This document shows positions 1 through 62,259 of a stretch of DNA of 62,259 nucleotides, piece by piece. Source of the stretch: a virus. Numbering within the stretch: the stretch's first letter is position 1; each line of letters begins with the position of its first letter. Below the pieces are notes generated by a model, which saw only the letters and a program-made list of their open reading frames with translations, did no database searches and was not told the origin of the DNA. The stretch is taken from IMG/VR virus record IMGVR_UViG_3300046003_005119, positions 1 to 62,259 of that record; one strand, written 5' to 3'. A program made the position numbers and the translations under genes.

Positions 1-1270
1 GAATCCAGCGAGGTTCCTGCTGAGAATAGTCGTTACAACCCCAGATCGTTCCAGGCTCTGGAATAAAGATCTTGCGCCATTCACCAGCAATATCAGGATC
101 ACGATCTGGAGAAGGCTGCTGCTGCATGTTGGGATCGCCAGCAGATAGACGTCCGTAGCGAACTCCCTTCTGATCTCCCTCCTCGTCCTCTCGTGCGATT
201 TGGTGGAAACTGCAATGGATGCGCCCGTTGATCATGTAACGGCGAATCGAATCAGCGAAGGTGGTCCTGATCTTATTCACCTTGCGAGCTCGAAGAATCG
301 CAGTCGCTACTGGGTGCTTCGCTCCTGACAACAAGGCTTTATCGATCTGAGGCGCTCCTGTCGAAGTTTTCGACAAACGCATACCGATTGCTTCAAGAGC
401 CGGAGCCAATGCTCCAGGCTTCCACACATCACCGAAGTCAATTCTGACACCAGTTTCGTGTTTGATGAATTGCAGAGCCTGACGCTCTTCGGTCTCTGCC
501 CACAGTTCGATCTGTGCTAGACGATCTTGATCGATGAGAACACCGCGCCGCCGCATACGAACCAAACAGGGCAGAACATCAGTCTCCAAATCCCAGATGG
601 AATTCAGACCTCTCTCACCAATTATCTTATCCTGAGCGCGGAGTATCTCAAGCGGAGAAGCACAGTCTTGTTCTGCATACTCACCAACGTATCTCGCCGG
701 AAGTCGCCATAGTCCCTGCTTTGGGTCAAGCCCAAAGGAACGAGCAGCATCCACAAGCATAGTCTCATCCTTGCCCTCGATTCCATAGCGAGCAGCAATG
801 TTCTTAAGACTATACGACATGTGAAGTTCGTAGATGAGCGGATCAGCGATTTGAATGTCACGGAACCTTGCCTCCTGATTCCATTCGAATCCGTCAGAGT
901 AACCGTAGTCCACGTCATAGGACAGGTTCGCTCCTACGTATTCTCCTGTGAAATGCTTGGTCTGATGCCGAAGGTATCCAAGGACGCCTTCGACATCAAG
1001 ATTATCCCCACCCTCGTGTCTGAAAGGGAGATAGTGCTTTGGGCCTCCGTCAATCGCAAAACCCCATCCAACAGTGTATCCATCACGAAGAGCGCCTGGA
1101 CCGAGTTCACGGATCTTAGGATCTCGTGTTTCACAGTCAATCGCGATTCTCTTGGCTCCCTCCCAGTTGGGGAGATCGCTGAGAGACGGAGGGGACCATC
1201 CAGACTTCGGAGTAAAGAACCCAAGCTGAAGAGGCCCTCCTTGATTGGGATTACTTTTCTTCTTTACCAC
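1..1270 (-). CDS. polA: DNA polymerase I family A, N-terminal and early palm part (continues at 62133-61340)
   Basis: Replicative DNA polymerase of family A with a 3'-5' proofreading domain. The frame is open from an in-frame stop near 1328 down to base 1 and continues at the right end of the window. Near the N-terminus the exonuclease I motif IAIDCET is visible (DxE metal ligands). Towards base 130 comes RYGRLSAGDPNMQQQ, the conserved nucleotide-binding stretch that precedes motif A. No ATG precedes the exonuclease domain. The likeliest start is GTG at 1270, overlapping the end of the small membrane gene 1251-1373, with AAGGA about 13 bases upstream; this start is uncertain. The full protein would be about 690 residues. 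It is the last gene of the replication run that begins near 61 kb. Confidence 0.9.
   Translation of the reverse strand, partial: MVKKKSNPNQGGPLQLGFFTPKSGWSPPSLSDLPNWEGAKRIAIDCETRDPKIRELGPGALRDGYTVGWGFAIDGGPKHYLPFRHEGGDNLDVEGVLGYLRHQTKHFTGEYVGANLSYDVDYGYSDGFEWNQEARFRDIQIADPLIYELHMSYSLKNIAARYGIEGKDETMLVDAARSFGLDPKQGLWRLPARYVGEYAEQDCASPLEILRAQDKIIGERGLNSIWDLETDVLPCLVRMRRRGVLIDQDRLAQIELWAETEERQALQFIKHETGVRIDFGDVWKPGALAPALEAIGMRLSKTSTGAPQIDKALLSGAKHPVATAILRARKVNKIRTTFADSIRRYMINGRIHCSFHQIAREDEEGDQKGVRYGRLSAGDPNMQQQPSPDRDPDIAGEWRKIFIPEPGTIWGCNDYSQQEPRWI
4..129. repeat. Exact 126-bp end overlap, left copy
   Basis: Bases 4-129 are identical to bases 62134-62259. The repeat lies inside the DNA polymerase gene and keeps its reading frame across the join (offset 62130, a multiple of three). 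This is the usual mark of a circular assembly graph written as a line, or less likely a genuine short terminal repeat. Bases 1-3 (gaa) do not match 62131-62133 (tcg) and would turn a Thr codon into a different one, so they look like an end artefact. Confidence 0.95.
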
Positions 1271-1373
1271 GGCTTTCGATCCATTCCTTGAAACGAATTG
1301 CTGGATCCCACTTCGGCGGAAGCAGGATTAGGACTATGACGATTATCATCAATATCCAATTGAGAGTGGTCAT
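1251..1373 (-). CDS. Small single-pass membrane protein (40 aa)
   Basis: A 40-residue ORF starting MTTLNWILMI. Residues about 5-18 form one very hydrophobic helix (Ile/Leu/Val), followed by a charged tail ending RGKEEK. Its ATG overlaps the stop of the upstream gene (ATGA, 4 bp), and AAGGAAG lies 8 bases upstream as ribosome binding site. It overlaps the proposed GTG start of the polymerase gene. I do not recognise a family. The coupling on both sides and the clean membrane helix support a real gene. Confidence 0.65.
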   Translation of the reverse strand: MTTLNWILMIIVIVLILLPPKWDPAIRFKEWIESRGKEEK

Positions 1374-1531
1374 GAGCCATTCTTCCTTTTTATTCTGACC
1401 AGAAGTTTCAAGGACGATACCGCGTTCTCTTCTGTATCACCTTGTCCTTCACAGTTGGAGAACTCACCGCCCAACAGAAGGGCAGTGAATCTTCCAGTGA
1501 AGACGTCTTGATGAAGCGAATATCGCATCAT
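1370..1531 (-). CDS. Hypothetical protein (53 aa)
   Basis: Small ORF beginning MMRYSLHQDV and ending RIKRKNGS. It is coupled by 4-bp ATGA overlaps to the DUF3310 gene upstream and to the small membrane gene downstream, and CAGGG precedes the start. No recognisable domain. The perfect tiling of this stretch by overlapping ORFs is the main evidence. Confidence 0.55.
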   Translation of the reverse strand: MMRYSLHQDVFTGRFTALLLGGEFSNCEGQGDTEENAVSSLKLLVRIKRKNGS

Positions 1532-2151
1532 CCCTGACCATCATAACCGAATGGAGCAGGATGACCAGTTCCATGGACATCTGTGGGCGTGTTGCTTGCC
1601 GCGCCCTGCCCTACAGCACAAGCAGCGGCCCCATAGGGCAGGGCAGGCGCGGGGCTTGCGGGGCTTGCGGGTGCTAGGGTAGCGCCCAAGGCTTGCGCCC
1701 CTCCAGCGGCCTTCCCAGCGCTCCGGATTAGGGCATCCAACAGCTGAATCGCAAATTCAAGTTGCTCGCGTCGCTGCCAATCAGACAGAATGCAGCAGAA
1801 CTGGTATTCAAGATCGGGTAGGTTGTTCGCCTTCTTGAAGCGAGCGTTCAATTCGTCGATGTTTTCGGGAGCTTCGATGGACAGCGCGTAGACTGCATCG
1901 AAGTTGACGATCATCTTCTGAACGTAGGTTTTCGCCTTCAGCAAGTCCTGAAGGCCGTTCTTCTTCCACCAGCGCGAAACATACTTCGTCGCGCATCCCT
2001 CGAGATAGCCGAGGCCGACATCAATAGCCCAGTCCCAATGCTGATACTCAGCCTGATAGTGTTCTCCACCCTCTTGGGCAACGAACACTGACTTCCGACA
2101 CATGCACATATTCGTGTCGTGGCCACAGGTGTCACAGTTGGTGTTTCCCAT
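1528..2151 (-). CDS. DUF3310 (SaV-like) protein with Ala/Pro-rich tail
   Basis: The N-terminus has a CDTCGHDTNMCMC cysteine cluster that could bind zinc. Residues about 28-75 match the DUF3310 pattern: GGEHYQAEYQHWDWAIDVGLGYLEGCATKYVSRW, followed by KxGLQDLLKAKTYVQKMI. The function of the family is not settled; it is common in phage early regions. I chose ATG at 2151 with GGGAG seven bases upstream, overlapping the HD gene's TGA. The last 60 residues are an Ala/Gly/Pro-rich tail lacking Asp and Glu that coincides with a GA/TC-free DNA tract (1582-1702). Confidence 0.8.
   Translation of the reverse strand: MGNTNCDTCGHDTNMCMCRKSVFVAQEGGEHYQAEYQHWDWAIDVGLGYLEGCATKYVSRWWKKNGLQDLLKAKTYVQKMIVNFDAVYALSIEAPENIDELNARFKKANNLPDLEYQFCCILSDWQRREQLEFAIQLLDALIRSAGKAAGGAQALGATLAPASPASPAPALPYGAAACAVGQGAASNTPTDVHGTGHPAPFGYDGQG
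1582..1702. other. GA/TC-free tract, 121 bp
   Basis: Between the TC at 1580-1581 and the TC at 1702-1703 no GA or TC dinucleotide occurs on either strand. The stretch is GC-rich, with words such as gggcagggcaggcgcgggg, unlike the surrounding sequence. It encodes the Ala/Pro/Gly tail of the DUF3310 protein. Chance is a poor explanation, and two further tracts of the same kind exist at 23.9 and 37.7 kb. Confidence 0.85.
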
Positions 2152-2153
2152 GA

Positions 2154-2702
2154 TCAAACTCCCAGATCGGGCAGGAACGCCCAGTCAGAGTTCTTGCATT
2201 CATGGAAGAGATTGAGAATCGGCTCGGGGAACCTTGCAGCGTCCCGCTTGAACCGGTCCTCGATCGCGGTTTGCATCGTGGTCAAGTTCAGGTTGCCAAG
2301 ACGCTTCTGATCTCTGGCATACAGGTAGAGTTCGAGAATATCGAGGCCCTTGAGCCAGAGATGGAGTTCTTCACTCAGACCGATGAAGTGCTGCTCGCCG
2401 AACAGTTCTTGAAGAACATCGAGTTCTTCCAGAACGACAGCTTCGTTGCTGTTGTGATAGACGTGTTTCAACGCCGGAGAAGGAACGTCTCCGATGACAC
2501 GCTCCGGGATATCGTGCTCGACGATCGCCCAGATGAGTTCCTTGGGTGCATCAACCCAAAGAAGGCGCAGCAGAGTCAGCATGTTGAAAGAGTGATGACC
2601 ATTGGAATATTCGCCAATGGTCCTGATAACATGCAGTCTCTGCACGTCAGCAGCTTCGCGCAGAAACTTCACACGCTCTTGATTTGTGAGCAGCTTATAC
2701 AT
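2154..2702 (-). CDS. HD-domain 5'-nucleotidase / dNTP hydrolase (YfbR-like)
   Basis: A 182-residue HD-superfamily phosphohydrolase. GHHSFNMLTLLRLLW supplies the first His, EHDIPERVIGDVPSP supplies the HD metal pair, and a later Asp (LKGLDILELYLYA) completes the YfbR-type set. Such enzymes dephosphorylate dNMPs or dNTPs. Next to a hydroxymethylase-type gene the natural role would be removal of the competing normal nucleotide, for example dTMP or dTTP; that is inference. ATG at 2702 follows GGAGG and abuts the stop of the neighbouring thymidylate-synthase-fold gene. Confidence 0.8.
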   Translation of the reverse strand: MYKLLTNQERVKFLREAADVQRLHVIRTIGEYSNGHHSFNMLTLLRLLWVDAPKELIWAIVEHDIPERVIGDVPSPALKHVYHNSNEAVVLEELDVLQELFGEQHFIGLSEELHLWLKGLDILELYLYARDQKRLGNLNLTTMQTAIEDRFKRDAARFPEPILNLFHECKNSDWAFLPDLGV

Positions 2703-3671
2703 TCACTTGATCCTCCGGATGATATATTCACGACAGGCTTTCTGCCAGTCAGTTGCGGCGCATTCTCCAATGGCTTTGAGAGCCATCTCGTGATCCTTGG
2801 CTTTGTGCCAGTTCCACGCTCGAAGCATCGGCAGCGCCACTCGCTTGAAGAACTTGTCGCGATAGCCGATGACTTCTCCATGCTGAACAAACATCTCGAG
2901 ATCTGCCATCCAGTCCTCGATCGGACCGTTCACCATCGGATACGGCGAAACTTCGCCGCTTTCGTATTCAGCTGAAGCAATCGGAAGAGACAAGAGACTG
3001 GAGTGCTTCTCGAAGGTCGACATATATGCGTGGAAGTTTGTTGAGATCTGTTCATAGATGCCGACCTCAACACCGATCCACGCCGCGACGACTTCCTGCA
3101 TCATCGAGAAGTGAACAGCGTTCGCACCGTATGCACCCCAGATCATGTCGTTGGAACGGTTGAAGACATACATGTCCAGCCGACCGTCGACGATACGGAA
3201 GTTCACCATCTGGTTGCAAGGAAAGTCCTTGCCTTCACGACCGAGATCAGAAGCAGGGTCCCACATTCCCATCGATACACGACGGTCATCCGGGTTCTCC
3301 TTCAGAAGCATGGCACAAGTCGCCAACTGATCGACACCGAACCACTCGCGCCAGCGATGACCGTAGGCTCCATGGAAGGTGACACCATCATCGCTGTAGT
3401 TCGCGATCGATCCGTTGAATCGACTGATCCACTCAACATCGTTGCGACCAGCAATCATCCAGAGGCCTTCCATAAAGTGGAAGAACGGATTTGCATCCCT
3501 TTCAGGGAAGAACATCACTCGCTCTTTGGGCTTCTTGTAGACTGTAGTCACAGGAGTCCTGAACACCCTGACAGGACCGTTGCGGCTGTCGCGAAGAATG
3601 CCTTCGTCACGAACAGTGTGAAGCCCAAGGAGAAGGGCTTCAGAGACGTTGCGGACAGTGATCACTCTCAT
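2703..3671 (-). CDS. Thymidylate synthase-fold enzyme, probable dUMP hydroxymethylase
   Basis: A 322-residue thymidylate-synthase-fold protein. The catalytic Cys is about residue 152 in DFPCNQMVNF; the His that follows the Cys in canonical ThyA (PCH) is Asn here, as in many phage hydroxymethylases. FNRSNDMIWGAYGAN matches the dUMP-binding loop, and its Asn (about 184) corresponds to the Asn that selects uracil over cytosine in ThyA. It therefore probably acts on dUMP using methylene-tetrahydrofolate, making hmdUMP or dTMP. It sits between an HD nucleotidase and a glycosyltransferase, two genes downstream of a 5-hmdU-kinase-type gene, which favours hydroxymethylation. The start overlaps the upstream stop (TAATG). 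Confidence 0.85.
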   Translation of the reverse strand: MRVITVRNVSEALLLGLHTVRDEGILRDSRNGPVRVFRTPVTTVYKKPKERVMFFPERDANPFFHFMEGLWMIAGRNDVEWISRFNGSIANYSDDGVTFHGAYGHRWREWFGVDQLATCAMLLKENPDDRRVSMGMWDPASDLGREGKDFPCNQMVNFRIVDGRLDMYVFNRSNDMIWGAYGANAVHFSMMQEVVAAWIGVEVGIYEQISTNFHAYMSTFEKHSSLLSLPIASAEYESGEVSPYPMVNGPIEDWMADLEMFVQHGEVIGYRDKFFKRVALPMLRAWNWHKAKDHEMALKAIGECAATDWQKACREYIIRRIK

Positions 3672-4954
3672 TATGCGAGAACTCCAAAGTGGTTGAACAT
3701 GAGATCCGAGTATTTCTCTCGGATGGATGGATCGTCAGTTCCACGAATCGTGTCGATGGAACCGAAGGCGAGATCGATGACTCGCTGAGCGACGATCTCA
3801 CGGTCGAACATCGGCAGAAGCTGAAGCGCAGCCTCGCGATAATTCGCGGCGAGTTGGTGGCTCATTTCGCCAACCTCGAGCACGAGATTCGCGTATTGCT
3901 CCGGATCGATATGACCATCAGGGATATCCCAGTAGTGAACACCAGCCTCGAAGATCGAATCACCCATTCCCATCGGTCTCGCAATGGGAATAGCACCATG
4001 GATCATAGCATCAACGACAACGCGGTTCCAATGACCGCCGACAGCGGCATATTTGCGCGACCAAGAAGGATCGACAAGAGCGCGGGCGCTTCCGAGCATC
4101 TCTTCCACTTTGGGCGTGTTCCAGTAGCCCTCATGAACCATACCATTCTCAAGAGCAACTTCCCAGAAGCGACCGCCCTGACCACGGCTATCAATCGGAT
4201 GGTAATACTCAGGCTTGCACTTGTCCTCGCTCGTCATGTATTGATACTCGATGCCGAGACCTGCGACATGCCGATATTCGTCGTCACGCTTGGGCGGCAT
4301 GTAGGCGATTGCCTCGATCAACTCGTGAGCATGTTTCCACGCCTTGAAGGTCTGCATGTTGACGAAGCCACGCTTGCGTTCTGCCCAAGAAGCGACCTTC
4401 CGCACTGGGTTGAACTGAGGATTCACGACCAGCGCCCGAGGTGTCGTCAGAAAGTTGGCTCCGTTCAGAGCGCAGTCATGAACGCAGGCAATACCAGAAA
4501 GCTGATCTTGGATCGCCAGAATATGCGGCGCTCCTGACTTTACGTTTCCGTCGTGAACGAAAGCAATCTGCTTGATCGATCTCGGCAGATCATACAGATT
4601 GGTCCATTCATGGTTTCCGAGGTTATCCTTGTTTTTGCTCGGAACAGGAACCGTCCAGATGATAAGGTCATAATCGACCATAATCTGTTTCGCGGTTGCC
4701 AGCGCAGCCGATCCCTTGTAGGCAATCCGGTCATTCCGACGGAAGTTCCAGCCCTTGCCTTGGTCGTGTGGGATTCCACTTGGGCCGACGATCCAGTCAC
4801 CAGTCTTGTTTTGTTCGTGAGCCTTAATGGCATAGACGAACTGTTTGAGATGGACTGTGTGTCCAAGATCTTTCAATCCACCGATCAACTGCTCAGTGTG
4901 ATTGATGATTCCACCAAGGTCCATGACCTGATGCAATGCAACGAGAATTCGCAT
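3671..4954 (-). CDS. GT-B fold glycosyltransferase
   Basis: A 427-residue protein with a GT4-like layout: an N-terminal Rossmann half starting MRILVALHQVMDLGGIINHTE (substrate loop), and a C-terminal half with LVDPSWSRKYAAVGGHWNRVVVDAMIHGAIPIA, resembling the donor-binding E/D-x7-E region. No signal peptide. It could glucosylate a hydroxymethylated base, since it is flanked by the hydroxymethylase-like gene and the 5-hmdU-kinase-type gene; a surface-glycan role is the alternative. ATG at 4954 follows GGGGG, and a promoter at 4981-5009 precedes it. Confidence 0.8.
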   Translation of the reverse strand: MRILVALHQVMDLGGIINHTEQLIGGLKDLGHTVHLKQFVYAIKAHEQNKTGDWIVGPSGIPHDQGKGWNFRRNDRIAYKGSAALATAKQIMVDYDLIIWTVPVPSKNKDNLGNHEWTNLYDLPRSIKQIAFVHDGNVKSGAPHILAIQDQLSGIACVHDCALNGANFLTTPRALVVNPQFNPVRKVASWAERKRGFVNMQTFKAWKHAHELIEAIAYMPPKRDDEYRHVAGLGIEYQYMTSEDKCKPEYYHPIDSRGQGGRFWEVALENGMVHEGYWNTPKVEEMLGSARALVDPSWSRKYAAVGGHWNRVVVDAMIHGAIPIARPMGMGDSIFEAGVHYWDIPDGHIDPEQYANLVLEVGEMSHQLAANYREAALQLLPMFDREIVAQRVIDLAFGSIDTIRGTDDPSIREKYSDLMFNHFGVLA

Positions 4955-4980
4955 GATACCCCCTGTGCTTTACTCGACCT

Positions 4981-5009
4981 ACAATAGCCCGCACGGGGGC
5001 AAAAGACAA
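4981..5009 (-). promoter_or_regulatory. Sigma70-like promoter (TTGTCT-17-TATTGT) for glycosyltransferase gene
   Basis: On the minus strand TTGTCT and TATTGT are separated by 17 bases, 27 bases before the glycosyltransferase ATG. The -35 overlaps a dyad at 5005-5021 (GATAAGTAGAAGTTGTC) that recurs at the -35 of other phage promoters. Confidence 0.65.
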
Positions 5010-5012
5010 CTT

Positions 5013-5201
5013 CTACTTATCTCTGCTTGCACTACTTTTGATTGCGAAGATAAGCATGATTAAAGGTGTGAAGCCTGAGAATAGGAACATAAAGAACGCT
5101 ACACTCAGGCTCAGATGTTTCTTCTTGATATCATACCAGAAGAGACTCAGCATGAACCACATTGACCACCAGACAATGAGCCAGAAGAGCCAGTTAGGCA
5201 T
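5013..5201 (-). CDS. Small two-helix membrane protein (62 aa)
   Basis: Begins MPNWLFWLIVWWSMWFMLSLF and has a second hydrophobic helix near SVAFFMFLFSGFTPLIMLIFA, with a basic loop (KKKH) between. A longer frame exists upstream, but ATG at 5201 overlaps the stop of the preceding gene by 8 bp and gives a clean membrane hairpin. Function unknown; its place within the modification cluster may be incidental. Confidence 0.6.
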   Translation of the reverse strand: MPNWLFWLIVWWSMWFMLSLFWYDIKKKHLSLSVAFFMFLFSGFTPLIMLIFAIKSSASRDK

Positions 5202-6084
5202 GATACTTACTTCTGGGTTTCCCCTGACCAAGACGAACTCGTTCATACTTATCGAACTCGCAGAACGCGAATTGGATATCAGTGGGAACAAGTCTCCCGT
5301 CGTGAGTCCACAGCATCTCTTGCCATTCGCCGATCTTCCGAATTATGTCCATGGATCGTTGTTCAGTGAGAGGAGTTGCAGAGTCATCGCCCAAGAGACG
5401 AGCAGCACCACGACGAGCTCCAGGACCGATAGGAGTCCAGCTATCCCAGTCGACGGGATAAGAGAACGTCCCGTCCTTGGAATGCTCGAACGTCTCGTTC
5501 CAGAAACCAGTGTAGGTCGTGTCGAGCAGAACTTCCTTGGTCATGAAACCAGTTCCACCGAAGCCGCCGATCATACGCATCCGATCAGAGACTTCTTCCC
5601 AGCTTTGGGTCTCTTCAGCAATCTTCACGAGTTGCGGTGTCTTCGCGTGAAGATCCTTGAGAAAGTAGTCGACAACCACTTCCTGCTTCGGAGCGGAGAT
5701 ACCTTGGTTTGTGATGACATATGCTCCGGTAAACACTCGTTCGCGCGAAGCCAGACGTGATTCTGCCAAGTCCTTAATGCCATCAAAGTCGAACGTGTCA
5801 TACTGTTGCCATCCGATCGCTTGTGCAAATTCCCAAGTGCCGAAGTATCTGTATAGCGCACAGTTCATGAGGATGGTGCGCTTGTCATCGTTGAAGTTCG
5901 GCCCATAGAAGAGCCGACGAAGCTGATCGCTCGTGCGATCGTGATGTCTCCTCACGTTTGTGAATTTGTAAGTCCGTAGGATCTCGTCATCAGTCCACGG
6001 AAATGAAAAACCCGCCTCCTTCCGGAGGCGGATCTCTTCGCGTTCGTTGAGATAATCGTAGAACGCTTGCGCCCTGAGGCCCAT
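5194..6084 (-). CDS. 5-hmdU DNA kinase helical-domain protein / aGPT-PPlase-like (thymine hypermodification)
   Basis: A 296-residue protein. Its N-terminal part reads FYDYLNEREEIRLRKEAG, then PWTDDEILRTYKFTNVRRHHD, the signature of the family shared by 5-hydroxymethyl-dU DNA kinase helical domains and alpha-glutamyl/putrescinyl-thymidine pyrophosphorylases (Pfam HMUDK_hel). In characterised phages such proteins act on 5-hmdU in DNA and attach amino acids or polyamines. I see no P-loop, so a transferase-type role is as likely as a kinase. GPGARRGAARLLGDD is another family-like motif near residue 220. With the TS-fold enzyme and glycosyltransferase it defines a likely base-hypermodification module. 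The family recognition is from memory and should be confirmed. Confidence 0.8.
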   Translation of the reverse strand: MGLRAQAFYDYLNEREEIRLRKEAGFSFPWTDDEILRTYKFTNVRRHHDRTSDQLRRLFYGPNFNDDKRTILMNCALYRYFGTWEFAQAIGWQQYDTFDFDGIKDLAESRLASRERVFTGAYVITNQGISAPKQEVVVDYFLKDLHAKTPQLVKIAEETQSWEEVSDRMRMIGGFGGTGFMTKEVLLDTTYTGFWNETFEHSKDGTFSYPVDWDSWTPIGPGARRGAARLLGDDSATPLTEQRSMDIIRKIGEWQEMLWTHDGRLVPTDIQFAFCEFDKYERVRLGQGKPRSKYHA

Positions 6085-6086
6085 GA

Positions 6087-6836
6087 TTAGGCCGAGGCCA
6101 CGGGTTCAGCCGGAGCAGCGGCTTTCGCCTCAGCTTTGGCTTTCGCTTCGGCTTCCTTGGCAGCTTTCTTCGCAGCCAACTCGGCGTCACGGGCGACCTT
6201 GGCAGCAGCACGTTCGGCGGCCTTGGTTTCCTTCGACAGATCAGGGTCGACCAGATTGTGCTTCTTATACCAAGCAGCGCGCCGCTCAGTATACTCCGCA
6301 TCGGTCGGCTCGGTCACCTTCATGATGCCCTTGTCGGTCCAGTTGTAGACGTCCCACGGCTCGGTGCCATCGGCCTCGATCACGTCGACGATGGTCATGC
6401 CGTCCTTGTAGTTCGCCCAACGGTGAGCGCGACCGTGGTCGGTGCCGTTGTGTTCGCCGATCTTCGAAATGGTCGAGAACATCTTGCGGGTCGGACGCTT
6501 GACCAGTTGCGGCATGGACGATTTCGCGGGCTTGCGTTCTTTGGGTTCCTTCGGAGCCTTGGGTTCCTTCGGAGCCTTGGGAGCTTTCGCAGGCTTGCCA
6601 GCAGCGACGGGAGCACCAGCATCAGCGGCCTCGGCGGCGGAAGTCGACTCGAACCGCTCCAGAGCCTTCCAGGTCTGCTCGACGGCAGCGTCGTGATCTT
6701 TGAAACCGCGAATGCTGGCGACGCCGAGATTGGTCGCGACGAGGTTCCGCAATTCGAGCAGCTTGTCGTCGGCGAGAGCGGCGAGAGCGGCTTGGGTGTA
6801 GGAATTGCCGAGGAAGGCAATGGTCTTATCGGTCAT
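6087..6836 (-). CDS. Hypothetical Lys/Ala-rich protein (249 aa)
   Basis: N-terminal segment MTDKTIAFLGNSY, then a low-complexity linker of KAPKAPKEPKAPKEPKE repeats (about residues 85-105), a middle globular part (FSTISKIGEHNGTDHGRAHRW) and a long Lys/Ala/Glu helix at the C-terminus. The composition suggests a nucleic-acid-binding or nucleoid-type protein, but I recognise no family. GGAG lies 6 bases before ATG 6836, and a promoter is at 6895-6923. Confidence 0.6.
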   Translation of the reverse strand: MTDKTIAFLGNSYTQAALAALADDKLLELRNLVATNLGVASIRGFKDHDAAVEQTWKALERFESTSAAEAADAGAPVAAGKPAKAPKAPKEPKAPKEPKERKPAKSSMPQLVKRPTRKMFSTISKIGEHNGTDHGRAHRWANYKDGMTIVDVIEADGTEPWDVYNWTDKGIMKVTEPTDAEYTERRAAWYKKHNLVDPDLSKETKAAERAAAKVARDAELAAKKAAKEAEAKAKAEAKAAAPAEPVASA

Positions 6837-6894
6837 GATTGACTCCATTTCTACGTTTATTGGAAGCGCCATTGCCTCCAGTGCTAGAGCCTAT

Positions 6895-6923
6895 ACATTA
6901 CAACGGTCCAACACTAGAGGCAA
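6895..6923 (-). promoter_or_regulatory. Sigma70-like promoter (TTGCCT-17-TAATGT)
   Basis: On the minus strand TTGCCT and TAATGT are spaced 17 bases, in the gap between the ribonucleotide reductase stop and the Lys/Ala-rich gene. The downstream leader contains GGAG before the ATG at 6836. Confidence 0.55.
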
Positions 6924-6951
6924 CCTTTATTTGTTCAAGACTGACAAATAA

Positions 6952-8793
6952 CTAGTCGGCGCAGGCTCCCGTCTTACGACCATTTTCATCCAAGGCGCAG
7001 GCTCCGCTAAACCCATCTTCTTCCTGCATCGCGACGACTTTCGCTTGCTCCTCGTCGCGAGCTTCGTTTCCATCGACAGCCTTGATCGGCTCATCGTAGT
7101 TTCCAGCGGGACGATAAGTCGTGCATCCCTTGGCTCCGTTCTCCCAAGCCATGCGATACAGATCCTTGAATTCGTCGAACTTGAAGTTCGCTGGAACGTT
7201 GCATGTTTTGGAAACGGCGCTGTCAACATGACGCTGAGCCGTGCAGAGAACTGCGACATGCTCAGCAGCAGTGATGCCGCCATTGGCAACTGTCCGACCG
7301 CGCGTATCGAGATAGGCCACGCCATAGTCAGGAATGATGACAGTCTTCATGCCATCTTTCATGATCACGTTGCGTTTCTGCTCATAGGCGATGACAGGTT
7401 CAATTCCGGACGAGACGTTGTCTGCATAGAGCGAAATCGTTCCGGTCGGAGCAACCGAAGTCAAGTGTGAGTTGCGGATGCCATACTTGCGAATGAGAGC
7501 GATGGTATCTTCTTCGAGACCTTGAACATATTTCGATTTGAGGTATGCTTCCTGATCATAGAGCGGAAAGCTTCCCTTTTCCTTGGCAAGGAGAGCAGAT
7601 GCCTGATAGCACTTGTTCGCGATGAACCCCATCAAGCGATCTTGGAATTCGATGAACTCGGCAGTCCCATAGGGCAGCCCGAGTGCCTCGAGAGCATTGG
7701 CGAGACCAGTCACCCCGAGACCCATTCTCCTCTTCCTTTGGGCTTCCAGCTTCTGCTGAGGCAACGGATAACGGCTCCGATCGATGACGTTGTCCATAGC
7801 ACGAACGACCGGAGGGATATCCTTCGCGAGCAAGTCCCAGTCGAACGACCATTTCCCGTCGGCACCCTTGACGAGATACTTCACCACGTTGAACGAGCCC
7901 AAGAGGCAGGCTCCGTAGGGAGGGAGAGGCTGTTCGCCGCACGGGTTCGTCGCCGCAATCGTCTCGCAGTAATAGAGATTGTTCATGCGATTGATCTGAT
8001 CGATGAACAGAACTCCAGGTTCTGCCCAGTCGTAGGTTCCACGCATGATCATGTCCCAGAGTGCCTGAGCATCAACTTCGCGATAGTTGCGGCCACCGAA
8101 CTTCAGCATGAACGGACGCCCAGTGGAGACGCACTCCATCAGTTCGTCGGTAATGGCGATCGACATGTTGAAACCGCGCAGCGGACGAAGGTGCCACGGA
8201 ATCGAAGCATCGACAACCTGTTTCGCTCGAATGAATTTCTCGATATCAGGATGGTCACAGCGAAGAACCATCATCTGAGCTCCACGGCGATTTCCGGCCG
8301 AGGCCGTTGCACGACACACCATGTCGAAAATGCTGGCGAATGCAAGAGGCCCATCTGTGACTGACTGAACGCCTTTGATCATGTCCCCAGAAGGGCGCAA
8401 CGTAGAGAAATCATAGCCGACGCCGCCACCTTGGCGCATGGTGATAGCGGCCAGCTTCGCCACGTCCATGATACTCTCAGAGTTGAAGTAGCCATTGCCA
8501 CGCTCGATCATGCGCTCTGCTTCTGTCGGTCCATCGGTGAAGCTGTCATGAATCGTCGGCATGACGAAGCAGTTGTAGAGCGTCACGTTCTTGAGCGATC
8601 CTGCTCCGGCCTGAACTCTTCCGGGAGGCATGAATCTTTGATCCATGGTGATCTCACGAAAGTGCATGTAGTGTTCGTGACTGTCCTGAAGAAATCCAGC
8701 GACTCGATTGGTAGCCTCCCTGTGGTTTTCATTTTCACCACGATATTTCTCTGCACCGATTGCATCACAATGAGGATTCTGAGGTCCAGACAT
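6952..8793 (-). CDS. nrdJ: Class II (adenosylcobalamin-dependent) ribonucleotide reductase
   Basis: Reduces ribonucleotides to deoxyribonucleotides. The barrel motif NPCGEQPLPPYGACLLGSFN carries the thiyl-radical Cys and catalytic Glu; NCFV near the N-terminus and the later GAC supply the redox Cys pair. APTGTISLYADNVSSGIEP is typical of class II enzymes. The C-terminus has spaced cysteines (CALDENGRKTGAC) for thiol exchange. No N-terminal ATP-cone is present, so dATP feedback inhibition is probably lost. I chose ATG 8793 (AGGAG nine bases upstream); ATG 8814 is also possible. Either start overlaps the 3' end of the helicase gene slightly or lies beside it. Confidence 0.92.
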   Translation of the reverse strand: MSGPQNPHCDAIGAEKYRGENENHREATNRVAGFLQDSHEHYMHFREITMDQRFMPPGRVQAGAGSLKNVTLYNCFVMPTIHDSFTDGPTEAERMIERGNGYFNSESIMDVAKLAAITMRQGGGVGYDFSTLRPSGDMIKGVQSVTDGPLAFASIFDMVCRATASAGNRRGAQMMVLRCDHPDIEKFIRAKQVVDASIPWHLRPLRGFNMSIAITDELMECVSTGRPFMLKFGGRNYREVDAQALWDMIMRGTYDWAEPGVLFIDQINRMNNLYYCETIAATNPCGEQPLPPYGACLLGSFNVVKYLVKGADGKWSFDWDLLAKDIPPVVRAMDNVIDRSRYPLPQQKLEAQRKRRMGLGVTGLANALEALGLPYGTAEFIEFQDRLMGFIANKCYQASALLAKEKGSFPLYDQEAYLKSKYVQGLEEDTIALIRKYGIRNSHLTSVAPTGTISLYADNVSSGIEPVIAYEQKRNVIMKDGMKTVIIPDYGVAYLDTRGRTVANGGITAAEHVAVLCTAQRHVDSAVSKTCNVPANFKFDEFKDLYRMAWENGAKGCTTYRPAGNYDEPIKAVDGNEARDEEQAKVVAMQEEDGFSGACALDENGRKTGACAD

Positions 8794-8828
8794 TCGCTTC
8801 TTCTCCTGAAACATGATTCGTGTCCTAT

Positions 8829-10058
8829 CTACATTTTGACGACGGTAACTTCTTCCGCCGCTCTTGTGATCGCTGTATAGAGCCACCGCCATCTGTCTTT
8901 GCGGAAGCAGTAGGATTCGTCTAGGACACAGACTGTGTCCCACTGTGAGCCTTGGGATTTATGAACTGTGAGTCCATAACCGAAGTCGAATTCGTTGGCT
9001 TCACGTTTCTCATACCATCCGAGTTTGTCAGCAGTTCCGAGGAAGTGATGTTCATGAGCTGACACTTCAACCGAGACAATGCTGTCCTCAGGTTGAACTG
9101 ACATGAACACTTTTTGATCCATGACACCAGTCACATCGCTGACGTGGAAAATAGCACCGTTCAACAGACCGAGCTCACTGTTATTTCGCAGGCAGACCAA
9201 GCGATCACCTACGATCGGATATGGGTCGTCGATACCTTTCAGCCTGCGAATCTTGTCATTGGTCGCAAAGCGTGTGACGTTCTTGCCGACCAAGATCTGA
9301 TCGTAAGATAGCGTCTCCTCTGGGTCCATCTTCGTGCCTTTTTCGATGATACGACTGTTGCCGTATGAACCGATGTTCGGCATCTCTTGGTTGCGAACTT
9401 TGGTAGCCAGATGAATAATCGGACTCTCACCTGCTTGACGGTGAATTTCTGTCAGCATCACGTTTGGGCGAACGTTCTCTGTGAAATAGCCAGCGCCACC
9501 GACAGGAGGAAGCTGAGCAGGATCACCCAAGACGAGAACAGGAGTTCCAAACGAAAGAAGGTCTTCGCCCATCCGAGCATCAACCATGGAACACTCATCA
9601 ATGATGACGAGAGCAGCATCTTTGACAACGCTGTCCTCGTTCCGTATGAACATCGGTTGATCAGCGTTCTCCGCTTCTTCCTTGATGTCTTTACGGAGTT
9701 GTCGAACTTTCGGGTGCATTTCGATATCTTCAACACGAGCGTCGATTAGTTCTTTGAGAAGATTGTCGAGTTGCTCCTGCATGACTTTCAATCTCGCGCG
9801 AGACTTGTCTCGGCTATGATAAATCATTGAGTGGATTGTTGCCGCGTTGTCACATCCTTTTGTCTTAAGGACGTGAGCAGCTTTTCCAGTATACGCTCCG
9901 AACAGAACTTCACCATCGATATTCTGTGCGAGATACTGAGCGAGTGTGGTCTTTCCTGTTCCTGCATACCCAAAGAAGTGGAATACCTGCTGATCACCAT
10001 TACGGAACCAGTCGTCTGCCATCAGAAGGGCTGCATCCTGTTGAGGTGAGAATTGCAT
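8829..10058 (-). CDS. SF1 DNA helicase (RecD/Dda-like)
   Basis: A 409-residue ATP-dependent 5'-3' type helicase. Walker A is GYAGTGKTT (about residues 31-39), Walker B is LVIIDECSMVD, motif III is VLGDPAQLPPVGGAG, motif IV is EIHRQ, and the C-terminal UvrD-like motifs are GLTVHKSQGSQWD and LYTAITRA. AGGAG lies 5 bases before ATG 10058. It probably acts in origin opening, recombination or repair beside the phage polymerase and SNF2 helicase. Confidence 0.92.
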   Translation of the reverse strand: MQFSPQQDAALLMADDWFRNGDQQVFHFFGYAGTGKTTLAQYLAQNIDGEVLFGAYTGKAAHVLKTKGCDNAATIHSMIYHSRDKSRARLKVMQEQLDNLLKELIDARVEDIEMHPKVRQLRKDIKEEAENADQPMFIRNEDSVVKDAALVIIDECSMVDARMGEDLLSFGTPVLVLGDPAQLPPVGGAGYFTENVRPNVMLTEIHRQAGESPIIHLATKVRNQEMPNIGSYGNSRIIEKGTKMDPEETLSYDQILVGKNVTRFATNDKIRRLKGIDDPYPIVGDRLVCLRNNSELGLLNGAIFHVSDVTGVMDQKVFMSVQPEDSIVSVEVSAHEHHFLGTADKLGWYEKREANEFDFGYGLTVHKSQGSQWDTVCVLDESYCFRKDRWRWLYTAITRAAEEVTVVKM

Positions 10059-10080
10059 AGTTGCTCCTGAGAATGATAAG

Positions 10081-10101
10081 GCCGAGGAATTGCTCCTCGG
10101 C
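10081..10101 (-). terminator. Hairpin terminator
   Basis: GCCGAGGA and TCCTCGGC form an 8-bp perfect stem around a 5-base loop, directly after the stop of the gene ending at 10120 and before the helicase ribosome binding site. The following T-run is poor (CCTTATC), so it may be partial. Confidence 0.55.
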
Positions 10102-10119
10102 CTCGACTTTTGTTCCGTA

Positions 10120-10998
10120 TCAGAACGGAATTTCGTCGTCATCCGCTTTCGCACGTTTGCGTTCCTGCGAAGGATTGGTCGCAGCGCCGAGGTTCTCGTC
10201 AGGACCGCTTCCAGCGACGCTGTTGAAGTCAGGCTTCGCGAGACCCTGTTTGATCATGTCGCGGAACGACTTGGCCTCGTTCAGCAGAGCCATGCCTTCT
10301 TCGTTGGGGTTGATCAACGATTCGCGCCACGTCGCAGCGAACGGTGCAATCCCGTAGACGTAGAAGGTGCCAGAATCGTTCTTCTGCTTGACAGTGCTGA
10401 TCTTGGCGCGGTTCGCGAAGATCGGCGGACGACCCTTCTGGGTGTAGAGGGCAGTCATCCAGTCCTTGTAAGCCTTGATCTTGGCCGACGAGAACGCGAG
10501 GACGCAGTAGGAGTCGATCGAAGTGCCTTCGTCGTTCGTGATCAGACAGTAGACGTAGTGCGTCTCGATCAGATCGTTACCATCCGGCGATTTGAACGGA
10601 AGGCGCTTGCCCTCTGCATCCTTGGGCGGAATACGCGAGCCGCCGTTTTTCTTGATCGCGTTCAACACGATTTCACTGTCAGGCTCGTGACGCCCAACGA
10701 GACCACCACCCTTGGTCCGAGGAATCCATTCGACCCACGACTCTTCCTTCTCGATCGGGATCACCACAAGCGGCTGCTTGAGGATTTCCTTCGTGACCGA
10801 GTTCAACATGTCACCGGCTTTGGCTCCGGCGACGAGTTCTTCGGTCACCTCCGGCGAAAGCGATTGCAGCACGTTGATGAAAGGAATGGAAAGGTCGGCG
10901 ATCTTGGTATCTTCGAAACCTTCATGGCTCATCTCGCCATAGTCGAAGGCAGCACCGACAGCGGAGGTCTTTGCAGTTGTCACATCAGTCTTTGTCAT
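10120..10998 (-). CDS. Conserved phage early protein, possible ssDNA-binding protein
   Basis: A 292-residue protein with LSIPFINVLQSLSPEVTEEL and AKAGDMLNSVTKEIL, then WVEWIPRTKGGGLVGRH. I recall this pattern from a widespread phage replication-region family often annotated as hypothetical or single-strand-binding-like. The C-terminus is acidic (RAKADDDEIPF), as in SSB-type proteins that recruit partners through an acidic tail. Placement between helicase and tRNA/helicase genes fits replication or recombination. The assignment is tentative. Confidence 0.6.
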   Translation of the reverse strand: MTKTDVTTAKTSAVGAAFDYGEMSHEGFEDTKIADLSIPFINVLQSLSPEVTEELVAGAKAGDMLNSVTKEILKQPLVVIPIEKEESWVEWIPRTKGGGLVGRHEPDSEIVLNAIKKNGGSRIPPKDAEGKRLPFKSPDGNDLIETHYVYCLITNDEGTSIDSYCVLAFSSAKIKAYKDWMTALYTQKGRPPIFANRAKISTVKQKNDSGTFYVYGIAPFAATWRESLINPNEEGMALLNEAKSFRDMIKQGLAKPDFNSVAGSGPDENLGAATNPSQERKRAKADDDEIPF

Positions 10999-11064
10999 TT
11001 GATTTCTCTCTGTTTGCTCTATCTTGGTCAGCGACCAACTCACCACAATTCAGGTGACTAATCT

Positions 11065-11141
11065 TGGCGATCCTGGGAGGAATCGAACCCCCGACCCGCC
11101 GCTTAGAAGGCGGCTGCTCTATCCGGCTGAGCTACAGAATC
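11065..11141 (-). tRNA. tRNA-Arg (anticodon TCT)
   Basis: A full cloverleaf: acceptor GATTCTG pairs with CAGGATC, the anticodon stem GCCGC/GCGGC holds loop CTTCTAA (anticodon TCT, reads AGA/AGG), the T arm contains TTCGATT, and discriminator G is followed by an encoded CCA. Its 5' end overlaps the stop codon of the gene at 11140 by two bases. Phage tRNAs usually compensate for codons rare in the host. Confidence 0.95.
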
Positions 11142-11688
11142 ATTCTTTGACCTTGGCAGTTCTCTGTCTGAAGATACCAAAGATATCGACAGGTAGATCT
11201 TCGCCTTCACCAAGGCGTTCCTTGACCCAAGCGACGAGGGTCGCTGGGTGAACCTGATGGTTCTCTTTCAGAACCAACTTCATTTCAGCCATGATCGGAG
11301 CCAGCACCTTCTTGAATGCTTCGGCGCGCTCCATATCATCTTTGCCGAATTCGAATGTCATCTGGCGTTTCACGATGTGACCGAAACCGTGCGAATCCAT
11401 CCATTGGATAGCAGGCACTTTCTTGTCACCAGCAATGCTCGCTCTGATCTCTTCCTTGATCGTCAAGGTGCGACCATCGCCGAGTTCAAACTTTCCGTCG
11501 AGGCCGTCTGTCGCAGCTGGAATGCGAAACTCTGCAATGTCACGACGAAGATTGTTCGCAACTTCAAGTTCTGCTTCGATCCGCTTGACTTCAGCTTCAG
11601 CAGCCAACAGTTCATCGGCAAGAGTCCGAAGAACGATAGTCAGGTTGCTGTCGTTTTCCTTAAAGGAGCCATACGGATCTTCTTCCAT
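11140..11688 (-). CDS. Hypothetical coiled-coil early protein (182 aa)
   Basis: Residues about 18-50 form a heptad-like helix (LADELLAAEAEVKRIEAELEV). A central part, IPAATDGLDGKFELGDGRTL, and a C-terminal helical part with VHPATLVAWVKERL follow. No domain recognised. A promoter (11719-11747) lies just upstream, so it heads the tRNA / SSB-like / helicase / RNR run. Confidence 0.65.
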   Translation of the reverse strand: MEEDPYGSFKENDSNLTIVLRTLADELLAAEAEVKRIEAELEVANNLRRDIAEFRIPAATDGLDGKFELGDGRTLTIKEEIRASIAGDKKVPAIQWMDSHGFGHIVKRQMTFEFGKDDMERAEAFKKVLAPIMAEMKLVLKENHQVHPATLVAWVKERLGEGEDLPVDIFGIFRQRTAKVKE

Positions 11689-11718
11689 TGCTATATCCTG
11701 CTAACTCGGTGGACCTAT

Positions 11719-11747
11719 AAAGTAGCAGCAAGCGCCACAAATGACAA
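11719..11747 (-). promoter_or_regulatory. Sigma70-like promoter (TTGTCA-17-TACTTT)
   Basis: Minus-strand TTGTCA and TACTTT with a 17-base spacer, 31 bases ahead of the ATG at 11688. It shares the AACTTGTCA -35 context with other promoters in this genome. Confidence 0.65.
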
Positions 11748-11749
11748 GT

Positions 11750-12088
11750 TCAATATATCTTCGCGACGATCTCAGTGTATTCACCATGACGCCCGCTCCA
11801 CTGAAGAAGTTTGACTTCTCCGTTGTTATAGTAGGCTGCGATTGACGTCGCCATCCCAATCAGTCCTGGGTTTCCGATGAGAAGAAGATGATCGTCTTCA
11901 TTGAACCCGCTCAGTTTCTCGTGCATATCGCCCAAGACGAGGTCTGGGTTGAACGGATGAGCAGATGGTGAGAGAAGATACACGATCTTCCCCCACCGAA
12001 GAGCCTTGTCGACAGACGTGAACCGCGGAACAAGTTCCTTGCGAACTTGATCGAATCGCATTTGCTGTTGAACCGCGAACACAGTCAT
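11750..12088 (-). CDS. Hypothetical protein (112 aa)
   Basis: Begins MTVFAVQQQMRFDQVRKELV and contains KIVYLLSPSAHPFNPDLVLGDMHEKL and DDHLLLIGNPGLIGMATSIAAYYN. This resembles a small Rossmann-like phage protein found beside SNF2 helicases. The ATG overlaps the helicase stop (TGATG), so the two are translationally coupled. Function unknown. Confidence 0.7.
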   Translation of the reverse strand: MTVFAVQQQMRFDQVRKELVPRFTSVDKALRWGKIVYLLSPSAHPFNPDLVLGDMHEKLSGFNEDDHLLLIGNPGLIGMATSIAAYYNNGEVKLLQWSGRHGEYTEIVAKIY

Positions 12089-13557
12089 CAGATCCACTCC
12101 TTCCAAGCATCGCCCTGAATGGCCGACGCGATATCTTTCTTATCACGAAGATTCTCGACGATGCGTTCATCAACCGTGTCGTTGCAGACGATGTCGATAT
12201 AGTTCACAGGATGCTCATCCATACCTGCGCGGTGGCAACGATCTTCAGATTGAAGTCTGTCGATCAGACGGAAACTATTCGAATAGTAGACCATCACCTT
12301 CGCTTGGGTTAGGGTCAGTCCAGGACCGCCCTTCGCAGCAGTCCCTACGAACCATTGAGCGTCGCCACGCTGAAACGCCTGCTTGTTTCGTTCAGCCTGA
12401 TCGTCGTCCACAGATCCGTCGTAACGAACAGCCGTCTTTCCCAACAGATCCATGATCTGATCCACGTCATGTCGGAAGCGAGCCCATACAATGCCAGGAG
12501 TGAAAGTTGCGTCACGAATATCCTCCATCACATTCAGTCGAGGGTTCTTCTCGCTGAACATATGAACCGGCTCATCGATACCGAGCGGGACATAGTTGCA
12601 GGCGATCTGCTGATAACGCAGAAGACGAGTGATCGGCAACTCAGCTGTGATGAGATTGTCGCCAATCTCCAACATGAATTCCTCGCGAAGCTGATTGTAA
12701 GCAGCCTTCTGCTCTGGGCTCATATCGAAGTAACGCTTCTGATACAGCTTTGGCGGAAGATCAAGGACATCGTCCTTAAGATAACGATCGGTGATCTCCT
12801 TCAACCACATCTCGAGTTTGTCGAGATTCTGATACTCGATCAACTGATCGTAACCTGGATCATACCCGTGGAGTCTCTGGTGTTCAGATCTCGTCAACCA
12901 GCGACCGAAGTAATTTCTGAATTCAACAGTTCCATGGATGCCCTTATTCTTCCAGAAGAAGTCGTCCAGGAACTTGATCTGTGAGTAAAGGTCGAATGGC
13001 CCAACGGCGACAGGAGTTCCAGTCAAAATTCTCTTGTAGGGTGCATACTTCGAAGAAGCGATAATGGACTTTGTCCGCTTCGCATTCGGCGATTTGATGT
13101 TGTGAGCCTCATCGAGAATATACAGGCATTTCCGTTCCTTGAGGAACTTCCACACCATGTCCTTCCCTTCAGCTGTCATGAAAGCGTTGTAACTGATCAA
13201 CATGACAGCGAGACCTTGATGTCTGAGCAATGCAGACATAGCACGACGATGACCAGCCGTATGTTTCTTCGCTGTGAGAAACACCTGCACCATAGTATCG
13301 ATCGCGAACTCTGCTGGCATATGAGTCGGAATTTCGTCGGTGTTCCAGTTCCGTTCTACACCAGGAGGCGCAACAACAAGAAGACCATCGATGTCTCCGT
13401 TCGCAAATAGGAAACAAGCAGTATCGATGATCGGCTTTGTTTTCGCTGTTCCTTGTTCCCACAAGAGTCCCCACGCTTTGTCATTGACATGGTCCTTCAA
13501 GTGAGCGAGTTGGTGACTGAATGGGTCAACAACGTGAGGGAAATCTTCAATCTTCAT
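12088..13557 (-). CDS. SNF2-family DNA helicase/translocase
   Basis: A 489-residue two-lobe SF2 ATPase. Motif I is the variant WGLLWEQGTAKTKP (about residues 29-42), motif II is LDEAHNIKSPNAKR, and motif III is ILTGTPVAVGPFD. Lobe 2 has GDAQWFVGTAAKGGPGLTLTQA and QSEDRCHRAGM (motif VI-like). Such phage proteins are thought to move along dsDNA during replication or repair. A promoter lies at 13579-13607, and GGAG precedes the ATG at 13557. Confidence 0.9.
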   Translation of the reverse strand: MKIEDFPHVVDPFSHQLAHLKDHVNDKAWGLLWEQGTAKTKPIIDTACFLFANGDIDGLLVVAPPGVERNWNTDEIPTHMPAEFAIDTMVQVFLTAKKHTAGHRRAMSALLRHQGLAVMLISYNAFMTAEGKDMVWKFLKERKCLYILDEAHNIKSPNAKRTKSIIASSKYAPYKRILTGTPVAVGPFDLYSQIKFLDDFFWKNKGIHGTVEFRNYFGRWLTRSEHQRLHGYDPGYDQLIEYQNLDKLEMWLKEITDRYLKDDVLDLPPKLYQKRYFDMSPEQKAAYNQLREEFMLEIGDNLITAELPITRLLRYQQIACNYVPLGIDEPVHMFSEKNPRLNVMEDIRDATFTPGIVWARFRHDVDQIMDLLGKTAVRYDGSVDDDQAERNKQAFQRGDAQWFVGTAAKGGPGLTLTQAKVMVYYSNSFRLIDRLQSEDRCHRAGMDEHPVNYIDIVCNDTVDERIVENLRDKKDIASAIQGDAWKEWI

Positions 13558-13578
13558 GGGTGCTCCTTTTCTATTGAC

Positions 13579-13607
13579 ACGTTAGCAGGCTATTACTCCT
13601 GTGACAA
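13579..13607 (-). promoter_or_regulatory. Sigma70-like promoter (TTGTCA-17-TAACGT)
   Basis: Minus-strand TTGTCA and TAACGT separated by 17 bases in front of the SNF2 gene. The -35 lies at the end of the HNH endonuclease gene, so this promoter would uncouple the helicase operon from that gene. Confidence 0.6.
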
Positions 13608-14078
13608 TTCGACCCTTGCATAGAAAGAGAATTCTCTTTGCAGCGCTCTTGACGCTCCTTGATAGGCAGCTTCTGCCTCTCCAACTGTGTCGAACAACCC
13701 AAGGAAGATGACCTGACCTTTCCACTGTATGCGAGAATCGAACTTTCCCTGACGAGCATAGACTCCTTTAGGGAAATCTCTGTTCATTCGTGGTCTGCGA
13801 TTCATATTGTTTTGTTCGGGTGTGACTATCCTCAAATTCTCTATAGTTTCATTCTTACGGTTTCCATCTTTGTGATCTAACCACTCATCGCGTTCAGAAG
13901 GGAAGTATCCATGATGCAGAAACCAGACTATGTGGTGAGAGTAGATTCTCTTACCATCAACCCTGATCTGACTTCCAGGACTAACCTTCTGGCCTGATTT
14001 AGCTGGACCTCTATCCTTCTTCCAGAACAACCCACGAGAGTGAACATACTCCAGAAATTCGCTGATGATCTCTGACAT
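13593..14078 (-). CDS. HNH homing endonuclease with AP2-type DNA-binding domain
   Basis: A 161-residue free-standing endonuclease. HHIVWFLHHGYFPSERDEWLDHKDGNRKNETIENL is the HNH part (His, His-Lys-Asp-Gly, Asn). GVYARQGKFDSRIQWKGQVIFLG and the following DTVGEAEAAYQGA form an AP2-like DNA-binding domain. It sits alone between the lysis and replication modules with unusual AT-rich repeats upstream, typical of a mobile homing gene. Confidence 0.9.
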   Translation of the reverse strand: MSEIISEFLEYVHSRGLFWKKDRGPAKSGQKVSPGSQIRVDGKRIYSHHIVWFLHHGYFPSERDEWLDHKDGNRKNETIENLRIVTPEQNNMNRRPRMNRDFPKGVYARQGKFDSRIQWKGQVIFLGLFDTVGEAEAAYQGASRALQREFSFYARVELSQE

Positions 14079-14330
14079 AACTGACTCTACTTAGTTTATG
14101 TTATGTCAGCCAAGTTAAGGCACTTCTAACCCCTTGTAAACACTTATTTTTCTTTCTCTTTACTTAACTTACATAAGAAACACAACTAGAACTAGGCTAC
14201 AGCTACAGCTCCACGGCCTGCAAACCTTTGGGCAGGTAGTGCCACCTATGTTAGTTAAGGCGGCACTTCTAAGCCATTGTAAACAAACAATTCTCGACGT
14301 GCTTGCTGACTCTACTTGACTCTACTTGCC
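14079..14330. other. Repeat-containing intergenic region upstream of the HNH gene
   Basis: No gene is seen. Two diverged copies of a block (agttaaggc...acttctaa...ttgtaaaca) lie at about 14113-14143 and 14254-14287, and short tgactctactt repeats flank the whole region. The middle part contains a hairpin-prone GC-rich segment. It may hold the HNH promoter and the terminator of the lysis operon, and may have arrived with the HNH gene. Confidence 0.6.
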
Positions 14331-15152
14331 TTAACTACGAACGGCAAATTTGCGGTAGAGAAGCGCCACGACTGCAAGAGCCGCGATGACCATAACCGCT
14401 GCGAGCGCCCATTGGATAGGTCCAGGAGGAGCCATGGAGATACCTGTCAGGACTCCAGGGATTGCTCCGCCAGCGACCTTCAGGACGTTGCCCTCGTCGA
14501 CGACTGCATGTGCTGTGATTGATGTCAGAGTTTCATCCTCCTCCTCAGCCTTACCGAGGAGAGCCTGACGAGGTGCATCTGCTTGGGTTATCGAACCGAT
14601 GAACAGCTTCACACCACGATCAATCACACCATGATCGTTCACAGGCTGAGCTCCGATGACATCTCCCATGACACGGCGTGTCCAGCCTGTTCCGAACGTC
14701 TTGAACGTCTTGAGAGTTTTCATCCAGTTCCAACGCTTCTCACAGAGATCTTTGATCAACTGTTCGATGTTGTTGTGGCCTTGAATTGCAGCGAGGGTCG
14801 CATTGCCGATGACTCCGTCGACTTTCACGCGGAGAAGTTCTTGCAAGAACCTGATCGCACGAGAAGCACCAGAGTTCACAGAGAAATCGTAGACCGCGTA
14901 GTCGAGCCCAGACGGGAGAAGGTCTCCAGCGATCGGGTTCCAGTATTGGGTCTTGTAGATCTCCCAGACCTCTTCATTCGTGATCAACTTCACGCTGCGC
15001 TTGTCGAGACCTTTCCGGACACGATACGCATCATAGGTTCTCTGAATCACTCCACGATTCGTCGCCCCTCCAGGATCTTTCGGGTGATTGACATAGCCAC
15101 CCTCGTGAACGAGAAGCCAGTCAGTCGTGATCTGGAAGTTCTCTTTAGCCAT
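14331..15152 (-). CDS. Endolysin (GH108/PG_binding_3 type muramidase) with C-terminal membrane anchor
   Basis: A 273-residue cell-wall hydrolase. EGGYVNHPKDPGGATNRGV is the glycoside hydrolase 108 signature with catalytic Glu. SRAIRFLQELLRVKVDGVIGNATLAAI matches the peptidoglycan-binding_3 domain. The last 35 residues (PPGPIQWALAAVMVIAALAVVALLY) form a membrane helix. The C-terminal anchor suggests tethering to the inner membrane until membrane depolarisation. ATG at 15152 lies just after the upstream TGA. Confidence 0.9.
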   Translation of the reverse strand: MAKENFQITTDWLLVHEGGYVNHPKDPGGATNRGVIQRTYDAYRVRKGLDKRSVKLITNEEVWEIYKTQYWNPIAGDLLPSGLDYAVYDFSVNSGASRAIRFLQELLRVKVDGVIGNATLAAIQGHNNIEQLIKDLCEKRWNWMKTLKTFKTFGTGWTRRVMGDVIGAQPVNDHGVIDRGVKLFIGSITQADAPRQALLGKAEEEDETLTSITAHAVVDEGNVLKVAGGAIPGVLTGISMAPPGPIQWALAAVMVIAALAVVALLYRKFAVRS

Positions 15153-15154
15153 GA

Positions 15155-15673
15155 TCAATCTCCATCATAAGTGTCTAACGTCAGATCCGGAAAGAAGTCA
15201 CGGGTCAGACCGGTATAGATGACTTGAGTCTGGTGCCACAGAGAATGACAACGATGAGTGACTGCCAAACTCACGATCGGACCAAGAGGTTCACTTGGAG
15301 GAGTTAACTCCCACGGACCCCAATGCTGCGCTCCCTTGGGCCTAGCGACGAAGCCACTGTCTCCTTGGATCGGATCAGTTGAAAATCCAATCTTGATGAT
15401 CTTTGCGTTCTTGTCTTCAAATCCACCGCCAGCAAACATCACTATCTCAGTTGGTTCACATTCTCCTCGTATCTTGAGAAGAGCACCTTCTACGAAATAG
15501 CGATTTCCTTCCTGCCAGATTTTTTCAATCTTGAAGGCTCCGACCACTGGGTTCATCAGAACCTCCAGCTTCGGCCCAAGAGTGAACAGGACAACTCCAA
15601 GCATGAAAAAGATGAAATAGATCGCCGCTCTGAGGACGCTTCTCATCATTGAATTCAGAGCTGAGGTTGTCAT
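15155..15673 (-). CDS. Membrane-anchored periplasmic protein of the lysis region (172 aa)
   Basis: One N-terminal helix (AAIYFIFFMLGVVLFTLGP) is followed by a globular domain with conserved-looking cysteines (IRGECEPTEI, THRCHSLW). The start overlaps the holin-like gene stop (ATGA). The family is unknown to me; its place between holin-like and endolysin genes suggests a role in lysis timing or superinfection control. Confidence 0.6.
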   Translation of the reverse strand: MTTSALNSMMRSVLRAAIYFIFFMLGVVLFTLGPKLEVLMNPVVGAFKIEKIWQEGNRYFVEGALLKIRGECEPTEIVMFAGGGFEDKNAKIIKIGFSTDPIQGDSGFVARPKGAQHWGPWELTPPSEPLGPIVSLAVTHRCHSLWHQTQVIYTGLTRDFFPDLTLDTYDGD

Positions 15674-15876
15674 GATTTTCCTGCCTTGATAACAGGCCAG
15701 ATGATTTCGACCCACACAAACGACATCAACGCCATGATAACACCACCTGCGACCATCAGAGCAGCGCGAAGCCGCTTTGATTCTTCTTCTCGTTTCTGAT
15801 CCACATATCCATGGAATTCACTTCTCAATTCCTCGAGTTGATTTTCGAGGATGCGTATTTTCTCATCTTCGGTCAT
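15670..15876 (-). CDS. Holin-like protein (XhlA-type)
   Basis: 68 residues: an N-terminal amphipathic coiled coil (MTEDEKIRILENQLEELRSE) followed by a single membrane helix (AALMVAGGVIMALMSFVWVEIIW). This order is typical of XhlA-like haemolysin/holin partners. It is in the lysis cassette next to spanins and endolysin. I chose ATG 15876; longer frames upstream lie in the spanin gene. Confidence 0.65.
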   Translation of the reverse strand: MTEDEKIRILENQLEELRSEFHGYVDQKREEESKRLRAALMVAGGVIMALMSFVWVEIIWPVIKAGKS

Positions 15877-16147
15877 CGCTGATCCTATTGTCGCGGTCTC
15901 TATAAAAGTCGACAGTCGCGGCATGGCGCTCAGCACAAGATACCAGTTCACTGCGATCAGTGATCCAGTAAGATTCAACTTCGAGCTGCGTGAGTTCACG
16001 ATTAGGGAGATTCACTGGCCGCTTGCACGGCTGAGTGAACTCCATTGGAGGCTCAGCTAATGTTGGAGCCTCAATTGACCCGATTGATTCGCCGCACCCC
16101 ATCAGAGCTGACAGAAGGACGATCTGCGTTAGGATCAGCTTGGGCAT
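15863..16147 (-). CDS. Rz1: Outer-membrane spanin subunit (Rz1-like lipoprotein)
   Basis: Starts MPKLILTQIVLLSALMGCGE: a short signal peptide with lipobox ending LMGC, so the Cys would be lipidated. The mature part is Pro-rich near its start (APTLAEPPMEF), as in o-spanins. It overlaps the i-spanin gene (16071-16391) in another frame, the classical Rz/Rz1 arrangement. It works with Rz to fuse inner and outer membranes. Confidence 0.85.
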   Translation of the reverse strand: MPKLILTQIVLLSALMGCGESIGSIEAPTLAEPPMEFTQPCKRPVNLPNRELTQLEVESYWITDRSELVSCAERHAATVDFYRDRDNRISDDRR

Positions 16148-16391
16148 CCTGCATGAGTATCCGAATTGTTGCATTTCGTTCACTCAGAAGTCTGCGAAGT
16201 TCTGCTTCACTCTCTTTAGCATGTTCGAGAGCGGCTTCATTTGCTGACTGTTGACGTTTGCGTTCTTCTTGAATTTTCACTTCATATCGCTGGACGGTGT
16301 CATCAACGCCGAGCGAGTATCCCCACCAGCCCACGCTGAGGATCAGGACAATAAAGACAACATACGGCAAAAACCTTATCATGACAATCAT
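16071..16391 (-). CDS. Rz: Inner-membrane spanin subunit (Rz-like)
   Basis: N-terminal membrane helix (FLPYVVFIVLILSVGWWGYS) followed by a long periplasmic coiled coil (YEVKIQEERKRQQSANEAAL, then HAKESEAELRRLL). This is the i-spanin layout. The 3' part overlaps the Rz1-like gene. The exact start among several Met codons (16406, 16391, 16382) is uncertain. Confidence 0.85.
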   Translation of the reverse strand: MIVMIRFLPYVVFIVLILSVGWWGYSLGVDDTVQRYEVKIQEERKRQQSANEAALEHAKESEAELRRLLSERNATIRILMQDAQADPNADRPSVSSDGVRRINRVN

Positions 16392-16396
16392 AAACC

Positions 16397-16921
16397 TCAC
16401 GGCCAATACTTGTCATTGGCAAAATCCGCAGGGATTTCCACCATATCTTTCAACGTTCTAGCAGCGAAGATATGAGCCGACTCGTTGCTCGCAGCGGCCT
16501 TGCCGAATTCGAACATCGCATGGGCATCCATTTCGATGATCGAGTTATCAGCAGAAATCCACGAGAATGGTTCAATCCCACCATGCCAGTAGAGATCGCC
16601 CTTCTGTGACCCAAGAGAGATGGCGAACCCAGCGAGAGTTGCTGCTCCAGCGATCCTCGCCAGAGATTTCTGATCACAGTCGAATTGGTTCTCGTAGAAC
16701 CAGAATTTTCCGCTCATTCGACTGTCACGTTCACGATTGACATCGTCACTCGTCGGAACTTGTTTGATCTCTACACGAGAGAAAACTCCCTTCGAGAACT
16801 TATCACCGATCGCGACGAGTTCATCCACGTTAGGCCAGAGAGCACACCACTCTGGGACGTTGTCTGAATCGACTTCAATGACGTTGACGACGACACCGTT
16901 CTTGATTTCAGCTTTTCTCAT
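16397..16921 (-). CDS. DUF4376-like tail fibre accessory protein
   Basis: 174 residues. MRKAEIKNGVVVNVIEVDSDN is the usual opening of small fibre-associated proteins. The C-terminal half (FDCDQKSLARIAGAATLAG through IIEMDAHAMFEFGKAA) matches the DUF4376 pattern, which occurs in tail-fibre assembly or tip proteins. It follows the glycine-rich fibre gene directly. Confidence 0.75.
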   Translation of the reverse strand: MRKAEIKNGVVVNVIEVDSDNVPEWCALWPNVDELVAIGDKFSKGVFSRVEIKQVPTSDDVNRERDSRMSGKFWFYENQFDCDQKSLARIAGAATLAGFAISLGSQKGDLYWHGGIEPFSWISADNSIIEMDAHAMFEFGKAAASNESAHIFAARTLKDMVEIPADFANDKYWP

Positions 16922-16923
16922 GA

Positions 16924-17835
16924 TCAGAACTCCAATACCATAATGACGCCAGCTTTTCCAGCACCACCGCCGCCCTTCGATGCACCTGAGCCAGTGCCTC
17001 CGCAACCTCCGCCACCTCCAGCCCCATAAGCCAATGCAGCTTGACCAGTCTGACCAGTCGTCGTGCTAGGCTTTACAGTAGATCCAGCGCCTCCACCCCA
17101 GAACGAACCGCCGCCGTTTCCGTCTTGAGAGTCTTTTGATCCAGGAGTTCCTTCGATTCCAAGAGTTCCAGTGACCGCGTAAGTGACGCCACCACCAGTC
17201 GCAGAACACAAAGAAGCGAGAGAAGTTGTTCCGCCGGTCGATCCCTGAGTTCCTCCTGATGAACCAGAGGATGCTCCGGCTCCACCAGCTCCAATCGTGA
17301 CTGCGCTCGGAGTTCCAGCAGAGATATCGATGACTGTTATAGCAGTTGCGCCACCATCTCCTCCAGGACCATTCGAAGCACCTGTCGAGCCAGTTCCACC
17401 ACCGCGACCCCCACCAGTGCAGATAACAAGAGCCTTGCTGTATCCAGAAGTAGGAGTGTAGGTTCCGGAAGCCGTGAAGATCTGAAGATTCAGACCAGCA
17501 CCGAGAACTGCAATCGCCTGAGCGACACGCAGGGCAGTCATCACTTTTGTGTTCTCAAGCCCCGCCTCCGCTTGGGCTTGGGTAGCGATCGTGAAATTCG
17601 GTTCAAACTTACTGTTGGTCTGATCAACCGTTCCAAGAGTGATCCAAGCCGAATCAGCTTCATTCCGCATCTTCAGAAGATCGCTCGCCGTGTCATACCA
17701 GAGCATATTCGCGAAAGTCGTCGTTGGAGCTGTTGCCCCAGAGTTGGTTGAAACGATAGCTTGAAACAAGGAGTTGAGGTCAGCTCTTGCCGCTGCCGAA
17801 CCTTGGTTCGCGATGTTGTAGTCATGCTGCGCCAT
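16924..17835 (-). CDS. Tail fibre / adhesin with glycine-rich C-terminal domain
   Basis: 303 residues. The N-terminal half contains LENTKVMTALRVAQAI, a recurrent phage fibre segment. The C-terminal half from about residue 125 is a polyglycine domain (blocks such as GGGRGGGTGS, GAGGAGASSGSSGG, GAGGGGGCGG), as in distal adhesins where stacked polyglycine helices expose receptor-binding loops. This is the likeliest host-range determinant. Confidence 0.8.
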   Translation of the reverse strand: MAQHDYNIANQGSAAARADLNSLFQAIVSTNSGATAPTTTFANMLWYDTASDLLKMRNEADSAWITLGTVDQTNSKFEPNFTIATQAQAEAGLENTKVMTALRVAQAIAVLGAGLNLQIFTASGTYTPTSGYSKALVICTGGGRGGGTGSTGASNGPGGDGGATAITVIDISAGTPSAVTIGAGGAGASSGSSGGTQGSTGGTTSLASLCSATGGGVTYAVTGTLGIEGTPGSKDSQDGNGGGSFWGGGAGSTVKPSTTTGQTGQAALAYGAGGGGGCGGTGSGASKGGGGAGKAGVIMVLEF

Positions 17836-17844
17836 TTTCTGACC

Positions 17845-20358
17845 TCAATACTGAACTCGGGCGACTAGCCCAGAGATGCTCGGAGTTACGTTATTCGTTT
17901 CGCTTTGAAGTTCGATCTTGAACTTGAACGCTCGACCATAGAAGTCTCCAGCCTTGAATATCTGCCAAGCAGACCAAGTCGGAGTTCCAGCTGGATCTTG
18001 TTCAGTGACGCTGATGTAGGTGATGACATCAGTGTCAGTGAACTGCGCGGCTCCAGTCCAATCGTCCCAGTTTCCTGGAAATGAATCCCAGTTTCCTGGA
18101 ATATCATCCCACAGACCAGCGGCTGTGTCGAGACGAACTACGTTCATGTCGATTCTGGATCTAACTCTTCTGACCGCTCCAGTGTCGATATAGGTCGTGA
18201 ATTCATACTCACCAGTTGAAGGCCCAGAGGAGAATGTCGTCAACCTGAGTTGGCTGGAAGTGACCGACGTATTAGTCTTCGTTCCAGAGAACGTCGGAGA
18301 CTGAGTAGAGGTCAGGTTGTTCGAGAACGTTTCGAGCGCTGCTTCACGAACGACAACCGACGAATAGTTGATCGAAGCGTTTCCAAGTTTGTCATACGCC
18401 TTGATCGTATACGTTCCAGGTCTAGTCGGGACAGTGACCGAACTCGCTGGGCGACTTACTCTCGTCACAGAACCAGTCGAGTTCGCGTATGTGGCACCAG
18501 TCTCTTCAAGAGAGTGACGAATTCTGTAGTGCGATAGATCCAGATCTGAAACAGGATCCCACTCTAGAGAGATCACTCCACCATTCAAGTTCGCTCTGAA
18601 ATTCGAGACATCTTCGGGTGCAGCGATGAGACCGACACTTGCGTAATCGAGATAATACGTCCAGTCACCTTGAACTCCAAAGTGATTGAACGATCTGGCC
18701 CTGAAGTCGTGATCCACGCTATCAGGATTCGGCAATTCATAGATACCGACGTCACCGGTTCCAGCGACTGACCACACAGAATCTGTCGATTTCTTATACT
18801 GAACTTCAACATAATCGATCATACTGGAATCGCTCGCAGTGATCAAGATATAGATGAAGTCAATGATGTTTTCGTTCTGGATTCGCACTTCGCTGCTGAG
18901 CGAAATTCCAACTGGCTCCACATAATACGGATTCGGCAGAGTCGTGTTGTTCATCTCGAACACAGAGCCAGAGACGTCTTGAAACACCTGCTCGGAGATC
19001 TCTCTCAGTGTCAACGGAAACTGAATATCAAGTTCTTCAGTGACGGACATGTTCCACGAGGTGACCTCGAAAGCCTTGGACACCCAACCGAAGCGATCAA
19101 GCGAGAGGCTGATGATATCTCCAACCTGAACCTTCATAGCTTTGAGACCGAAACTCGCAGAGATTGACAGTTGCTCTCTGTTTCTGAAAAGAGCGATCTT
19201 GGCAATTCTCTGTGCAGTCTTCGAGGAATCTGTGAACGGAAGATCATAGTCTGTAGTATTCTCGAGACCATTGTCAGCAGCTAGAAACGCCGCGTCCGTC
19301 ACTCTTGGGTAATCAGTATCCTGCCAATCAGTCTCAGGACCCTTGAAAGTTCCCTTGATGACGTTGAAGTTATCACGCCTGGAATTGCGTGTGGAGATTG
19401 AGAGCTGAGATCTTACATCTCCCTCATCGAATGAAATAGCCGGAGCGACCCACTTGGCAGCTTTCATTCTCCACTTGCCTTGTGAATACCATAGAATTCC
19501 ACCCATGGAAGTCAGCAGGCTCGATAGGATAGACCCAGGAGCGACTGAAGTCAGAAAGGATCCAGAGCAGGTATAGCGGCTTTCAGCAGACACAGTCTCA
19601 TCAGCCACATCAGCAGCGATTGTGACAAGAGCATCATCAATTCGAACAGAAGCTTGTGACAGACCGAAAGGTGCGGTGAGATAATCTCTGATGCAGAGAG
19701 CCGAGTTGTTACTCCACGCAGTCAGACCACTTCTTGGGTCATAGACCTTGCGTCCCTTGATTTTCGCGGAGACAGTCGGAACTCCGTTGGCGAAAGCATT
19801 CTGATCATAAGTGAACCGCGCGTAGACATACGCAATTCCTCTCAACCTATGGTTCGCTGTCCAGAATGCTGACTCAGAAGTGAGATCTGTGTCAGCAGTT
19901 TGTGAGTCAGTCCCAAGATAGGTCTTGATCCGAACTTTACCAGAGTATCTCGCTGGAGAGGTCACGTTTCCAGAACCATCTAGAGTGACTATCTCTTCAT
20001 TGAGATAGATCGCTGTGTAGGAGTCGATCTCATGTCCAGCAAAGCCGATCACTCTGTGAAGAATCTTGTTGTTCGTTCCAGTGCTTTCATCATAGATACG
20101 AACCCCGCCAACTCTCGTTTCACCATAGATGATTTGATGATCAAGACTTGATCCTGATACTCCGCTGATGGTGTATCCACCAGTTGAGTTTGACGGTTTC
20201 GGAGAGAGTGCGTTCAGAGCCGCACCCATAGCAGTCGAAACTAGGAAGTGCGTCAGGAGAGTTCCTGCACCTCCGACGAGAAATCCACCAAGAAGAACTC
20301 CACCCGAGAGCGCGGTTGTTCCTGCAGAAATCGCTCCCATGACTGCTGAAATTGCCAT
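17845..20358 (-). CDS. Tail tip / host-specificity protein (J-like)
   Basis: An 837-residue protein at the distal tail position. The N-terminus has Gly/Ala hydrophobic stretches (VLLGGFLVGGAGTLLTHFLV) as in J-like or GTA tip proteins. Then come DHQIIYGETRVGGVRIY and LHRVIGFAGHEID, typical of this family. Residues about 590-690 look like a fibronectin-type domain (VISLEWDPVSDLDLSHYRIRH). The C-terminal part is a beta-rich domain with Trp repeats (WDDIPGNWDSFPGNWDDW). Confidence 0.85.
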   Translation of the reverse strand: MAISAVMGAISAGTTALSGGVLLGGFLVGGAGTLLTHFLVSTAMGAALNALSPKPSNSTGGYTISGVSGSSLDHQIIYGETRVGGVRIYDESTGTNNKILHRVIGFAGHEIDSYTAIYLNEEIVTLDGSGNVTSPARYSGKVRIKTYLGTDSQTADTDLTSESAFWTANHRLRGIAYVYARFTYDQNAFANGVPTVSAKIKGRKVYDPRSGLTAWSNNSALCIRDYLTAPFGLSQASVRIDDALVTIAADVADETVSAESRYTCSGSFLTSVAPGSILSSLLTSMGGILWYSQGKWRMKAAKWVAPAISFDEGDVRSQLSISTRNSRRDNFNVIKGTFKGPETDWQDTDYPRVTDAAFLAADNGLENTTDYDLPFTDSSKTAQRIAKIALFRNREQLSISASFGLKAMKVQVGDIISLSLDRFGWVSKAFEVTSWNMSVTEELDIQFPLTLREISEQVFQDVSGSVFEMNNTTLPNPYYVEPVGISLSSEVRIQNENIIDFIYILITASDSSMIDYVEVQYKKSTDSVWSVAGTGDVGIYELPNPDSVDHDFRARSFNHFGVQGDWTYYLDYASVGLIAAPEDVSNFRANLNGGVISLEWDPVSDLDLSHYRIRHSLEETGATYANSTGSVTRVSRPASSVTVPTRPGTYTIKAYDKLGNASINYSSVVVREAALETFSNNLTSTQSPTFSGTKTNTSVTSSQLRLTTFSSGPSTGEYEFTTYIDTGAVRRVRSRIDMNVVRLDTAAGLWDDIPGNWDSFPGNWDDWTGAAQFTDTDVITYISVTEQDPAGTPTWSAWQIFKAGDFYGRAFKFKIELQSETNNVTPSISGLVARVQY

Positions 20359-20359
20359 A

Positions 20360-20809
20360 TCAGAGTCTCTTCATGAAGGTGTTTTCGACATGATCGAATT
20401 TAAGTCTCTTGAGGAGAGGATCGAACGGAGCGTGAACTTTTGAATTCACGACCATCACTTTCACTCCATCCTCTTTAAGACAAGACTCTGCGAATTTAAT
20501 CAGCTTGCTGGCAACGCTACCACGACGAAAATCTGGATGCAAGTAGATAACATCGTTCACAGCGAAAAGATGCTCTGAATAATGAATGTGCGTTCTGACA
20601 AACAGGACGAAATATCCAACGAGAACAGAGTCGCTTCTCACCGTGAAGATCCTAAGGACACCAGAGTCCTCGAGATTCTTGTAAGCCTGCCAGTCCGGCG
20701 AGAGTTTGATTATATCCTTGTTGAGAGCGATCTCTTCCCAATGAGCCTCAATCAAAGACGAACATTCATCTTTGATATTCACGATGAATTCCTGTTGAAA
20801 GGTCATCAT
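20360..20809 (-). CDS. GNAT-family N-acetyltransferase
   Basis: 149 residues with the GNAT core: VGYFVLFVRTHIHYSEHLFAV, then VIYLHPDFRRGSVASKLIKF, whose R-R-G-x-V-A matches the acetyl-CoA-binding loop. It is inserted between the tip gene and a minor tail gene with ATGA coupling. The substrate is unknown; a virion or host protein is likely, although acetyltransferases also finish thymine hypermodifications in some phages. Confidence 0.8.
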   Translation of the reverse strand: MMTFQQEFIVNIKDECSSLIEAHWEEIALNKDIIKLSPDWQAYKNLEDSGVLRIFTVRSDSVLVGYFVLFVRTHIHYSEHLFAVNDVIYLHPDFRRGSVASKLIKFAESCLKEDGVKVMVVNSKVHAPFDPLLKRLKFDHVENTFMKRL

Positions 20810-21360
20810 TTTGCAGACTTTCCAAAGAAGATCTCTTTATCCTGAATATCAGAAATGAAATCAAGACCGAGATCTCCAGGAAACCGAGACTTCTGATCCT
20901 CTGGGGTGAAGCGACGAACGACAGGCCTCTCAAGTCTGATCAGCTCATTCTCCACAGTGACAGTGATGACTGCTGTTTCAAAAGTCTCATTGATGACCAT
21001 CTGATCGAGGAACCCAGAGAAGATCTCAACATAGTCAACGGCAGAATTCGTCACTCCGAAAAAGATCTTGCACTCTCTGCCCTGATACGGCTCAACCAGA
21101 GCCATCGACAGAAACGTCGCTGGGATACCAGTCAGTGTGATCGTCGCTCCCTGAGCGCTCATCTCTGAAGTTTCGGAGATAGCAGATATGGAAATCAACT
21201 CTCCAGCACCGAGATACGTCTTTGCACCGATGACAAGATCTTCATTTCCATTCCACACATACAGAGCTCCAGAGTCCAAACTGAAGTCTATTGCGAAGAA
21301 CGGAAATATGACTTCGTCTGTTAGCGCGGTCGATACCGGAGATGATAACTCTCTGCTCAT
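20806..21360 (-). CDS. Minor tail protein (distal tail, 184 aa)
   Basis: Starts MSRELSSPVSTALTDEVIFPF and contains LVEPYQGRECKIFFGV and a C-terminal FPGDLGLDFISDIQDKEIFFG. This pattern is common in siphophage minor tail proteins located between the tape measure and tip genes. ATG 21360 overlaps the upstream stop. Confidence 0.75.
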   Translation of the reverse strand: MSRELSSPVSTALTDEVIFPFFAIDFSLDSGALYVWNGNEDLVIGAKTYLGAGELISISAISETSEMSAQGATITLTGIPATFLSMALVEPYQGRECKIFFGVTNSAVDYVEIFSGFLDQMVINETFETAVITVTVENELIRLERPVVRRFTPEDQKSRFPGDLGLDFISDIQDKEIFFGKSAK

Positions 21361-21986
21361 AGAGCCTCCATGCACTCGAAAGTGATTCCATAGATGCTCA
21401 TGCTGTTGATATCCCACTGGGTTAGCGGATCTTTGAGACGGAACTTTCCGACACACCCGCTGACGATGACTGCGTCGTTATCAGCAGGAGAAGATCTCAA
21501 GGTCGGCCAGATATCAAGAGTCACCTGACCAGTTCCATCGGAGTTCGCATCAACGAGAACCTTGTGCAGCTTCGAACCTGAGCCAGTCCCAAGTTGAATA
21601 TAGTCACCAGCCTTCAGATATCCAGTCGCTGAGAGAGGAGCACCATCGATGATGAGGCTGCTCCCAGTTTGAGATGCACCTTTCACCAACGGAGTTCCAG
21701 GAGCAGTTGAAGCCGAACCCTGAGGAGTTGCACAGTTGGGATCAGAAAGCAAGAATGTTCCGACCCTTCCGTTGAGACTCAGAAGGAATGAGATCCAAGG
21801 CTCAGCCTTGTTTCTCAAAAACGGAGAGATCTTGACCGTTGCCTCCCACCTCTTTCCAGGATGAGACACAACCTGCTGGTTGAATCCATACGGAGACATA
21901 CTGAGCGCGTCAGCATTGACAGCCCGCAACGAGATTTCCTCAATCGCGTAGCCAGTAGGGAGAGACAGAGGGTATGAGATTGTCAT
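21357..21986 (-). CDS. Minor tail protein (distal tail component, 209 aa)
   Basis: Contains VVSHPGKRWEATVKISPFLRNKAEPWISFLL, typical of a distal tail protein family, then a beta-rich insert (LKAGDYIQLGTGSGSKLHKV), and ends FECMEAL. It follows the tape-measure gene directly, as expected. Confidence 0.75.
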   Translation of the reverse strand: MTISYPLSLPTGYAIEEISLRAVNADALSMSPYGFNQQVVSHPGKRWEATVKISPFLRNKAEPWISFLLSLNGRVGTFLLSDPNCATPQGSASTAPGTPLVKGASQTGSSLIIDGAPLSATGYLKAGDYIQLGTGSGSKLHKVLVDANSDGTGQVTLDIWPTLRSSPADNDAVIVSGCVGKFRLKDPLTQWDINSMSIYGITFECMEAL

Positions 21987-24900
21987 TATCCACCAAACGC
22001 ATTCTTCATCTGTCCACCTCTTCTGCGAGCGTCGATGATTGCGCTCTTGGTCTTATCAACGATAGCCGGAACAGCTTTCATGATCTCAGAACGAATTGCA
22101 GTTACGTCGACGCCAGACCCACTGACATGAATGTCATTGTTCACGATGATAGTGTCGCCACCAGACCCAGAGGCCTGAACTCCAAGCTTCCCGTTCGCAC
22201 CTCTAGTGAGAGGCATGATCGCCTCTGGGCCAGCTTCACCCATGATGCCGAGGCCAGTGTTGGTCTTGAACATAGTCGCTCCGGAAACGACGCCACCATT
22301 GGCGAACTTCCGCAGCTGAGAACCTTGGCTCCAGACACCACCATCAGCTTGTTTAGTGAACGCCCCAGAAATAAGACCAATGAGACCAGTTCCAGTTCCA
22401 GTGGAGGCGTTGAAAGAACCAACCAGCCTCTGCACAACGAGAACTCGATAAAGTTCCTTGATGATCTCGTAAGCCATCTTCTTGAAAGCTTCTCCCATCG
22501 TCTGAGTTCCCTCGACGATTGACATGAAGGCTTCTTCCATGGAAGATTTGATTTTGTCAGAAATCGATTGCATCTGAGCGATTGCTTCTTTCTTCGCGTT
22601 CAGAGCCTCAATCTCCTTAGTGACATTATCGATCTCCAGCTGAGAGTATTTATCACGATCAGCACTCAGTGCAGTCTCAACCTGTCTTTGGGCTTCAGAC
22701 AACCCAAGGAGACGAGTTTCAAGCGCAATCTGTTCGCGGAGTTTCGCGAGAGCATCTTCGGATGCACCACCTCCACCACCTGCTCCATCAGGAAGAAGTG
22801 AATCCTGAAAGTCCTTGAGATCCTTCGCGTCCTTAGCCTTGTTGAAGAGAGCCAGGAAGCCCTCTTTAGCTTTCGCGACGAAGCCACTGTTCGCAAATCT
22901 GCTGAGAGCATTTGAAATGCCAGTTGTGATTCCTCGCAGAGCGCCGAAGGAAGAACTCAAGACAGCCAGTAGCTCTCTTGCTTTATCGATTGCAGGCTGA
23001 ATCATAGCAGCCAACATCTTGATCTTTCCTCCAAGAGTGTCAGTCGCTCCGCCAGCAGCAGCGATGACTCTCTCTAGAGCCTGAACTCTGGACAGCTGGA
23101 TAACCATCTGATCAGAAACGCTTTCAGCGATCTTGAGACTTTTGATAGTCGTCAAGAGATTTTCCATCTCAGTTCTTTGTCTCTGCTTCAGGACCTCGAT
23201 TGAATTTTCTCCGTATATTACAGACAGCCTGAGGATCTCAGCTTTCTCTCTCATCGGAGTGAGAATTTCCATCGCCTTCTGGTATTCAGCATCACTTTCA
23301 GCACGAGTTTGTCCCATGAGCTGAAGTTGCTGTCCCCACGTTCCGACCATGAACTGTCTCAGCTCACGCATTCTGAACATCTGTTCATTCTGACGGATCA
23401 GTTCTTGGACAATCATCTTTTCTTGGTTCAGGGCGAGCTGAGCTTTCATCGCGAGATCTGTGGCAGAAGCTTGAAGGCTCACTATCTCAGATTCAGTCGA
23501 TCCAGACCCAAGACCAGAGGAAGGATCGAACGTATAAGGATTCGCAGCCGCGGACTCTACATTCGCCTGTGCGACGTCTCTGATCGATGCCGCCAGAGCT
23601 CTGTTCTCTGCCGAGAGAGCTTTTGCCGTAGAGAGAGCCTTTGCTCCTCCTCCTGAGGCATACTCAGCCATCGAATCGTTCAGTTGCTCTTGGACTGATT
23701 TCAATTCCTCAGTTGCATCAGTCTGCAAAGACATGTAGAGCTGAACCGCAAGAAGACCAGTCAGAAGAATTCCGATAGGATTCGCCATGATCGTAGCGAA
23801 CAGAGCCATGAATGCGCCACGAACAGCACCAATAGCGACAGCAACTCCAGGAAGGACAGCGCGGAGCCGGACGAACCACCCTAGCGCCGCTGCCTGTGCA
23901 GCCGCTAGGCGCGTGGTTGCAACGGCAAGCCCCGTAGCCTGCGCCGTAGCCTGTGCAGCCGCTAGGCGCGCAGCCTGTGCGGCCTGCGCGCCAAATGCAG
24001 CCTGTGCAGCCCGTGCAGCCGCTAGGCGCGCAGCCTGTGCTGTCTCAACACCCTCAACAATGGAAAGTTTCTGAGAAAGATTGATCAAATTCTGCTTCGC
24101 GATCGCAAGGTTCACGAATTGACCAGTCTGAGCGTTTCTGGCAACGCCATTTCTGATCACATACTGTGACTCGAGAACTTGCTGCTGCAAGAGCAGTTTC
24201 TTCTGGGCGATGAGAGCAAGATTCTGCTGAAGTTCAGCCTGACGACTCGCGTATGCTGCGAGAGTTGTTCTGGTCTCTATGTTAGCTGCGGTTACGACAG
24301 CAGCAGATTTTGCGACGACCGCTGTCCGTATAGCGATCAGCCTCTGCAGAACTTCAGTCTGCTTTATTTGGGCAGCTTTCAATCCTGCAACGTAAGCCAT
24401 GACAGCGTGAATAGCTTTTCCTGCGAATACACCAGCCAGAGTCACGCCGACAGCAGTCGCGGTGACCATGATTCCTTTCAGGTTATCAGCGATACTGATG
24501 ATCGCCATAGAAACCTTTTCAGAGAAACCGGTTGCATCATCGAATGCGTCCAGGAGGGCCAAGAAGGAATCTCGAACAATACCAAGAGACTGGCCAATCG
24601 TCGGAACGAGTTTCGCGAAGTCCTTATCAATTCCAGCGGCAGAGTTTCTGAAAGCTGCGAGGATTTGATCAGCCGTGATCTTTCCTTCAGTTCCAAGCTG
24701 ACGGAGTTCACCACGGGTCACACCGAATTGCTTCGCGATGATGTCCGCAACCAGAGGAAGCTGTTCCAGAATTGAACGAAGTTCATCGCCGCCCAAGCGG
24801 TTTGACGAGATACCTTGCCCAAGCTGAATGAGCGCAGCGTTCGCTTCTCGAGCGTTCGCACCAGATAGAACAGCAGCCTTGCTCACAGACTCAGTAAATC

Positions 24901-25267
24901 TAAGCAACTCTTTCTGCGAGACACCGAGTTCTCTTGCAGACAGAGCCGTTCTGTTATAGATCTCGTTCACGCCTTCGAACGAGGTTCTTGATTTCTTTGC
25001 GATCTCAAACAACTGAGTCTGAACATCTTGCAGGTTCGATGCAGAGATCGTGGTCAGCTTCAACCTGTTTTCATAGTTCGTAAGCAAATCGAGCTGACTG
25101 GTCAACCCTCTCAGCAGACCAGCGCCACCGATGACGAACAACGCACGCTCAAGAAGAAAGATGCTTCGAGTTGCCCTGTTCGCGGCCATGCCAAGTTCGT
25201 CAAGATTTCTCTTGATGACATTCGTTCCGTTTTCACGGAAGATGATATTGACGTGTTCAGTTCCCAT
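21986..25267 (-). CDS. Tape measure protein
   Basis: 1093 residues. The N-terminus has AANRATRSIFLLERALFVIG, then the tape-measure N domain (VNEIYNRTALSARELGVSQ, LGGDELRSILEQLPLVADII). Hydrophobic stretches lie near residues 255-285 and 480-510, with long helices between. The C-terminus carries SGATMFKTNTGLGIMGEAGPEAIMPL, the standard lambda-type tape-measure ending. It sets tail length and is ejected with DNA. Residues about 409-464 are an Ala/Gln/Arg repeat encoded by a GA/TC-free DNA tract. Confidence 0.93.
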   Translation of the reverse strand: MGTEHVNIIFRENGTNVIKRNLDELGMAANRATRSIFLLERALFVIGGAGLLRGLTSQLDLLTNYENRLKLTTISASNLQDVQTQLFEIAKKSRTSFEGVNEIYNRTALSARELGVSQKELLRFTESVSKAAVLSGANAREANAALIQLGQGISSNRLGGDELRSILEQLPLVADIIAKQFGVTRGELRQLGTEGKITADQILAAFRNSAAGIDKDFAKLVPTIGQSLGIVRDSFLALLDAFDDATGFSEKVSMAIISIADNLKGIMVTATAVGVTLAGVFAGKAIHAVMAYVAGLKAAQIKQTEVLQRLIAIRTAVVAKSAAVVTAANIETRTTLAAYASRQAELQQNLALIAQKKLLLQQQVLESQYVIRNGVARNAQTGQFVNLAIAKQNLINLSQKLSIVEGVETAQAARLAAARAAQAAFGAQAAQAARLAAAQATAQATGLAVATTRLAAAQAAALGWFVRLRAVLPGVAVAIGAVRGAFMALFATIMANPIGILLTGLLAVQLYMSLQTDATEELKSVQEQLNDSMAEYASGGGAKALSTAKALSAENRALAASIRDVAQANVESAAANPYTFDPSSGLGSGSTESEIVSLQASATDLAMKAQLALNQEKMIVQELIRQNEQMFRMRELRQFMVGTWGQQLQLMGQTRAESDAEYQKAMEILTPMREKAEILRLSVIYGENSIEVLKQRQRTEMENLLTTIKSLKIAESVSDQMVIQLSRVQALERVIAAAGGATDTLGGKIKMLAAMIQPAIDKARELLAVLSSSFGALRGITTGISNALSRFANSGFVAKAKEGFLALFNKAKDAKDLKDFQDSLLPDGAGGGGGASEDALAKLREQIALETRLLGLSEAQRQVETALSADRDKYSQLEIDNVTKEIEALNAKKEAIAQMQSISDKIKSSMEEAFMSIVEGTQTMGEAFKKMAYEIIKELYRVLVVQRLVGSFNASTGTGTGLIGLISGAFTKQADGGVWSQGSQLRKFANGGVVSGATMFKTNTGLGIMGEAGPEAIMPLTRGANGKLGVQASGSGGDTIIVNNDIHVSGSGVDVTAIRSEIMKAVPAIVDKTKSAIIDARRRGGQMKNAFGG
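23874..24043. other. GA/TC-free tract inside the tape-measure gene, 170 bp
   Basis: Between the GA at 23873-23874 and the TC at 24043-24044 there is no GA or TC dinucleotide. It consists of near-repeats of gcctgtgcagccgctaggcg, encoding AAQAARLAAARAAQAA-type peptide. The rest of this 3.3-kb gene is full of GA and TC. Confidence 0.88.
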
Positions 25268-25749
25268 TACTCACCTTCTTCATCTTGACTTCTGGTGAAG
25301 ACACGAAAGTTCTGAATCACATCATGAACTTCTGACAAAGCGATCTCGATAAATCCAGCTGGAGCCTGACTGGAATATCCGCTATTCAATCTTTCGATGT
25401 AAGGAGCGTTGTTCGCGATATAGACAGCTTTCTTCAGACCGCCTCCTCGCCCAGAGACGCCGCGAACAGTTTCGATTTTCGCAAATCCAGCAGCGATCGC
25501 GGCGTTGGCGTTTCCGCGCTCGCCGAGTCCGAGTTTCTTTCCAGGAGCGTAGGCTTTGATGAATGCAGTCGGAGCAGCACCAACACCAACTCTCCAGTTG
25601 GAACGAGCAACACCTTCATCAACAGGAGTCGCGTAGACGAGAGCCTTCAGCGCTCGCTTAGAAGTCGCTCTCACAACGCGAGTGGCGGCATTCTCGATCT
25701 GAGAACTTTTCTTGAAGATGTTCTGAGAGAACTGAGCGAGAGTTGCCAT
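25267..25749 (-). CDS. Tail completion / HK97 gp10-like protein
   Basis: 160 residues. NAATRVVRATSKRALKALVYATPVDEGVARSNWRVGVG is the hallmark of the gp10/gpZ-like family that joins head and tail. It ends with an acidic tail. ATG 25749 overlaps the upstream TGA. Its position next to the chaperone genes rather than the connectors is slightly unusual. Confidence 0.75.
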   Translation of the reverse strand: MATLAQFSQNIFKKSSQIENAATRVVRATSKRALKALVYATPVDEGVARSNWRVGVGAAPTAFIKAYAPGKKLGLGERGNANAAIAAGFAKIETVRGVSGRGGGLKKAVYIANNAPYIERLNSGYSSQAPAGFIEIALSEVHDVIQNFRVFTRSQDEEGE

Positions 25750-26024
25750 CACTTTTTCTTCTGTGAGAGGTTCAGATAAACACCGTCCATCGCTTTGATA
25801 TGATGGTGCATAGCCTCAGTCTGCTCTTCGTCCAGTTTCTTTCTATCACAGTAGTCTTGGATTGTTCCCCACCATATAGGGCTGACACCCATCCCGACGT
25901 TCCGTGAGTTGATTAGATCCGTGAACCCTATGTAGTATAGTTCAAGGCCGGGAAGAAGACTAGGGGCATTTTGAATTTTCTCAGGAAGAGGCAGGCCGTG
26001 TTTCGCGGCCTGCTCGATGATCAT
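25749..26024 (-). CDS. Tail assembly chaperone, downstream frame (gpT-like)
   Basis: 91 residues as a separate ORF, but the frame is open upstream to inside the end of gene 26069-26506 in the -1 frame. The slippery heptamer GGGAAAC (26072-26078, minus) sits just before that gene's stop, so this part is probably made as a fusion, adding VLEYQLVQGPVEH before the first Met. SPIWWGTIQDYCDRKKLDEEQ resembles the second tail chaperone domain. Confidence 0.8.
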   Translation of the reverse strand: MIIEQAAKHGLPLPEKIQNAPSLLPGLELYYIGFTDLINSRNVGMGVSPIWWGTIQDYCDRKKLDEEQTEAMHHHIKAMDGVYLNLSQKKK

Positions 26025-26068
26025 GTGTTCTACCGGTCCTTGGACGAGCTGATACTCAAGGACCGCTA

Positions 26069-26506
26069 TCAGTTTCCCGCTTCGGCCTCGAGTTCAGCAC
26101 GACGGAAGTTGGAGATCGAGGTCGCCTGCTGCTGAAGATCAAGGAACAGATTCGGCAGAGCCTTGAGAGTGGACAACACATTGTCTTCGTTGAACGGCAA
26201 GATCGAACCGTCCTTGGATTCGATGCCAGTTTTCCACTTGTCGACGCCATCACGAACTTGCCAGTCCAGGATGATAGTCTTCGCGTAGATGTCCAGCATG
26301 ATAGCGAGCGAACGCTCGTTGCCGAGAGAACCGGCTTCCATAGCCCGACGAACCGGCTTCATCATCTTTTCGGCATATTTCACATACCGAGTGTTTCCCT
26401 GACCTGCGTGGGCAAGGCGAACACGGAAATCACCGTAATCGACGATGACGCCTTTGGATTCCATCTCGGCGTCAGTTTCGAATGTGTCATACATTCCCAT
26501 ATGCAA
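26069..26506 (-). CDS. Tail assembly chaperone, upstream frame (gpG-like)
   Basis: About 145 residues (MHMGMYDTFETDAEMESKG; ATG 26497-26506 region). It lies between the tail tube gene and the tape measure, where siphophages keep the G/GT chaperone pair. It contains GNTRYVKYAEKMMKPVRRAME. The stop is preceded by G GGA AAC, allowing a -1 shift into the next frame. The protein coats the tape measure during tail assembly. Confidence 0.85.
   Translation of the reverse strand: MHMGMYDTFETDAEMESKGVIVDYGDFRVRLAHAGQGNTRYVKYAEKMMKPVRRAMEAGSLGNERSLAIMLDIYAKTIILDWQVRDGVDKWKTGIESKDGSILPFNEDNVLSTLKALPNLFLDLQQQATSISNFRRAELEAEAGN
26072..26078 (-). promoter_or_regulatory. Programmed -1 ribosomal frameshift site (GGGAAAC)
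   Basis: On the minus strand the heptamer G GGA AAC (X XXY YYZ) lies in the frame of the upstream chaperone gene, directly followed by its TGA. The -1 frame then runs open into the downstream chaperone ORF. The frame relation and gene position match the lambda G-GT system. Confidence 0.8.
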
Positions 26507-26532
26507 TATCCTTCTGTGTGGAAGACGCAGCT

Positions 26533-28086
26533 TTACGCTGCGTCCGGGAGATAGTTGAAGTAGGTGATCAGAAGCGTGTGATCGAGGTTCTCATCGACAT
26601 CTTCGCCCGAAGCTGCTTCCGTCGTCAGGGGAAGAGTGATAGGCTGATCGATCTCAACATTCAGACGCCCGTCACCGAGCGAAATCAAGGGAAGATCGAA
26701 GACGATGCCAGTGTTGTCCTTCACGACAGACAAGTCGAGCGTGACATCGGAGTTGTCACGAACTGCTTGGGTCGCAGCGACGCTCGCGAAATAAGCAGTC
26801 ATGCTACCCGAAACAGTGAACGTCCCAGCCGTGAGATCGAACGAGCCCAGAACGCCGACAGCCTTGTTCGGAGTCACGTTGTTGTTGATCGTGATGGTTG
26901 CCTCGGTCACGAACGCGAACAGCGCCGCCGGAGCCTCGTCCGTATCGCTCACAACAGAAAGGCGGATACGACCGATATCGCTCGAGGTATTGTATTCGTT
27001 CGCGGCCGGAAATTCGAGAACGCCAGTCTGCTTGGGTCCAGTCGCGCCAGTCCGCTGCTCGTTGTCCGTTGCGATGAACGAAAAATCGACGTTCATCAGA
27101 TCAGACGACGGAACGTTCAGGGTGAACTCGTTGGCGACAGCACCCTTGAGAACTTCAGACTGGATTTCAGCCGGAAGCGCGTCATCAGGAGCGCCGAGTG
27201 TCCGCTCGAGGTTGTAGGTGCGACGAACGATCGAGGAACCAGTTTCGTTCCGGAGAACATCGCCGAAGAACAGGCGAACGGTCAGACCAGTTCCGGTTTC
27301 GTTGACCATCGTCGAGAAGGACTTGTCGAAAGTCAATCTGGTTGCAGTGATGGAACGAATTCTCTTGAACCCGTTGTTCGCAGCAGTCACGAACTTCGTC
27401 CCAGCCGAATCGCCACCAACGAACACCCACTGACCGACGACGAGCCCAAGAGTGGTGAAGTTCAGCGAGGTCGACGTGATTGCAGGGAAGGTTCCGGTTG
27501 CGTCGACGTTGAGATCGGCGGAGGTCCCTTGGAAACCGACCACGTTGATCGATGCACCGGTCGGAGGAGAGGCTTCAGCCGTGAGCAGACCAGTCGCAAC
27601 CTCGACCGAGGTATTCGTGGTGATTGCAGTCACGACGTTCAGCGCGTTGTTCGCAGCATTCGTGAAGCCGATTCCCTTGATCAACGAATTGACGAGAAAG
27701 CCAGCGGTCGCCGCGACTTCGTATTCATCAGGGTTCGTGGTGTCGATGTCGACTGCGGTGACAGCTTGCTTCCCCTTCCGGCGAATATCAGCGAACATGA
27801 CGCCCTGCATCAGATCGGTGAGATTCTGGAACGTCAGGTTGTGGTTGATTCCGCCAGCCGCGTTCAGGTCAGTCGTCACACCCTTGCGGCGCTGGCGAGA
27901 AGGATTGATCGGATTCGGGGAAACAGTAACGATCTCACCGCCGAAATCGCTGTAGCTGTTCGGGTTCAACCGATACCAGACCGGAGTTCCACCAAGTCCA
28001 CCTTCACCAGGAAGCAGGCCGAGCTGAGCTTCTTCAGCATAGGCAAGGCCCGTGATGTTGGAGTCGATCTTTTGAGCGTCTGCCAT
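26533..28086 (-). CDS. Major tail tube protein
   Basis: 517 residues, starting MADAQKIDSNITGLAYAEEA. TPVWYRLNPNSYSDFGGEI and NPINPSRQRRKGV are seen in large siphophage tail-tube proteins. The C-terminus is beta-rich (DHTLLITYFNYLPDAA). It is large for the family, suggesting an extra Ig-like decoration domain between residues about 100 and 300. AGGAGG precedes the ATG at 28086. Confidence 0.85.
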   Translation of the reverse strand: MADAQKIDSNITGLAYAEEAQLGLLPGEGGLGGTPVWYRLNPNSYSDFGGEIVTVSPNPINPSRQRRKGVTTDLNAAGGINHNLTFQNLTDLMQGVMFADIRRKGKQAVTAVDIDTTNPDEYEVAATAGFLVNSLIKGIGFTNAANNALNVVTAITTNTSVEVATGLLTAEASPPTGASINVVGFQGTSADLNVDATGTFPAITSTSLNFTTLGLVVGQWVFVGGDSAGTKFVTAANNGFKRIRSITATRLTFDKSFSTMVNETGTGLTVRLFFGDVLRNETGSSIVRRTYNLERTLGAPDDALPAEIQSEVLKGAVANEFTLNVPSSDLMNVDFSFIATDNEQRTGATGPKQTGVLEFPAANEYNTSSDIGRIRLSVVSDTDEAPAALFAFVTEATITINNNVTPNKAVGVLGSFDLTAGTFTVSGSMTAYFASVAATQAVRDNSDVTLDLSVVKDNTGIVFDLPLISLGDGRLNVEIDQPITLPLTTEAASGEDVDENLDHTLLITYFNYLPDAA

Positions 28087-28098
28087 TTACAGGCCTCC

Positions 28099-28509
28099 TT
28101 ATTTGACCTCGTTGTATTCGAATTCGACGGTCACGTTCAGTTGTTGAAACATTCCATCTTTACCAACTTCCCTGATTGCGACTTTTCTGAACCACACACC
28201 AAGGGGTGAAGACTTACCCTCGAAAGCATCAGTGACTACCTTAGCCAGTTGATAGGATTCTTGCAAGCCATTTCCAATTGGAGTGAAGATCTGAACGATC
28301 AAAACTCCAGTGCGAGCAAACTGTCGATATCCAAGTCCGCCGATAGTTCTTTGGGAACCTCCGGCATGACGAATCACAGAAGCTGCCCAAGCCGTGTTGT
28401 CATCTTCACGCTGTTCACGGACAGACTCGTAGAAGATCATGTGACCTGTAGCCGACCACGCTGTAGTCAGCATGGCCTGGATATCATCGACTGCTTCTTC
28501 GAAAGTCAT
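28099..28509 (-). CDS. Tail terminator (gpU-like)
   Basis: 136 residues. TFEEAVDDIQAMLTTAW followed by GYRQFARTGVLIVQIFTPIGNGL and a C-terminal VTVEFEYNEVK gives the pattern of small tail terminator proteins. Its position between connector and tube genes agrees. ATGA overlap with the upstream gene. Confidence 0.75.
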   Translation of the reverse strand: MTFEEAVDDIQAMLTTAWSATGHMIFYESVREQREDDNTAWAASVIRHAGGSQRTIGGLGYRQFARTGVLIVQIFTPIGNGLQESYQLAKVVTDAFEGKSSPLGVWFRKVAIREVGKDGMFQQLNVTVEFEYNEVK

Positions 28510-28895
28510 CGACGGACTCCAACAAATGCGAGAACGTTGACGTCAGCGGGGCAGAGAACTTGCAGTCCAAGAATGTTCCAATCAGAGCCATCACGCAGGA
28601 TCGTGAACTGACGAAGATCTGTTTGTCCTTGGTGCAGAATGACAATCTGTTCGCTGAATTGCAGCAGATCAACGAATTCTGTTCCCTGACCCAAGGAGGT
28701 GATGCCAAACTGTCGAACAGTATTCGGAGGAACGAATACCCCATCAGTGACGAACGTCGTCTCGCCAACGACTGGACCCTTCCAAGGCTTGTTCACATCG
28801 GCCGGAGTCTCTGACTTTCGAACGAAAGTGATCGATCTTCCATTCGAAGTTATGAGCCTTGAAGCTGTCGCTGCGAGTTTGGTGTAATCGACCAT
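28506..28895 (-). CDS. Head closure / head-tail joining protein
   Basis: 129 residues. RLITSNGRSITFVRKSE and VGETTFVTDGVFVPPNTV match the small beta-rich head-closure family found after the first connector. Single-base overlap with the next connector gene. Confidence 0.7.
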   Translation of the reverse strand: MVDYTKLAATASRLITSNGRSITFVRKSETPADVNKPWKGPVVGETTFVTDGVFVPPNTVRQFGITSLGQGTEFVDLLQFSEQIVILHQGQTDLRQFTILRDGSDWNILGLQVLCPADVNVLAFVGVRR

Positions 28896-29740
28896 TATCT
28901 GGTGACTCCACCAGACCCGATGATCAACTCAGCGAGTAGTTTGTCAGCCTCGGGGAATCGCTTGAACACTTCCCTCACTTGGGTTGAATACACGGTCTCT
29001 TCTTCAATCGGACCGACTTTCTCAAACTTGCGTCTGATGTCCTGACCAGTATCGCTGACGACCGGATCAGGCATGAGACCAGCAGTGATCGCTCTCGAGG
29101 CGTATTCGACAGTCGCCTGACGAAGCTTCTCTGGAATGCCAGTGAGAGCAATTCCAGCTCTAGAGTAAACATAGTCTCTCGGCCACTCAAGCGGCTGCTC
29201 ACCCGAAGAAGGCAGCACGAGCTGAGCATAATCCCAGGAGAGACGAGTTGGACCATCGGTCGAAGTCAGAACCTCGGCCTGCTCTCCAGCAAGTTTATGA
29301 GTGACGATGACAGAGTCTGCGCCAGCAGCCTCAGCGTTCACATCAGGATGAGTTGCGACCGCCGCGAGGAAGTTCGTAATCGTTGCAGTGATGCTCGCCC
29401 CGATTAGAATGTCGTTCGTGACAGAGACCACGTTCTTGAACGTATAAGTCACGGAGCCGATAGTCAAAGTCTGGTTGTTCTGCGGCTGAGAGGCGAACTG
29501 CAAGAAGTTCTCAGCAAAGACATCGAGTTCAAGATACAACTTGATTCCCGAGAAACGAGAACCAAATCTCTTGTCGATATAATCGGTTGCAGCGACCAAA
29601 GCCGCTTCTCTCGCCTGAACTGTAGCCGCGTCCCATGACGTATTTCTCAGGCGACGATGCAGGTATGCGTGAGCATACGACAGACCAGCATACGAATTCG
29701 CGTAGAGAATTCCGGAACCGTCTTCAACGATCAGTGTCAT
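28895..29740 (-). CDS. Head-tail connector (DnaT-like adaptor) with inserted domain
   Basis: 281 residues. Residues 1-65 (GILYANSYAGLSYAHAYLHR and DYIDKRFGSRFSG) and about 185-281 (EWPRDYVYSRAGIALTGIPEKL) are the two halves of the connector adaptor family. Residues about 75-165 (QTLTIGSVTYTFKN, HPDVNAEAAG) form an inserted beta domain like those in fibre or neck proteins. The insert is unusual. Confidence 0.75.
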   Translation of the reverse strand: MTLIVEDGSGILYANSYAGLSYAHAYLHRRLRNTSWDAATVQAREAALVAATDYIDKRFGSRFSGIKLYLELDVFAENFLQFASQPQNNQTLTIGSVTYTFKNVVSVTNDILIGASITATITNFLAAVATHPDVNAEAAGADSVIVTHKLAGEQAEVLTSTDGPTRLSWDYAQLVLPSSGEQPLEWPRDYVYSRAGIALTGIPEKLRQATVEYASRAITAGLMPDPVVSDTGQDIRRKFEKVGPIEEETVYSTQVREVFKRFPEADKLLAELIIGSGGVTR

Positions 29741-30132
29741 GTAAAGACCCCAGTTGCGATTGAGAACGGCTTGCGGTGTCCATCAAGGAAATGGATTGTG
29801 ACTGTGCCAGCGACTGCCGACTGAGCGACCATTGTGATAGCCCGTTCGAAGAAACCGATTCTCCAAACTTGGTCGGCAACGAGGTTCGGTGTTCCGAGAG
29901 TTCGCCCGCTGTTGGACGAAACGATCAACTGCCCGAGCGAGACAGGAACACTGAAAGAAACTCCAATGTCACCAGACTCTGGCAGAACAAGTTCGTTCGG
30001 AGACGGATTGTTGATGGCGACAGTCCCCATATCGAACGGAGTCTCTGTCAAGGAAAGAAAGCGTCCCTTGCGAGACGCTTCCTTGCGGCGACCTTGCCGG
30101 ATCAGAGACTGTGCAGCTTTACGATCCAGCAT
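29737..30132 (-). CDS. Structural-region protein of unknown role (131 aa)
   Basis: The basic N-terminus (RRKEASRKGRFLSL) is followed by a beta-rich domain (VSFSVPVSLGQLIVSSNSGRTL). Probably a virion accessory or head-fibre component. ATGA coupling to the connector gene. Confidence 0.55.
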   Translation of the reverse strand: MLDRKAAQSLIRQGRRKEASRKGRFLSLTETPFDMGTVAINNPSPNELVLPESGDIGVSFSVPVSLGQLIVSSNSGRTLGTPNLVADQVWRIGFFERAITMVAQSAVAGTVTIHFLDGHRKPFSIATGVFT

Positions 30133-30138
30133 GACGAT

Positions 30139-30783
30139 TTACCTCGAAGGGTGAATGGGACGCTGAGTCCCCCGTTGGGTTTTCCGAGCCATCGCACGAT
30201 CGATCGCGGCGCGAGGATCCAGTTGTTTCAGATCGATGCCCTTCAGAACAGCATGGGTCAGAGCATGTTTCGCGGCGCGAGTCCGCTGCTGGCTTTCCAG
30301 ATATTCACGGATCGCCTTCTGGTTGTCGATGTCCGGAACTTCGCGCTGAATGCGAACTTTCGTATACATCATCGCCTGACGGACACGCAGCGCCATCTCT
30401 TCGGCGCGTTTGCGATGCTCGATCACAGCCTGCTCTTGGGCTTTCAGCACCTGCATGACATCGTCGAGTTGATCCGACGGAATCTTGGAAAGAGCCATCA
30501 GGAAGGCACTGACTTCCATAGGTTCTTCTGCTGCGATAGCTTCAACGCCGGATCGATCAACTTCCTTGATCTCTTCCATCGGATCAAGTTCAGGATCGAT
30601 CTCGTCCTCGACAATCGGATTTTCACGATTGAACTTCGGCGCCGCGTTGACGATTTCTTGGCGAGTGACAGGATGCCCGAGAAGTTCCTTCACTGCATCG
30701 ATCTTGGGAGCGCCATCGCCGGTCCACTGGTCGTCATCCAGAGTGTCGAGTTTGGAAAGTGCTTCTCGGATATCCATATTCAT
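30139..30783 (-). CDS. Head-region helical protein (214 aa)
   Basis: The acidic N-terminal half (IVEDEIDPELDPMEEIKEVD) is followed by a long helix (VLKAQEQAVIEHRKRAEEMA) and a basic C-terminus (RKTQRGTQRPIHPSR). No family recognised. It could be a minor head or assembly protein. Confidence 0.5.
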   Translation of the reverse strand: MNMDIREALSKLDTLDDDQWTGDGAPKIDAVKELLGHPVTRQEIVNAAPKFNRENPIVEDEIDPELDPMEEIKEVDRSGVEAIAAEEPMEVSAFLMALSKIPSDQLDDVMQVLKAQEQAVIEHRKRAEEMALRVRQAMMYTKVRIQREVPDIDNQKAIREYLESQQRTRAAKHALTHAVLKGIDLKQLDPRAAIDRAMARKTQRGTQRPIHPSR

Positions 30784-30791
30784 CTCCAGGA

Positions 30792-31310
30792 TTAGTCGTC
30801 GAGCATGACGACATAGACGAGTTGCAGGGTGCCGCTCGCCGTGAGGGTGACAGTTGCATCGTCAACGATGTTTGCGGCATCGATGAGAACGTTGAGGTTC
30901 AGTTCCAGCGAACCATCGGTATTGTCGAGGATCGACTGGGTTGCGTTGACAGCGCGAACCGTCGGAGAGACTTCTGCAGTCGCTGCACCAAGAGCACTGG
31001 ACGGGATGATGTTGACATCGGTTCCGTCCAAGGTGACGTCGGCGGTCGCCGTGGTTCCGACCGAGAAGTCGCCATCCCAAGTTGCGGCGAGATCGGCATC
31101 AGCACCGGAGCCAGCGAGACTCAGATACATGACAGCGCCCAAGAGGAGAATGTTCCCTTCGGGCAGATCACCGATAACGGTCGTCCCGAAACCGACAGCC
31201 GTCGAGGTCGCAGTGACGTCGACAGTTTCGCTGATGGTGAAGTTCTGCTTGATGATTTCCTGCCGAGCAGCAGCGCCGCGAGACATGGAACGAGGAAGAC
31301 CTTTTCCCAT
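30792..31310 (-). CDS. Probable capsid decoration or head fibre protein (172 aa)
   Basis: Small beta-rich, Thr/Ala/Val-rich protein (VTATSTAVGFGTTVIGDL, TATADVTLDGTDVNI) immediately after the major capsid gene. This is the usual place for a decoration protein. The N-terminus is basic (GKGLPRSMSRGAAARQ). Identity inferred from position and composition. Confidence 0.6.
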   Translation of the reverse strand: MGKGLPRSMSRGAAARQEIIKQNFTISETVDVTATSTAVGFGTTVIGDLPEGNILLLGAVMYLSLAGSGADADLAATWDGDFSVGTTATADVTLDGTDVNIIPSSALGAATAEVSPTVRAVNATQSILDNTDGSLELNLNVLIDAANIVDDATVTLTASGTLQLVYVVMLDD

Positions 31311-31373
31311 AATGAACTCCTTCAGGGAAAGGGAGGAAGCGGGTTATTCCGCTTCCTCAGTTCACAGGGAGTC

Positions 31374-32420
31374 TTATGCTTCGCGAGTCACCAGACGGGC
31401 GAACTTGATCATCTTGCGCTCCGGATAGACACGGTTCCAGGAAGTCGCATCATCCAGATCGCTGTTCGCCGGACCACCGTCGGGAACACCAGCCATCACG
31501 AAGGCGTGACCAGCGGGGTGCATGGACCACATGACGCGCGAATACAGCACGTCCTGACCGCCGCCATTGCCGCCTCCGGGCTTGCGATCGACTTCGGTCG
31601 CCACCGGAGGAGAGCCGACGCCGAGCTGAGTCGCGCCGGAGCCGAACAACCAAGTGTCATAGACGGAGCCCGTCCGAGGCAGACCGTCATCAACGATGAC
31701 TTCACGGCCCAAGAAGGTGGGAATCTGGATCTCGCCGCGAGCGTCGGGGATGAAGTCGATCAGGTTGTTTTTCTGCATCCGGTTGTAAACGACCGAGTGG
31801 ACAGCGACAGCAACCAGATCTTCCTGCGAATCGCCCATCGTTTGGGCGGTATCCAGGAAGGCTTCAGCCGAGAAGTTCGTCACACCATCGACGAAGGAAG
31901 CGCCGGAGATGTTGTTCGCATAGTCGCCCGAATCGTTCGCAGCGTTGTCAGCGATGACGCCGTTCCAGGTCGCGATGAAAGCGGTCTGCAGACGACGAAC
32001 CCAATAGGCCGAGACGCGGGAAGCGATCGACTGCATCGGATCAACACCAGCGAGAATCGCAGCGAGGTCGGTGGACGACCACGAGTTGTTCCGGTTGAGG
32101 CGAACAGCGATTTCTTTCAGAGTGCCGGTTTTCAGCGGATTCGGCGGACGAACAACGCCGGAGGGCAGCGAGGCGTCAGCGTCGGCGAACGGAACCGAGG
32201 TATCGGACGAGACGCGATCAGCGTCGTTATCCAGATCGCGGAACGACGGAACTTGGAAGGTCAAGCCACCGCCGCCGAGCAGGGTGTCCAAAGATTCCGA
32301 GCGAGCGAGCAGACCCGACTGAACCAGTCGCGACTTCTCTTCGGTCAGTTGCTGCATATAGGGGGTGAAGATCTCGGGAACGATAACGTCGCTCACCCGA
32401 GTCGCGGGACCTGCGGCCAT
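31374..32420 (-). CDS. Major capsid protein
   Basis: 348 residues, starting MAAGPATRVSDVIVPEIFTPYMQQ. FQVPSFRDLDNDADRVSSD, LAGVDPMQSIASRVSAYWVRRLQ and AVHSVVYNRMQKNNLIDFIPDARGE are typical of a phage coat-protein family with HK97 fold. AAAGGA precedes ATG 32420. A ten-codon ORF (MGSLTFLKRQ) with its own GGAG site ends just upstream and could be a leader peptide. Confidence 0.85.
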   Translation of the reverse strand: MAAGPATRVSDVIVPEIFTPYMQQLTEEKSRLVQSGLLARSESLDTLLGGGGLTFQVPSFRDLDNDADRVSSDTSVPFADADASLPSGVVRPPNPLKTGTLKEIAVRLNRNNSWSSTDLAAILAGVDPMQSIASRVSAYWVRRLQTAFIATWNGVIADNAANDSGDYANNISGASFVDGVTNFSAEAFLDTAQTMGDSQEDLVAVAVHSVVYNRMQKNNLIDFIPDARGEIQIPTFLGREVIVDDGLPRTGSVYDTWLFGSGATQLGVGSPPVATEVDRKPGGGNGGGQDVLYSRVMWSMHPAGHAFVMAGVPDGGPANSDLDDATSWNRVYPERKMIKFARLVTREA

Positions 32421-32556
32421 GAGATTGTCCTTTCATTGGCGCTTGAGGAAGGTGAGCGAACCCATGTTCGGCTCCAATGTCTGAAGCCAATGGCTCCAAT
32501 GACAATGACCTTACCCTAGCGCCGCAAGAAAGGCAATAGCTGTTTGATATGAAAAT

Positions 32557-32590
32557 AGCCCGAGACGCGGGAGGAGGTGCGTCTCGGGCT
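32557..32590 (-). terminator. Hairpin terminator upstream of the capsid gene
   Basis: AGCCCGAGACGC and GCGTCTCGGGCT form a perfect 12-bp stem with a 10-base loop. On the minus strand ATTTTC follows. It would end transcripts from the scaffold side, so the capsid gene may have its own promoter. Confidence 0.7.
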
Positions 32591-32963
32591 TCTCTACCAT
32601 CTAACCTCCCTCACCGGACAGTGAGATCTACGGTCGACATACCAGTTGTCCGTCTGGCTCGGTAGGATGTGAGGGGATGGTCTGCTGCTGACGCCCCTCG
32701 CGCCTCGTTCTGTCACCTCAGACCTTGAACCAATACGATACGGGAATACGTATTGACTTACCTTCATGACGGAAACTGGGGTGAACAGCGCCAGTCACAA
32801 AGTCCCGGTAACTAACTGAATTCCGAACGGCCTCCGGCACTGGGGACGTATATACCGGAGGCCGTTAGACCAGTGGAGCGCGGCGAGGTAGGCTACCAAA
32901 CCATCAAGCCGCGCACCCTTGGCCTTGCTTACACAATGCCCCAAGCGGCACGTCTAAGCAAGC
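32591..32963. other. Structured non-coding gap between scaffold and capsid genes
   Basis: Apart from a doubtful 57-codon ORF, this stretch has two further strong inverted repeats. One is ACGGCCTCCGG/CCGGAGGCCGT around 32826-32867, and the other is GCGCGGC/GCCGCGC around 32878-32916. Together with the terminator at 32557 this gives three hairpins in about 360 bases. Candidates are a structured leader RNA, a packaging or recombination site, or decayed DNA. Confidence 0.55.
32594..32767 (-). CDS. Possible small protein (57 aa) in the scaffold-capsid gap
   Basis: ATG at 32767 opens MKVSQYVFPYRIGSRSEV and ends REVRW. There is no good ribosome binding site, and the ORF lies in a stretch rich in inverted repeats, so the DNA may instead act as structured RNA. 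Low confidence. Confidence 0.3.
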   Translation of the reverse strand: MKVSQYVFPYRIGSRSEVTERGARGVSSRPSPHILPSQTDNWYVDRRSHCPVREVRW

Positions 32964-33794
32964 TCATTTTTTCACGGTCGGGCGGGTCGCACCAACTTTC
33001 GATCCAGCAGCTTTCGCCATAGCCTCGGCGACAGCCATGCCTTTCTCACGAACGACAGCGCCCTGAGCAGTCATGTTCCAGGAATTCGCAGCCCACGGGT
33101 TCGCCTCACCACCGAAGCCACCACCACCGCCTCCGGCACCGCCACCAGCGGAGGCGGGCCACCAGTGAGGACGCTGTTTCTGCATTTCCTTCATGAAGTC
33201 TTTCACGTCGAGACCAGCGGTCAGCCCGTTCACACCAGCCTTGACGATGAACTTGCCGCTCTCGTCGCGCTCGAGATAGCTTTGGGCAATCAGCTCGATA
33301 TCAGCGATCGCGGTCGGAACAACCTTCATCTCGGTCGCCACAGCACGAATTGCATCGCTCATGTCACGACGTTGAAGGCCATTCTTCAGATCGTCGCGCT
33401 CCTGCTTCACGGTCGTCAACTCAGCAGTTGTGTCACGAAGTTGGCGTTCCAACGGAGCCGTCTTCTGAACCAGACGATTCTCGACAATCTGCTGGATCTT
33501 GGTCTCATCGATCTTTCCAGCCGCAGCAGCTTCGAGTTCAGCGACACGATCAAGCGTGGTCAAGACTTCATCAGGCTTCTTGCCCAAAGAAAGCCACGGC
33601 TTCAACGCTTCTTTCGCAGCGGCGTGATCAGCGCGTTCCTTGCGAAGGGCTTCCTGCACGTTGGAGACATCGGACTGAGTTTTCAGCCCATTGATTCCGG
33701 TCAGAACAGCCTTGCCATCTTTCTCCGTGAACAGAGAACGAAAGTTTTCGGGAACTGCCGAGATAGTGTCGTAGGAGAGTTCGAGCGTGTCCAT
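32964..33794 (-). CDS. Capsid scaffold / assembly protein
   Basis: 276 residues, mainly helical: VQEALRKERADHAAAKEALKPW, then a coiled coil (PLERQLRDTTAELTTVKQERDDL). A Gly-rich linker (SAGGGAGGGGGGFGG) precedes a C-terminal capsid-binding segment with basic end (ATRPTVKK). Its position between portal and capsid genes fits a scaffold. Confidence 0.85.
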   Translation of the reverse strand: MDTLELSYDTISAVPENFRSLFTEKDGKAVLTGINGLKTQSDVSNVQEALRKERADHAAAKEALKPWLSLGKKPDEVLTTLDRVAELEAAAAGKIDETKIQQIVENRLVQKTAPLERQLRDTTAELTTVKQERDDLKNGLQRRDMSDAIRAVATEMKVVPTAIADIELIAQSYLERDESGKFIVKAGVNGLTAGLDVKDFMKEMQKQRPHWWPASAGGGAGGGGGGFGGEANPWAANSWNMTAQGAVVREKGMAVAEAMAKAAGSKVGATRPTVKK

Positions 33795-33818
33795 GCACGT
33801 ATCCTTATATGAGCCAAG

Positions 33819-35330
33819 TCACTTGGCTGATTTTTGTTTCGGTTCCGAAGGCGGATCACCCGATATCGGATTGTCCGGGTCTTTGTTCGGTTGGTCTGGA
33901 GACAAATCGCCGGTCTTTGCCTTGGCGAAGACGAAGTCATCCTCGTCCTCCTTCTTGGCTTCAGCGATTTCTTCTTCGAACGAGCGAGTCGTCATGCGGC
34001 GCTTGCGAGCAAGATCGTGCATGGTTTTCGCGCTGATCGGGAAGCCGAGGTTGCGAGCAGTCGCCATTTCCACCATCGTCTGACCGGTGAGAGGCATCTC
34101 GCCAAATTCTTTGTTCGGTTTGACCTTGACTTCCTCTGGGTTCTCACCCATCCAGATAGCACAGGTCTTCAGGATGCTTTCGAGAGCGAGCGCACCAGTA
34201 TCAACAATCTGGTTCATGTCAGCGGTGCGAGCCGCGACACGGATCCTAAGGCTGTCACCGCTCTCACGTTCACGACTCGTCGTGTCCAGCGTTTGGGCTC
34301 CCATCGAGCCGGCACGGGCTTCAAGACGCTGAAGAGCTTCACGCTGCTCAGAAAGCCCAGTGGAGTTCACGCCGATATATTTCGCATCCGCGCCCATCGG
34401 GAGATCAACTCTCGCTCCGACACCAGTTCTCACCGTATCATCTTCAGCGAAGTTACCGCCGATTGTAACAAACGTGTCTTGACCCTGCATGAACAGATTC
34501 TGACGATAATCTGCTTCGGAGCGATAGATCGTCATGCAGAGGTTGCCGAGATCCAAAAGCGGCGGATCATCAACATCAGAAGTCACATCACACGAGTTGA
34601 TGATGACGAATGGAATATTCTGGAGAGTCTTGCCGCGCCAAGTCGGAGCCTTGAGTTTCGTGGTAGAATACTCGGTATCACCGAACACTCCCTGCACATA
34701 AAGACCACGAGATTCGTTTTCCAACTCGTCACCGATGATAAGAACACGATACTTCTCATCAGTCTCCCAGTTGAAGCCATCCGTCCGCTTGTTCTCAGTC
34801 TCGTCGAGGATGACGAAATTCAGAGTCTGAGGAATGACCTGATCAGAGCGGCCATCGTCCCAGTTGATGATTCTCTCTGCGACATACGTCGTCAGATACG
34901 GCAGATCTTCTCCAGGAGCAGGATTCGTCGGCAGATCAGCCATGAGACCGACTCGCCCAGTGATGAGCTGCTCAGTGTTGATCTTCCGGAGGAGAACTGG
35001 CAGCGGCTCACCCTTCGAACTCCGAATATTCTGCATCGATTTCGGTAGCTCGATGATCGGAGGCTGCGAGTGCATCATGCCGACTGCCATCTGCACAGCT
35101 TCACGCGTGAAGTTCGGAAATCTCGCTCGAACCTTCATGGCATTGTATGCCATCTGACCGACAGCAGTCTCAGACTTGCCGAATCCAGTCGCAATCTGAG
35201 AAGCAGTCGCTGGCAGATAAAGCGCGTTCTTCGACTTCACCTGACGCTCACCTCGATAAGCGTCACGCATGAGCGTCCAATCAGAATTGGTCGCCGAGAA
35301 CTGAGGATGTTTTGAGCTGAGAGTTACCAT
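33819..35330 (-). CDS. Portal protein (DUF4055 family)
   Basis: 503 residues. MRDAYRGERQVKSKNALYLP, RARFPNFTREAVQMAVGMM and the TGRVGLMADLPTNP region match the DUF4055 portal type. The C-terminus is charged and Pro-rich. It forms the dodecameric DNA entry ring and follows the terminase gene. Confidence 0.88.
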   Translation of the reverse strand: MVTLSSKHPQFSATNSDWTLMRDAYRGERQVKSKNALYLPATASQIATGFGKSETAVGQMAYNAMKVRARFPNFTREAVQMAVGMMHSQPPIIELPKSMQNIRSSKGEPLPVLLRKINTEQLITGRVGLMADLPTNPAPGEDLPYLTTYVAERIINWDDGRSDQVIPQTLNFVILDETENKRTDGFNWETDEKYRVLIIGDELENESRGLYVQGVFGDTEYSTTKLKAPTWRGKTLQNIPFVIINSCDVTSDVDDPPLLDLGNLCMTIYRSEADYRQNLFMQGQDTFVTIGGNFAEDDTVRTGVGARVDLPMGADAKYIGVNSTGLSEQREALQRLEARAGSMGAQTLDTTSRERESGDSLRIRVAARTADMNQIVDTGALALESILKTCAIWMGENPEEVKVKPNKEFGEMPLTGQTMVEMATARNLGFPISAKTMHDLARKRRMTTRSFEEEIAEAKKEDEDDFVFAKAKTGDLSPDQPNKDPDNPISGDPPSEPKQKSAK

Positions 35331-35366
35331 GCCAGCAGAATTGCATATTCTGCTGGCTCTGACAAA

Positions 35367-36890
35367 TCAATAATGTCCAGAAGTTGAGCCAGTTCCGCCC
35401 ATATTCGAGATATGACGAACGAAATATCTCGTTTCGTCAGCGATGTGATCTTCGGCATCCGTGTTCACGTCGTCCTGATCTTTCTCATCTCTGGGCAAAA
35501 CTGGCACCGTTTCGATGAATGACAGACATTCGTCGAAGATGAACATTCCAGGCTGTTCACGAGGATACATGAGAAGGACATCCTCTTTAGTCGGATGTTT
35601 TCTCATCGTCGGATGAGCATTTTTCAGCCTCTGACGCATCTGGTTCCAGCCTGTCACACGCGATCCAGGACGTTTATCAGCCGGAGCCCACTGAATTCCA
35701 GGATACTTGTTTCCATCATCCAATCTGACTTTGACTTTCATGTCTGTCGCGATGCAGTTGCCGTTCTCAGCGGCGAAAATCTGCGAGTCAGCGACTCCGC
35801 CCTTCACTCGACACCAGTCTTCACCTGGAATTCTCCAGTTCCACGCCAGCTCTTTCTCGACAATTCCAGCCGCGATGTCAGTCGCGAGCATTCGGAGACC
35901 CTCGTTGGGCTTTCCTGTCGAGCCATACCATTCTTTCACACGGAAAGAGTCTCCCTTGATCGTCGAGCGCCATGATCCATCACGAAGCTGAACGTCTTCT
36001 CCATTCGAAATGGCCCACCAGCCCACAGAGAAAGGCTTCGATTCTCCCCAGTCGAAGGAGCGGATGATACGCCAATTCAACGGTATCTCAAAGTTTGAGA
36101 TTACATTAAATCGAGGTTCCCATACATCGTCGAACATACCGCCAGCGACGATGTCCCATGACCCTTCGAGCCATGCTTTCTTCTCCGCCGCGTTTCTCGC
36201 TGACGCTGCAATCTTCTGTTTGTATTCAGGATCGGCCTCGAGCAGAGCCGTGTTCTCGTCGATATGCGAGTGGATGCTCAGGCGAGGAGGCTCGGAGTTC
36301 CCTTCTTCATCTTTCAGATCGCGACGGACGATCATGTTCATGCTGTTGGGCTTGAACCTGTGTTTCACCCAGTTGTGACCGGGACCATATGGGTTCGTCG
36401 TCGCGCGAACCATACGAGGCATTCCCTTTGTCGACGAACGACAACACGAGAACATCCTCTTGTAGCCCTCATCATTCGCCCAGTTGCACAACTCTTCCCA
36501 ACCAATCCAGGGATATTCGTGACCGTGATAGTTCCAATAGTCGTCAGCTTTCATGAACTGGCGAAGCAGAAGCTGTTCTCCTCCAGGAAACGTCCAGACA
36601 TGCTCGGAGTTGTTGAATTTCGCTTCCGGCCAGATCTGAGGGATCCACTTTTTCGTTTTCGAGATAATATCCGTCAATTGTTTATACGTTTGACGGAATA
36701 GAATTCCCTTCCAGCCAGCCCCGTATCCCTTTCCGACGTGCATACAGAAGCTCATAATCAATGAGTCTGTCTTGCCGCCTCCGCGAGTTCCTTCGAACAA
36801 GACTTCGAAGATTGGGTGAGCTGCGAGGAAGGCCTCTTGGCTTCCTCGCATGGGTCGCCAAATCACGTTCTTGGGGAATTGCATACTCAT
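35367..36890 (-). CDS. terL: Terminase large subunit
   Basis: 507 residues. Walker A is FEGTRGGGKTDS (about residues 32-43), Walker B is YPWIGWEEL, and the C-motif region is RATTNPYGPGHNW. The nuclease domain starts at RSFDWGESKPF, with further acidic residues at VADSQIFA and DAEDHIADETRY. It packages DNA into the prohead. ATG 36890 gives an ATGA overlap with the upstream peptidase-like gene. Confidence 0.93.
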   Translation of the reverse strand: MSMQFPKNVIWRPMRGSQEAFLAAHPIFEVLFEGTRGGGKTDSLIMSFCMHVGKGYGAGWKGILFRQTYKQLTDIISKTKKWIPQIWPEAKFNNSEHVWTFPGGEQLLLRQFMKADDYWNYHGHEYPWIGWEELCNWANDEGYKRMFSCCRSSTKGMPRMVRATTNPYGPGHNWVKHRFKPNSMNMIVRRDLKDEEGNSEPPRLSIHSHIDENTALLEADPEYKQKIAASARNAAEKKAWLEGSWDIVAGGMFDDVWEPRFNVISNFEIPLNWRIIRSFDWGESKPFSVGWWAISNGEDVQLRDGSWRSTIKGDSFRVKEWYGSTGKPNEGLRMLATDIAAGIVEKELAWNWRIPGEDWCRVKGGVADSQIFAAENGNCIATDMKVKVRLDDGNKYPGIQWAPADKRPGSRVTGWNQMRQRLKNAHPTMRKHPTKEDVLLMYPREQPGMFIFDECLSFIETVPVLPRDEKDQDDVNTDAEDHIADETRYFVRHISNMGGTGSTSGHY

Positions 36891-37246
36891 TTCAGCACAT
36901 ACCATCCATCAAAGGTCGACAGCCCAAGACGAGAGGGATGAGGATCATGAACGATCGTTCCGGAAGAGCGACACCATACTACAGCATGACGTATTCCGCG
37001 TGGAGAGACTCCAGCACGAATTACGAAATCTGGCCAATGTGGTTTCGCTCTGGGATAATAGTCGAGGTTCTTCGAAGTTCTTTGTTCCAGAACGTCAAAG
37101 AACTCGTGATTCCAGCCACCACCTTCTGCGATCGGATGCGGAAGATCGATATCCTCTCCGAGCAGAGTGTAGACACACGCTCTCATGCAGTCCCCGTATT
37201 GACCTCTCTCGTGGTCAGACAATACTTGCTGATCGAATGTCTTCAT
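36887..37246 (-). CDS. C39-like cysteine peptidase-fold phage protein
   Basis: 119 residues. GQYGDCMRACVYTLLGEDIDLP carries the candidate catalytic Cys, and RHAVVWCRSSGTIVHDPHPSRLGL the His/Asp part. Small phage proteins with this C39-like pattern are widespread, but their substrate is unknown. The gene directly precedes terL in the same operon. Confidence 0.75.
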   Translation of the reverse strand: MKTFDQQVLSDHERGQYGDCMRACVYTLLGEDIDLPHPIAEGGGWNHEFFDVLEQRTSKNLDYYPRAKPHWPDFVIRAGVSPRGIRHAVVWCRSSGTIVHDPHPSRLGLSTFDGWYVLK

Positions 37247-37503
37247 GATATCTGCAACCTCGCTTGAAGGACTGTGATCTCATGTCTCGTGAGATTACAC
37301 CCGCGTTCGATTCGATAGGTGCTCAGCCTCAGACCACGAATTTGTTCGAGCCATCCCGATTCCGTTTCTATGAAGCGGAATCGCGTTCCATCTTTGAACC
37401 GACCTCGGCGCGTTCCTAACTGCAGATCGGAGAATTCGTCTTGATTACGAATTCTCCAATCCACTATTCCTCCTACAGGAATCACGATCAGAAGATCATA
37501 CAT
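37243..37503 (-). CDS. Hypothetical protein (86 aa) heading the packaging operon
   Basis: Starts MYDLLIVIPVGGIVDWRIRN after a near-perfect GGAGGT seven bases upstream, and ends VLQARLQIS. It contains GRFKDGTRFRFIETESGWLEQIRGL. No family recognised. It is coupled to the C39-like gene. Confidence 0.65.
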   Translation of the reverse strand: MYDLLIVIPVGGIVDWRIRNQDEFSDLQLGTRRGRFKDGTRFRFIETESGWLEQIRGLRLSTYRIERGCNLTRHEITVLQARLQIS

Positions 37504-37740
37504 ATATTCTACCTCCGGTCGGAGCCGACACACATAGTGTCTATATGAACCCAGAAGGACACGCGGGCGCACCGTGGATCACGAAAATTCAGTTACACTC
37601 ATTCTCGCTGCTCACGCAAGTGCAGCTTCTCATGAGTCTCGTGAGGCTCGTCGATTCGTTTCGAATTTTGGTTTCTTGTTTCTCGGTTCTTGATCTTCGT
37701 AGGATTTCGAATGATGTGGGTGAAGGGGCGGGGAACGGGA
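37504..37740. promoter_or_regulatory. Leader region of the packaging/structural operon
   Basis: No gene is seen. The part next to 37503 should hold the late promoter; GTTCATATAGAC around 37535-37546 is a possible -10 region, but no convincing -35 is visible. The composition here is normal (many GA and TC) and switches abruptly at 37741. Confidence 0.35.
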
Positions 37741-37751
37741 CCGCCAGCCAT

Positions 37752-37778
37752 ACGCCCCACGCGCAAGCCGTGCGTGGG
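37752..37778 (-). terminator. Hairpin after the GA-free gene
   Basis: GCCCCACGC and GCGTGGGGC form a 9-bp stem downstream of the GA/TC-free gene on the minus strand. There is no T tract, which would be hard to combine with the GA/TC ban and terminators of the TTCTTC kind used elsewhere in this genome. Position approximate. Confidence 0.5.
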
Positions 37779-37832
37779 GCGGGGTGGTAGCGGTTGCCTG
37801 CCCCGCAACGGGGGCAGGCGGTTGCTTTGGCG

Positions 37833-38315
37833 CTATGCCTTGGCAGGCGCAGGCGCGGGCGCGGCAGCGGTTGCCACAGGCGCGGCAGCGGCAGCGGCAG
37901 CGGTTGCCACAGGCACAAGCCAAGCCTGCGCGGCGGCCCATTGCGGCATGTTGTGGCGCTGCCAGCCCCCATTTGGCGGGGCAAGCGTGGGGCTTGCGGC
38001 TGCACTGGCCACCAGCGCGGCGCGGTATTGCGCCAAGGTAAAGCCGTTGGGCTGCACCTTGGCAAGCGCCTGTGCCACTTGGCAGGCAAAAGCGCGGTGG
38101 CCACGCTGCCCCACAGGCCAGCCAGCGCTTGCGGCTGCACTGTAGGGCATATAGGTGTAAAGTGCCGCGCCAATGGCCACAGCAACGGGCGCGGCGGTTG
38201 CGGTTGCAACGGGCGCGGCGGGCGCGGGCGCGGTTGCGGTTGCGGTTGCAACGGGCGCGGGGGCAGTAGCCTTGCCAGCGGTTGCGGTTGCGGTGTTTTT
38301 GTTAGCTTGTGCCAT
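37833..38315 (-). CDS. Ala-rich protein without Asp or Glu, encoded in the GA/TC-free tract (160 aa)
   Basis: The N-terminal 45 residues and C-terminal 25 residues are low complexity (ATATA, APAPV, PVATA). Residues about 48-132 look folded: ALYTYMPYSAAASAGWPVGQ, then GHRAFACQVAQALAKVQPNG, FTLAQYRAALV and NMPQWAAAQAWL. No Asp or Glu occurs, because every GAN codon is forbidden by the DNA. The protein is basic, so DNA or RNA binding is plausible. AAAGG precedes the ATG, and a promoter lies at 38370-38399. I recognise no family. Confidence 0.75.
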   Translation of the reverse strand: MAQANKNTATATAGKATAPAPVATATATAPAPAAPVATATAAPVAVAIGAALYTYMPYSAAASAGWPVGQRGHRAFACQVAQALAKVQPNGFTLAQYRAALVASAAASPTLAPPNGGWQRHNMPQWAAAQAWLVPVATAAAAAAAPVATAAAPAPAPAKA

Positions 38316-38369
38316 TGTGGTAGCCTTTGGTTACAGGGTAGCAGCACCATTGCCGCTATGCCCTGCCCC

Positions 38370-38399
38370 TATATAGCGCCATAGCGCGGCAAAAGCCAA
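38370..38399 (-). promoter_or_regulatory. Promoter of the GA-free gene (TTGGCT-18-TATATA)
   Basis: Minus-strand TTGGCT (38394-38399) and TATATA (38370-38375) with an 18-base spacer, 55 bases before the ATG. The -35 touches the first GTAAC repeat at 38400, so a protein bound to the array could activate or repress it. Confidence 0.6.
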
Positions 38400-38524
38400 G
38401 TAACATGTTGTTACAGATTGTAACAATTTGTTACCGGAAATGCAGTAACGTTTTGTTGCAGGCTGTAACAATTTGTTACCGGAAATGCAGTAACGTTTTG
38501 TTACAGCCTGTAACAATTTGTTAC
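38400..38524. repeat. Array of six GTAAC-N5-GTTAC palindromic elements
   Basis: Copies start at 38400, 38420, 38445, 38465, 38490 and 38510, spaced 20, 25, 20, 25 and 20 bp. Three are the perfect dyad GTAACAATTTGTTAC, the others are GTAACATGTTGTTAC, GTAACGTTTTGTTGC and GTAACGTTTTGTTAC. Seen as direct repeats the unit is 45 bp. Two helical turns then two and a half suggest cooperative binding of a dimeric protein: an operator array, replication iterons or a packaging/partition site. Confidence 0.9.
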
Positions 38525-38693
38525 CGGAGACGAGAGACCGAACGAGAGACCTACCGACGAAGATGAAGATGACGAGTGAGATCTCCTCTGTCGGTTCTGT
38601 CGTATCGGTTCATGACTGTCGGTTCGATGATGAAGAAGATGATGAGTGTCGAGCCCAAGAAGAAAGAGCCTCAATCGGCTCTTTCTTGTCGGT
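38525..38693. repeat. GA/TC-saturated spacer with terminator
   Basis: Directly beyond the repeat array the composition flips to GA and TC in almost every position (gacgaagatgaagatgacga, gatgatgaagaagatgatg). Two copies of ctgtcggttc also occur. No gene is visible. Confidence 0.7.
38660..38687 (-). terminator. Rho-independent terminator
   Basis: AAGAAAGAGCC and GGCTCTTTCTT form a perfect 11-bp stem with a 6-base loop, just after the stop of gene 38694-38882. TTCTT follows. Confidence 0.8.
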
Positions 38694-38882
38694 TCAGTCG
38701 TAGACGAACGACTCGAGGTAAGTGTCAATCACATCGCCATCTTTCGAAACGAACTCTGTCACCTCATACCCGTGGTGGTTCACATTAGTCCGCTTCGTGA
38801 GACCCTCTATCTCTGCTGGGACAGAGCGATAGATCGTGACATGACCTCGCCGATTGGTGCGAATATACATCTTATCGCTCAT
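38694..38882 (-). CDS. Small early protein (62 aa)
   Basis: MSDKMYIRTNRRGHVTIYRS... ending LESFVYD. Charged and soluble, with no recognised family. ATGA overlap with the 69-aa gene upstream; terminator at 38660-38687. Confidence 0.65.
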   Translation of the reverse strand: MSDKMYIRTNRRGHVTIYRSVPAEIEGLTKRTNVNHHGYEVTEFVSKDGDVIDTYLESFVYD

Positions 38883-39088
38883 GCCCGACCCTCCGCACGA
38901 ATGGCCTGACGCACGGCCAGCGGCGTCTCAACGCCGTGGGCGAAGGCGGGGCGGCAGACTTGGATGACGCCGCCGCACTGTGAAAAGCGACGAGTCAACG
39001 CGAAGATCTGACGCTGGAGCGACTGACGGTCGTCGGCCAGACGACCAGTGAACTCTGCGCGCTCTTTATTCCAAGGATTGATCTGCAT
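38879..39088 (-). CDS. Small early protein (69 aa)
   Basis: Begins MQINPWNKERAEFTGRLADD, basic and helical (RQSLQRQIFALTRRFSQCGG). AAAGGCTACC lies before the ATG, and a promoter is at 39128-39156. Unknown function. Confidence 0.6.
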   Translation of the reverse strand: MQINPWNKERAEFTGRLADDRQSLQRQIFALTRRFSQCGGVIQVCRPAFAHGVETPLAVRQAIRAEGRA

Positions 39089-39127
39089 TTGGTAGCCTTT
39101 CGGTTTGGGTTAAGTTGCCGTAAGACC

Positions 39128-39156
39128 ATGTTATTACACAGAAATTTAAGAAGCAA
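39128..39156 (-). promoter_or_regulatory. Promoter (TTGCTT-17-TAACAT)
   Basis: Minus-strand TTGCTT and TAACAT, 17-base spacer, followed by a leader with AAAGGCTACC before the 69-aa gene. Shares TTGCTTCT with the promoters at 40001 and 40413. Confidence 0.7.
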
Positions 39157-39201
39157 CTCATTTATATCCAATCCTCCGGACTCATATCGGAAGAGGCTCC
39201 C

Positions 39202-39270
39202 GATGAAGAAGATGAAGAAGATGAAGATGACGAGTCTCTCATCCAGATCTTCTTCATCATCTTCATCTTC
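39202..39270. repeat. Long hairpin built of GAAGAT / ATCTTC
   Basis: Arm one (39202-39234) is gatgaagaagatgaagaag-like; arm two (about 39246-39270) is its near reverse complement (ATCTTCTTCATC). They can form a stem of about 24 bp around a short loop. Similar arms recur near 40.05 and 40.5 kb. Confidence 0.7.
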
Positions 39271-39287
39271 TGTATGCTCTCAGACAA

Positions 39288-39315
39288 CAGAAGAGGTGGA
39301 ATTCCACCTCTTCTG
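39288..39315 (-). terminator. 28-bp perfect palindrome, terminator
   Basis: CAGAAGAGGTGGAA followed by its exact reverse complement, 11 bases after the stop of gene 39326-39592. In RNA it makes a strong hairpin. Confidence 0.7.
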
Positions 39316-39325
39316 TCGGCCCTTT

Positions 39326-39592
39326 CTACGAGGTCAGGACGATATCGGCGAGATACGACAGACCGTCGCAGATATCTTGGGTGGTAAAGATTTCGGCGCC
39401 GCTGACGGTGTGTGCGATGACCAAGCCGTTCTCCATGATGAACAACTGGCCCGAGACTTCGTAGCCTTCTTCAAAGTGACGCAGCCACACCATGGATTCG
39501 TCGATGATTTCAAAACGAACTTCGGGGATGACCTCATCACAGTGAAACTTGATGTCGGCGATTTCGGCGGGGGTGAACTTGCGATTGAGCAT
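39326..39592 (-). CDS. Small early protein, paralogue family (88 aa)
   Basis: MLNRKFTPAEIADIKFHCDE, then FEIIDESMVWLRHFEEGYEV and DICDGLSYLADIVLTS. It resembles gene 40145-40378 in its N-terminal FTxAEIxDI pattern and C-terminal short helix. AAAGGCTACC precedes the ATG. Probably a host-takeover protein; function unknown. Confidence 0.65.
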   Translation of the reverse strand: MLNRKFTPAEIADIKFHCDEVIPEVRFEIIDESMVWLRHFEEGYEVSGQLFIMENGLVIAHTVSGAEIFTTQDICDGLSYLADIVLTS

Positions 39593-39627
39593 AGCTGGTA
39601 GCCTTTCTTGGGTTGCCTTGCCCTTAC

Positions 39628-39656
39628 AGTATAGCCCAAAGAGGGTGGAGAGTGTA
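39628..39656 (-). promoter_or_regulatory. Promoter (TACACT-17-TATACT)
   Basis: A good -10 TATACTG with weak -35 TACACT at 17 bases. The leader GTAAGGGCAAGGC is shared with the next two units. Confidence 0.5.
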
Positions 39657-39749
39657 GCACTATGAATCGTGGTCTTCGTGGCCGGAAGATGATGAAGATC
39701 TCGTCGGAAGAGGCCGACGAGCATAGAGAAATCCCTATGCTCTGTCGGT

Positions 39750-39965
39750 TCAGGCTAGCGCCCCTGCAACTGCTTTTTCAAAGGCTTCCAGCTTTTCCAC
39801 CACTTCGACCATGTTCGTGCATGTCGGGCTCATGGTCATCTCGATCGTCCCCCAAAAGTTCATCAACTTCCGCGTGGGGTGGTGGTATTGCGCCACAAAT
39901 TCTTCTTCCGGATCCTGCCCTTCGCGGTAGTAAAGCAGGTAATCGCCAGTGTCTTTCGTCAGCAT
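39750..39965 (-). CDS. Small early protein (71 aa)
   Basis: MLTKDTGDYLLYYREGQDPE..., ending KAVAGALA. It forms a single-gene unit with promoter 40001-40029 and a duplicated leader (GGCTACCAAATG twice). No family recognised. Confidence 0.65.
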   Translation of the reverse strand: MLTKDTGDYLLYYREGQDPEEEFVAQYHHPTRKLMNFWGTIEMTMSPTCTNMVEVVEKLEAFEKAVAGALA

Positions 39966-40000
39966 TTGGTAGCCCTTTCATTTGGTAGCCTTGCCCTTAC

Positions 40001-40029
40001 AGTATGGCAGTTAGAAATCTGAGAAGCAA
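40001..40029 (-). promoter_or_regulatory. Promoter (TTGCTT-17-CATACT)
   Basis: Minus-strand TTGCTT and CATACT spaced 17. The same -35, spacer and -10 occur at 40413-40441, so the units arose by duplication. Confidence 0.75.
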
Positions 40030-40144
40030 TTCATATATGTCCAGTCTTCTTCATCTATATGAGATACCGATGAAGATGAAGATGAAGATGAAGATGAAGA
40101 TGATTCCATCGGAGGAGGCCGACGAGTCCCCACACTCTGTCGGC

Positions 40145-40378
40145 TCACTCGGCTCTTAGAATGAGCTTCATGAGCTCATACAGATCGTCACAGAACGTAA
40201 CGAACCCGAGCTCGCTGATATAGATATGCTGCTCTCCGCTGATGTAGCCGACGTCTCCCATATCTGTGAAGACTTTGTTATCCTCTGTATCAGCGATACC
40301 GTTACCGAGTGTGCAGATATACATGGAGATGTCCTCCAGTTCTGCTTCGGTGAAGTCACGCGGCTCATAGATTTTCAT
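40145..40378 (-). CDS. Small early protein, paralogue family (77 aa)
   Basis: MKIYEPRDFTEAELEDISMY, then DMGDVGYISGEQHIYISELG and a C-terminal helix LYELMKLILRAE. Related in layout to gene 39326-39592. Own promoter and terminator-like flanks. Confidence 0.65.
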   Translation of the reverse strand: MKIYEPRDFTEAELEDISMYICTLGNGIADTEDNKVFTDMGDVGYISGEQHIYISELGFVTFCDDLYELMKLILRAE

Positions 40379-40412
40379 TTGGTAGCCCTTTCATTGGTAG
40401 CCTTGTCCTTAC

Positions 40413-40441
40413 AGTATGGCAGTTAGAAATCTGAGAAGCAA
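40413..40441 (-). promoter_or_regulatory. Promoter (TTGCTT-17-CATACT)
   Basis: Near-exact copy of the promoter at 40001-40029, driving the 77-aa gene; the leader again has GGCTACC before the ATG. Confidence 0.75.
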
Positions 40442-40449
40442 GTCATGTA

Positions 40450-40560
40450 TGTCAGGTCTTCTTCTCTCTCGTCCCGTTCTTCTTCATCATCTTCTATATC
40501 AGAAATCGAGGATGAAGATGATGAAGAAGATGAAGATAAAGAAGATCGCCATACCTGTGA
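40450..40560. repeat. GA/TC-rich inverted repeat and terminator after the TerS-like gene
   Basis: TCTTCTTCATCATCTTC and its exact reverse complement GAAGATGATGAAGAAGA face each other around a 16-base loop. A second hairpin (GATCGCC/GGCGATC) followed by TTCTTTATCTTC lies next to it on the minus strand and could terminate the upstream gene. Confidence 0.65.
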
Positions 40561-40603
40561 AGATACGGCGATCGACTGACTCTGTCGGTTCAGTTCTGTC
40601 GGT

Positions 40604-41257
40604 TCAGAAGGGATCGTCGTCCTCTGTCGGCTCGTTGGAGAGCCCAAGAGGAGTAGGAGTGACATCCTTCGCTTGAGAGAATCGCTTCTCCCAATCATCG
40701 ATACTCGTCATTTCAGCTGGAGCGACGAGAACACCGCCAGAGTGATTGACAGCGATTTCCTGCTTGTCACGGTATCCGGCGTCGTGCTTCTTCAATTCAA
40801 GTTCGATCAGTCGTATCGGGTAGACTGTCTCTCTGGAGACGAGGCCTCCATTGCGATCGAAACTCTCCTTGACTGTCCCGTTGAAGACGAGGTCTTGATG
40901 GTGACCGATCAGTTTGTCCTTGTATGCAGTTTCGGCGAGAAGCATCGCTTCAGCGAAGTCTTCATCTTCCTCCAACGCTTTCCGGACTGTCTGAGGTGAG
41001 ACACCGGCGGCTGCTGCGCTCTCTCCCATCCGTCCCCATTTCATGAATTCGTTGAGGAATCGGCCCTTCGCAGCTTCGTCAAAACGATTGCGAGCCATGC
41101 GAACGACTGTCCGCCATTCACCGGTTTCGGGATCCTGTATATCCATCGCCTCGACCCTCGATCTACGAGACAACAGAGAGCGAGGAGCCTGACGAGCGCG
41201 GAAAGCATCATCATCATATCGGTCTCTGTAGGACTTCGGGTCTTCATCGTCGCTCAT
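40604..41257 (-). CDS. Probable terminase small subunit
   Basis: 217 residues. RFLNEFMKWGRMGESAAAAGVSPQTVRKAL is a helix-turn-helix of the kind seen in TerS and related DNA-binding proteins, followed by a conserved helix (EAMLLAETAYKDKLIGHHQD) and an acidic tail (EPTEDDDPF). It would recognise the packaging site. It is separated from terL by 3.7 kb that contain the GA/TC-free tract and repeat array. ATG 41257 has GGAG upstream; the longer frame is less likely. Confidence 0.7.
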   Translation of the reverse strand: MSDDEDPKSYRDRYDDDAFRARQAPRSLLSRRSRVEAMDIQDPETGEWRTVVRMARNRFDEAAKGRFLNEFMKWGRMGESAAAAGVSPQTVRKALEEDEDFAEAMLLAETAYKDKLIGHHQDLVFNGTVKESFDRNGGLVSRETVYPIRLIELELKKHDAGYRDKQEIAVNHSGGVLVAPAEMTSIDDWEKRFSQAKDVTPTPLGLSNEPTEDDDPF

Positions 41258-41612
41258 AATTATCTCTCCATCTATCCGCGTCAACTTGATCAAGGAGATC
41301 GCTCCAGCAGAGTTTATCCCAAAGGGCGCGCAATAGCAATCTTCATTTCGGCGGAGCCACAGTTCTACCTCTTGGAAGTTGAGTCACTTTTTCAAAGTTG
41401 AGTCACACTGATTTCGCTGAACCTGTTGTTTTTGCTGTATATTCCCTTTCTTTTTTAGAATAAATAGAATAAAGAAGTATAACTTAACTACTTCCCTCCA
41501 GCCTCAGCCAAGCGCCTGCCTTGGGCCGTGGGACGTGTAACTTAAAGCCCCTTGAGTCACGTCTTACCTAAATAAGGATGTAAAATATCTGTCTCCTCAT
41601 CACAAATATCCC
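41258..41612. promoter_or_regulatory. Divergent intergenic region with TTGAGTCA repeats
   Basis: AT-rich region between the TerS-like gene and the only plus-strand gene. AGTTGAGTCAC occurs twice near 41385-41415, TTGAGTCACG near 41550 and the inverse GTTGACTCAG near 41643. These could be operators of a regulator. The centre (41500-41540) is a short GC-rich patch. Confidence 0.5.
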
Positions 41613-41640
41613 TTGTCACACAACCACTTAGCCTTATAGA
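41613..41640 (+). promoter_or_regulatory. Plus-strand promoter (TTGTCA-16-TATAGA)
   Basis: TTGTCA and TATAGA with a 16-base spacer, 41 bases upstream of ATG 41681. A TTGACT/TATAGA pair with 15-base spacing follows closely and may be an alternative. Confidence 0.65.
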
Positions 41641-41680
41641 GTGTTGACTCAGTCTTACTCAACTTATAGAGGAGAAACCC

Positions 41681-42349
41681 ATGCTCTTGAACAAACATCA
41701 ACCAGTTCGCCCTCGCATTCATCCAGAGCTGAACTACCCTCTTCGGTATCGCACATTCCCTGACATCGGTAGAACTCGACCAATTCAGTTCACAGATCAG
41801 CGCAGCATGATAGCCCAAGCGAGAATGTATCGCTTCGTTCGCAGCGGGACGATGGAGAATGGTATTTCAATCGCTGATATGCACGATCATCTGTTTTATG
41901 ATCAACCGAAGATCAGTAAGAAGCTGATGGGACAGCTCATTGTTCAGACGGTCACATACAATCCAAGGCTGTTGCTCGGTATCACAAAACTGAACGATCG
42001 TAACAGAGTGATATATCGGTTCAACAATCTACTGGAGTTCCAGTATGGTCTTGAGTGGATGATCTGCACATGGCTCAGGAAATTTTTGAATGACACCGCT
42101 GCACCCGGAGCGCGTGTTGTTTCTGGGCCGAACATGATGTCCGAACAGCTGGATCAGCTGGCGAATTGTCCAGAGTCTGAATATATCGATGTATATGAGG
42201 AAATGATCTGGCTCTTTTCGATGGACGAGCCGGACTGGAGAAGTATCACTTCTGGGCTGATAGAAGAGATACCGATGCAGACGGAACGGGCCGTTCCGAT
42301 CAAACAGAAAGGCCCGATTCCAAAGTCGCTAGTGCCTCACAGCAGGTGA
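41681..42349 (+). CDS. Lone plus-strand gene, possible regulator (222 aa)
   Basis: MLLNKHQPVRPRIHPELNYP..., with a central SIADMHDHLFYDQPKISKKL and ITKLNDRNRVIYRFNNLLE, ending KGPIPKSLVPHSR. GGAG lies 6 bases before the ATG. It is the only gene transcribed against the rest, and repeated TTGAGTCA motifs flank its promoter, so it may be a transcriptional regulator. I recognise no domain. Its 3' end overlaps the minus-strand gene 42329-42544 by 21 bp. Confidence 0.7.
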   Translation: MLLNKHQPVRPRIHPELNYPLRYRTFPDIGRTRPIQFTDQRSMIAQARMYRFVRSGTMENGISIADMHDHLFYDQPKISKKLMGQLIVQTVTYNPRLLLGITKLNDRNRVIYRFNNLLEFQYGLEWMICTWLRKFLNDTAAPGARVVSGPNMMSEQLDQLANCPESEYIDVYEEMIWLFSMDEPDWRSITSGLIEEIPMQTERAVPIKQKGPIPKSLVPHSR

Positions 42350-42544
42350 TACACCCTTGCTCGCCTTAACGAACTCGGCATTGGCGACCAGGATCTCCGA
42401 CACGAGAGTCGTGATCTTGGTCGCACAATAGGACGCAGCGATCGAATCGCCGGTGCTGAGCTCGAGGATATGCTGTTGGAATCTCAACGCCAGCTGAGAT
42501 TCCAGCATCTCAATCTTCGCCTTTGCGACACAGATCTCACACAT
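42329..42544 (-). CDS. Small protein (71 aa)
   Basis: MCEICVAKAKIEMLESQLAL..., helical with CEIC at its start. It overlaps the upstream gene by 8 bp and the opposite-strand regulator-like gene at the end. Unknown function. Confidence 0.55.
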   Translation of the reverse strand: MCEICVAKAKIEMLESQLALRFQQHILELSTGDSIAASYCATKITTLVSEILVANAEFVKASKGVSPAVRH

Positions 42545-42848
42545 CACGAAGCGCCTCGGCGAGGATATCGCCAAGACTGAAAGTTTCACTTTCGATCTTG
42601 TTGATAAACACGACGCCATCGGATTCGACATAGCGATCGTCGATCTCGTAGGCCAGATTGTGATCCAACCCAGTCGCGTCGTAGATCTGATCCCAGATCT
42701 CGTTGTTCCTGTCGTCGGCGTCCTTACTCAGAGCATCGACGCGAGACTGGAACTCACGCTGAAGAGCCTCGCACTTCAGCTTGTGATCTTCGACGTTCTG
42801 AGCGGCCTGACGGGCCAGTTCGAGAACTTCAGGGGATGTTGACATCAT
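42537..42848 (-). CDS. Small early protein (103 aa)
   Basis: MMSTSPEVLELARQAAQNVE, then a coiled-coil stretch (LKCEALQREFQSRVDALS) and an acidic C-terminal half. ATGA overlap with gene 42845-43129. Unknown function. Confidence 0.6.
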   Translation of the reverse strand: MMSTSPEVLELARQAAQNVEDHKLKCEALQREFQSRVDALSKDADDRNNEIWDQIYDATGLDHNLAYEIDDRYVESDGVVFINKIESETFSLGDILAEALRDV

Positions 42849-43129
42849 GCTGCTTTTTCCTTTGTTGCTGTGACAAGAACACGGACCTCTTGCCAATTTT
42901 CAATCCAAACCTGAACGATCTCATACCGACGATCGTGGCGGTTCGGTCCGTTGAACTGCCAGCCGTTCTTCAGCTCATTCGCAACTTCGAGCTGAGATTC
43001 GGCGGAGTGCATGTCCTTGGGCGTCCTCACGCTGTGATACTTCGATCCAGCGGTGATCGTGTTCAGCAGGTAACGACGCCCGTTGGTGCGAACTTCCCAG
43101 AGCTCAGTGTGTTTGATTCGACGTGTCAT
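42845..43129 (-). CDS. Small early protein (94 aa)
   Basis: MTRRIKHTELWEVRTNGRRY... with a KNGWQFNGPNRHDRRYEIVQ segment. ATGA overlaps on both sides mark one polycistron with genes 42537 to 43642. Unknown function. Confidence 0.6.
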   Translation of the reverse strand: MTRRIKHTELWEVRTNGRRYLLNTITAGSKYHSVRTPKDMHSAESQLEVANELKNGWQFNGPNRHDRRYEIVQVWIENWQEVRVLVTATKEKAA

Positions 43130-43311
43130 ATTTGATCTCCATGCCATTCTTCGAGTTTCTTCACGAACGAACGCTCGTTCGGGGTGAGGTCATCACAGCG
43201 ACGCTTGCTGCGGACGTATGCACGAACCTCTTCACGCATACGTTCTTCATTCATGAACTTGGCCTGAAGACCAAGCATCGATCCTGCCCAAAGAGGGTGA
43301 TCAATGTTCAT
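43126..43311 (-). CDS. Small early protein (61 aa)
   Basis: MNIDHPLWAGSMLGLQAKFM, then a basic helix (RSKRRCDDLTPNERSFVKKL). Overlaps gene 43301-43642 by 11 bp. Unknown function. Confidence 0.55.
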   Translation of the reverse strand: MNIDHPLWAGSMLGLQAKFMNEERMREEVRAYVRSKRRCDDLTPNERSFVKKLEEWHGDQI

Positions 43312-43642
43312 TCGCGAACTCCTCCTGCCAACGAACAACGTTCGGGTCCGAGCCATTCACGGTTCCATGCAGCTCATCATAGCGAGACTGCGCTTCCCAG
43401 TCCGGTTGCGACGCGACATACGCCGAGTCTGCACAAGCCTTGTCGAACCGGACAACGGCCTCGGCATAGTCGGCGCAGTCGAAGTAATCGTCTTCCCACC
43501 CATCGGGATCGGTGTTGAGAGCGACGACTGACAGGCTCCCGTCGAAGCACATCACCATCCCAACATGGTCTCCAATCTGCATCACCCCAACTGGGCAGGT
43601 GAACGCGCGCTCAACGCGACGCTTCATACGCTTTTCGTTCAT
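43301..43642 (-). CDS. Small early protein (113 aa), first gene of operon
   Basis: MNEKRMKRRVERAFTCPVGV, then an acidic middle (DPDGWEDDYFDCADYAEA). The ATG follows the shared leader GGAGGCTACC, and a strong promoter lies at 43669-43697. Unknown function. Confidence 0.65.
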   Translation of the reverse strand: MNEKRMKRRVERAFTCPVGVMQIGDHVGMVMCFDGSLSVVALNTDPDGWEDDYFDCADYAEAVVRFDKACADSAYVASQPDWEAQSRYDELHGTVNGSDPNVVRWQEEFANEH

Positions 43643-43668
43643 GGTAGCCTCCATACGCTTCTGATACC

Positions 43669-43697
43669 AGTATGGTCCCAGAAGCGTATAATGACAA
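43669..43697 (-). promoter_or_regulatory. Strong promoter (TTGTCA-17-CATACT) with dyad
   Basis: Minus-strand TTGTCA and CATACTGG spaced 17. The -35 is part of the dyad GACAAGTAGAACTTGTC (43693-43709). The transcript begins with the GGAGGCTACCATG leader. Confidence 0.8.
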
Positions 43698-43713
43698 GTT
43701 CTACTTGTCTAGG

Positions 43714-44316
43714 TCAGATTGGACCTTTGTCCATCGCTTCGAGCATATCAGACTTTCTCTTCAGATCGTATAGACCTTGAAGCATGAACACGACGGTGTT
43801 CTTCTGATCACGACAGTCCTGCAGAGCGTGATGCGTCGTCTCGCTCGTGGGTGCGTCCTTCATCAGACCGAGTCTCTGCATCAAACGCTTCAGAGTTCGC
43901 ATATCCATATCGTCACGGAACGTTGGAAACTGGAAGATTTCCGGTCCCATCGATTCAGCCAGCGACCGCATGATGACAGCATCAAACGACGGAGAGTTCG
44001 ACCAGACATCGCCGACGCCATGTTCTCCCATCATTCGAGCAATTTCACTGAAGACTGTTCCAGTTGTCACAATCTCCTGAGGCCCACGAGCCCAAGAGGA
44101 AACCTCCTGCTCTTTCCAGAACTGAACAGTGGAGGAATCGATGGTCCGTCCGCGAAGGATCTGTGGAAGAATATCGAGATGGAGCAGCTTCTCTTCCAAG
44201 ACTTTTCCGTCGTCTCCGAAGAGCGGGTCGTTGAAGGCCAGGAGGCCGACTTGAAACACGACAGCCGATGGACGAATGTCCAGTGTTTCGATGTCAATCA
44301 TAAGATGGTTCGCCAT
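43714..44316 (-). CDS. 3'-5' exonuclease (RNase H-fold, DnaQ/DEDD-type)
   Basis: 200 residues. MIDIETLDIRPSAVVFQVG is exonuclease motif I (DxE). VWSNSPSFDAVIMRSLAE is motif II, and HHALQDCRDQKN is motif III (H-x4-D). This matches the phage exonuclease family that includes DexA-like and Rv2179c-like enzymes. It may degrade RNA or single-stranded DNA. Confidence 0.85.
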   Translation of the reverse strand: MANHLMIDIETLDIRPSAVVFQVGLLAFNDPLFGDDGKVLEEKLLHLDILPQILRGRTIDSSTVQFWKEQEVSSWARGPQEIVTTGTVFSEIARMMGEHGVGDVWSNSPSFDAVIMRSLAESMGPEIFQFPTFRDDMDMRTLKRLMQRLGLMKDAPTSETTHHALQDCRDQKNTVVFMLQGLYDLKRKSDMLEAMDKGPI

Positions 44317-44449
44317 ATCTTTTGTGTGCCTTTGGTTATGGGGGCAAGCGGCCCCTGTTTTGAGACCCCAACGGGGCCGTCAGAAGGCCGCTGGAGGGGC
44401 GTTGACTATGCCCCCGCTAGGGTGGTAGCCTAGCGGGTGCAAAGGGCCG
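44317..44449. other. GC-rich hairpin region without gene
   Basis: Contains CCCGCTAGG/CCTAGCGGG (9-bp stem, loop 7), GGGGC/GCCCC, and a direct repeat ggccgtcagaaggccgct (about 44375 and 44445). The composition resembles the GA/TC-free tracts, but GA and TC do occur, with free runs of only 44-45 bp. Confidence 0.6.
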
Positions 44450-44593
44450 TCAGAAGGCCGCTTTTAGCATCTCGACTGGCGTGATGCAGGCAGGGTTTTC
44501 CCAGGAATCACAACCCATCACGATGTTCATCAAAATGAATGTGATCAGCATGGTCATAAGCACGATTGCGAGAATCATCAGAAGATGTTTCAT
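44450..44593 (-). CDS. Small membrane protein (47 aa)
   Basis: MKHLLMILAIVLMTMLITFI is a membrane helix, followed by VMGCDSWENPACITPVE with two cysteines facing the periplasm; a lipoprotein is possible. The ATG follows GGAGGCTACC and a promoter at 44621-44649. Confidence 0.65.
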   Translation of the reverse strand: MKHLLMILAIVLMTMLITFILMNIVMGCDSWENPACITPVEMLKAAF

Positions 44594-44620
44594 GGTAGCC
44601 TCCATAGGTTTCAGAAGGCC

Positions 44621-44649
44621 AGTATAGCACTCAGAAGTCAAAGAAACAA
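44621..44649 (-). promoter_or_regulatory. Promoter (TTGTTT-17-TATACT)
   Basis: Minus-strand TTGTTT and TATACTGG with 17-base spacer; the leader ends GGAGGCTACCATG at the 47-aa gene. Confidence 0.7.
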
Positions 44650-44651
44650 AC

Positions 44652-44936
44652 TCAGCCTGTCGCCTTTTCCCAGTGCTCATAGTTGAACATCTCAGGGATA
44701 TAGTTCTCAAGGATGAGAATCGTCTCAACTCGCTGGTGCTTCCCTCTGTCTGGGCGAAACAGGACGCCGACGCTCAACTTCAGTTCACCCTCCATGAGAG
44801 GTTGAGAGAGCTTCGCTCCTGGGATATGGTCACCGAGGTCAGGGCCGACATAGATTCCCATGCACCTGAAAGGCTTGTGCCACTCAGGAGGATTGGGATT
44901 CCAGAAACCGACTCGCAATCCGCTTGTCACTCTCAT
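44652..44936 (-). CDS. Hypothetical protein (94 aa)
   Basis: MRVTSGLRVGFWNPNPPEWH, then MGIYVGPDLGDHIPGAKLSQ. Start chosen for the ATGA overlap with gene 44933-45463. No family recognised. Confidence 0.6.
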   Translation of the reverse strand: MRVTSGLRVGFWNPNPPEWHKPFRCMGIYVGPDLGDHIPGAKLSQPLMEGELKLSVGVLFRPDRGKHQRVETILILENYIPEMFNYEHWEKATG

Positions 44937-45463
44937 TGCTTTTGGACCCATGATGGTGCGCCTCTTCTTGTCCAGGTCGCGGGTCGCTTGTCAGTCTTCC
45001 ATCTCGCCAACAGATATTCTTGGTAGGATACTGGAACAGGAAGCCATGTGAAGTCAAGACCGAGACCATCGTTTCTCGCCGAATTTTGAAATGGTAACAG
45101 ATCGCCAGACGGGAGACAATCATAGAATCTGTGGATATACTGGGTTCGAACGCTGCTGCTGTGAAAGGAGTCGAAGCGATAGGTCCATTCGTGTCCTAGG
45201 GCATAGGAATGTTTGATAGTCCAGTAGAAGTTGCGTTTCGAACCACGAACCCAGACAGCGCAGGGATGATTTGCGTGTGTGAGTTTGCAAATCATGCCTT
45301 CACCGACGTGATCATCGATAGGATCAATGAAGTATCCGTTCCAATGAAAATGCAGAGCAGATGACAGAAGCTGGTTCGTCTCCATCAGCATCTTGCCGAG
45401 CCTCTTATCGTCAAGAGCCTCGGCGCACTCCTTTGGGCATGTCGACGTGATGAACAGGTTCAT
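44933..45463 (-). CDS. Conserved phage protein, Pyr_excise-like (176 aa)
   Basis: MNLFITSTCPKECAEALDDKRLGKMLMETN... and ANHPCAVWVRGSKRNFYWTIKHSYALGHEWTYRF follow the pattern of the pyrimidine-dimer DNA glycosylase-like family common in phages. Catalytic activity of the phage members is not established to my knowledge. The residues ALDDKR, NHPC and EWTYRF are the conserved blocks. Confidence 0.7.
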   Translation of the reverse strand: MNLFITSTCPKECAEALDDKRLGKMLMETNQLLSSALHFHWNGYFIDPIDDHVGEGMICKLTHANHPCAVWVRGSKRNFYWTIKHSYALGHEWTYRFDSFHSSSVRTQYIHRFYDCLPSGDLLPFQNSARNDGLGLDFTWLPVPVSYQEYLLARWKTDKRPATWTRRGAPSWVQKQ

Positions 45464-45466
45464 GAT

Positions 45467-45937
45467 CTATCTCCGATATTTCGTTATTTGAGGTTCGGCA
45501 AATGGATTCTTGCCTGCACCCATCTTGGTCGGCTTGATGTAGCTTGACTCATCCATCTTGGTCGGCCAGATGTAGTGTGACTCATCCCAAGACGAGAGAA
45601 GCTTGAAGTAATCTTTTTTACTCTCAAGCGTTTCTGTCACACGCTTCTCGATCGAAGAGTAATCGATTTCCGTCATCTTGAGAGGTGGACCAGAATACCT
45701 CATCCATTTAGCCACATCTATCATGTGAGATAGTAGTCCATCATAGCCGTGTTCGATAGGATCGATAATGGTGATGCGAGTCAACTTCTCGGCGGGACGA
45801 TAGTAGTCCTTGATGTCTTGGCGCAACTGAGCAAGAAACTCGGCGACCTGCTCCTCAGTCGCCGAGTCCACATCAATCGCGGGCCTGCACTTGAGAAGCC
45901 ACGCGCCGACGCTGTCTGATTTCCGCCTGTATGACAC
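45467..45937 (-). CDS. Hypothetical protein (156 aa)
   Basis: Begins MSYRRKSDSVGAWLLKCRPA. The C-terminal part has a short repeat: WPTKMDESSYIKPTKMGAGK, preceded by WDESHYIWPTKM. No domain recognised. It overlaps the 3' end of the upstream small gene. Confidence 0.6.
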   Translation of the reverse strand: MSYRRKSDSVGAWLLKCRPAIDVDSATEEQVAEFLAQLRQDIKDYYRPAEKLTRITIIDPIEHGYDGLLSHMIDVAKWMRYSGPPLKMTEIDYSSIEKRVTETLESKKDYFKLLSSWDESHYIWPTKMDESSYIKPTKMGAGKNPFAEPQITKYRR

Positions 45938-46100
45938 GCTCTGCCTCCTTCGCTTTCATCTTGATGACACTCGTTCTTTCTGGATGAAACCAACGAGAAT
46001 CTGTGGTATCAAGAGCATATTGAACAACGCTCTTGGCGAACTTCGCAGTGACGTTCTTGTCGAACGTCACCTCAACGATCACTCTGTGAGCGCGTCTCAT
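45873..46100 (-). CDS. Small basic protein (75 aa)
   Basis: MRRAHRVIVEVTFDKNVTAK, ending RQRRRVASQVQARD. Overlaps the next gene by 65 bp, more than its neighbours do. TGATG overlap upstream. Possibly nucleic-acid binding. Confidence 0.5.
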   Translation of the reverse strand: MRRAHRVIVEVTFDKNVTAKFAKSVVQYALDTTDSRWFHPERTSVIKMKAKEAERVIQAEIRQRRRVASQVQARD

Positions 46101-46318
46101 CACTTGACTCGCCAGATGCGAGCTCCACCGTCGACGTTGCGAGCGGTGAATTTCCAGCAGTTCTTCTTCCGCCAATGAGCAGCGGAGTTCGTGAGCTGAT
46201 CGCTGGTCTTTCCTTCTTCGAAGAAGGAATCGCCAACCTCCATGGCGGCGAACGGATACTTCACCGTTCGGCTGTATCCCTCGGGCAGAGGGACATCTTT
46301 TTCAATCTCAATTGCCAT
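46100..46318 (-). CDS. Small protein (72 aa)
   Basis: MAIEIEKDVPLPEGYSRTVK, then VGDSFFEEGKTSDQLTNSAA and KKNCWKFTARNVDGGARIWR. This phage family with a KFxxR..DG.RIWR ending is common and of unknown function. Confidence 0.65.
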   Translation of the reverse strand: MAIEIEKDVPLPEGYSRTVKYPFAAMEVGDSFFEEGKTSDQLTNSAAHWRKKNCWKFTARNVDGGARIWRVK

Positions 46319-46541
46319 TTCTGAATCCTTCCATTGAGTCCTGCAACGATTCGCAGGCTTTGTCGTAGATCTGGTGAGCGTCGCCACCAAATATCGCGAA
46401 GAACATGTCCGATGACATGATCAGCACTTCGTCTTCGAGCTTGACCTCAACTCTCTGAAGAGTCTCATCTTCAAAGAGGAGTTTCATGCTCAGGAATTCT
46501 TCGAGCGTCGCATGTCTGGTGCTATATGTGAAGGTCGACAC
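46308..46541 (-). CDS. Small protein (77 aa), GTG start
   Basis: GTG at 46541 has GGGAGGG six bases upstream, better than the internal ATG at 46487. The sequence contains LEEFLSMKLLFEDETLQRVE and SSDMFFAIFGGDAHQIYDKA. Unknown function. Confidence 0.55.
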   Translation of the reverse strand: MSTFTYSTRHATLEEFLSMKLLFEDETLQRVEVKLEDEVLIMSSDMFFAIFGGDAHQIYDKACESLQDSMEGFRNGN

Positions 46542-46827
46542 TTGATCCCTCCCACGCTTCACGCTTATCGGGCCAAGTGGAAAGAATGTATTCAACAGTC
46601 TTTCCGCGCAGCTTTCTTTCCCAGTTGCGAGCTTCATCGAGGAACAGATTGAAGTGTTCATCGTTCTCGAGGAAATCAGCACAGGCGAGGTTCACCAGCG
46701 CCTTAAGAGACGAGCCATGAGCGACAGAAACTCGGTATAGCCGAATTTCGGCCGCGCTCGGCATTGGAAAGCCCAAGTTGGTGCGAGCGAAAATCGCTGA
46801 CCACACGATGAGATCAGGCTTGTCCAT
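46522..46827 (-). CDS. Small protein (101 aa)
   Basis: MDKPDLIVWSAIFARTNLGF..., with LKALVNLACADFLENDEHFN and an end SSVDLHI. GGAG lies 6 bases before the ATG. Unknown function. Confidence 0.6.
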   Translation of the reverse strand: MDKPDLIVWSAIFARTNLGFPMPSAAEIRLYRVSVAHGSSLKALVNLACADFLENDEHFNLFLDEARNWERKLRGKTVEYILSTWPDKREAWEGSSVDLHI

Positions 46828-47014
46828 TGTAGTCTCCAACGATCGTGGCTCCACGATTTCGAACGTTGTGATTCGCGCAGATATCGCACATGCGATACGG
46901 CTCGGGATCGCGAGTTTTCACGATCTTGGCCGCAGGTCGATTGCATGGAATGTAGAAGTTGTGAGAAGCAGGGCTCGCTTCTTCACAACAGTGAGGCTTG
47001 GCTTTCAGATCCAT
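46814..47014 (-). CDS. Small Cys-rich, possibly zinc-binding protein (66 aa)
   Basis: MDLKAKPHCCEEASPASHNF, then IPCNRPA and RMCDICANHN. The CC, C and CxxC set could hold one zinc ion. TGATG overlap with the upstream gene. Confidence 0.55.
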   Translation of the reverse strand: MDLKAKPHCCEEASPASHNFYIPCNRPAAKIVKTRDPEPYRMCDICANHNVRNRGATIVGDYNGQA

Positions 47015-47226
47015 CACAGCCCTTGCTCCTCAACCTGCTTGGCGGTCAAGATGGTGTAGACACCATCGCAGCGAACGACCCAGTCTCCGGGGCCACCAAG
47101 GACATCACCGATCGTGATGCCTTCTTCATCCCCGTCCCATTCCTGGGTGCATTCATGGAGGAACTCGACCATCTCCTCGCTGGGCATCTCATCACGCTGC
47201 GGGATTTGGAACTTGACAATGGTCAT
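47014..47226 (-). CDS. Small acidic protein (70 aa)
   Basis: MTIVKFQIPQRDEMPSEEMV, very acidic in the middle (ECTQEWDGDEEGITIGDVL). ATGA overlap with the 52-aa gene upstream. Could mimic nucleic acid, but that is only a guess. Confidence 0.6.
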   Translation of the reverse strand: MTIVKFQIPQRDEMPSEEMVEFLHECTQEWDGDEEGITIGDVLGGPGDWVVRCDGVYTILTAKQVEEQGL

Positions 47227-47381
47227 TTGCGACCTCCATCAATCGCAACCAAGCCACAGCGACCGACTTCGATGCCGATATACTGAAGCTCAGATTCTGC
47301 GCTCTTCATGGTGCAGCTATACATATCATAGCAGACCATATCCCACAGATCCTTGAACTTTCCTCTGAAATAGAACTTCAT
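47223..47381 (-). CDS. Small protein (52 aa), first gene of operon
   Basis: MKFYFRGKFKDLWDMVCYDM..., ending AIDGGRK. The ATG follows the leader GGAGGCTACC, with promoter 47407-47435 upstream and ATGA overlap downstream. Too short for usual ORF cut-offs, but well supported by its signals. Confidence 0.65.
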   Translation of the reverse strand: MKFYFRGKFKDLWDMVCYDMYSCTMKSAESELQYIGIEVGRCGLVAIDGGRK

Positions 47382-47406
47382 GGTAGCCTCCTTGCTTTAC
47401 CCTACC

Positions 47407-47435
47407 AGTATGCCTCCGGAGGGCGCGGATGACAA
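47407..47435 (-). promoter_or_regulatory. Strong promoter (TTGTCA-17-CATACT) with dyad
   Basis: Minus-strand TTGTCA and CATACTGG spaced 17, with dyad GACAACTAGAACTTGTC at 47431-47447 overlapping the -35. Confidence 0.8.
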
Positions 47436-47447
47436 GTTCTAGTTGTC

Positions 47448-47699
47448 CTATTTCACCAACCAGAGTTCAAAGCCTAGAGCCTGGATCAGTGTCAGCATCG
47501 TGGTATGACGAGGCCACTTTGTTCGTCCGCTACGAATGGAGAACAGCGTCGATTTGTGAACGCCGATCCTGTTGGCGAGTCGCTCGATATCCTCTTGGGC
47601 ATAGAGGGCATCTCGCAAGGCGTCCATCAACGCCTCGCGATCAGAAACCCTGACGGCCCGCTTCTCCTTGTTCAGGACAAATTGGACGATGTTTGTCAT
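47448..47699 (-). CDS. XRE-family helix-turn-helix DNA-binding protein
   Basis: 83 residues. EDIERLANRIGVHKSTLFSIRSGRTKWPRHTTMLTLIQALG is a Cro/C1-type HTH, like HigA-type antitoxins and phage repressors. No toxin is seen next to it. It ends directly at the dyad of the 47.4-kb promoter, which it or a relative might bind. Confidence 0.8.
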   Translation of the reverse strand: MTNIVQFVLNKEKRAVRVSDREALMDALRDALYAQEDIERLANRIGVHKSTLFSIRSGRTKWPRHTTMLTLIQALGFELWLVK

Positions 47700-47935
47700 C
47701 CCTCCACCTTGTGCAATTCGCCAGCAGCGTTGCGGACATACTTCTGGCCGAGGCCCAGACCGAGTTTGCCGTATCCGTTCATCTTGAAGGACTTCTCAGT
47801 CATGGTTGCCCAAGGACCGAGGCGACCGTTATATCCCTTGGTCGCGGCGTCGTAGACAGCTTCACCCTCTTTCTGGGTGAAGGTATCGCCAAAGTCGTCT
47901 TGGGTATACTTCTCGGCGCTCAGGTAACGAGTCAT
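47696..47935 (-). CDS. Small protein (79 aa)
   Basis: MTRYLSAEKYTQDDFGDTFT..., with a DAATKGYNGRLGPWATMTEK segment. ATGA overlaps on both sides. Unknown function. Confidence 0.65.
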   Translation of the reverse strand: MTRYLSAEKYTQDDFGDTFTQKEGEAVYDAATKGYNGRLGPWATMTEKSFKMNGYGKLGLGLGQKYVRNAAGELHKVEG

Positions 47936-48144
47936 TTCTCAACCTCTTTTGTAAGGATTTTCAGTGCTTCAGGGCCAGCGTGTTTCTTGCAGAGATACCT
48001 CCCGCTGATGAAGTATCTCGCGCTCCACTTGCATTGACGATCGCGTTCGGGTGTATCGTTGGCATAGTTCGACTGCCTGATCGCCTCACACTGTGGGAGG
48101 TCAGGAGCCACCGAAGGCACATAGAGAACGCGAAAGTCGGTCAC
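47932..48144 (-). CDS. Small protein (70 aa), possible zinc ligands
   Basis: MTDFRVLYVPSVAPDLPQCE, then RQCKWSARYFISGRYLCKKH. The C...C...CxxH pattern recurs in gene 49714-49893 (RCQQKA, LCRLH), suggesting a shared small zinc-binding fold. Confidence 0.6.
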   Translation of the reverse strand: MTDFRVLYVPSVAPDLPQCEAIRQSNYANDTPERDRQCKWSARYFISGRYLCKKHAGPEALKILTKEVEK

Positions 48145-48380
48145 GACTTCTGCCCTCCACTGACGATTTCATCGAACATCTGTTGCAGGTCGTCAAGGGC
48201 AATCTGCAACTGCCCCCGCTTATACTTCTTCCCAGTGATTTCACCAGCCTTGCGAAGCATGTTGGTCGGGGTGTATGAGCGATTGACCGTGAAGCCGGTT
48301 TTGAGATAGAACTTGATCGCTCCTTTGATTGCCACAAGAACGAAGCTATCGACTTCAGCTTTGCCAGTGAATGTTGTCAT
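48141..48380 (-). CDS. Small protein (79 aa), first gene of operon
   Basis: MTTFTGKAEVDSFVLVAIKG, then KRGQLQIALDDLQQMFDEIV. The ATG follows GGAGGCTACC; promoter at 48406-48434. Unknown function. Confidence 0.65.
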   Translation of the reverse strand: MTTFTGKAEVDSFVLVAIKGAIKFYLKTGFTVNRSYTPTNMLRKAGEITGKKYKRGQLQIALDDLQQMFDEIVSGGQKS

Positions 48381-48405
48381 GGTAGCCTCCTGGGTTTACT
48401 AGACC

Positions 48406-48434
48406 AGTATGCGCTCTGACGTCTGAGATGACAA
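48406..48434 (-). promoter_or_regulatory. Promoter (TTGTCA-17-CATACT)
   Basis: Minus-strand TTGTCA and CATACTGG spaced 17 in front of the 79-aa gene; the dyad half to the left of the -35 is missing. Confidence 0.75.
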
Positions 48435-48444
48435 ACTAAACGTA

Positions 48445-48657
48445 TCAGCTCAGGAAGGCAACTTGTCCAAGATCTATCTTATCCAGAACAGGTCTGCGCT
48501 CCATCGCATGAAGAGCATATGTATGTGCTGAGACGATATTCAAGTTCTCATCGAGGCCGAGCATCGGGCATGAAGTTGCGTTCACAGCGAGAACAAGCCA
48601 ATACCGAGTTGGCTTGCCTCCCTGAGCGGCGTAGAGATTCCCAGGCTCGACTTTCAT
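48445..48657 (-). CDS. Small protein (70 aa)
   Basis: MKVEPGNLYAAQGGKPTRYW..., with VLAVNATSCPMLGLDENLNI. ATGA overlap with the nucleotidyltransferase gene. Unknown function, probably beta-rich. Confidence 0.65.
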   Translation of the reverse strand: MKVEPGNLYAAQGGKPTRYWLVLAVNATSCPMLGLDENLNIVSAHTYALHAMERRPVLDKIDLGQVAFLS

Positions 48658-49589
48658 CCGAACATCCTGTTGATAACTTCGATGAGATACGAAGTGTCGA
48701 CGAGTTCCGGGTTCTCTTTGTTCTTGGCACGTTCAAGCACCTGCGAGAAGTAGGCAGCATCGACGCCGGTGAGTTGTTCTTCCAAAATCTTAAAACTTGT
48801 GAGATCAAGTTTTGAGATTTGCAAACACATCTTCAACGTCTGCCCTGCATTGATCTGCCAGCCGCGCAGAATGAACTTCTTCATGCGGAAGACTGAGCAG
48901 ACCGGATACAGAGATCCGTTGTAAACCAAGGTCTTGGACATCAGCGACTCGAGAGCGTCTTGACGGAGAACGACGCCGCCCTCGAAGGTCCAGTAGTTCA
49001 TGCAATGCACGAAGTCGAAGTTCTCGTGGATAGCATCAACTGGCCCGAAGAAGCGCAGAATGACCTGAACGTCGTCGCTGAGAGTGATTGCATTCGATGA
49101 CAAGAACACCGGTCGATAGGCTGGACGTTCCTGTTCAGGATCGCTCGTCCGGTCTTGGTCGAACGAATCCTCGACATATTGACCAGCCTTCTCCTCATCA
49201 GGAACGGATTCAAAATACTTGTAGTCCTGCTCTTGCTCTTCACCTGCGATGCCGGCAGACTGGATTTTGATACGGACGCGATCTCGGCCGATAGTATCCG
49301 TCAATTCCTCGACCATCATCTCGTAAGGAATCCCGCCGTTCTTGTGCCGCTGTGCGATGAGGAACTGGTTCAGGTAATGATGAGCCAGAGCCAACGTCGT
49401 CTCCTTGGTCTTGAAGTAGACGTCGTAATCATTGACCTTTTCGCCCAAAAGCATGGAGGCGATGCAGCCGCCAGTGACAATGACATCACGCTTCGCAGCG
49501 GCCTGCATTTCCTCGGGCAGACTGGCGAGCCACTTGTTCATCTTCGAAGCGATGACCAAGTTGATATTCCGTTTCCTCATTCCCATCAT
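48654..49589 (-). CDS. Nucleotidyltransferase-fold protein
   Basis: 311 residues. VIVTGGCIASMLLGEKVNDYDVYFKTKE is the Pol-beta-type NTase motif (GG-x-x-S, then DxD), as in poly(A) polymerase/tRNA-nucleotidyltransferase-like phage proteins. QVILRFFGPVDAIHENFDFVHCMNYW continues the family pattern. The target, RNA or protein, is unknown. Confidence 0.8.
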   Translation of the reverse strand: MMGMRKRNINLVIASKMNKWLASLPEEMQAAAKRDVIVTGGCIASMLLGEKVNDYDVYFKTKETTLALAHHYLNQFLIAQRHKNGGIPYEMMVEELTDTIGRDRVRIKIQSAGIAGEEQEQDYKYFESVPDEEKAGQYVEDSFDQDRTSDPEQERPAYRPVFLSSNAITLSDDVQVILRFFGPVDAIHENFDFVHCMNYWTFEGGVVLRQDALESLMSKTLVYNGSLYPVCSVFRMKKFILRGWQINAGQTLKMCLQISKLDLTSFKILEEQLTGVDAAYFSQVLERAKNKENPELVDTSYLIEVINRMFG

Positions 49590-49717
49590 TTGTTCTCCAG
49601 ATTGTGAAACGCAATTCTGAAAGGACCAAAAGCCAGAACCAGCTTTCCCGGCTTAGATCTGGTCACGCCAAATCTCCAAGACAATGGAGCGAGGCCAATC
49701 ATAATAAGTGGATTCAT
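49586..49717 (-). CDS. Small protein (43 aa)
   Basis: MNPLIMIGLAPLSWRFGVTR..., ending HNLENK. ATGA overlaps with both neighbours show that it is translated. Possibly membrane-associated through its first 14 residues. Confidence 0.55.
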   Translation of the reverse strand: MNPLIMIGLAPLSWRFGVTRSKPGKLVLAFGPFRIAFHNLENK

Positions 49718-49893
49718 TTTTCAGGTGTCCTCTTCATTGTTACGACGACTTGCAGGTCGTCACGATATAGAGCGTTGTAGTGTAGGCGACAGAGTCTGAC
49801 ACCGTCAATCTCTGTCGTCGCTTTTTGCTGGCACCTCTGCAAAGCTGGAATCTTGCAGAAGTGCTGAACTTTGAGGATCGCACAGCAGATCAC
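49714..49893 (-). CDS. Small Cys/His protein (59 aa), GTG start
   Basis: Cysteines at VICCAI, FCKIP, RCQQ and LCRLHYN could bind zinc; similar to gene 47932-48144. GTG 49893 has GGAG 8 bases upstream; GTG 49902 is the alternative. Confidence 0.5.
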   Translation of the reverse strand: MICCAILKVQHFCKIPALQRCQQKATTEIDGVRLCRLHYNALYRDDLQVVVTMKRTPEK

Positions 49894-50102
49894 TTCTTCC
49901 ACTCCTCTGGAATAGGTTCAATCCAATGTGGCTTATGGTGACTTGCCATCTTCCACTCCTTTCCATCAGGATGCCAGTAGAACCAATGTTCTCCAGCAAC
50001 ACCGATGTCCTTTCTCTTGTAGAAGCCCATCACGTTGTGATCGCCGATGTAATGGGTCGCACCATCAGGAGCATCTACGACGACTGGAACGGTGAGTTTC
50101 AT
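49890..50102 (-). CDS. Small protein (70 aa)
   Basis: MKLTVPVVVDAPDGATHYIG..., with EHWFYWHPDGKEWKMASHHK. A compact beta-rich Trp/His-containing protein of unknown function. Confidence 0.6.
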   Translation of the reverse strand: MKLTVPVVVDAPDGATHYIGDHNVMGFYKRKDIGVAGEHWFYWHPDGKEWKMASHHKPHWIEPIPEEWKK

Positions 50103-50290
50103 TCGCAGACATCCTTCTTTTCAGACTTCCAGCCAGTTGCAATAACGACGACAGCGATAGGCCAAGCCAGAAATGCGACCGGATACTTGACAGAAGGTTC
50201 TGATCGTCGGCAGCCTGAGTCAAGACCTATTGAATAGCCCCAGAGCATGGAGGCCCCACAAATCCAGACCCAGAGAAGCCTGCTCATCAT
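50099..50290 (-). CDS. Small membrane protein (63 aa)
   Basis: Two hydrophobic helices (LLWVWICGASMLWGYSIG and VAFLAWPIAVVVIATGW) and a charged end. AAGGA before the ATG. Unknown function. Confidence 0.6.
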   Translation of the reverse strand: MMSRLLWVWICGASMLWGYSIGLDSGCRRSEPSVKYPVAFLAWPIAVVVIATGWKSEKKDVCE

Positions 50291-50306
50291 CCGCGTCCTT
50301 TCAGCA

Positions 50307-50522
50307 TCATTTCATATCACAGCTCTTGAACCGTCCGTCGAAGAACTGCTCGCTTGGGCGAATCCACACAGGGCCGCTTCCATCATACGATTGGTAGACA
50401 ACCATCGGTTTCAAGCTGTTCTCGAACAGCCCATGATGGAGGATCTTGTAGTGACCTCCAGTCTTGGTGTGAACCCACACGCTCGCGGGTTTTTCGTGGG
50501 ACGACGGGTCTTTGATGGTCAT
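50307..50522 (-). CDS. DUF1653-type protein (71 aa)
   Basis: VWVHTKTGGHYKILHHGLFENSLKPMVVYQSYDGSGPVWIRPSEQFFDG matches the DUF1653 pattern (HxKTGxxY...VVY...WVRP..F). ATGA overlap upstream. Molecular role unknown. Confidence 0.75.
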   Translation of the reverse strand: MTIKDPSSHEKPASVWVHTKTGGHYKILHHGLFENSLKPMVVYQSYDGSGPVWIRPSEQFFDGRFKSCDMK

Positions 50523-50779
50523 TCGACAAACTCCTGTTCTGTGAATATCCCAATCTGTCCGTTGGAATATTTCGTTCTCCACTGACCCCAAGGGTCTTGA
50601 AACGCATCTGGATGGTGTTCCCGATGCAATTCTGCTTTCTCCATCGTGGGAAACTTGGCCTCTGTGTAGAGTTTCTTCGCCCAAGTGCGACCTTCGCAGT
50701 CGCCTATGTATCCCATACGGAATACATAGACAATGCGGTAAGTCCGGAGTTCGTAGCCATTCTCGTCGAGACGTTTCAT
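50519..50779 (-). CDS. Small protein (86 aa)
   Basis: MKRLDENGYELRTYRIVYVF, then KFPTMEKAELHREHHPDAFQ. ATGA overlap with the GHKL gene. Unknown function. Confidence 0.6.
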   Translation of the reverse strand: MKRLDENGYELRTYRIVYVFRMGYIGDCEGRTWAKKLYTEAKFPTMEKAELHREHHPDAFQDPWGQWRTKYSNGQIGIFTEQEFVE

Positions 50780-51921
50780 GGCAACTCCTTCACCAGTTGG
50801 AAAATCTTGTCGAACAGGAACTGCTGAAGTCCCAAGCTCTTGTCAGTGTATCCCATAGTCTTGTGAACCCACTCCTCATAGAGGGTCGACGACAGCCAGT
50901 CGACGCCTTTGGCGAGGCAGGTGCGGGCGATGTAGATTTCGCCATCCTCGACGCAGCCTTCGACGCCGATGCCGAGAAACTCCACAACTCGAACTTCTTC
51001 AAGTTTCAGGTTGCAGTTCAGCTTGTGAAGTGGTCTCAGTGCTGTCTCCAAGGTGAAAACCTCAGCGACGGACAAGATTGCAGCCTCACGAACCACAACT
51101 TCTTTGCGCTTGTTCTTGAGCAGATTCTTGGTGTTGCTGTTCAGCCTCGCATTGTCCTTGACAAGTTCGACCGCATCCAGCATCTCTTCGGAAGGATCGT
51201 AGCAGTCCGAAAAGTCGAAGCTGCTCTCGTATCCGTCCCATTCAGGATCAACGATCTTGCGGCAGAACTCAGGATCGGCGATCTTCGGCAAGCGACAGCC
51301 TGCCTTATAGTTCGCGTCATACACGGAGGCCAGCGTCCGATCCTCGGTCAGAACCATCGGCATGGTGTAGTTCAGCGTGAAGCGCATCGGCTTTGGCAGA
51401 TCAGCCACGCGGACGCCGCGATAGTAGAGGTGACTGGACTGGCCGCGATGAACTTCAAGGCCGTCGACAGTCCACGCGGGATCAGTCTGCAGAAAGATCT
51501 GGCTGCGATTGTCGAACGCCAGTTCGATCTCTTCGCCGGTAATCGCCCAGACAGTGTCACACTCATTGGGCGTCCGAGCAATGCGCCCCATCTCGTCGAT
51601 GCAGTTGGAGTGCAACTCACGATAAGCCTGCCAGACGACCCAGTTCTTGCCGAGATCGGTCGTGAAGGCGAGCTGCTCGTCTTCCATATAGACCATATCG
51701 AATTCTTTGCCGCGAATGGTCTTCCTACGAGTGGTGAACTCGATGTTCGAAGTCCCCTGATGCAGGACGACACGATGCCCAGTGCGGAGCAGGGTCGCGA
51801 TTGCGAACTTCAGTCCGGTGCCAAAGTAGCCAATCGGGTTCTCGTTGTCTTTCACGGAAACACCCATCGTCCGAATGACGTCGAGGTCCATGTGACCGTT
51901 GTTGCTGAAATAGATGGTCAC
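50776..51921 (-). CDS. GHKL-type ATPase-like protein with C-terminal zincin-like motif
   Basis: 381 residues. ENPIGYFGTGLKFAIATLLRTG resembles the G1/G2 lid of GHKL ATPases (Hsp90, MutL, histidine kinases; GxFGxGLK). The N-terminus would supply the N box. Near the end, LYEEWVHKTMGY could be a degenerate metal-binding helix (ExxxH) as in phage ATPase-peptidase fusions. It may act on a chromatin- or topoisomerase-like target. Function not known. Confidence 0.65.
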   Translation of the reverse strand: MTIYFSNNGHMDLDVIRTMGVSVKDNENPIGYFGTGLKFAIATLLRTGHRVVLHQGTSNIEFTTRRKTIRGKEFDMVYMEDEQLAFTTDLGKNWVVWQAYRELHSNCIDEMGRIARTPNECDTVWAITGEEIELAFDNRSQIFLQTDPAWTVDGLEVHRGQSSHLYYRGVRVADLPKPMRFTLNYTMPMVLTEDRTLASVYDANYKAGCRLPKIADPEFCRKIVDPEWDGYESSFDFSDCYDPSEEMLDAVELVKDNARLNSNTKNLLKNKRKEVVVREAAILSVAEVFTLETALRPLHKLNCNLKLEEVRVVEFLGIGVEGCVEDGEIYIARTCLAKGVDWLSSTLYEEWVHKTMGYTDKSLGLQQFLFDKIFQLVKELP

Positions 51922-52109
51922 CCGAAAATCTCCTTCTGCTCAGCTTCTGTCATACCAGTCAGTATGAACTCGCGTTCTGTGGGCGTCAGATTCGGGAACG
52001 CATCCTGCACGAATGCACCTTTCTCGAACGCAGAAATCTGTTCATCAGTGATGTCCAGTTCCATCTCGTTGACCTGTCCGGTCAGACGATTCAGTTGCTT
52101 AACAATCAT
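51918..52109 (-). CDS. Small protein (63 aa), first gene of operon
   Basis: MIVKQLNRLTGQVNEMELDI..., ending MTEAEQKEIFG; includes LTPTEREFILTGM. The leader GGAGGCTACCGAA precedes the ATG; ATGA coupling to the GHKL gene. Confidence 0.65.
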   Translation of the reverse strand: MIVKQLNRLTGQVNEMELDITDEQISAFEKGAFVQDAFPNLTPTEREFILTGMTEAEQKEIFG

Positions 52110-52167
52110 TTCGGTAGCCTCCATGGTATAACCTGTTTATACAGGCTACACCATAGAGGCTCAGAGC

Positions 52168-52184
52168 GACAAGTTCTACTTGTC
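52168..52184. promoter_or_regulatory. Operator-like dyad GACAAGTAGAACTTGTC
   Basis: The same dyad as at 43693-43709. A -10 at the usual 17-base distance is poor here (GTAGCC), so promoter activity is less certain. It overlaps the stop of gene 52176-52763. Confidence 0.55.
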
Positions 52185-52763
52185 ATCTCCGAATGTCAAC
52201 TTTTCAGCCTGGACACGCAGCCATTTCGACTTGTTCTCCTTGGGCGACCGAACCTTCGTATCGACGTCTTGCACCCGCCACATGAGGCCCGAGTTGACCT
52301 CGATCAGGACATCATCCTTGTTGACCTGACCCTTCTCGGCGATGACGTGCATGTTGTTCGATTCGCCACGAACATGGTTGCCCAGAAGGATCAGGCTGAT
52401 CGTGTAGGGCAGGACGAGTTCGATCGCCTCTTGTGGAAACGCTTCGACTTTGCCGCCCTCACCCTTCATTTCCAGGACAGCTTGTCCGGCCGAGTTCGTC
52501 GCAATCTTGATGCCGAAGCGCGGAGTTTCTTCTTTGGTCTGGTAGAGATCGCTCATAGTTGGTGCCTCCTCAGGCTCTGACTGTGTTTCGTGAAATAGAA
52601 CATGATCGCTGGCAGGTCGCCACTTCCGCCAGTGACTTTCATCACTTCCAGCATAGGAGTAACTGGAAAGATATTCGCATCTGATCTTATCACCAGAGAC
52701 TTGTCTCACAATCTGTGGTGATTTTCCTGTCTTTAGTCGGACGATGTCACCGACCTTGAACAT
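52176..52763 (-). CDS. Hypothetical protein with N-terminal KOW/SH3-like segment (195 aa)
   Basis: MFKVGDIVRLKTGKSPQIVR is a typical small SH3-like opening found in phage proteins. A second part (TPRFGIKIATNSAGQAVLEM, SGLMWRVQDVDTKVR) follows a linker. Unknown function; nucleic-acid binding is possible. Confidence 0.6.
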   Translation of the reverse strand: MFKVGDIVRLKTGKSPQIVRQVSGDKIRCEYLSSYSYAGSDESHWRKWRPASDHVLFHETQSEPEEAPTMSDLYQTKEETPRFGIKIATNSAGQAVLEMKGEGGKVEAFPQEAIELVLPYTISLILLGNHVRGESNNMHVIAEKGQVNKDDVLIEVNSGLMWRVQDVDTKVRSPKENKSKWLRVQAEKLTFGDDK

Positions 52764-52935
52764 AGCTTGGTCTCCTTTTCGGCCGGATCGACATTTCGAA
52801 TAGATGACAAGTTGTCTCTAGGTTCAACTTGTCCAGAGCCGTCATCGCCTCCTGACAATCATTCCAAGAGTCAGCTTCGGCCAGATTGTATCCGGCTCCA
52901 TTGACCCAAATGAGAAGGACAATGACCTCTTTCAT
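52747..52935 (-). CDS. Small protein with N-terminal hydrophobic segment (62 aa)
   Basis: MKEVIVLLIWVNGAGYNLAE, then a Cys-containing helical part. It may be exported. ATGA overlap with the UDG-like gene. Confidence 0.55.
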   Translation of the reverse strand: MKEVIVLLIWVNGAGYNLAEADSWNDCQEAMTALDKLNLETTCHLFEMSIRPKRRPSYVQGR

Positions 52936-53390
52936 TTGTCTCTCAACTCCCACAGAAGGTTCAAGGTCGACACGACCATGTTATACATCTCTGGGCTGTT
53001 GTAGACACGATTTGCCCCAGAAGGATGTGGAATCACAGTGAACAGACCGTGATGTTCCCACGTCGGATGATCGAAGAATTGACAGAACTCATACTTAGTC
53101 CTGTCAATCTCGAAAGCCTCTGCGACGGCAGGCCCAAGAAGAACAACACGCTTTCCACGCAGAAGCGGTCGCAGGTTCTGTGCCGCCTTGATATTGTAGG
53201 CTGGAGAAAACCCGTCAGGATCGTAATACGGGCTCAGGTTCACGCAATCAAAGTGCTCGCGAAAAGCTGCCTCTGTAACTCCCATCATCTTGATGAGTCG
53301 GTCGCCAGAACTTCCCGGACGGACGGGAAGGATCAGTCCCTCATCCTCGTAGCGGGACGGTTGCTGGCCGATGAATACAATGTTCGACAC
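52932..53390 (-). CDS. Uracil-DNA glycosylase superfamily protein
   Basis: About 152 residues. FIGQQPSRYEDEGLILPVRPGSSG is the first active-site loop region, and VIPHPSGANRVYN the HPSxxNR-type loop that inserts into DNA. GTG 53390 with GGAG six bases upstream is the preferred start. If the phage DNA carries hydroxymethyl- or other modified uracil, this enzyme might edit unmodified uracil or act on host DNA. Confidence 0.8.
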   Translation of the reverse strand: MSNIVFIGQQPSRYEDEGLILPVRPGSSGDRLIKMMGVTEAAFREHFDCVNLSPYYDPDGFSPAYNIKAAQNLRPLLRGKRVVLLGPAVAEAFEIDRTKYEFCQFFDHPTWEHHGLFTVIPHPSGANRVYNSPEMYNMVVSTLNLLWELRDK

Positions 53391-53417
53391 GTTGCTCTCC
53401 AACTGGGTTTATTGCTT

Positions 53418-53446
53418 AGTATGGCTCCGAGAGGCCTCGGAGAAAA
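53418..53446 (-). promoter_or_regulatory. Possible promoter (TTTTCT-17-CATACT)
   Basis: A good -10 CATACT like the other early promoters, but a weak -35. An inverted repeat (TCCGAGGCCTCTCGGA) fills the spacer and could be an operator. Confidence 0.45.
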
Positions 53447-53451
53447 GCAAA

Positions 53452-53838
53452 TTAAATCCAGTCCTTCGGATTGTGTTCCCAGTCAACGTATCGCACTCGG
53501 CCATTCCTAGCAGTATAGCGTAGAGCGATGTATTCAGGTTCGAAATGCGGTCCATCGTTTTCGCCGAATTCGGCCGGACCGACGTTGAAATTCTCTGGTC
53601 GAACGTGAACAACTTTCAGTCTGAACTGCCCGCGCCAGATCATCTCGTTTACTCGAAAATCTTGACGAAGTTCCATATGAAAATCATTATCCATCCTCAA
53701 CATTCGATGAAAGTAATGCGATGTCTCGAGGTAACTTTCAGGATGGTTCTGATAGAAATCAGGTTTCCTCACTGCCTGATGCCACAGAGTGTCCGCTATC
53801 CTATAGAGTTGCGGAGGATCTTTCACGATCTTTGACAT
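53452..53838 (-). CDS. Hypothetical protein (128 aa)
   Basis: MSKIVKDPPQLYRIADTLWH..., with FRVNEMIWRGQFRLKVVHVRP. GGAG is 5 bases before the ATG. Overlaps the upstream gene by 38 bp. Unknown function. Confidence 0.65.
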   Translation of the reverse strand: MSKIVKDPPQLYRIADTLWHQAVRKPDFYQNHPESYLETSHYFHRMLRMDNDFHMELRQDFRVNEMIWRGQFRLKVVHVRPENFNVGPAEFGENDGPHFEPEYIALRYTARNGRVRYVDWEHNPKDWI

Positions 53839-54067
53839 ATTCGCTCCATATAAAGACGCCGAACCATTCGGTCCCGTCCTCGATATCCAGTGTTTCTCTG
53901 TTATTAGAGATCCATTCATAGAACCTCGGATCTCTAATCCATTCATATCTTATTACGATTCTTGTTCCACGAGATCGTATGAAGTCTGCCCATTTGTCTC
54001 TCGCTGGGATAGGAACCCTCGATCCCATCGCTTTGAACAGCTTCTCTCGAAGAATATCATGGTTCAT
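53801..54067 (-). CDS. Hypothetical protein (88 aa)
   Basis: MNHDILREKLFKAMGSRVPI, with RDKWADFIRSRGTRIVIRYE and TEWFGVFIWSEYVKDRERSS. Unknown function; overlaps both neighbours. Confidence 0.6.
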   Translation of the reverse strand: MNHDILREKLFKAMGSRVPIPARDKWADFIRSRGTRIVIRYEWIRDPRFYEWISNNRETLDIEDGTEWFGVFIWSEYVKDRERSSATL

Positions 54068-54242
54068 CGAAACGGCTCACTAACTGCTTGAACCACTTTA
54101 CAGCGAACTCTTTATCATTATTTGCAACCACAGAAAGCAAGAATTCCACATCAGCCCTGTCGATCACAATCTTCTGCGAACGATATCCGCTTGGAAGCTT
54201 TCCGACAGTTCGCCCGACCCCGTTCTTATCGATTGAGATCAT
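54057..54242 (-). CDS. Small protein (61 aa)
   Basis: MISIDKNGVGRTVGKLPSGY..., with a helical end EFAVKWFKQLVSRFDEP. TGATG overlap with the ligase gene. Unknown function. Confidence 0.6.
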   Translation of the reverse strand: MISIDKNGVGRTVGKLPSGYRSQKIVIDRADVEFLLSVVANNDKEFAVKWFKQLVSRFDEP

Positions 54243-55213
54243 CAAAACAACTCCATCTGTTTGGGTGGATCCATATCGTCAGAGTCTCGAAACCCAACGA
54301 AGGCAGTGAACCTCGGTCGATCCTTGATGCCTCCGGTAAAGAATTTGAACTTCATGGTCTTACCGATCATCTCTTCGCGTCGGTTCCAGAAGTCGATTCG
54401 CATTGTGTCATCTAGCCCGCCGCCAACAGAAGTCTCGAAAGGCTTGCCCCAGAGCCGCTGGTCGAGCGAGTCCTCCTCTGGGAAGACACCTTCACCAGTG
54501 AACGCGCCGAGAACTCCTTGTGGAATGAGATTCTCTTGGTGTCCAGAACGCTCTGTTCTACCGAGCAGATTCGTGGTCGCTTCGTTCTGGTTCGACATCA
54601 ACTCTTTGTAGCCTGTGATTCTTGCTTCGGTCACGACCCAACGACCATCCTTGACCTTGATCAACTGTCCCTCAGTCGGAGTTCCTCTGCCGAATTTGTA
54701 ATATCCATGAGGCGAGCGCAGCATGATTCCTTCATGCCCAAGGGAGATCTGTTCATCGCGATACTCGTAGACGTCTTTCATGGTCCACAGAAGTTTGGTC
54801 TCCAGCACTGTGAAGCGGCCTTTGCCATCTCCATCCATTTTGGAGAAGTCGAGTTCTTCGAGTTGACGAAGACGTTCTTCATATGGATCTACAGAATCCC
54901 ATATATCGAACACGTAGAAGTGGAGATCTTCGTCCGGCTTCCCGAAGGACATAACTGACGAGTCAGTTCTGTTGTAGCAGTTCGGGGCGGTAGGATCTCC
55001 ACAGATCATCTCATAGTCCAGTCCTTCAAGGAACTGTTTATTGTGAGCGATAATGCTCTGCACTTGGGTTGACCGGACTGGCTTGAGGCTGCGAGTCTTC
55101 GCATAACCCTGATGAGTGAAACCACGAATTCCATCGAGTTTCAGCTGTCCATACATCGGAAGAAGCCTCTCTATGTGCTTCTCAACGAATTTGCCTGCGA
55201 GCATCGGTTGCAA
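54242..55213 (-). CDS. ATP-dependent DNA ligase
   Basis: 323 residues of T7-like type. GQLKLDGIRG holds the adenylated Lys (about residue 25, KxDG). DYEMICGDP is motif III, HEGIMLRSPHGYYKFGR is motif IV, and EGQLIKVKDGRWVVTEARI is motif V. The OB fold follows, ending PPKQMELF. TTG 55213 has GGAGG seven bases upstream; ATG 55204 is the alternative. Confidence 0.92.
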   Translation of the reverse strand: MQPMLAGKFVEKHIERLLPMYGQLKLDGIRGFTHQGYAKTRSLKPVRSTQVQSIIAHNKQFLEGLDYEMICGDPTAPNCYNRTDSSVMSFGKPDEDLHFYVFDIWDSVDPYEERLRQLEELDFSKMDGDGKGRFTVLETKLLWTMKDVYEYRDEQISLGHEGIMLRSPHGYYKFGRGTPTEGQLIKVKDGRWVVTEARITGYKELMSNQNEATTNLLGRTERSGHQENLIPQGVLGAFTGEGVFPEEDSLDQRLWGKPFETSVGGGLDDTMRIDFWNRREEMIGKTMKFKFFTGGIKDRPRFTAFVGFRDSDDMDPPKQMELF

Positions 55214-55235
55214 GGGTCACCCTCCATATATGAAA

Positions 55236-55262
55236 AGAAGGGTGACCATAAGTCACCCTTCT
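55236..55262 (-). terminator. Rho-independent terminator
   Basis: AGAAGGGTGAC and GTCACCCTTCT form a perfect 11-bp stem with a 5-base loop, followed by TTTTC on the minus strand, after gene 55276-55509. Confidence 0.85.
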
Positions 55263-55275
55263 GTCGTTCAAACCG

Positions 55276-55509
55276 TCACGAATTACTGCACGAGTTATCG
55301 CGCTCGCACTCGGCGATCGGCGAGGGGTTCTTGCACGTCGGATTGTTCCAGTAGAGGATGGTCGTGCCATCAGCCGACATGATCGGCGTGAACTGCGTGA
55401 TGTCGCAGTTTGCGGAGGCAGCGCCCGCCGGAGCATCGGCCATCGCAGGAACGGTGAACGTGAGGGCCATCAGAACAAAAGTCATAAAGATCGAGAACAG
55501 AAGTTTCAT
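55276..55509 (-). CDS. Secreted Cys-containing small protein (77 aa)
   Basis: MKLLFSIFMTFVLMALTFTV is a signal peptide with a likely cleavage at AMA-DA. The mature part of about 53 residues has four cysteines (ANCDITQ, NPTCKNP, AECERDNSC), so disulphides are likely. A periplasmic effector such as a superinfection-exclusion protein is plausible. Confidence 0.7.
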   Translation of the reverse strand: MKLLFSIFMTFVLMALTFTVPAMADAPAGAASANCDITQFTPIMSADGTTILYWNNPTCKNPSPIAECERDNSCSNS

Positions 55510-55766
55510 CGGTAGTCTCCTTGTTTATGCACCTGACCCAAGTGCGGGGATAGCGACAGCGGTTGTCCTTTTCGCACCTTCTCGATACGAAACCGAACAT
55601 CGCTGTATTCCATCTCTTTGGGCTTATCGACCCAAGAGTAGCCGAATGGCTCACCAGATATCGAGCATAGAACAGCCACGAAATCATGAGTGCCAGAGTG
55701 AGCGCGTTCGAACGCAACCCTCTTATTGACACCTGCTCTGGTGAGAAATATCTGTTTCAAGATCAC
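55506..55766 (-). CDS. Hypothetical protein (86 aa)
   Basis: MILKQIFLTRAGVNKRVAFE, with TRAGVNKRVAFERAHSGTHD, ending QVHKQGDYR. ATGA overlap on both sides. Unknown function. Confidence 0.6.
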   Translation of the reverse strand: MILKQIFLTRAGVNKRVAFERAHSGTHDFVAVLCSISGEPFGYSWVDKPKEMEYSDVRFRIEKVRKGQPLSLSPHLGQVHKQGDYR

Positions 55767-56098
55767 GACTGCACCGCCTTAGCCGCTGCGAGGGCGGCGA
55801 GGTCGGCGGGATCATATGTGGCGGCGAAAATGTCGGGCTTGCACGGGTAGAACTCGCCCTTAACGCCTTTGATGATGTAGTCGCCAATGTTGGCATTCAT
55901 CGCGCCTTCAAGCGTGTAGATTTTAAGCCCCTCGCGCTGGACCAAATCTTCATACTTCTCCCACATCATCCCCGCGTGGTTTGTGCGAGTGTCTGGCGGT
56001 CCATCTGTGAAGCAGATCACATCGCGGAGGTTGTCGCCTGTCCATTGGATAGCGTCAATGACGACAGGTTTCTTGCGGTAGCGTTTCGGTGCGGTCAT
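55763..56098 (-). CDS. PGDYG-like phage protein (111 aa)
   Basis: YRKKPVVIDAIQWTGDN at the start and NIGDYIIKGVKGEFYPCKPDIFAATYDPA near the end are the two blocks of a very widespread small phage protein family of unknown role. Confidence 0.8.
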   Translation of the reverse strand: MTAPKRYRKKPVVIDAIQWTGDNLRDVICFTDGPPDTRTNHAGMMWEKYEDLVQREGLKIYTLEGAMNANIGDYIIKGVKGEFYPCKPDIFAATYDPADLAALAAAKAVQS

Positions 56099-56328
56099 TT
56101 CTTTTCTCCGATCAGGGCGCGGCGTATATCCAGCAATACATCAGACGCGGTGCAGTTCCGGCCTGCGTGATATTCTGCAATTCTCTCCGCCTCTCTCAGC
56201 GCTGCCTCACGGATCGCGGAGGGGTCGATGGCGGGGATAGCGCGCAGTTTGACGATAGCCTCCTCTGGGTCAATCGTCCAATCAGTGTATATTTTCAGCG
56301 CGGTGTCGCGCGAAATCAGGTCAGCCAT
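56095..56328 (-). CDS. Small protein (77 aa)
   Basis: MADLISRDTALKIYTDWTID, with IREAALREAERIAEYHAGRN. TGATG overlap upstream. Its DPSAIREAAL style occurs in alphaproteobacterial phages. Unknown function. Confidence 0.65.
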   Translation of the reverse strand: MADLISRDTALKIYTDWTIDPEEAIVKLRAIPAIDPSAIREAALREAERIAEYHAGRNCTASDVLLDIRRALIGEKK

Positions 56329-56558
56329 CACGCGACACCATAAATGATGTTGAGAATAGTCTTCGAATCGATGATCGTCTGACAGATCTTCCGGCGATCA
56401 ACCATCGCCTGACCGAGTTGCATCGCAGCATCGATCTTCGGCCCAGTGACGCCAGAAGTCTTCTGCTCACGATATTTCTCGAGATGTTTGGTGCAGATCT
56501 CGATAATTTCCAACTCGAGCTCTGCCTTTGCAATCAGATCACCAATACTGCTCTTCAT
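56328..56558 (-). CDS. Small helical protein (76 aa), first gene of operon
   Basis: MKSSIGDLIAKAELELEIIE, helical, with MVDRRKICQTIIDSKTILNI. The ATG follows GGAGGCTACC; promoter at 56584-56612. Confidence 0.65.
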   Translation of the reverse strand: MKSSIGDLIAKAELELEIIEICTKHLEKYREQKTSGVTGPKIDAAMQLGQAMVDRRKICQTIIDSKTILNIIYGVA

Positions 56559-56583
56559 GGTAGCCTCCTTAGCTGCTTTATAC

Positions 56584-56612
56584 AGTATGCGCTCTGATAA
56601 AGCCTATGACAA
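56584..56612 (-). promoter_or_regulatory. Promoter (TTGTCA-17-CATACT)
   Basis: Minus-strand TTGTCA and CATACTG spaced 17, starting the early run 56.5-53.5 kb right after the primase-helicase stop. Confidence 0.8.
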
Positions 56613-56614
56613 AT

Positions 56615-58993
56615 TCAAAATGGGTCTTCAGGTTGGTCAAGATCGAGTTGAACAGGATCTTGCCAATCGATATGTCCGTAGATCTTCGACCAAGACTCTC
56701 TGCAAGAATCTAATGTTCCAAAATCATAGAAATACGCTCTCCGAGCAACCCTATGAACCATCCCTCTATCGTCCTGCTCTTCGACTGTGATCCTTCTTTG
56801 AGTTTTGCCGATATGAGGGCAAACTCGTGAAAGAAAGCGGCCGAGGGCAGTTTCATTTCCGCGGCGTGAGAACTTCCACTTCTCAGCATACATCGTGAAA
56901 TCGTGAGTCACGGCGTCGCAGGGAATATCTCTCTGCCATTGGGCATCCTGATCCAGAATTCTCCCGTTCTGGAGTTTACGGAACCACCATTCTTCATCGA
57001 TGCCCATGGAAAGCAGCTTCTGCTCCTGAAGCGCCGAGGTGTCAGGGACATCGCGAACTTCGAAGCCTTTCAGGTCAATGGTCTGGAGATGGTAGAGAAG
57101 GGCTTCGAAGCCTCCGTTCTCCATTTGTTCAATCAGAGCCTTGAAGAACTTCTTGTCCTGCTTATTCTTCTCTCCCATGTCCAGCATGAAGTAACGACGT
57201 TCGTCTCCAGTAGCACGAATGACATGAGGGTCATTCGCGGCCATGATCAGGTGAACGAAGTTCGGGTAGGGTTCGGTGTCGACTCCTTTGGCTTCGATTG
57301 GGATACTGTCTTCTGTGACGAGCATCTTGAGGACAGATTCGTGTCTTTTGTCGCCAGCGAAGAAAGCCTCGTCGGCGAAAAGTAGGATGACGTCCCGTAG
57401 GTGAGCGTTGAAGTTCCCAACAAGGTGCGACGGATTCGCGACATGAAGATGGTGTCTCCCAAATAGTCTGCCGAACATGGTGGCGAAAAGGGACTTACCA
57501 GTTCCCTTCCCACCTCGAAGAACGATAGCAACTTCTCCAGGAGAAGCAGGGTTCTGAACTGCCCTCGCCATCCATTTGATGAGATAGTCATAGTAGGCTG
57601 TATTTCCTGAACACACGTTGTTCAGGATATGTGCGAGATACAGTGAGCAATCTCCAGGAACTGGTTCAACATTGAAGCCTCTCCACAGATTGTAAACTCC
57701 TGGCTGATCTCCCTGAGGCATGAACTTCATCGTATCGAACTGCCTCCTCATCTTGTGGTTGATCCAATACTTTCCAAGAGGAACCATAATCGGCAAACCT
57801 TTGTCGGTCGTGCCAACTTGGATCATGATGTTTGAATAACGATTACGCAGATCTTCAAAGGATGAGAGAGTAATTCTCGTCCTGTGCAGGATATCATCCG
57901 TGATCTCTTCAATCACGCGACATTTCCCACCGATGTTTCCAATGATTGCGTGACGATCGTTCATCATTGTGAGGTTCGGATCCTCACAATACTCTTTCGC
58001 TCGCTTAATCTGTCTCCGACAATATCTGTCTGCTCCACCCTTCAGTTCGATGACCGACGATGAAATGCCCCAGTCAGGATCGGTCAAAAGAGCGTAGATC
58101 ACATGATCAGGAACGTTGCAGCGGACCAGAGAACAAACGCAATCGAACACCCAAGCAGAGCGGGAGTTATCGTCCTTCTTGGGCTGATCAGGGTGCATCC
58201 CTTGGGCAACAATCACCTTCACTCGATCTGGCACGTTCCACTGATCAAGTTCTGATAGATCTTGTATCTTCTCGACGTTTCCTGGAATATCGACAGTGAC
58301 ACCGTATTCACCACCGTCGCGAGAAGGTCCAGCGGTCTGGACAGCCTGAGCTTTCTTGAACTCCGACAACTCGTAGCTGTTCGTTGTGAATTGCAAGAGA
58401 ACAGCAAGTTCCTCGACTCGACCTTTCTTGCGTTTCTTTGCGTCAGGAACATTGATCGATCCAGGAAGTCGCATGATTCGATCGACGTTGTGACAGTGGT
58501 CACCACCAAAGATCTGCTCGAGGCGTTTGTTGTAGAGTTCGAAATCCTCGGCGAGTTTTGTATCACCATCGATCTTCACCGGAGTCTTCAGACGCCAGAA
58601 CGCCTGATATCCGCCGCCAGAGAATATGATACAGGTTGGATTAGGTAGACCCTTCGGCAAACGATCTGTCAACATGCCCAAGGCGCGAGCACGTTCTTCC
58701 TGAAGGTCCTGACCATCTGCGGGGTCGATATCAATATGCAGCCACTCAGCGGAAGCGATATCTTCTTTGTTCGCCTTACTCGTGAGGTTGCCCTTCACAG
58801 AGTTGACATGGAAATAGATATTCCGATCGCCGTTGTATTTCTCGATCCAGGAGTAAGCCTCTTTCTCCTGTTTGCTCGAGAACGTAGTTGTCGTGATGCC
58901 TTTCCGATCGGTGCTTATGCTCGTGAGAACCCACGGTCCGTTTGGATTCCACTTTTTGAGGAACTCTACTGAACGCTTGCTGTCACCCTGCAT
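56615..58993 (-). CDS. Primase-helicase (AEP-like primase plus SF3-type helicase)
   Basis: 792 residues. The N-terminal third is an archaeo-eukaryotic-primase-like domain with WLHIDIDPADG (metal-binding DxD) and CIIFSGGGYQAFWRL, HNVDRIMRLPGSIN. The C-terminal half has the P-loop LRGGKGTGKSLFATMFG, then LLFADEAFFAGDKRHE (Walker B) and HLIMAANDPHVI (sensor). It would prime and unwind for PolA. Confidence 0.88.
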   Translation of the reverse strand: MQGDSKRSVEFLKKWNPNGPWVLTSISTDRKGITTTTFSSKQEKEAYSWIEKYNGDRNIYFHVNSVKGNLTSKANKEDIASAEWLHIDIDPADGQDLQEERARALGMLTDRLPKGLPNPTCIIFSGGGYQAFWRLKTPVKIDGDTKLAEDFELYNKRLEQIFGGDHCHNVDRIMRLPGSINVPDAKKRKKGRVEELAVLLQFTTNSYELSEFKKAQAVQTAGPSRDGGEYGVTVDIPGNVEKIQDLSELDQWNVPDRVKVIVAQGMHPDQPKKDDNSRSAWVFDCVCSLVRCNVPDHVIYALLTDPDWGISSSVIELKGGADRYCRRQIKRAKEYCEDPNLTMMNDRHAIIGNIGGKCRVIEEITDDILHRTRITLSSFEDLRNRYSNIMIQVGTTDKGLPIMVPLGKYWINHKMRRQFDTMKFMPQGDQPGVYNLWRGFNVEPVPGDCSLYLAHILNNVCSGNTAYYDYLIKWMARAVQNPASPGEVAIVLRGGKGTGKSLFATMFGRLFGRHHLHVANPSHLVGNFNAHLRDVILLFADEAFFAGDKRHESVLKMLVTEDSIPIEAKGVDTEPYPNFVHLIMAANDPHVIRATGDERRYFMLDMGEKNKQDKKFFKALIEQMENGGFEALLYHLQTIDLKGFEVRDVPDTSALQEQKLLSMGIDEEWWFRKLQNGRILDQDAQWQRDIPCDAVTHDFTMYAEKWKFSRRGNETALGRFLSRVCPHIGKTQRRITVEEQDDRGMVHRVARRAYFYDFGTLDSCRESWSKIYGHIDWQDPVQLDLDQPEDPF

Positions 58994-59195
58994 ATCTGCT
59001 CCAATACTCTACGAGAGTTTTATGAGGAGCCTTGCCCTGTTCCATCATGCTGAACCAGAATCTGCTGACTCCGAGTTCTTCAGCGCATTCCCTCTGTGTT
59101 TTTCCGAGGCGTCGACGGATCAGAAAGCAGGCCTCAGTTTCTGATAGTTCAACATCAGTTTCAGCAAACTCTGTGGGGTTGCTGATTCTCTCCAT
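58983..59195 (-). CDS. Small helix-turn-helix protein (70 aa)
   Basis: ELSETEACFLIRRRLGKTQRECAEELGVSRFWFSMMEQGKAP is an XRE-type HTH. The frame is open far upstream, but that part overlaps the nuclease gene; ATG 59195 is the simplest start, without a good ribosome binding site. It may regulate the replication operon. Confidence 0.65.
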   Translation of the reverse strand: MERISNPTEFAETDVELSETEACFLIRRRLGKTQRECAEELGVSRFWFSMMEQGKAPHKTLVEYWSRYAG

Positions 59196-59230
59196 GTCGA
59201 TCGACAAACCCTGACGTCTGCGTAGAATCG

Positions 59231-59635
59231 TTACCCTTTCGATCGCTGTGAGATGTAGTCCAGAAGTCTCTGCCTCTCCAGACCGTTCGCCATGTAGAGT
59301 TCCGCTTCCGCCATCATTTCCGGACGCGTCATCAGTCCCCACCTGTTTTTGATCCACAGGCCGTCGAAGAAGAACCATGAACGAGAAACCTTCGCCGCCA
59401 CCATCGCCAGCCCGCCCGCTCTGCTCCGACGATATAGCCAGACTCCCTGCTCTTTCGTCAGCGGGTGTTTGAACCTGACTGGGTTCTGATCCGCTCCCTT
59501 GGGCCAAGCATCGAGGTTCTTGCATTCGAACCATCCTCCAATAAAATTCACGTCAGGAATACCGAGGCCTGTCATGGGGCTTTCGATACAGACAGCGTCC
59601 AGTGTCGCTAACGCAGACACCAGAACGCTCTTCAT
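59231..59635 (-). CDS. VRR-NUC type nuclease
   Basis: 134 residues. GLGIPDVNFIGGWFECKNLDAWP gives the PD-(D/E)xK core (PDV ... ECK), as in VRR-NUC or Holliday-junction-resolvase-like phage nucleases. LTKEQGVWLYRRSRAGGLAM is the following helix. AGAGG is 5 bases before the ATG. Confidence 0.85.
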   Translation of the reverse strand: MKSVLVSALATLDAVCIESPMTGLGIPDVNFIGGWFECKNLDAWPKGADQNPVRFKHPLTKEQGVWLYRRSRAGGLAMVAAKVSRSWFFFDGLWIKNRWGLMTRPEMMAEAELYMANGLERQRLLDYISQRSKG

Positions 59636-59636
59636 A

Positions 59637-60314
59637 CTAGCCTCTGACATAGAGGCCTGTGCTGATCTTCTGGAAGGTGTTCAGCTTGGGCTTCTTCACA
59701 TGAGTGAAACCCTGCTCGATCAGGGAATCGTCAATCATGTTCATGCTTTCTTCCCAGTCAGGCCGGTGAAAGTGGAACTCGATAGCGATCGTCTCAACGC
59801 TATCAGGCAGATGATCCCAGTTCAGTGAATACTCGCCTCCCTCGCAGTCGCACTTGATGAACTGAACTCCTGTCCGCAGGAGTTCCTGGAAATGGATAAC
59901 AGGAACTTCCACGGAGGCGCGGCCCTTGAACGGTTCAACCGAATTCGTAGCAGAGAACGTCTTGCCCAAGTAAAGAGGGATGCACAAGTCCGGGAAATCG
60001 TGGTCGACGACAGCGGCCATGTGAAGTTCAGTATCACCACGAATGTTCTTCCGAAGAACCTCCTCTGCTCGCGGATCAGGTTCGACGGAGATAATGCTGT
60101 CAGGCGGATAGTTCCGGCAGATGAACACGTTGAAAAAGCCGCAATGAGCCCCAAAGTCCAGGACACGTTTTCCCTTGGCTCGCTCGGCGACTTTTCCATA
60201 GTCACGCTTCTGCTCGGTGAAGACATACGGGTCTCCAGCACCAAGATAGTAGACTTGGTGAACGTCATGATATTGCATGGTGATGTCCTGAATTTGCAGT
60301 TGGCTTTTTACCAT
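59637..60314 (-). CDS. FkbM-family SAM methyltransferase
   Basis: 225 residues. GKRVLDFGAHCGFFNVFICR is the SAM-binding motif I, ISVEPDP is motif II, and VQFIKCDCEGGEYSLN is the FkbM-type motif. It probably O-methylates a small molecule, sugar or modified base. With a glycosyltransferase in the genome, methylation of a sugar on DNA is possible but unproven. Start 60314 is uncertain. Confidence 0.8.
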   Translation of the reverse strand: MVKSQLQIQDITMQYHDVHQVYYLGAGDPYVFTEQKRDYGKVAERAKGKRVLDFGAHCGFFNVFICRNYPPDSIISVEPDPRAEEVLRKNIRGDTELHMAAVVDHDFPDLCIPLYLGKTFSATNSVEPFKGRASVEVPVIHFQELLRTGVQFIKCDCEGGEYSLNWDHLPDSVETIAIEFHFHRPDWEESMNMIDDSLIEQGFTHVKKPKLNTFQKISTGLYVRG

Positions 60315-60341
60315 AGCGGCCAGAGGTGGCCGAGACAATGG

Positions 60342-60773
60342 TTAGTTTTCTAGAAAGTTCACAGAAACTTCAGCTTCAGAGAACATGTCCGCGGCTGTGA
60401 TCATTCCAGGCCAGCGAGTAATCATATCTGGAGCGACTTTGTGAGTGAACACCTGAGTGATTCCGGCATGAATGATCTGCGCCGCACATCTCTCGCAAGG
60501 ATGGTGCGTCACATACATCACAGCGTTCTTGAAGTTCGACGAATCGAAGTTCGACAAGGCATGTTGCTCTGCATGGATCACTCTTGGGTATTTCCATTCG
60601 CGATTCTTCAGCATCTCGATCGTGTGAGGAATACGATCAGGAACATGGTTGTATCCCCACGACACAATCTTTCCTTCTGAGGCGATCACGGCACCGACTT
60701 TTGTCGATGGATCATGACTCATCGATGAGTGCGCCCAAGCAATACGCATGAGCATGAGATGATGTTCACACAT
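60342..60773 (-). CDS. dCMP deaminase
   Basis: 143 residues. VIHAEQHAL supplies the zinc His and catalytic Glu; HHPCERCAAQI supplies the two zinc cysteines. Makes dUMP, the substrate of the thymidylate-synthase-fold enzyme at 2.7 kb. ATG 60773 overlaps the upstream stop by 8 bp. Confidence 0.9.
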   Translation of the reverse strand: MCEHHLMLMRIAWAHSSMSHDPSTKVGAVIASEGKIVSWGYNHVPDRIPHTIEMLKNREWKYPRVIHAEQHALSNFDSSNFKNAVMYVTHHPCERCAAQIIHAGITQVFTHKVAPDMITRWPGMITAADMFSEAEVSVNFLEN

Positions 60774-61068
60774 GCTGGTGACTCCCGTCATCTGCCAGAG
60801 TCCACGTTCTGGCTTCGTTAATGTCCATTTTCTCTTGGACGAGTTCCATCAGATCGAAGCCGAGGTTCTCAGCGATCTGAAGCATGAAGATTGTGACATC
60901 TGCTGCTTCCATAGCACAGATCTTCGCACTCTCAGCACCGCTGAGATTTTGCAAAGAGCTGAGCAGTTCGCTCATCTCCTTGTTGCCACGAATAGCGATC
61001 GGCAGCGGCCCGTGATACCCGAAGGTCTTTCGAGCCCAGACCACGATAGTCTTCTGTGTCCACTTCAT
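60766..61068 (-). CDS. MazG-like / dATP-dGTP pyrophosphohydrolase-domain protein
   Basis: 100 residues. KTIVVWARKTFGY, CAMEAADVTIFMLQIAENLGFDL, and INEARTWTLADDGSHQHV match the small DUF550-type pyrophosphohydrolase family. It hydrolyses (d)NTPs to monophosphates. ATGA overlap upstream. Confidence 0.85.
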   Translation of the reverse strand: MKWTQKTIVVWARKTFGYHGPLPIAIRGNKEMSELLSSLQNLSGAESAKICAMEAADVTIFMLQIAENLGFDLMELVQEKMDINEARTWTLADDGSHQHV

Positions 61069-61343
61069 TTGTAGTTGTCCTTCCAAGGTTTGAACGTGAC
61101 TTGTTGACGATAGTGCCAGACTGCTTGACTGGATACTTCAATCGGAACTTCTGGCTCTTCTCTGACACCATGATCACGCTTATGTATCCGACTGTATGAT
61201 CTGTTCATGTTTATCTTGAATTTATGTCTGGTGCTTTCTCGTTCCATGCGATACATATATTCAAGATACACTGTCTCACGAATGATCGTGAATACATATG
61301 TTCTCTTGATGAGATCAGACTCGTGGACATCTATCTCCATCAT
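61065..61343 (-). CDS. Hypothetical protein (92 aa)
   Basis: MMEIDVHESDLIKRTYVFTI, basic in the middle (HKFKINMNRSYSRIHKRDHG). ATGA overlaps with the polymerase gene and the MazG-like gene. Unknown function. Confidence 0.6.
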   Translation of the reverse strand: MMEIDVHESDLIKRTYVFTIIRETVYLEYMYRMERESTRHKFKINMNRSYSRIHKRDHGVREEPEVPIEVSSQAVWHYRQQVTFKPWKDNYK

Positions 61344-62259
61344 ACTTTCTTAACCTCTCCCCATGAAGGACCACACTCAGTGTCGACTTTGAAAGGAACC
61401 CAAGGAGAGCAGCGCGTGAGAACACAATCTCTCATGATGTCGCCCGCTTCTTTGGCCTCTTTAGTCGACGCAAAGGAACCATCCATCTCGTCGTGGACTT
61501 GAAGCTGGATATAGTGACCAGCACGATCAAGTTCGACAAGAGCCAGCTTGGTCTGATCTGCAGATGAACCCTGAATGATTCGGTTCAGGGCTTTGTGGGT
61601 GTAGTCATAAGTTCCGTCGTCTTTACGCTCGAAATTCAGCTGACGACCAAGGACAGTGCGAACAAACCCGTTCTGCTCAGCTCGTTCTGTAGCTTTGGAA
61701 GCGAGCAATCCAACGTATGGAACTTCTGTGTTGAAGTTATCAAGAATTTCTTGACCTTCTTCTCCAGCCATCTCCTTGATGTAGCCTTTTCCACTCTCCA
61801 TCTTGTATCGCATGGCTTCATGACGATTCTCGAAATATTCTATGACTCGGCGCTGGCCCCATCCAGAGATATGCGCCCAGCGAGTTGGCTTGCCAATGTC
61901 GTGACAGAGTTTCGCGCCGCCTTCACCATAGCACAATCCGAGGAAGATGTTCTTGGAGTAACCTCGATTCACCTTGAAGTTCGGCGACTTCTCGGCCAGC
62001 CAAGCATCGACCTTTGCGTCACCATGAATGAGACGCGTCATCATCTCGTGGTTGTCGGTTGACGGATCGTTCTGATATCGCAGAGCAGCATCTCTCGCCT
62101 TGGGCAAATCCATCACGGCTGCGAAGTGTGTCGTCCAGCGAGGTTCCTGCTGAGAATAGTCGTTACAACCCCAGATCGTTCCAGGCTCTGGAATAAAGAT
62201 CTTGCGCCATTCACCAGCAATATCAGGATCACGATCTGGAGAAGGCTGCTGCTGCATGT
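61340..62259 (-). CDS. polA: DNA polymerase I family A, C-terminal palm and fingers (continues from base 129)
   Basis: The polymerase half of the gene that begins at about 1270 and crosses the arbitrary ends. Motif A is NDYSQQEPRW, motif B is RGYSKNIFLGLCYGEGG, and motif C is LQVHDEMDG with catalytic Asp. In motif B the position before the Lys-x-x-x-x-Gly segment and the O-helix aromatic (Phe/Tyr) can be compared with T7. It ends at 61340, directly overlapping the 92-aa gene start. Confidence 0.95.
   Translation of the reverse strand, partial: MQQQPSPDRDPDIAGEWRKIFIPEPGTIWGCNDYSQQEPRWTTHFAAVMDLPKARDAALRYQNDPSTDNHEMMTRLIHGDAKVDAWLAEKSPNFKVNRGYSKNIFLGLCYGEGGAKLCHDIGKPTRWAHISGWGQRRVIEYFENRHEAMRYKMESGKGYIKEMAGEEGQEILDNFNTEVPYVGLLASKATERAEQNGFVRTVLGRQLNFERKDDGTYDYTHKALNRIIQGSSADQTKLALVELDRAGHYIQLQVHDEMDGSFASTKEAKEAGDIMRDCVLTRCSPWVPFKVDTECGPSWGEVKKV
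62134..62259. repeat. Exact 126-bp end overlap, right copy
   Basis: Identical to bases 4-129. Removing one copy and bases 1-3 closes a circle of about 62.13 kb with an intact polymerase gene. Confidence 0.95.

Follow-up and report, generated by a model that had tools for sequence, protein, structure and literature searches.

In the DNA of phage M6, roughly 30% of T is replaced with 5-(2-aminoethyl)uridine (PMC11946847). Restriction-resistant sites in the DNA of M6, ViI, and phiW-14 are marked by TG or TC, from which the authors of that work inferred the preference of the kinase (PMC6449724), and SP8 DNA was resistant at TG or TC sites after kinase treatment (PMC7653180). In vitro, the output of E. 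coli RNA polymerase on a 5hmU template was about 350% of that on plain DNA, and kinase treatment lowered output to 37% of plain DNA, equal to 10% of the 5hmU template (PMC6457204). Bulkier modifications typically block the bacterial polymerase (PMC11550810). A full-text search of the open-access literature found no published locus stripped of a modification context, in agreement with an earlier reading of the DNA described here, made from its letters alone (the sequence-only reading), which knew of no described element of such a kind.

The window analysed here is the whole 62,259-nucleotide stretch of the viral record IMGVR_UViG_3300046003_005119 (Table 1). Its terminase, probable hydroxymethylase, and kinase are related to those of YuA/M6-like phages (Mesyanzhinovviridae), to which it is assigned by sequence similarity. 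The kinase was 29% identical to M6 gp055 and matched phrog_2396 (E=3e-47), and the best PDB relative of the thymidylate-synthase-fold enzyme was a CMP 5-hydroxymethylase. Flanking the kinase were a conserved glycosyltransferase-like gene (weak match) and unknown genes, with no recognised transferase of the M6/ViI pathway among them. The 5hmdU kinase was encoded in all 10 near-complete contigs that carry the gene described below as gene A (the window, G001, G005, G008, G021, G023, G025, G026, G027, and G028); the remaining gene A contigs are fragmentary, and absence of the kinase there therefore says nothing. TC context accounted for 26–37% of T in the clade, close to the roughly 30% replacement in M6 (PMC11946847). 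A DNA methyltransferase was considered as the writer and rejected, with none found among the scanned ORFs, which included part of the small ones; one FkbM-type methyltransferase was found at 59637–60278. The window also holds a pyrimidine-dimer DNA glycosylase-like gene (44933–45463; PF03013, E=2e-7) and a tRNA gene on the minus strand (11068–11141).

Table 1. Features of the window discussed in the text (positions in the 62,259-nucleotide stretch)
Feature	Position	Strand	Evidence or remark
Secondary 122-bp GA/TC-free stretch, Ala/Pro-rich tail of DUF3310 gene	1581..1702	-	Recurs in relatives
Thymidylate-synthase-fold enzyme, probable dUMP hydroxymethylase	2703..3671	-	PF00303; 53% identical to M6 enzyme
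Glycosyltransferase-like gene between the two modification genes	3671..4954	-	Conserved in clade; weak Pfam match, below its cut-off
5-hmdU DNA kinase, presumed writer with the avoided target context	5194..6084	-	PF18723, E=1.8e-36
Secondary 170-bp GA/TC-free stretch, Ala-rich part of tape-measure gene	23874..24043	-	Recurs in several relatives
Terminase large subunit	35367..36890	-	55–57% identical to YuA, Bordetella CN1, and others
GA/TC-free tract	37740..38416	no strand	Dinucleotide count
G+C-rich hairpins 3' of gene A, unit end	37741..37819	-	-63.8 kcal/mol, z -2.7
Gene A, encoding 160 aa without Asp or Glu	37833..38315	-	Homologues in 23 IMG/VR loci
Promoter-like element TTGGCT-N18-TATATA, upstream of gene A	38370..38399	-	Assigned by eye; similar element in relatives
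45-bp direct repeat in three copies, each carrying palindromic GTAAC/GTTAC half-sites, operator- or iteron-like	38399..38533	no strand	Abut gene A promoter, directly upstream
Terminase small subunit	40604..41257	-	Neighbours gene A, on the upstream side, in all relatives that show both

Across 677 consecutive bases of the window neither GA nor TC occurs, and all 14 remaining dinucleotides do; the limits of the tract are a GA at 37739–37740 and a GA at 38416–38417. The sequence-only reading had described a tract of 676 bp with the other fourteen dinucleotides present, 75–85 GA/TC expected, sharp boundaries, and GA/TC-rich flanks, and the recount bore this out: the expected number was about 73 from the base composition of the tract or about 120 from the genome density (0.177 per base), making the earlier estimate a fair one, and GA/TC density was ordinary in the flanks (about 20 per 100 bp on each side) and zero within. 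The next-longest GA/TC gaps in the window were 170 bp (tape-measure gene) and 122 bp (DUF3310 gene), and the longest gap for any other dinucleotide was at most 465 bp, a maximum that belonged to the rare TA. Genome-wide, GA/TC was over-represented in the window (rho 1.42). With the threshold for a long gap set at an expected 0.01 per genome, an excess of such gaps was found consistently in the clade for GA/TC alone among all ten strand-symmetric dinucleotides.

To condition on the encoded protein, the 160-codon gene A was recoded at random 2000 times with the same protein and phage codon usage. The recoded genes contained 33 GA/TC on average (minimum 17), and the probability of zero, computed exactly, was 5e-21; the corresponding probabilities for two relatives with a total ban were 3e-20 and 4e-18. 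Gene A was the sole strong gene-wide GA/TC outlier in the window, G001, G005, G023, G025, and G026, with an O/E of 0–0.44 vs at least 0.77 for every other gene of these six clade genomes, and the larger gene A values stemmed from ORF calls that overran the tract. Other genes, structural ones included, showed no GA/TC depletion in the gene-wide recoding calculation, and the same calculation on M6 found no gene resembling the gene A outlier. Chance and protein composition were thus ruled out as the cause by the recoding nulls, and a chimeric or faulty assembly was ruled out because contigs assembled from different metagenomes share the tract. That low-complexity, Ala/Pro-rich composition or a mutational bias gave the absence without any selection on GA/TC is highly improbable: parts of the tract do encode Ala/Thr/Pro repeats, and both of the shorter, secondary stretches are rich in Ala, but the protein-conditioned null rejects this account, the conserved non-repetitive core, the spacer, and the hairpins are also GA/TC-free, and GA/TC are numerous in homologues whose repeats are similar.

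The locus is the extreme GA/TC-free case and not the sole one, because short secondary stretches occur elsewhere in the genomes, all of them far weaker than the main tract. Clade counterparts of the DUF3310 and tape-measure stretches were seen in G001 (31530–31646), G005 (3585–3659), and G026 (42987–43128 and 18327–18465). Some noncoding elements are GA/TC-free as well, above all in G026, which contains two G+C-rich, largely noncoding, GA/TC-free elements (28728–28873 and 50318–50439, loci L114 and L115) with hairpin-like GGCC repeats that are apparently dispersed. Stretches free of other dinucleotides were also observed: a 207-bp AA/TT-free, low-complexity stretch rich in ACAG/TATAC in a more distant relative (L023, 1640–1847), and a 200-bp CC/GG-free, A+T-rich, apparently intergenic stretch in a distant relative (L029, 7250–7450).

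The tract corresponds to a predicted compact transcription unit consisting of a promoter, gene A, and hairpins, to which some relatives add gene B, encoding a hydrophobic, predicted membrane peptide of about 33–64 aa. The promoter-like element avoids the GA of the consensus TTGACA -35 box, and a consensus promoter scan found no site at this element. The hairpins after gene A are possibly a terminator, though without a T run. For gene A, no homologues were found in a phage collection or in bacterial/cellular genomes at the sensitivity used, no convincing domain was found in Pfam, PHROGs, PDB, or PADLOC, and a fold search with a weak structure model (pTM 0.48) returned no match. No known RNA was found in the tract. 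The ban on GA/TC acts on the DNA itself, a conclusion supported by its coverage of the promoter-like element, 5' leader/spacer, hairpins, and codon junctions alike; the sequence-only reading had argued that the property was selected in the DNA, and the recoding probability given the protein upholds it.

Relatives were found through IMG/VR searches for terminase, gene A, and kinase; among these YuA/M6-like phages, which form a clade, gene A has about 20 distinct homologues, collected in different metagenomes. Where the sequence-only reading had named ordinary GA/TC counts in relatives as evidence that would count against it, the ban was found to recur at the homologous locus with a strength that varied: the depletion ratio of the gene A coding region relative to each contig's own background spanned 0 to 0.63. 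The ratio was 0.00 in the window, G005, G024, G025, G026, L005, and L077, 0.02–0.22 in a further set, and 0.26–0.63 in the rest, and several homologues tolerated many GA/TC. The earlier description of a complete ban therefore holds for the window and some relatives; it is not absolute in all relatives, and the short secondary stretches lie elsewhere. Total bans were scattered on the gene A tree, next to less strict homologues (G025 0.00 and G023 0.11; G005 0.00 and L010 0.04; L005 0.00 and G001 0.14). As near-zero counts appear in separate parts of the tree, the ban is tuned and not merely inherited. The relaxed homologues contain Asp/Glu, up to six (in L069), which indicates that the protein can bear acidic residues and that the DNA ban shapes the protein. 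Among strongly and partly depleted homologues, residual sites were rarer after A/T than after C/G (ATC 0.15, TTC 0.19, CTC 0.27, and GTC 0.36 of the genome rate), a hint that the presumed writer may prefer WTC. A consistent strand asymmetry of residual sites (template-strand test) was also considered; it was suggestive in one subclade and opposite in others, and was dropped.

The extent of the ban in relatives followed the unit. The best-scoring depleted segment began upstream of gene A, mostly at or above the promoter-like element (TTGGCT ... TATAGG/TATATA). Its 3' end lay 20–100 bp past gene B in seven strongly depleted phages that have this gene, and 90–120 bp past gene A in total-ban phages without it. 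In six strongly depleted phages, GA/TC were also absent from the stretch that links the promoter-like element to the start codon, with G026 an exception in that its coding region is fully banned, yet three GA/TC occur in the 90 bp before the start codon. The rough coincidence of the ban with the transcribed unit would fit selection at the RNA level, by which the transcript must lack GA and UC (e.g., to escape an RNase). We regard this as improbable, since the ban extends from the promoter-like element to the start codon in the six phages above, since a double-stranded DNA target would lead one to expect a dinucleotide and its reverse complement to be banned together, and since residual sites show no consistent strand bias. 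Hardly less improbable is a need for bare DNA in some other transaction, for instance to initiate replication or to let a phage regulator bind the adjacent 45-bp repeats. In the window, three such palindromic direct repeats adjoin the promoter, and relatives share a possible palindrome upstream, but GA occurs within the repeats, most of whose length is outside the ban, and a binding site needs no ban through the coding regions of gene A and gene B.

The position of gene A in the genome bears on the main rival explanation, in which the tract is a site of packaging or nuclease access: the terminase or another phage nuclease would be blocked by hypermodified T and cut only the bare tract, where packaging would start. 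It is the main rival because the small-terminase gene constantly neighbours gene A, which lay 0.6–2.3 kb downstream of it in every genome showing both, even with the large-subunit gene about 6 kb away. The ban also covers both strands, P1 offers a known case of pac cleavage controlled by modification (PMC6449724), and 7 of 27 contigs (L066, L068, L071, L076, L077, L072, and L006) ended within or close to gene A, against about 3 expected, an excess that is weak and may reflect low-complexity sequence or physical DNA ends. Against packaging, the ban keeps to the bounds of a conserved transcription unit that encodes protein, 0.5–1 kb is long for a pac site, and M6, a phage of the same broad kind, has no such tract. 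On balance we consider a packaging role unlikely, although less so than the RNA-level and other-transaction accounts.

The explanation that we favour, while giving it only about an even chance, is that the tract forms a transcription unit from which hypermodified T in TC context is excluded. The phage would purge the kinase's target TC from both strands of one operon to form a sequence-coded bare island, the expression of which would be insulated from, or timed by, genome-wide modification. In the proposed mechanism, the phage would swap T for 5-hydroxymethyl-U, the 5hmdU DNA kinase would phosphorylate hmU that is followed by C, and additional enzymes would place a bulky group on the phosphorylated hmU. 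With no TC on either strand, the A(-B) unit would never be phosphorylated and would therefore stay plain hmU DNA, which bacterial RNA polymerase would read well; a fully hypermodified genome could in this way still yield transcripts of the bare unit, either directly after injection or late, as infection ends. The sequence-only reading had taken GA/TC to be the target context of a phage modification and the locus to be kept unmodified. The DNA-level ban, its recurrence in relatives, the 5hmdU kinase, and the dUMP-hydroxymethylase-like enzyme, together with the TG/TC context published for such kinases, lend this partial support; we infer that the DNA of the clade is probably hypermodified and that TC may be the sole context read by its kinase. 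By the same reasoning, the DNA of the tract would be bare and transcription the presumptive reason for its exemption.

This transcription reading has weak points: the clade's kinase is only 29% identical to that of M6, TG, the second reported kinase context, is not avoided, several gene A homologues tolerate many GA/TC, three GA/TC lie just upstream of the fully banned coding region of G026, other genes are undepleted, and M6 and other phages manage without such a unit. No GA/TC tract was found in M6, phiW-14 (50 kb examined), phiW8-1, or Simon, nor was a tract lacking any other dinucleotide or pair found in M6, phiW8-1, or 50 kb of phiW-14 (Simon was scanned with single dinucleotides). As these kinase-encoding phages lack the tract, the exemption is therefore not a general need of T-hypermodified phages, and as other genes are transcribed yet undepleted, it must serve a special moment or product. 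If the transcription reading is true, the sequence of the locus exempts it from the hypermodification that the phage itself carries out, implying that a bulky modified base imposes a cost on some DNA transaction, which phages avoid by rewriting the locus. The effect of hypermodified T on phage gene expression would become directly testable, the recognition context of the kinase (TC) would be predictable from genomes alone, and a scan for locally banned dinucleotides would offer a simple route to the target contexts of unknown phage modifications.

Several known systems share features with the locus. Base J (glucosyl-hmU) is a modified T that affects transcription, namely its termination in kinetoplastids (PMC7055916); unlike the tract, it is a eukaryotic chromatin mark and involves no dinucleotide-stripped gene. 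Restriction-site avoidance by phages likewise selects against short DNA words, but there the target word is depleted across the genome, whereas in the window GA/TC is over-represented genome-wide and banned at one locus. Methylation-controlled pac cleavage in P1 is similar in that the modification state at one site may direct a phage enzyme; however, P1 needs a modified GATC within a short site, and the window's clade has a transcription unit of 0.6–1 kb without the presumed target. Closest are the 5hmdU-kinase phages M6, ViI, and phiW-14, with which the window shares a dUMP-hydroxymethylase-like enzyme and a 5hmdU DNA kinase, the published context being TG/TC. M6 and 50 kb of phiW-14 are without a stripped locus, whereas the window's clade has one stripped operon.
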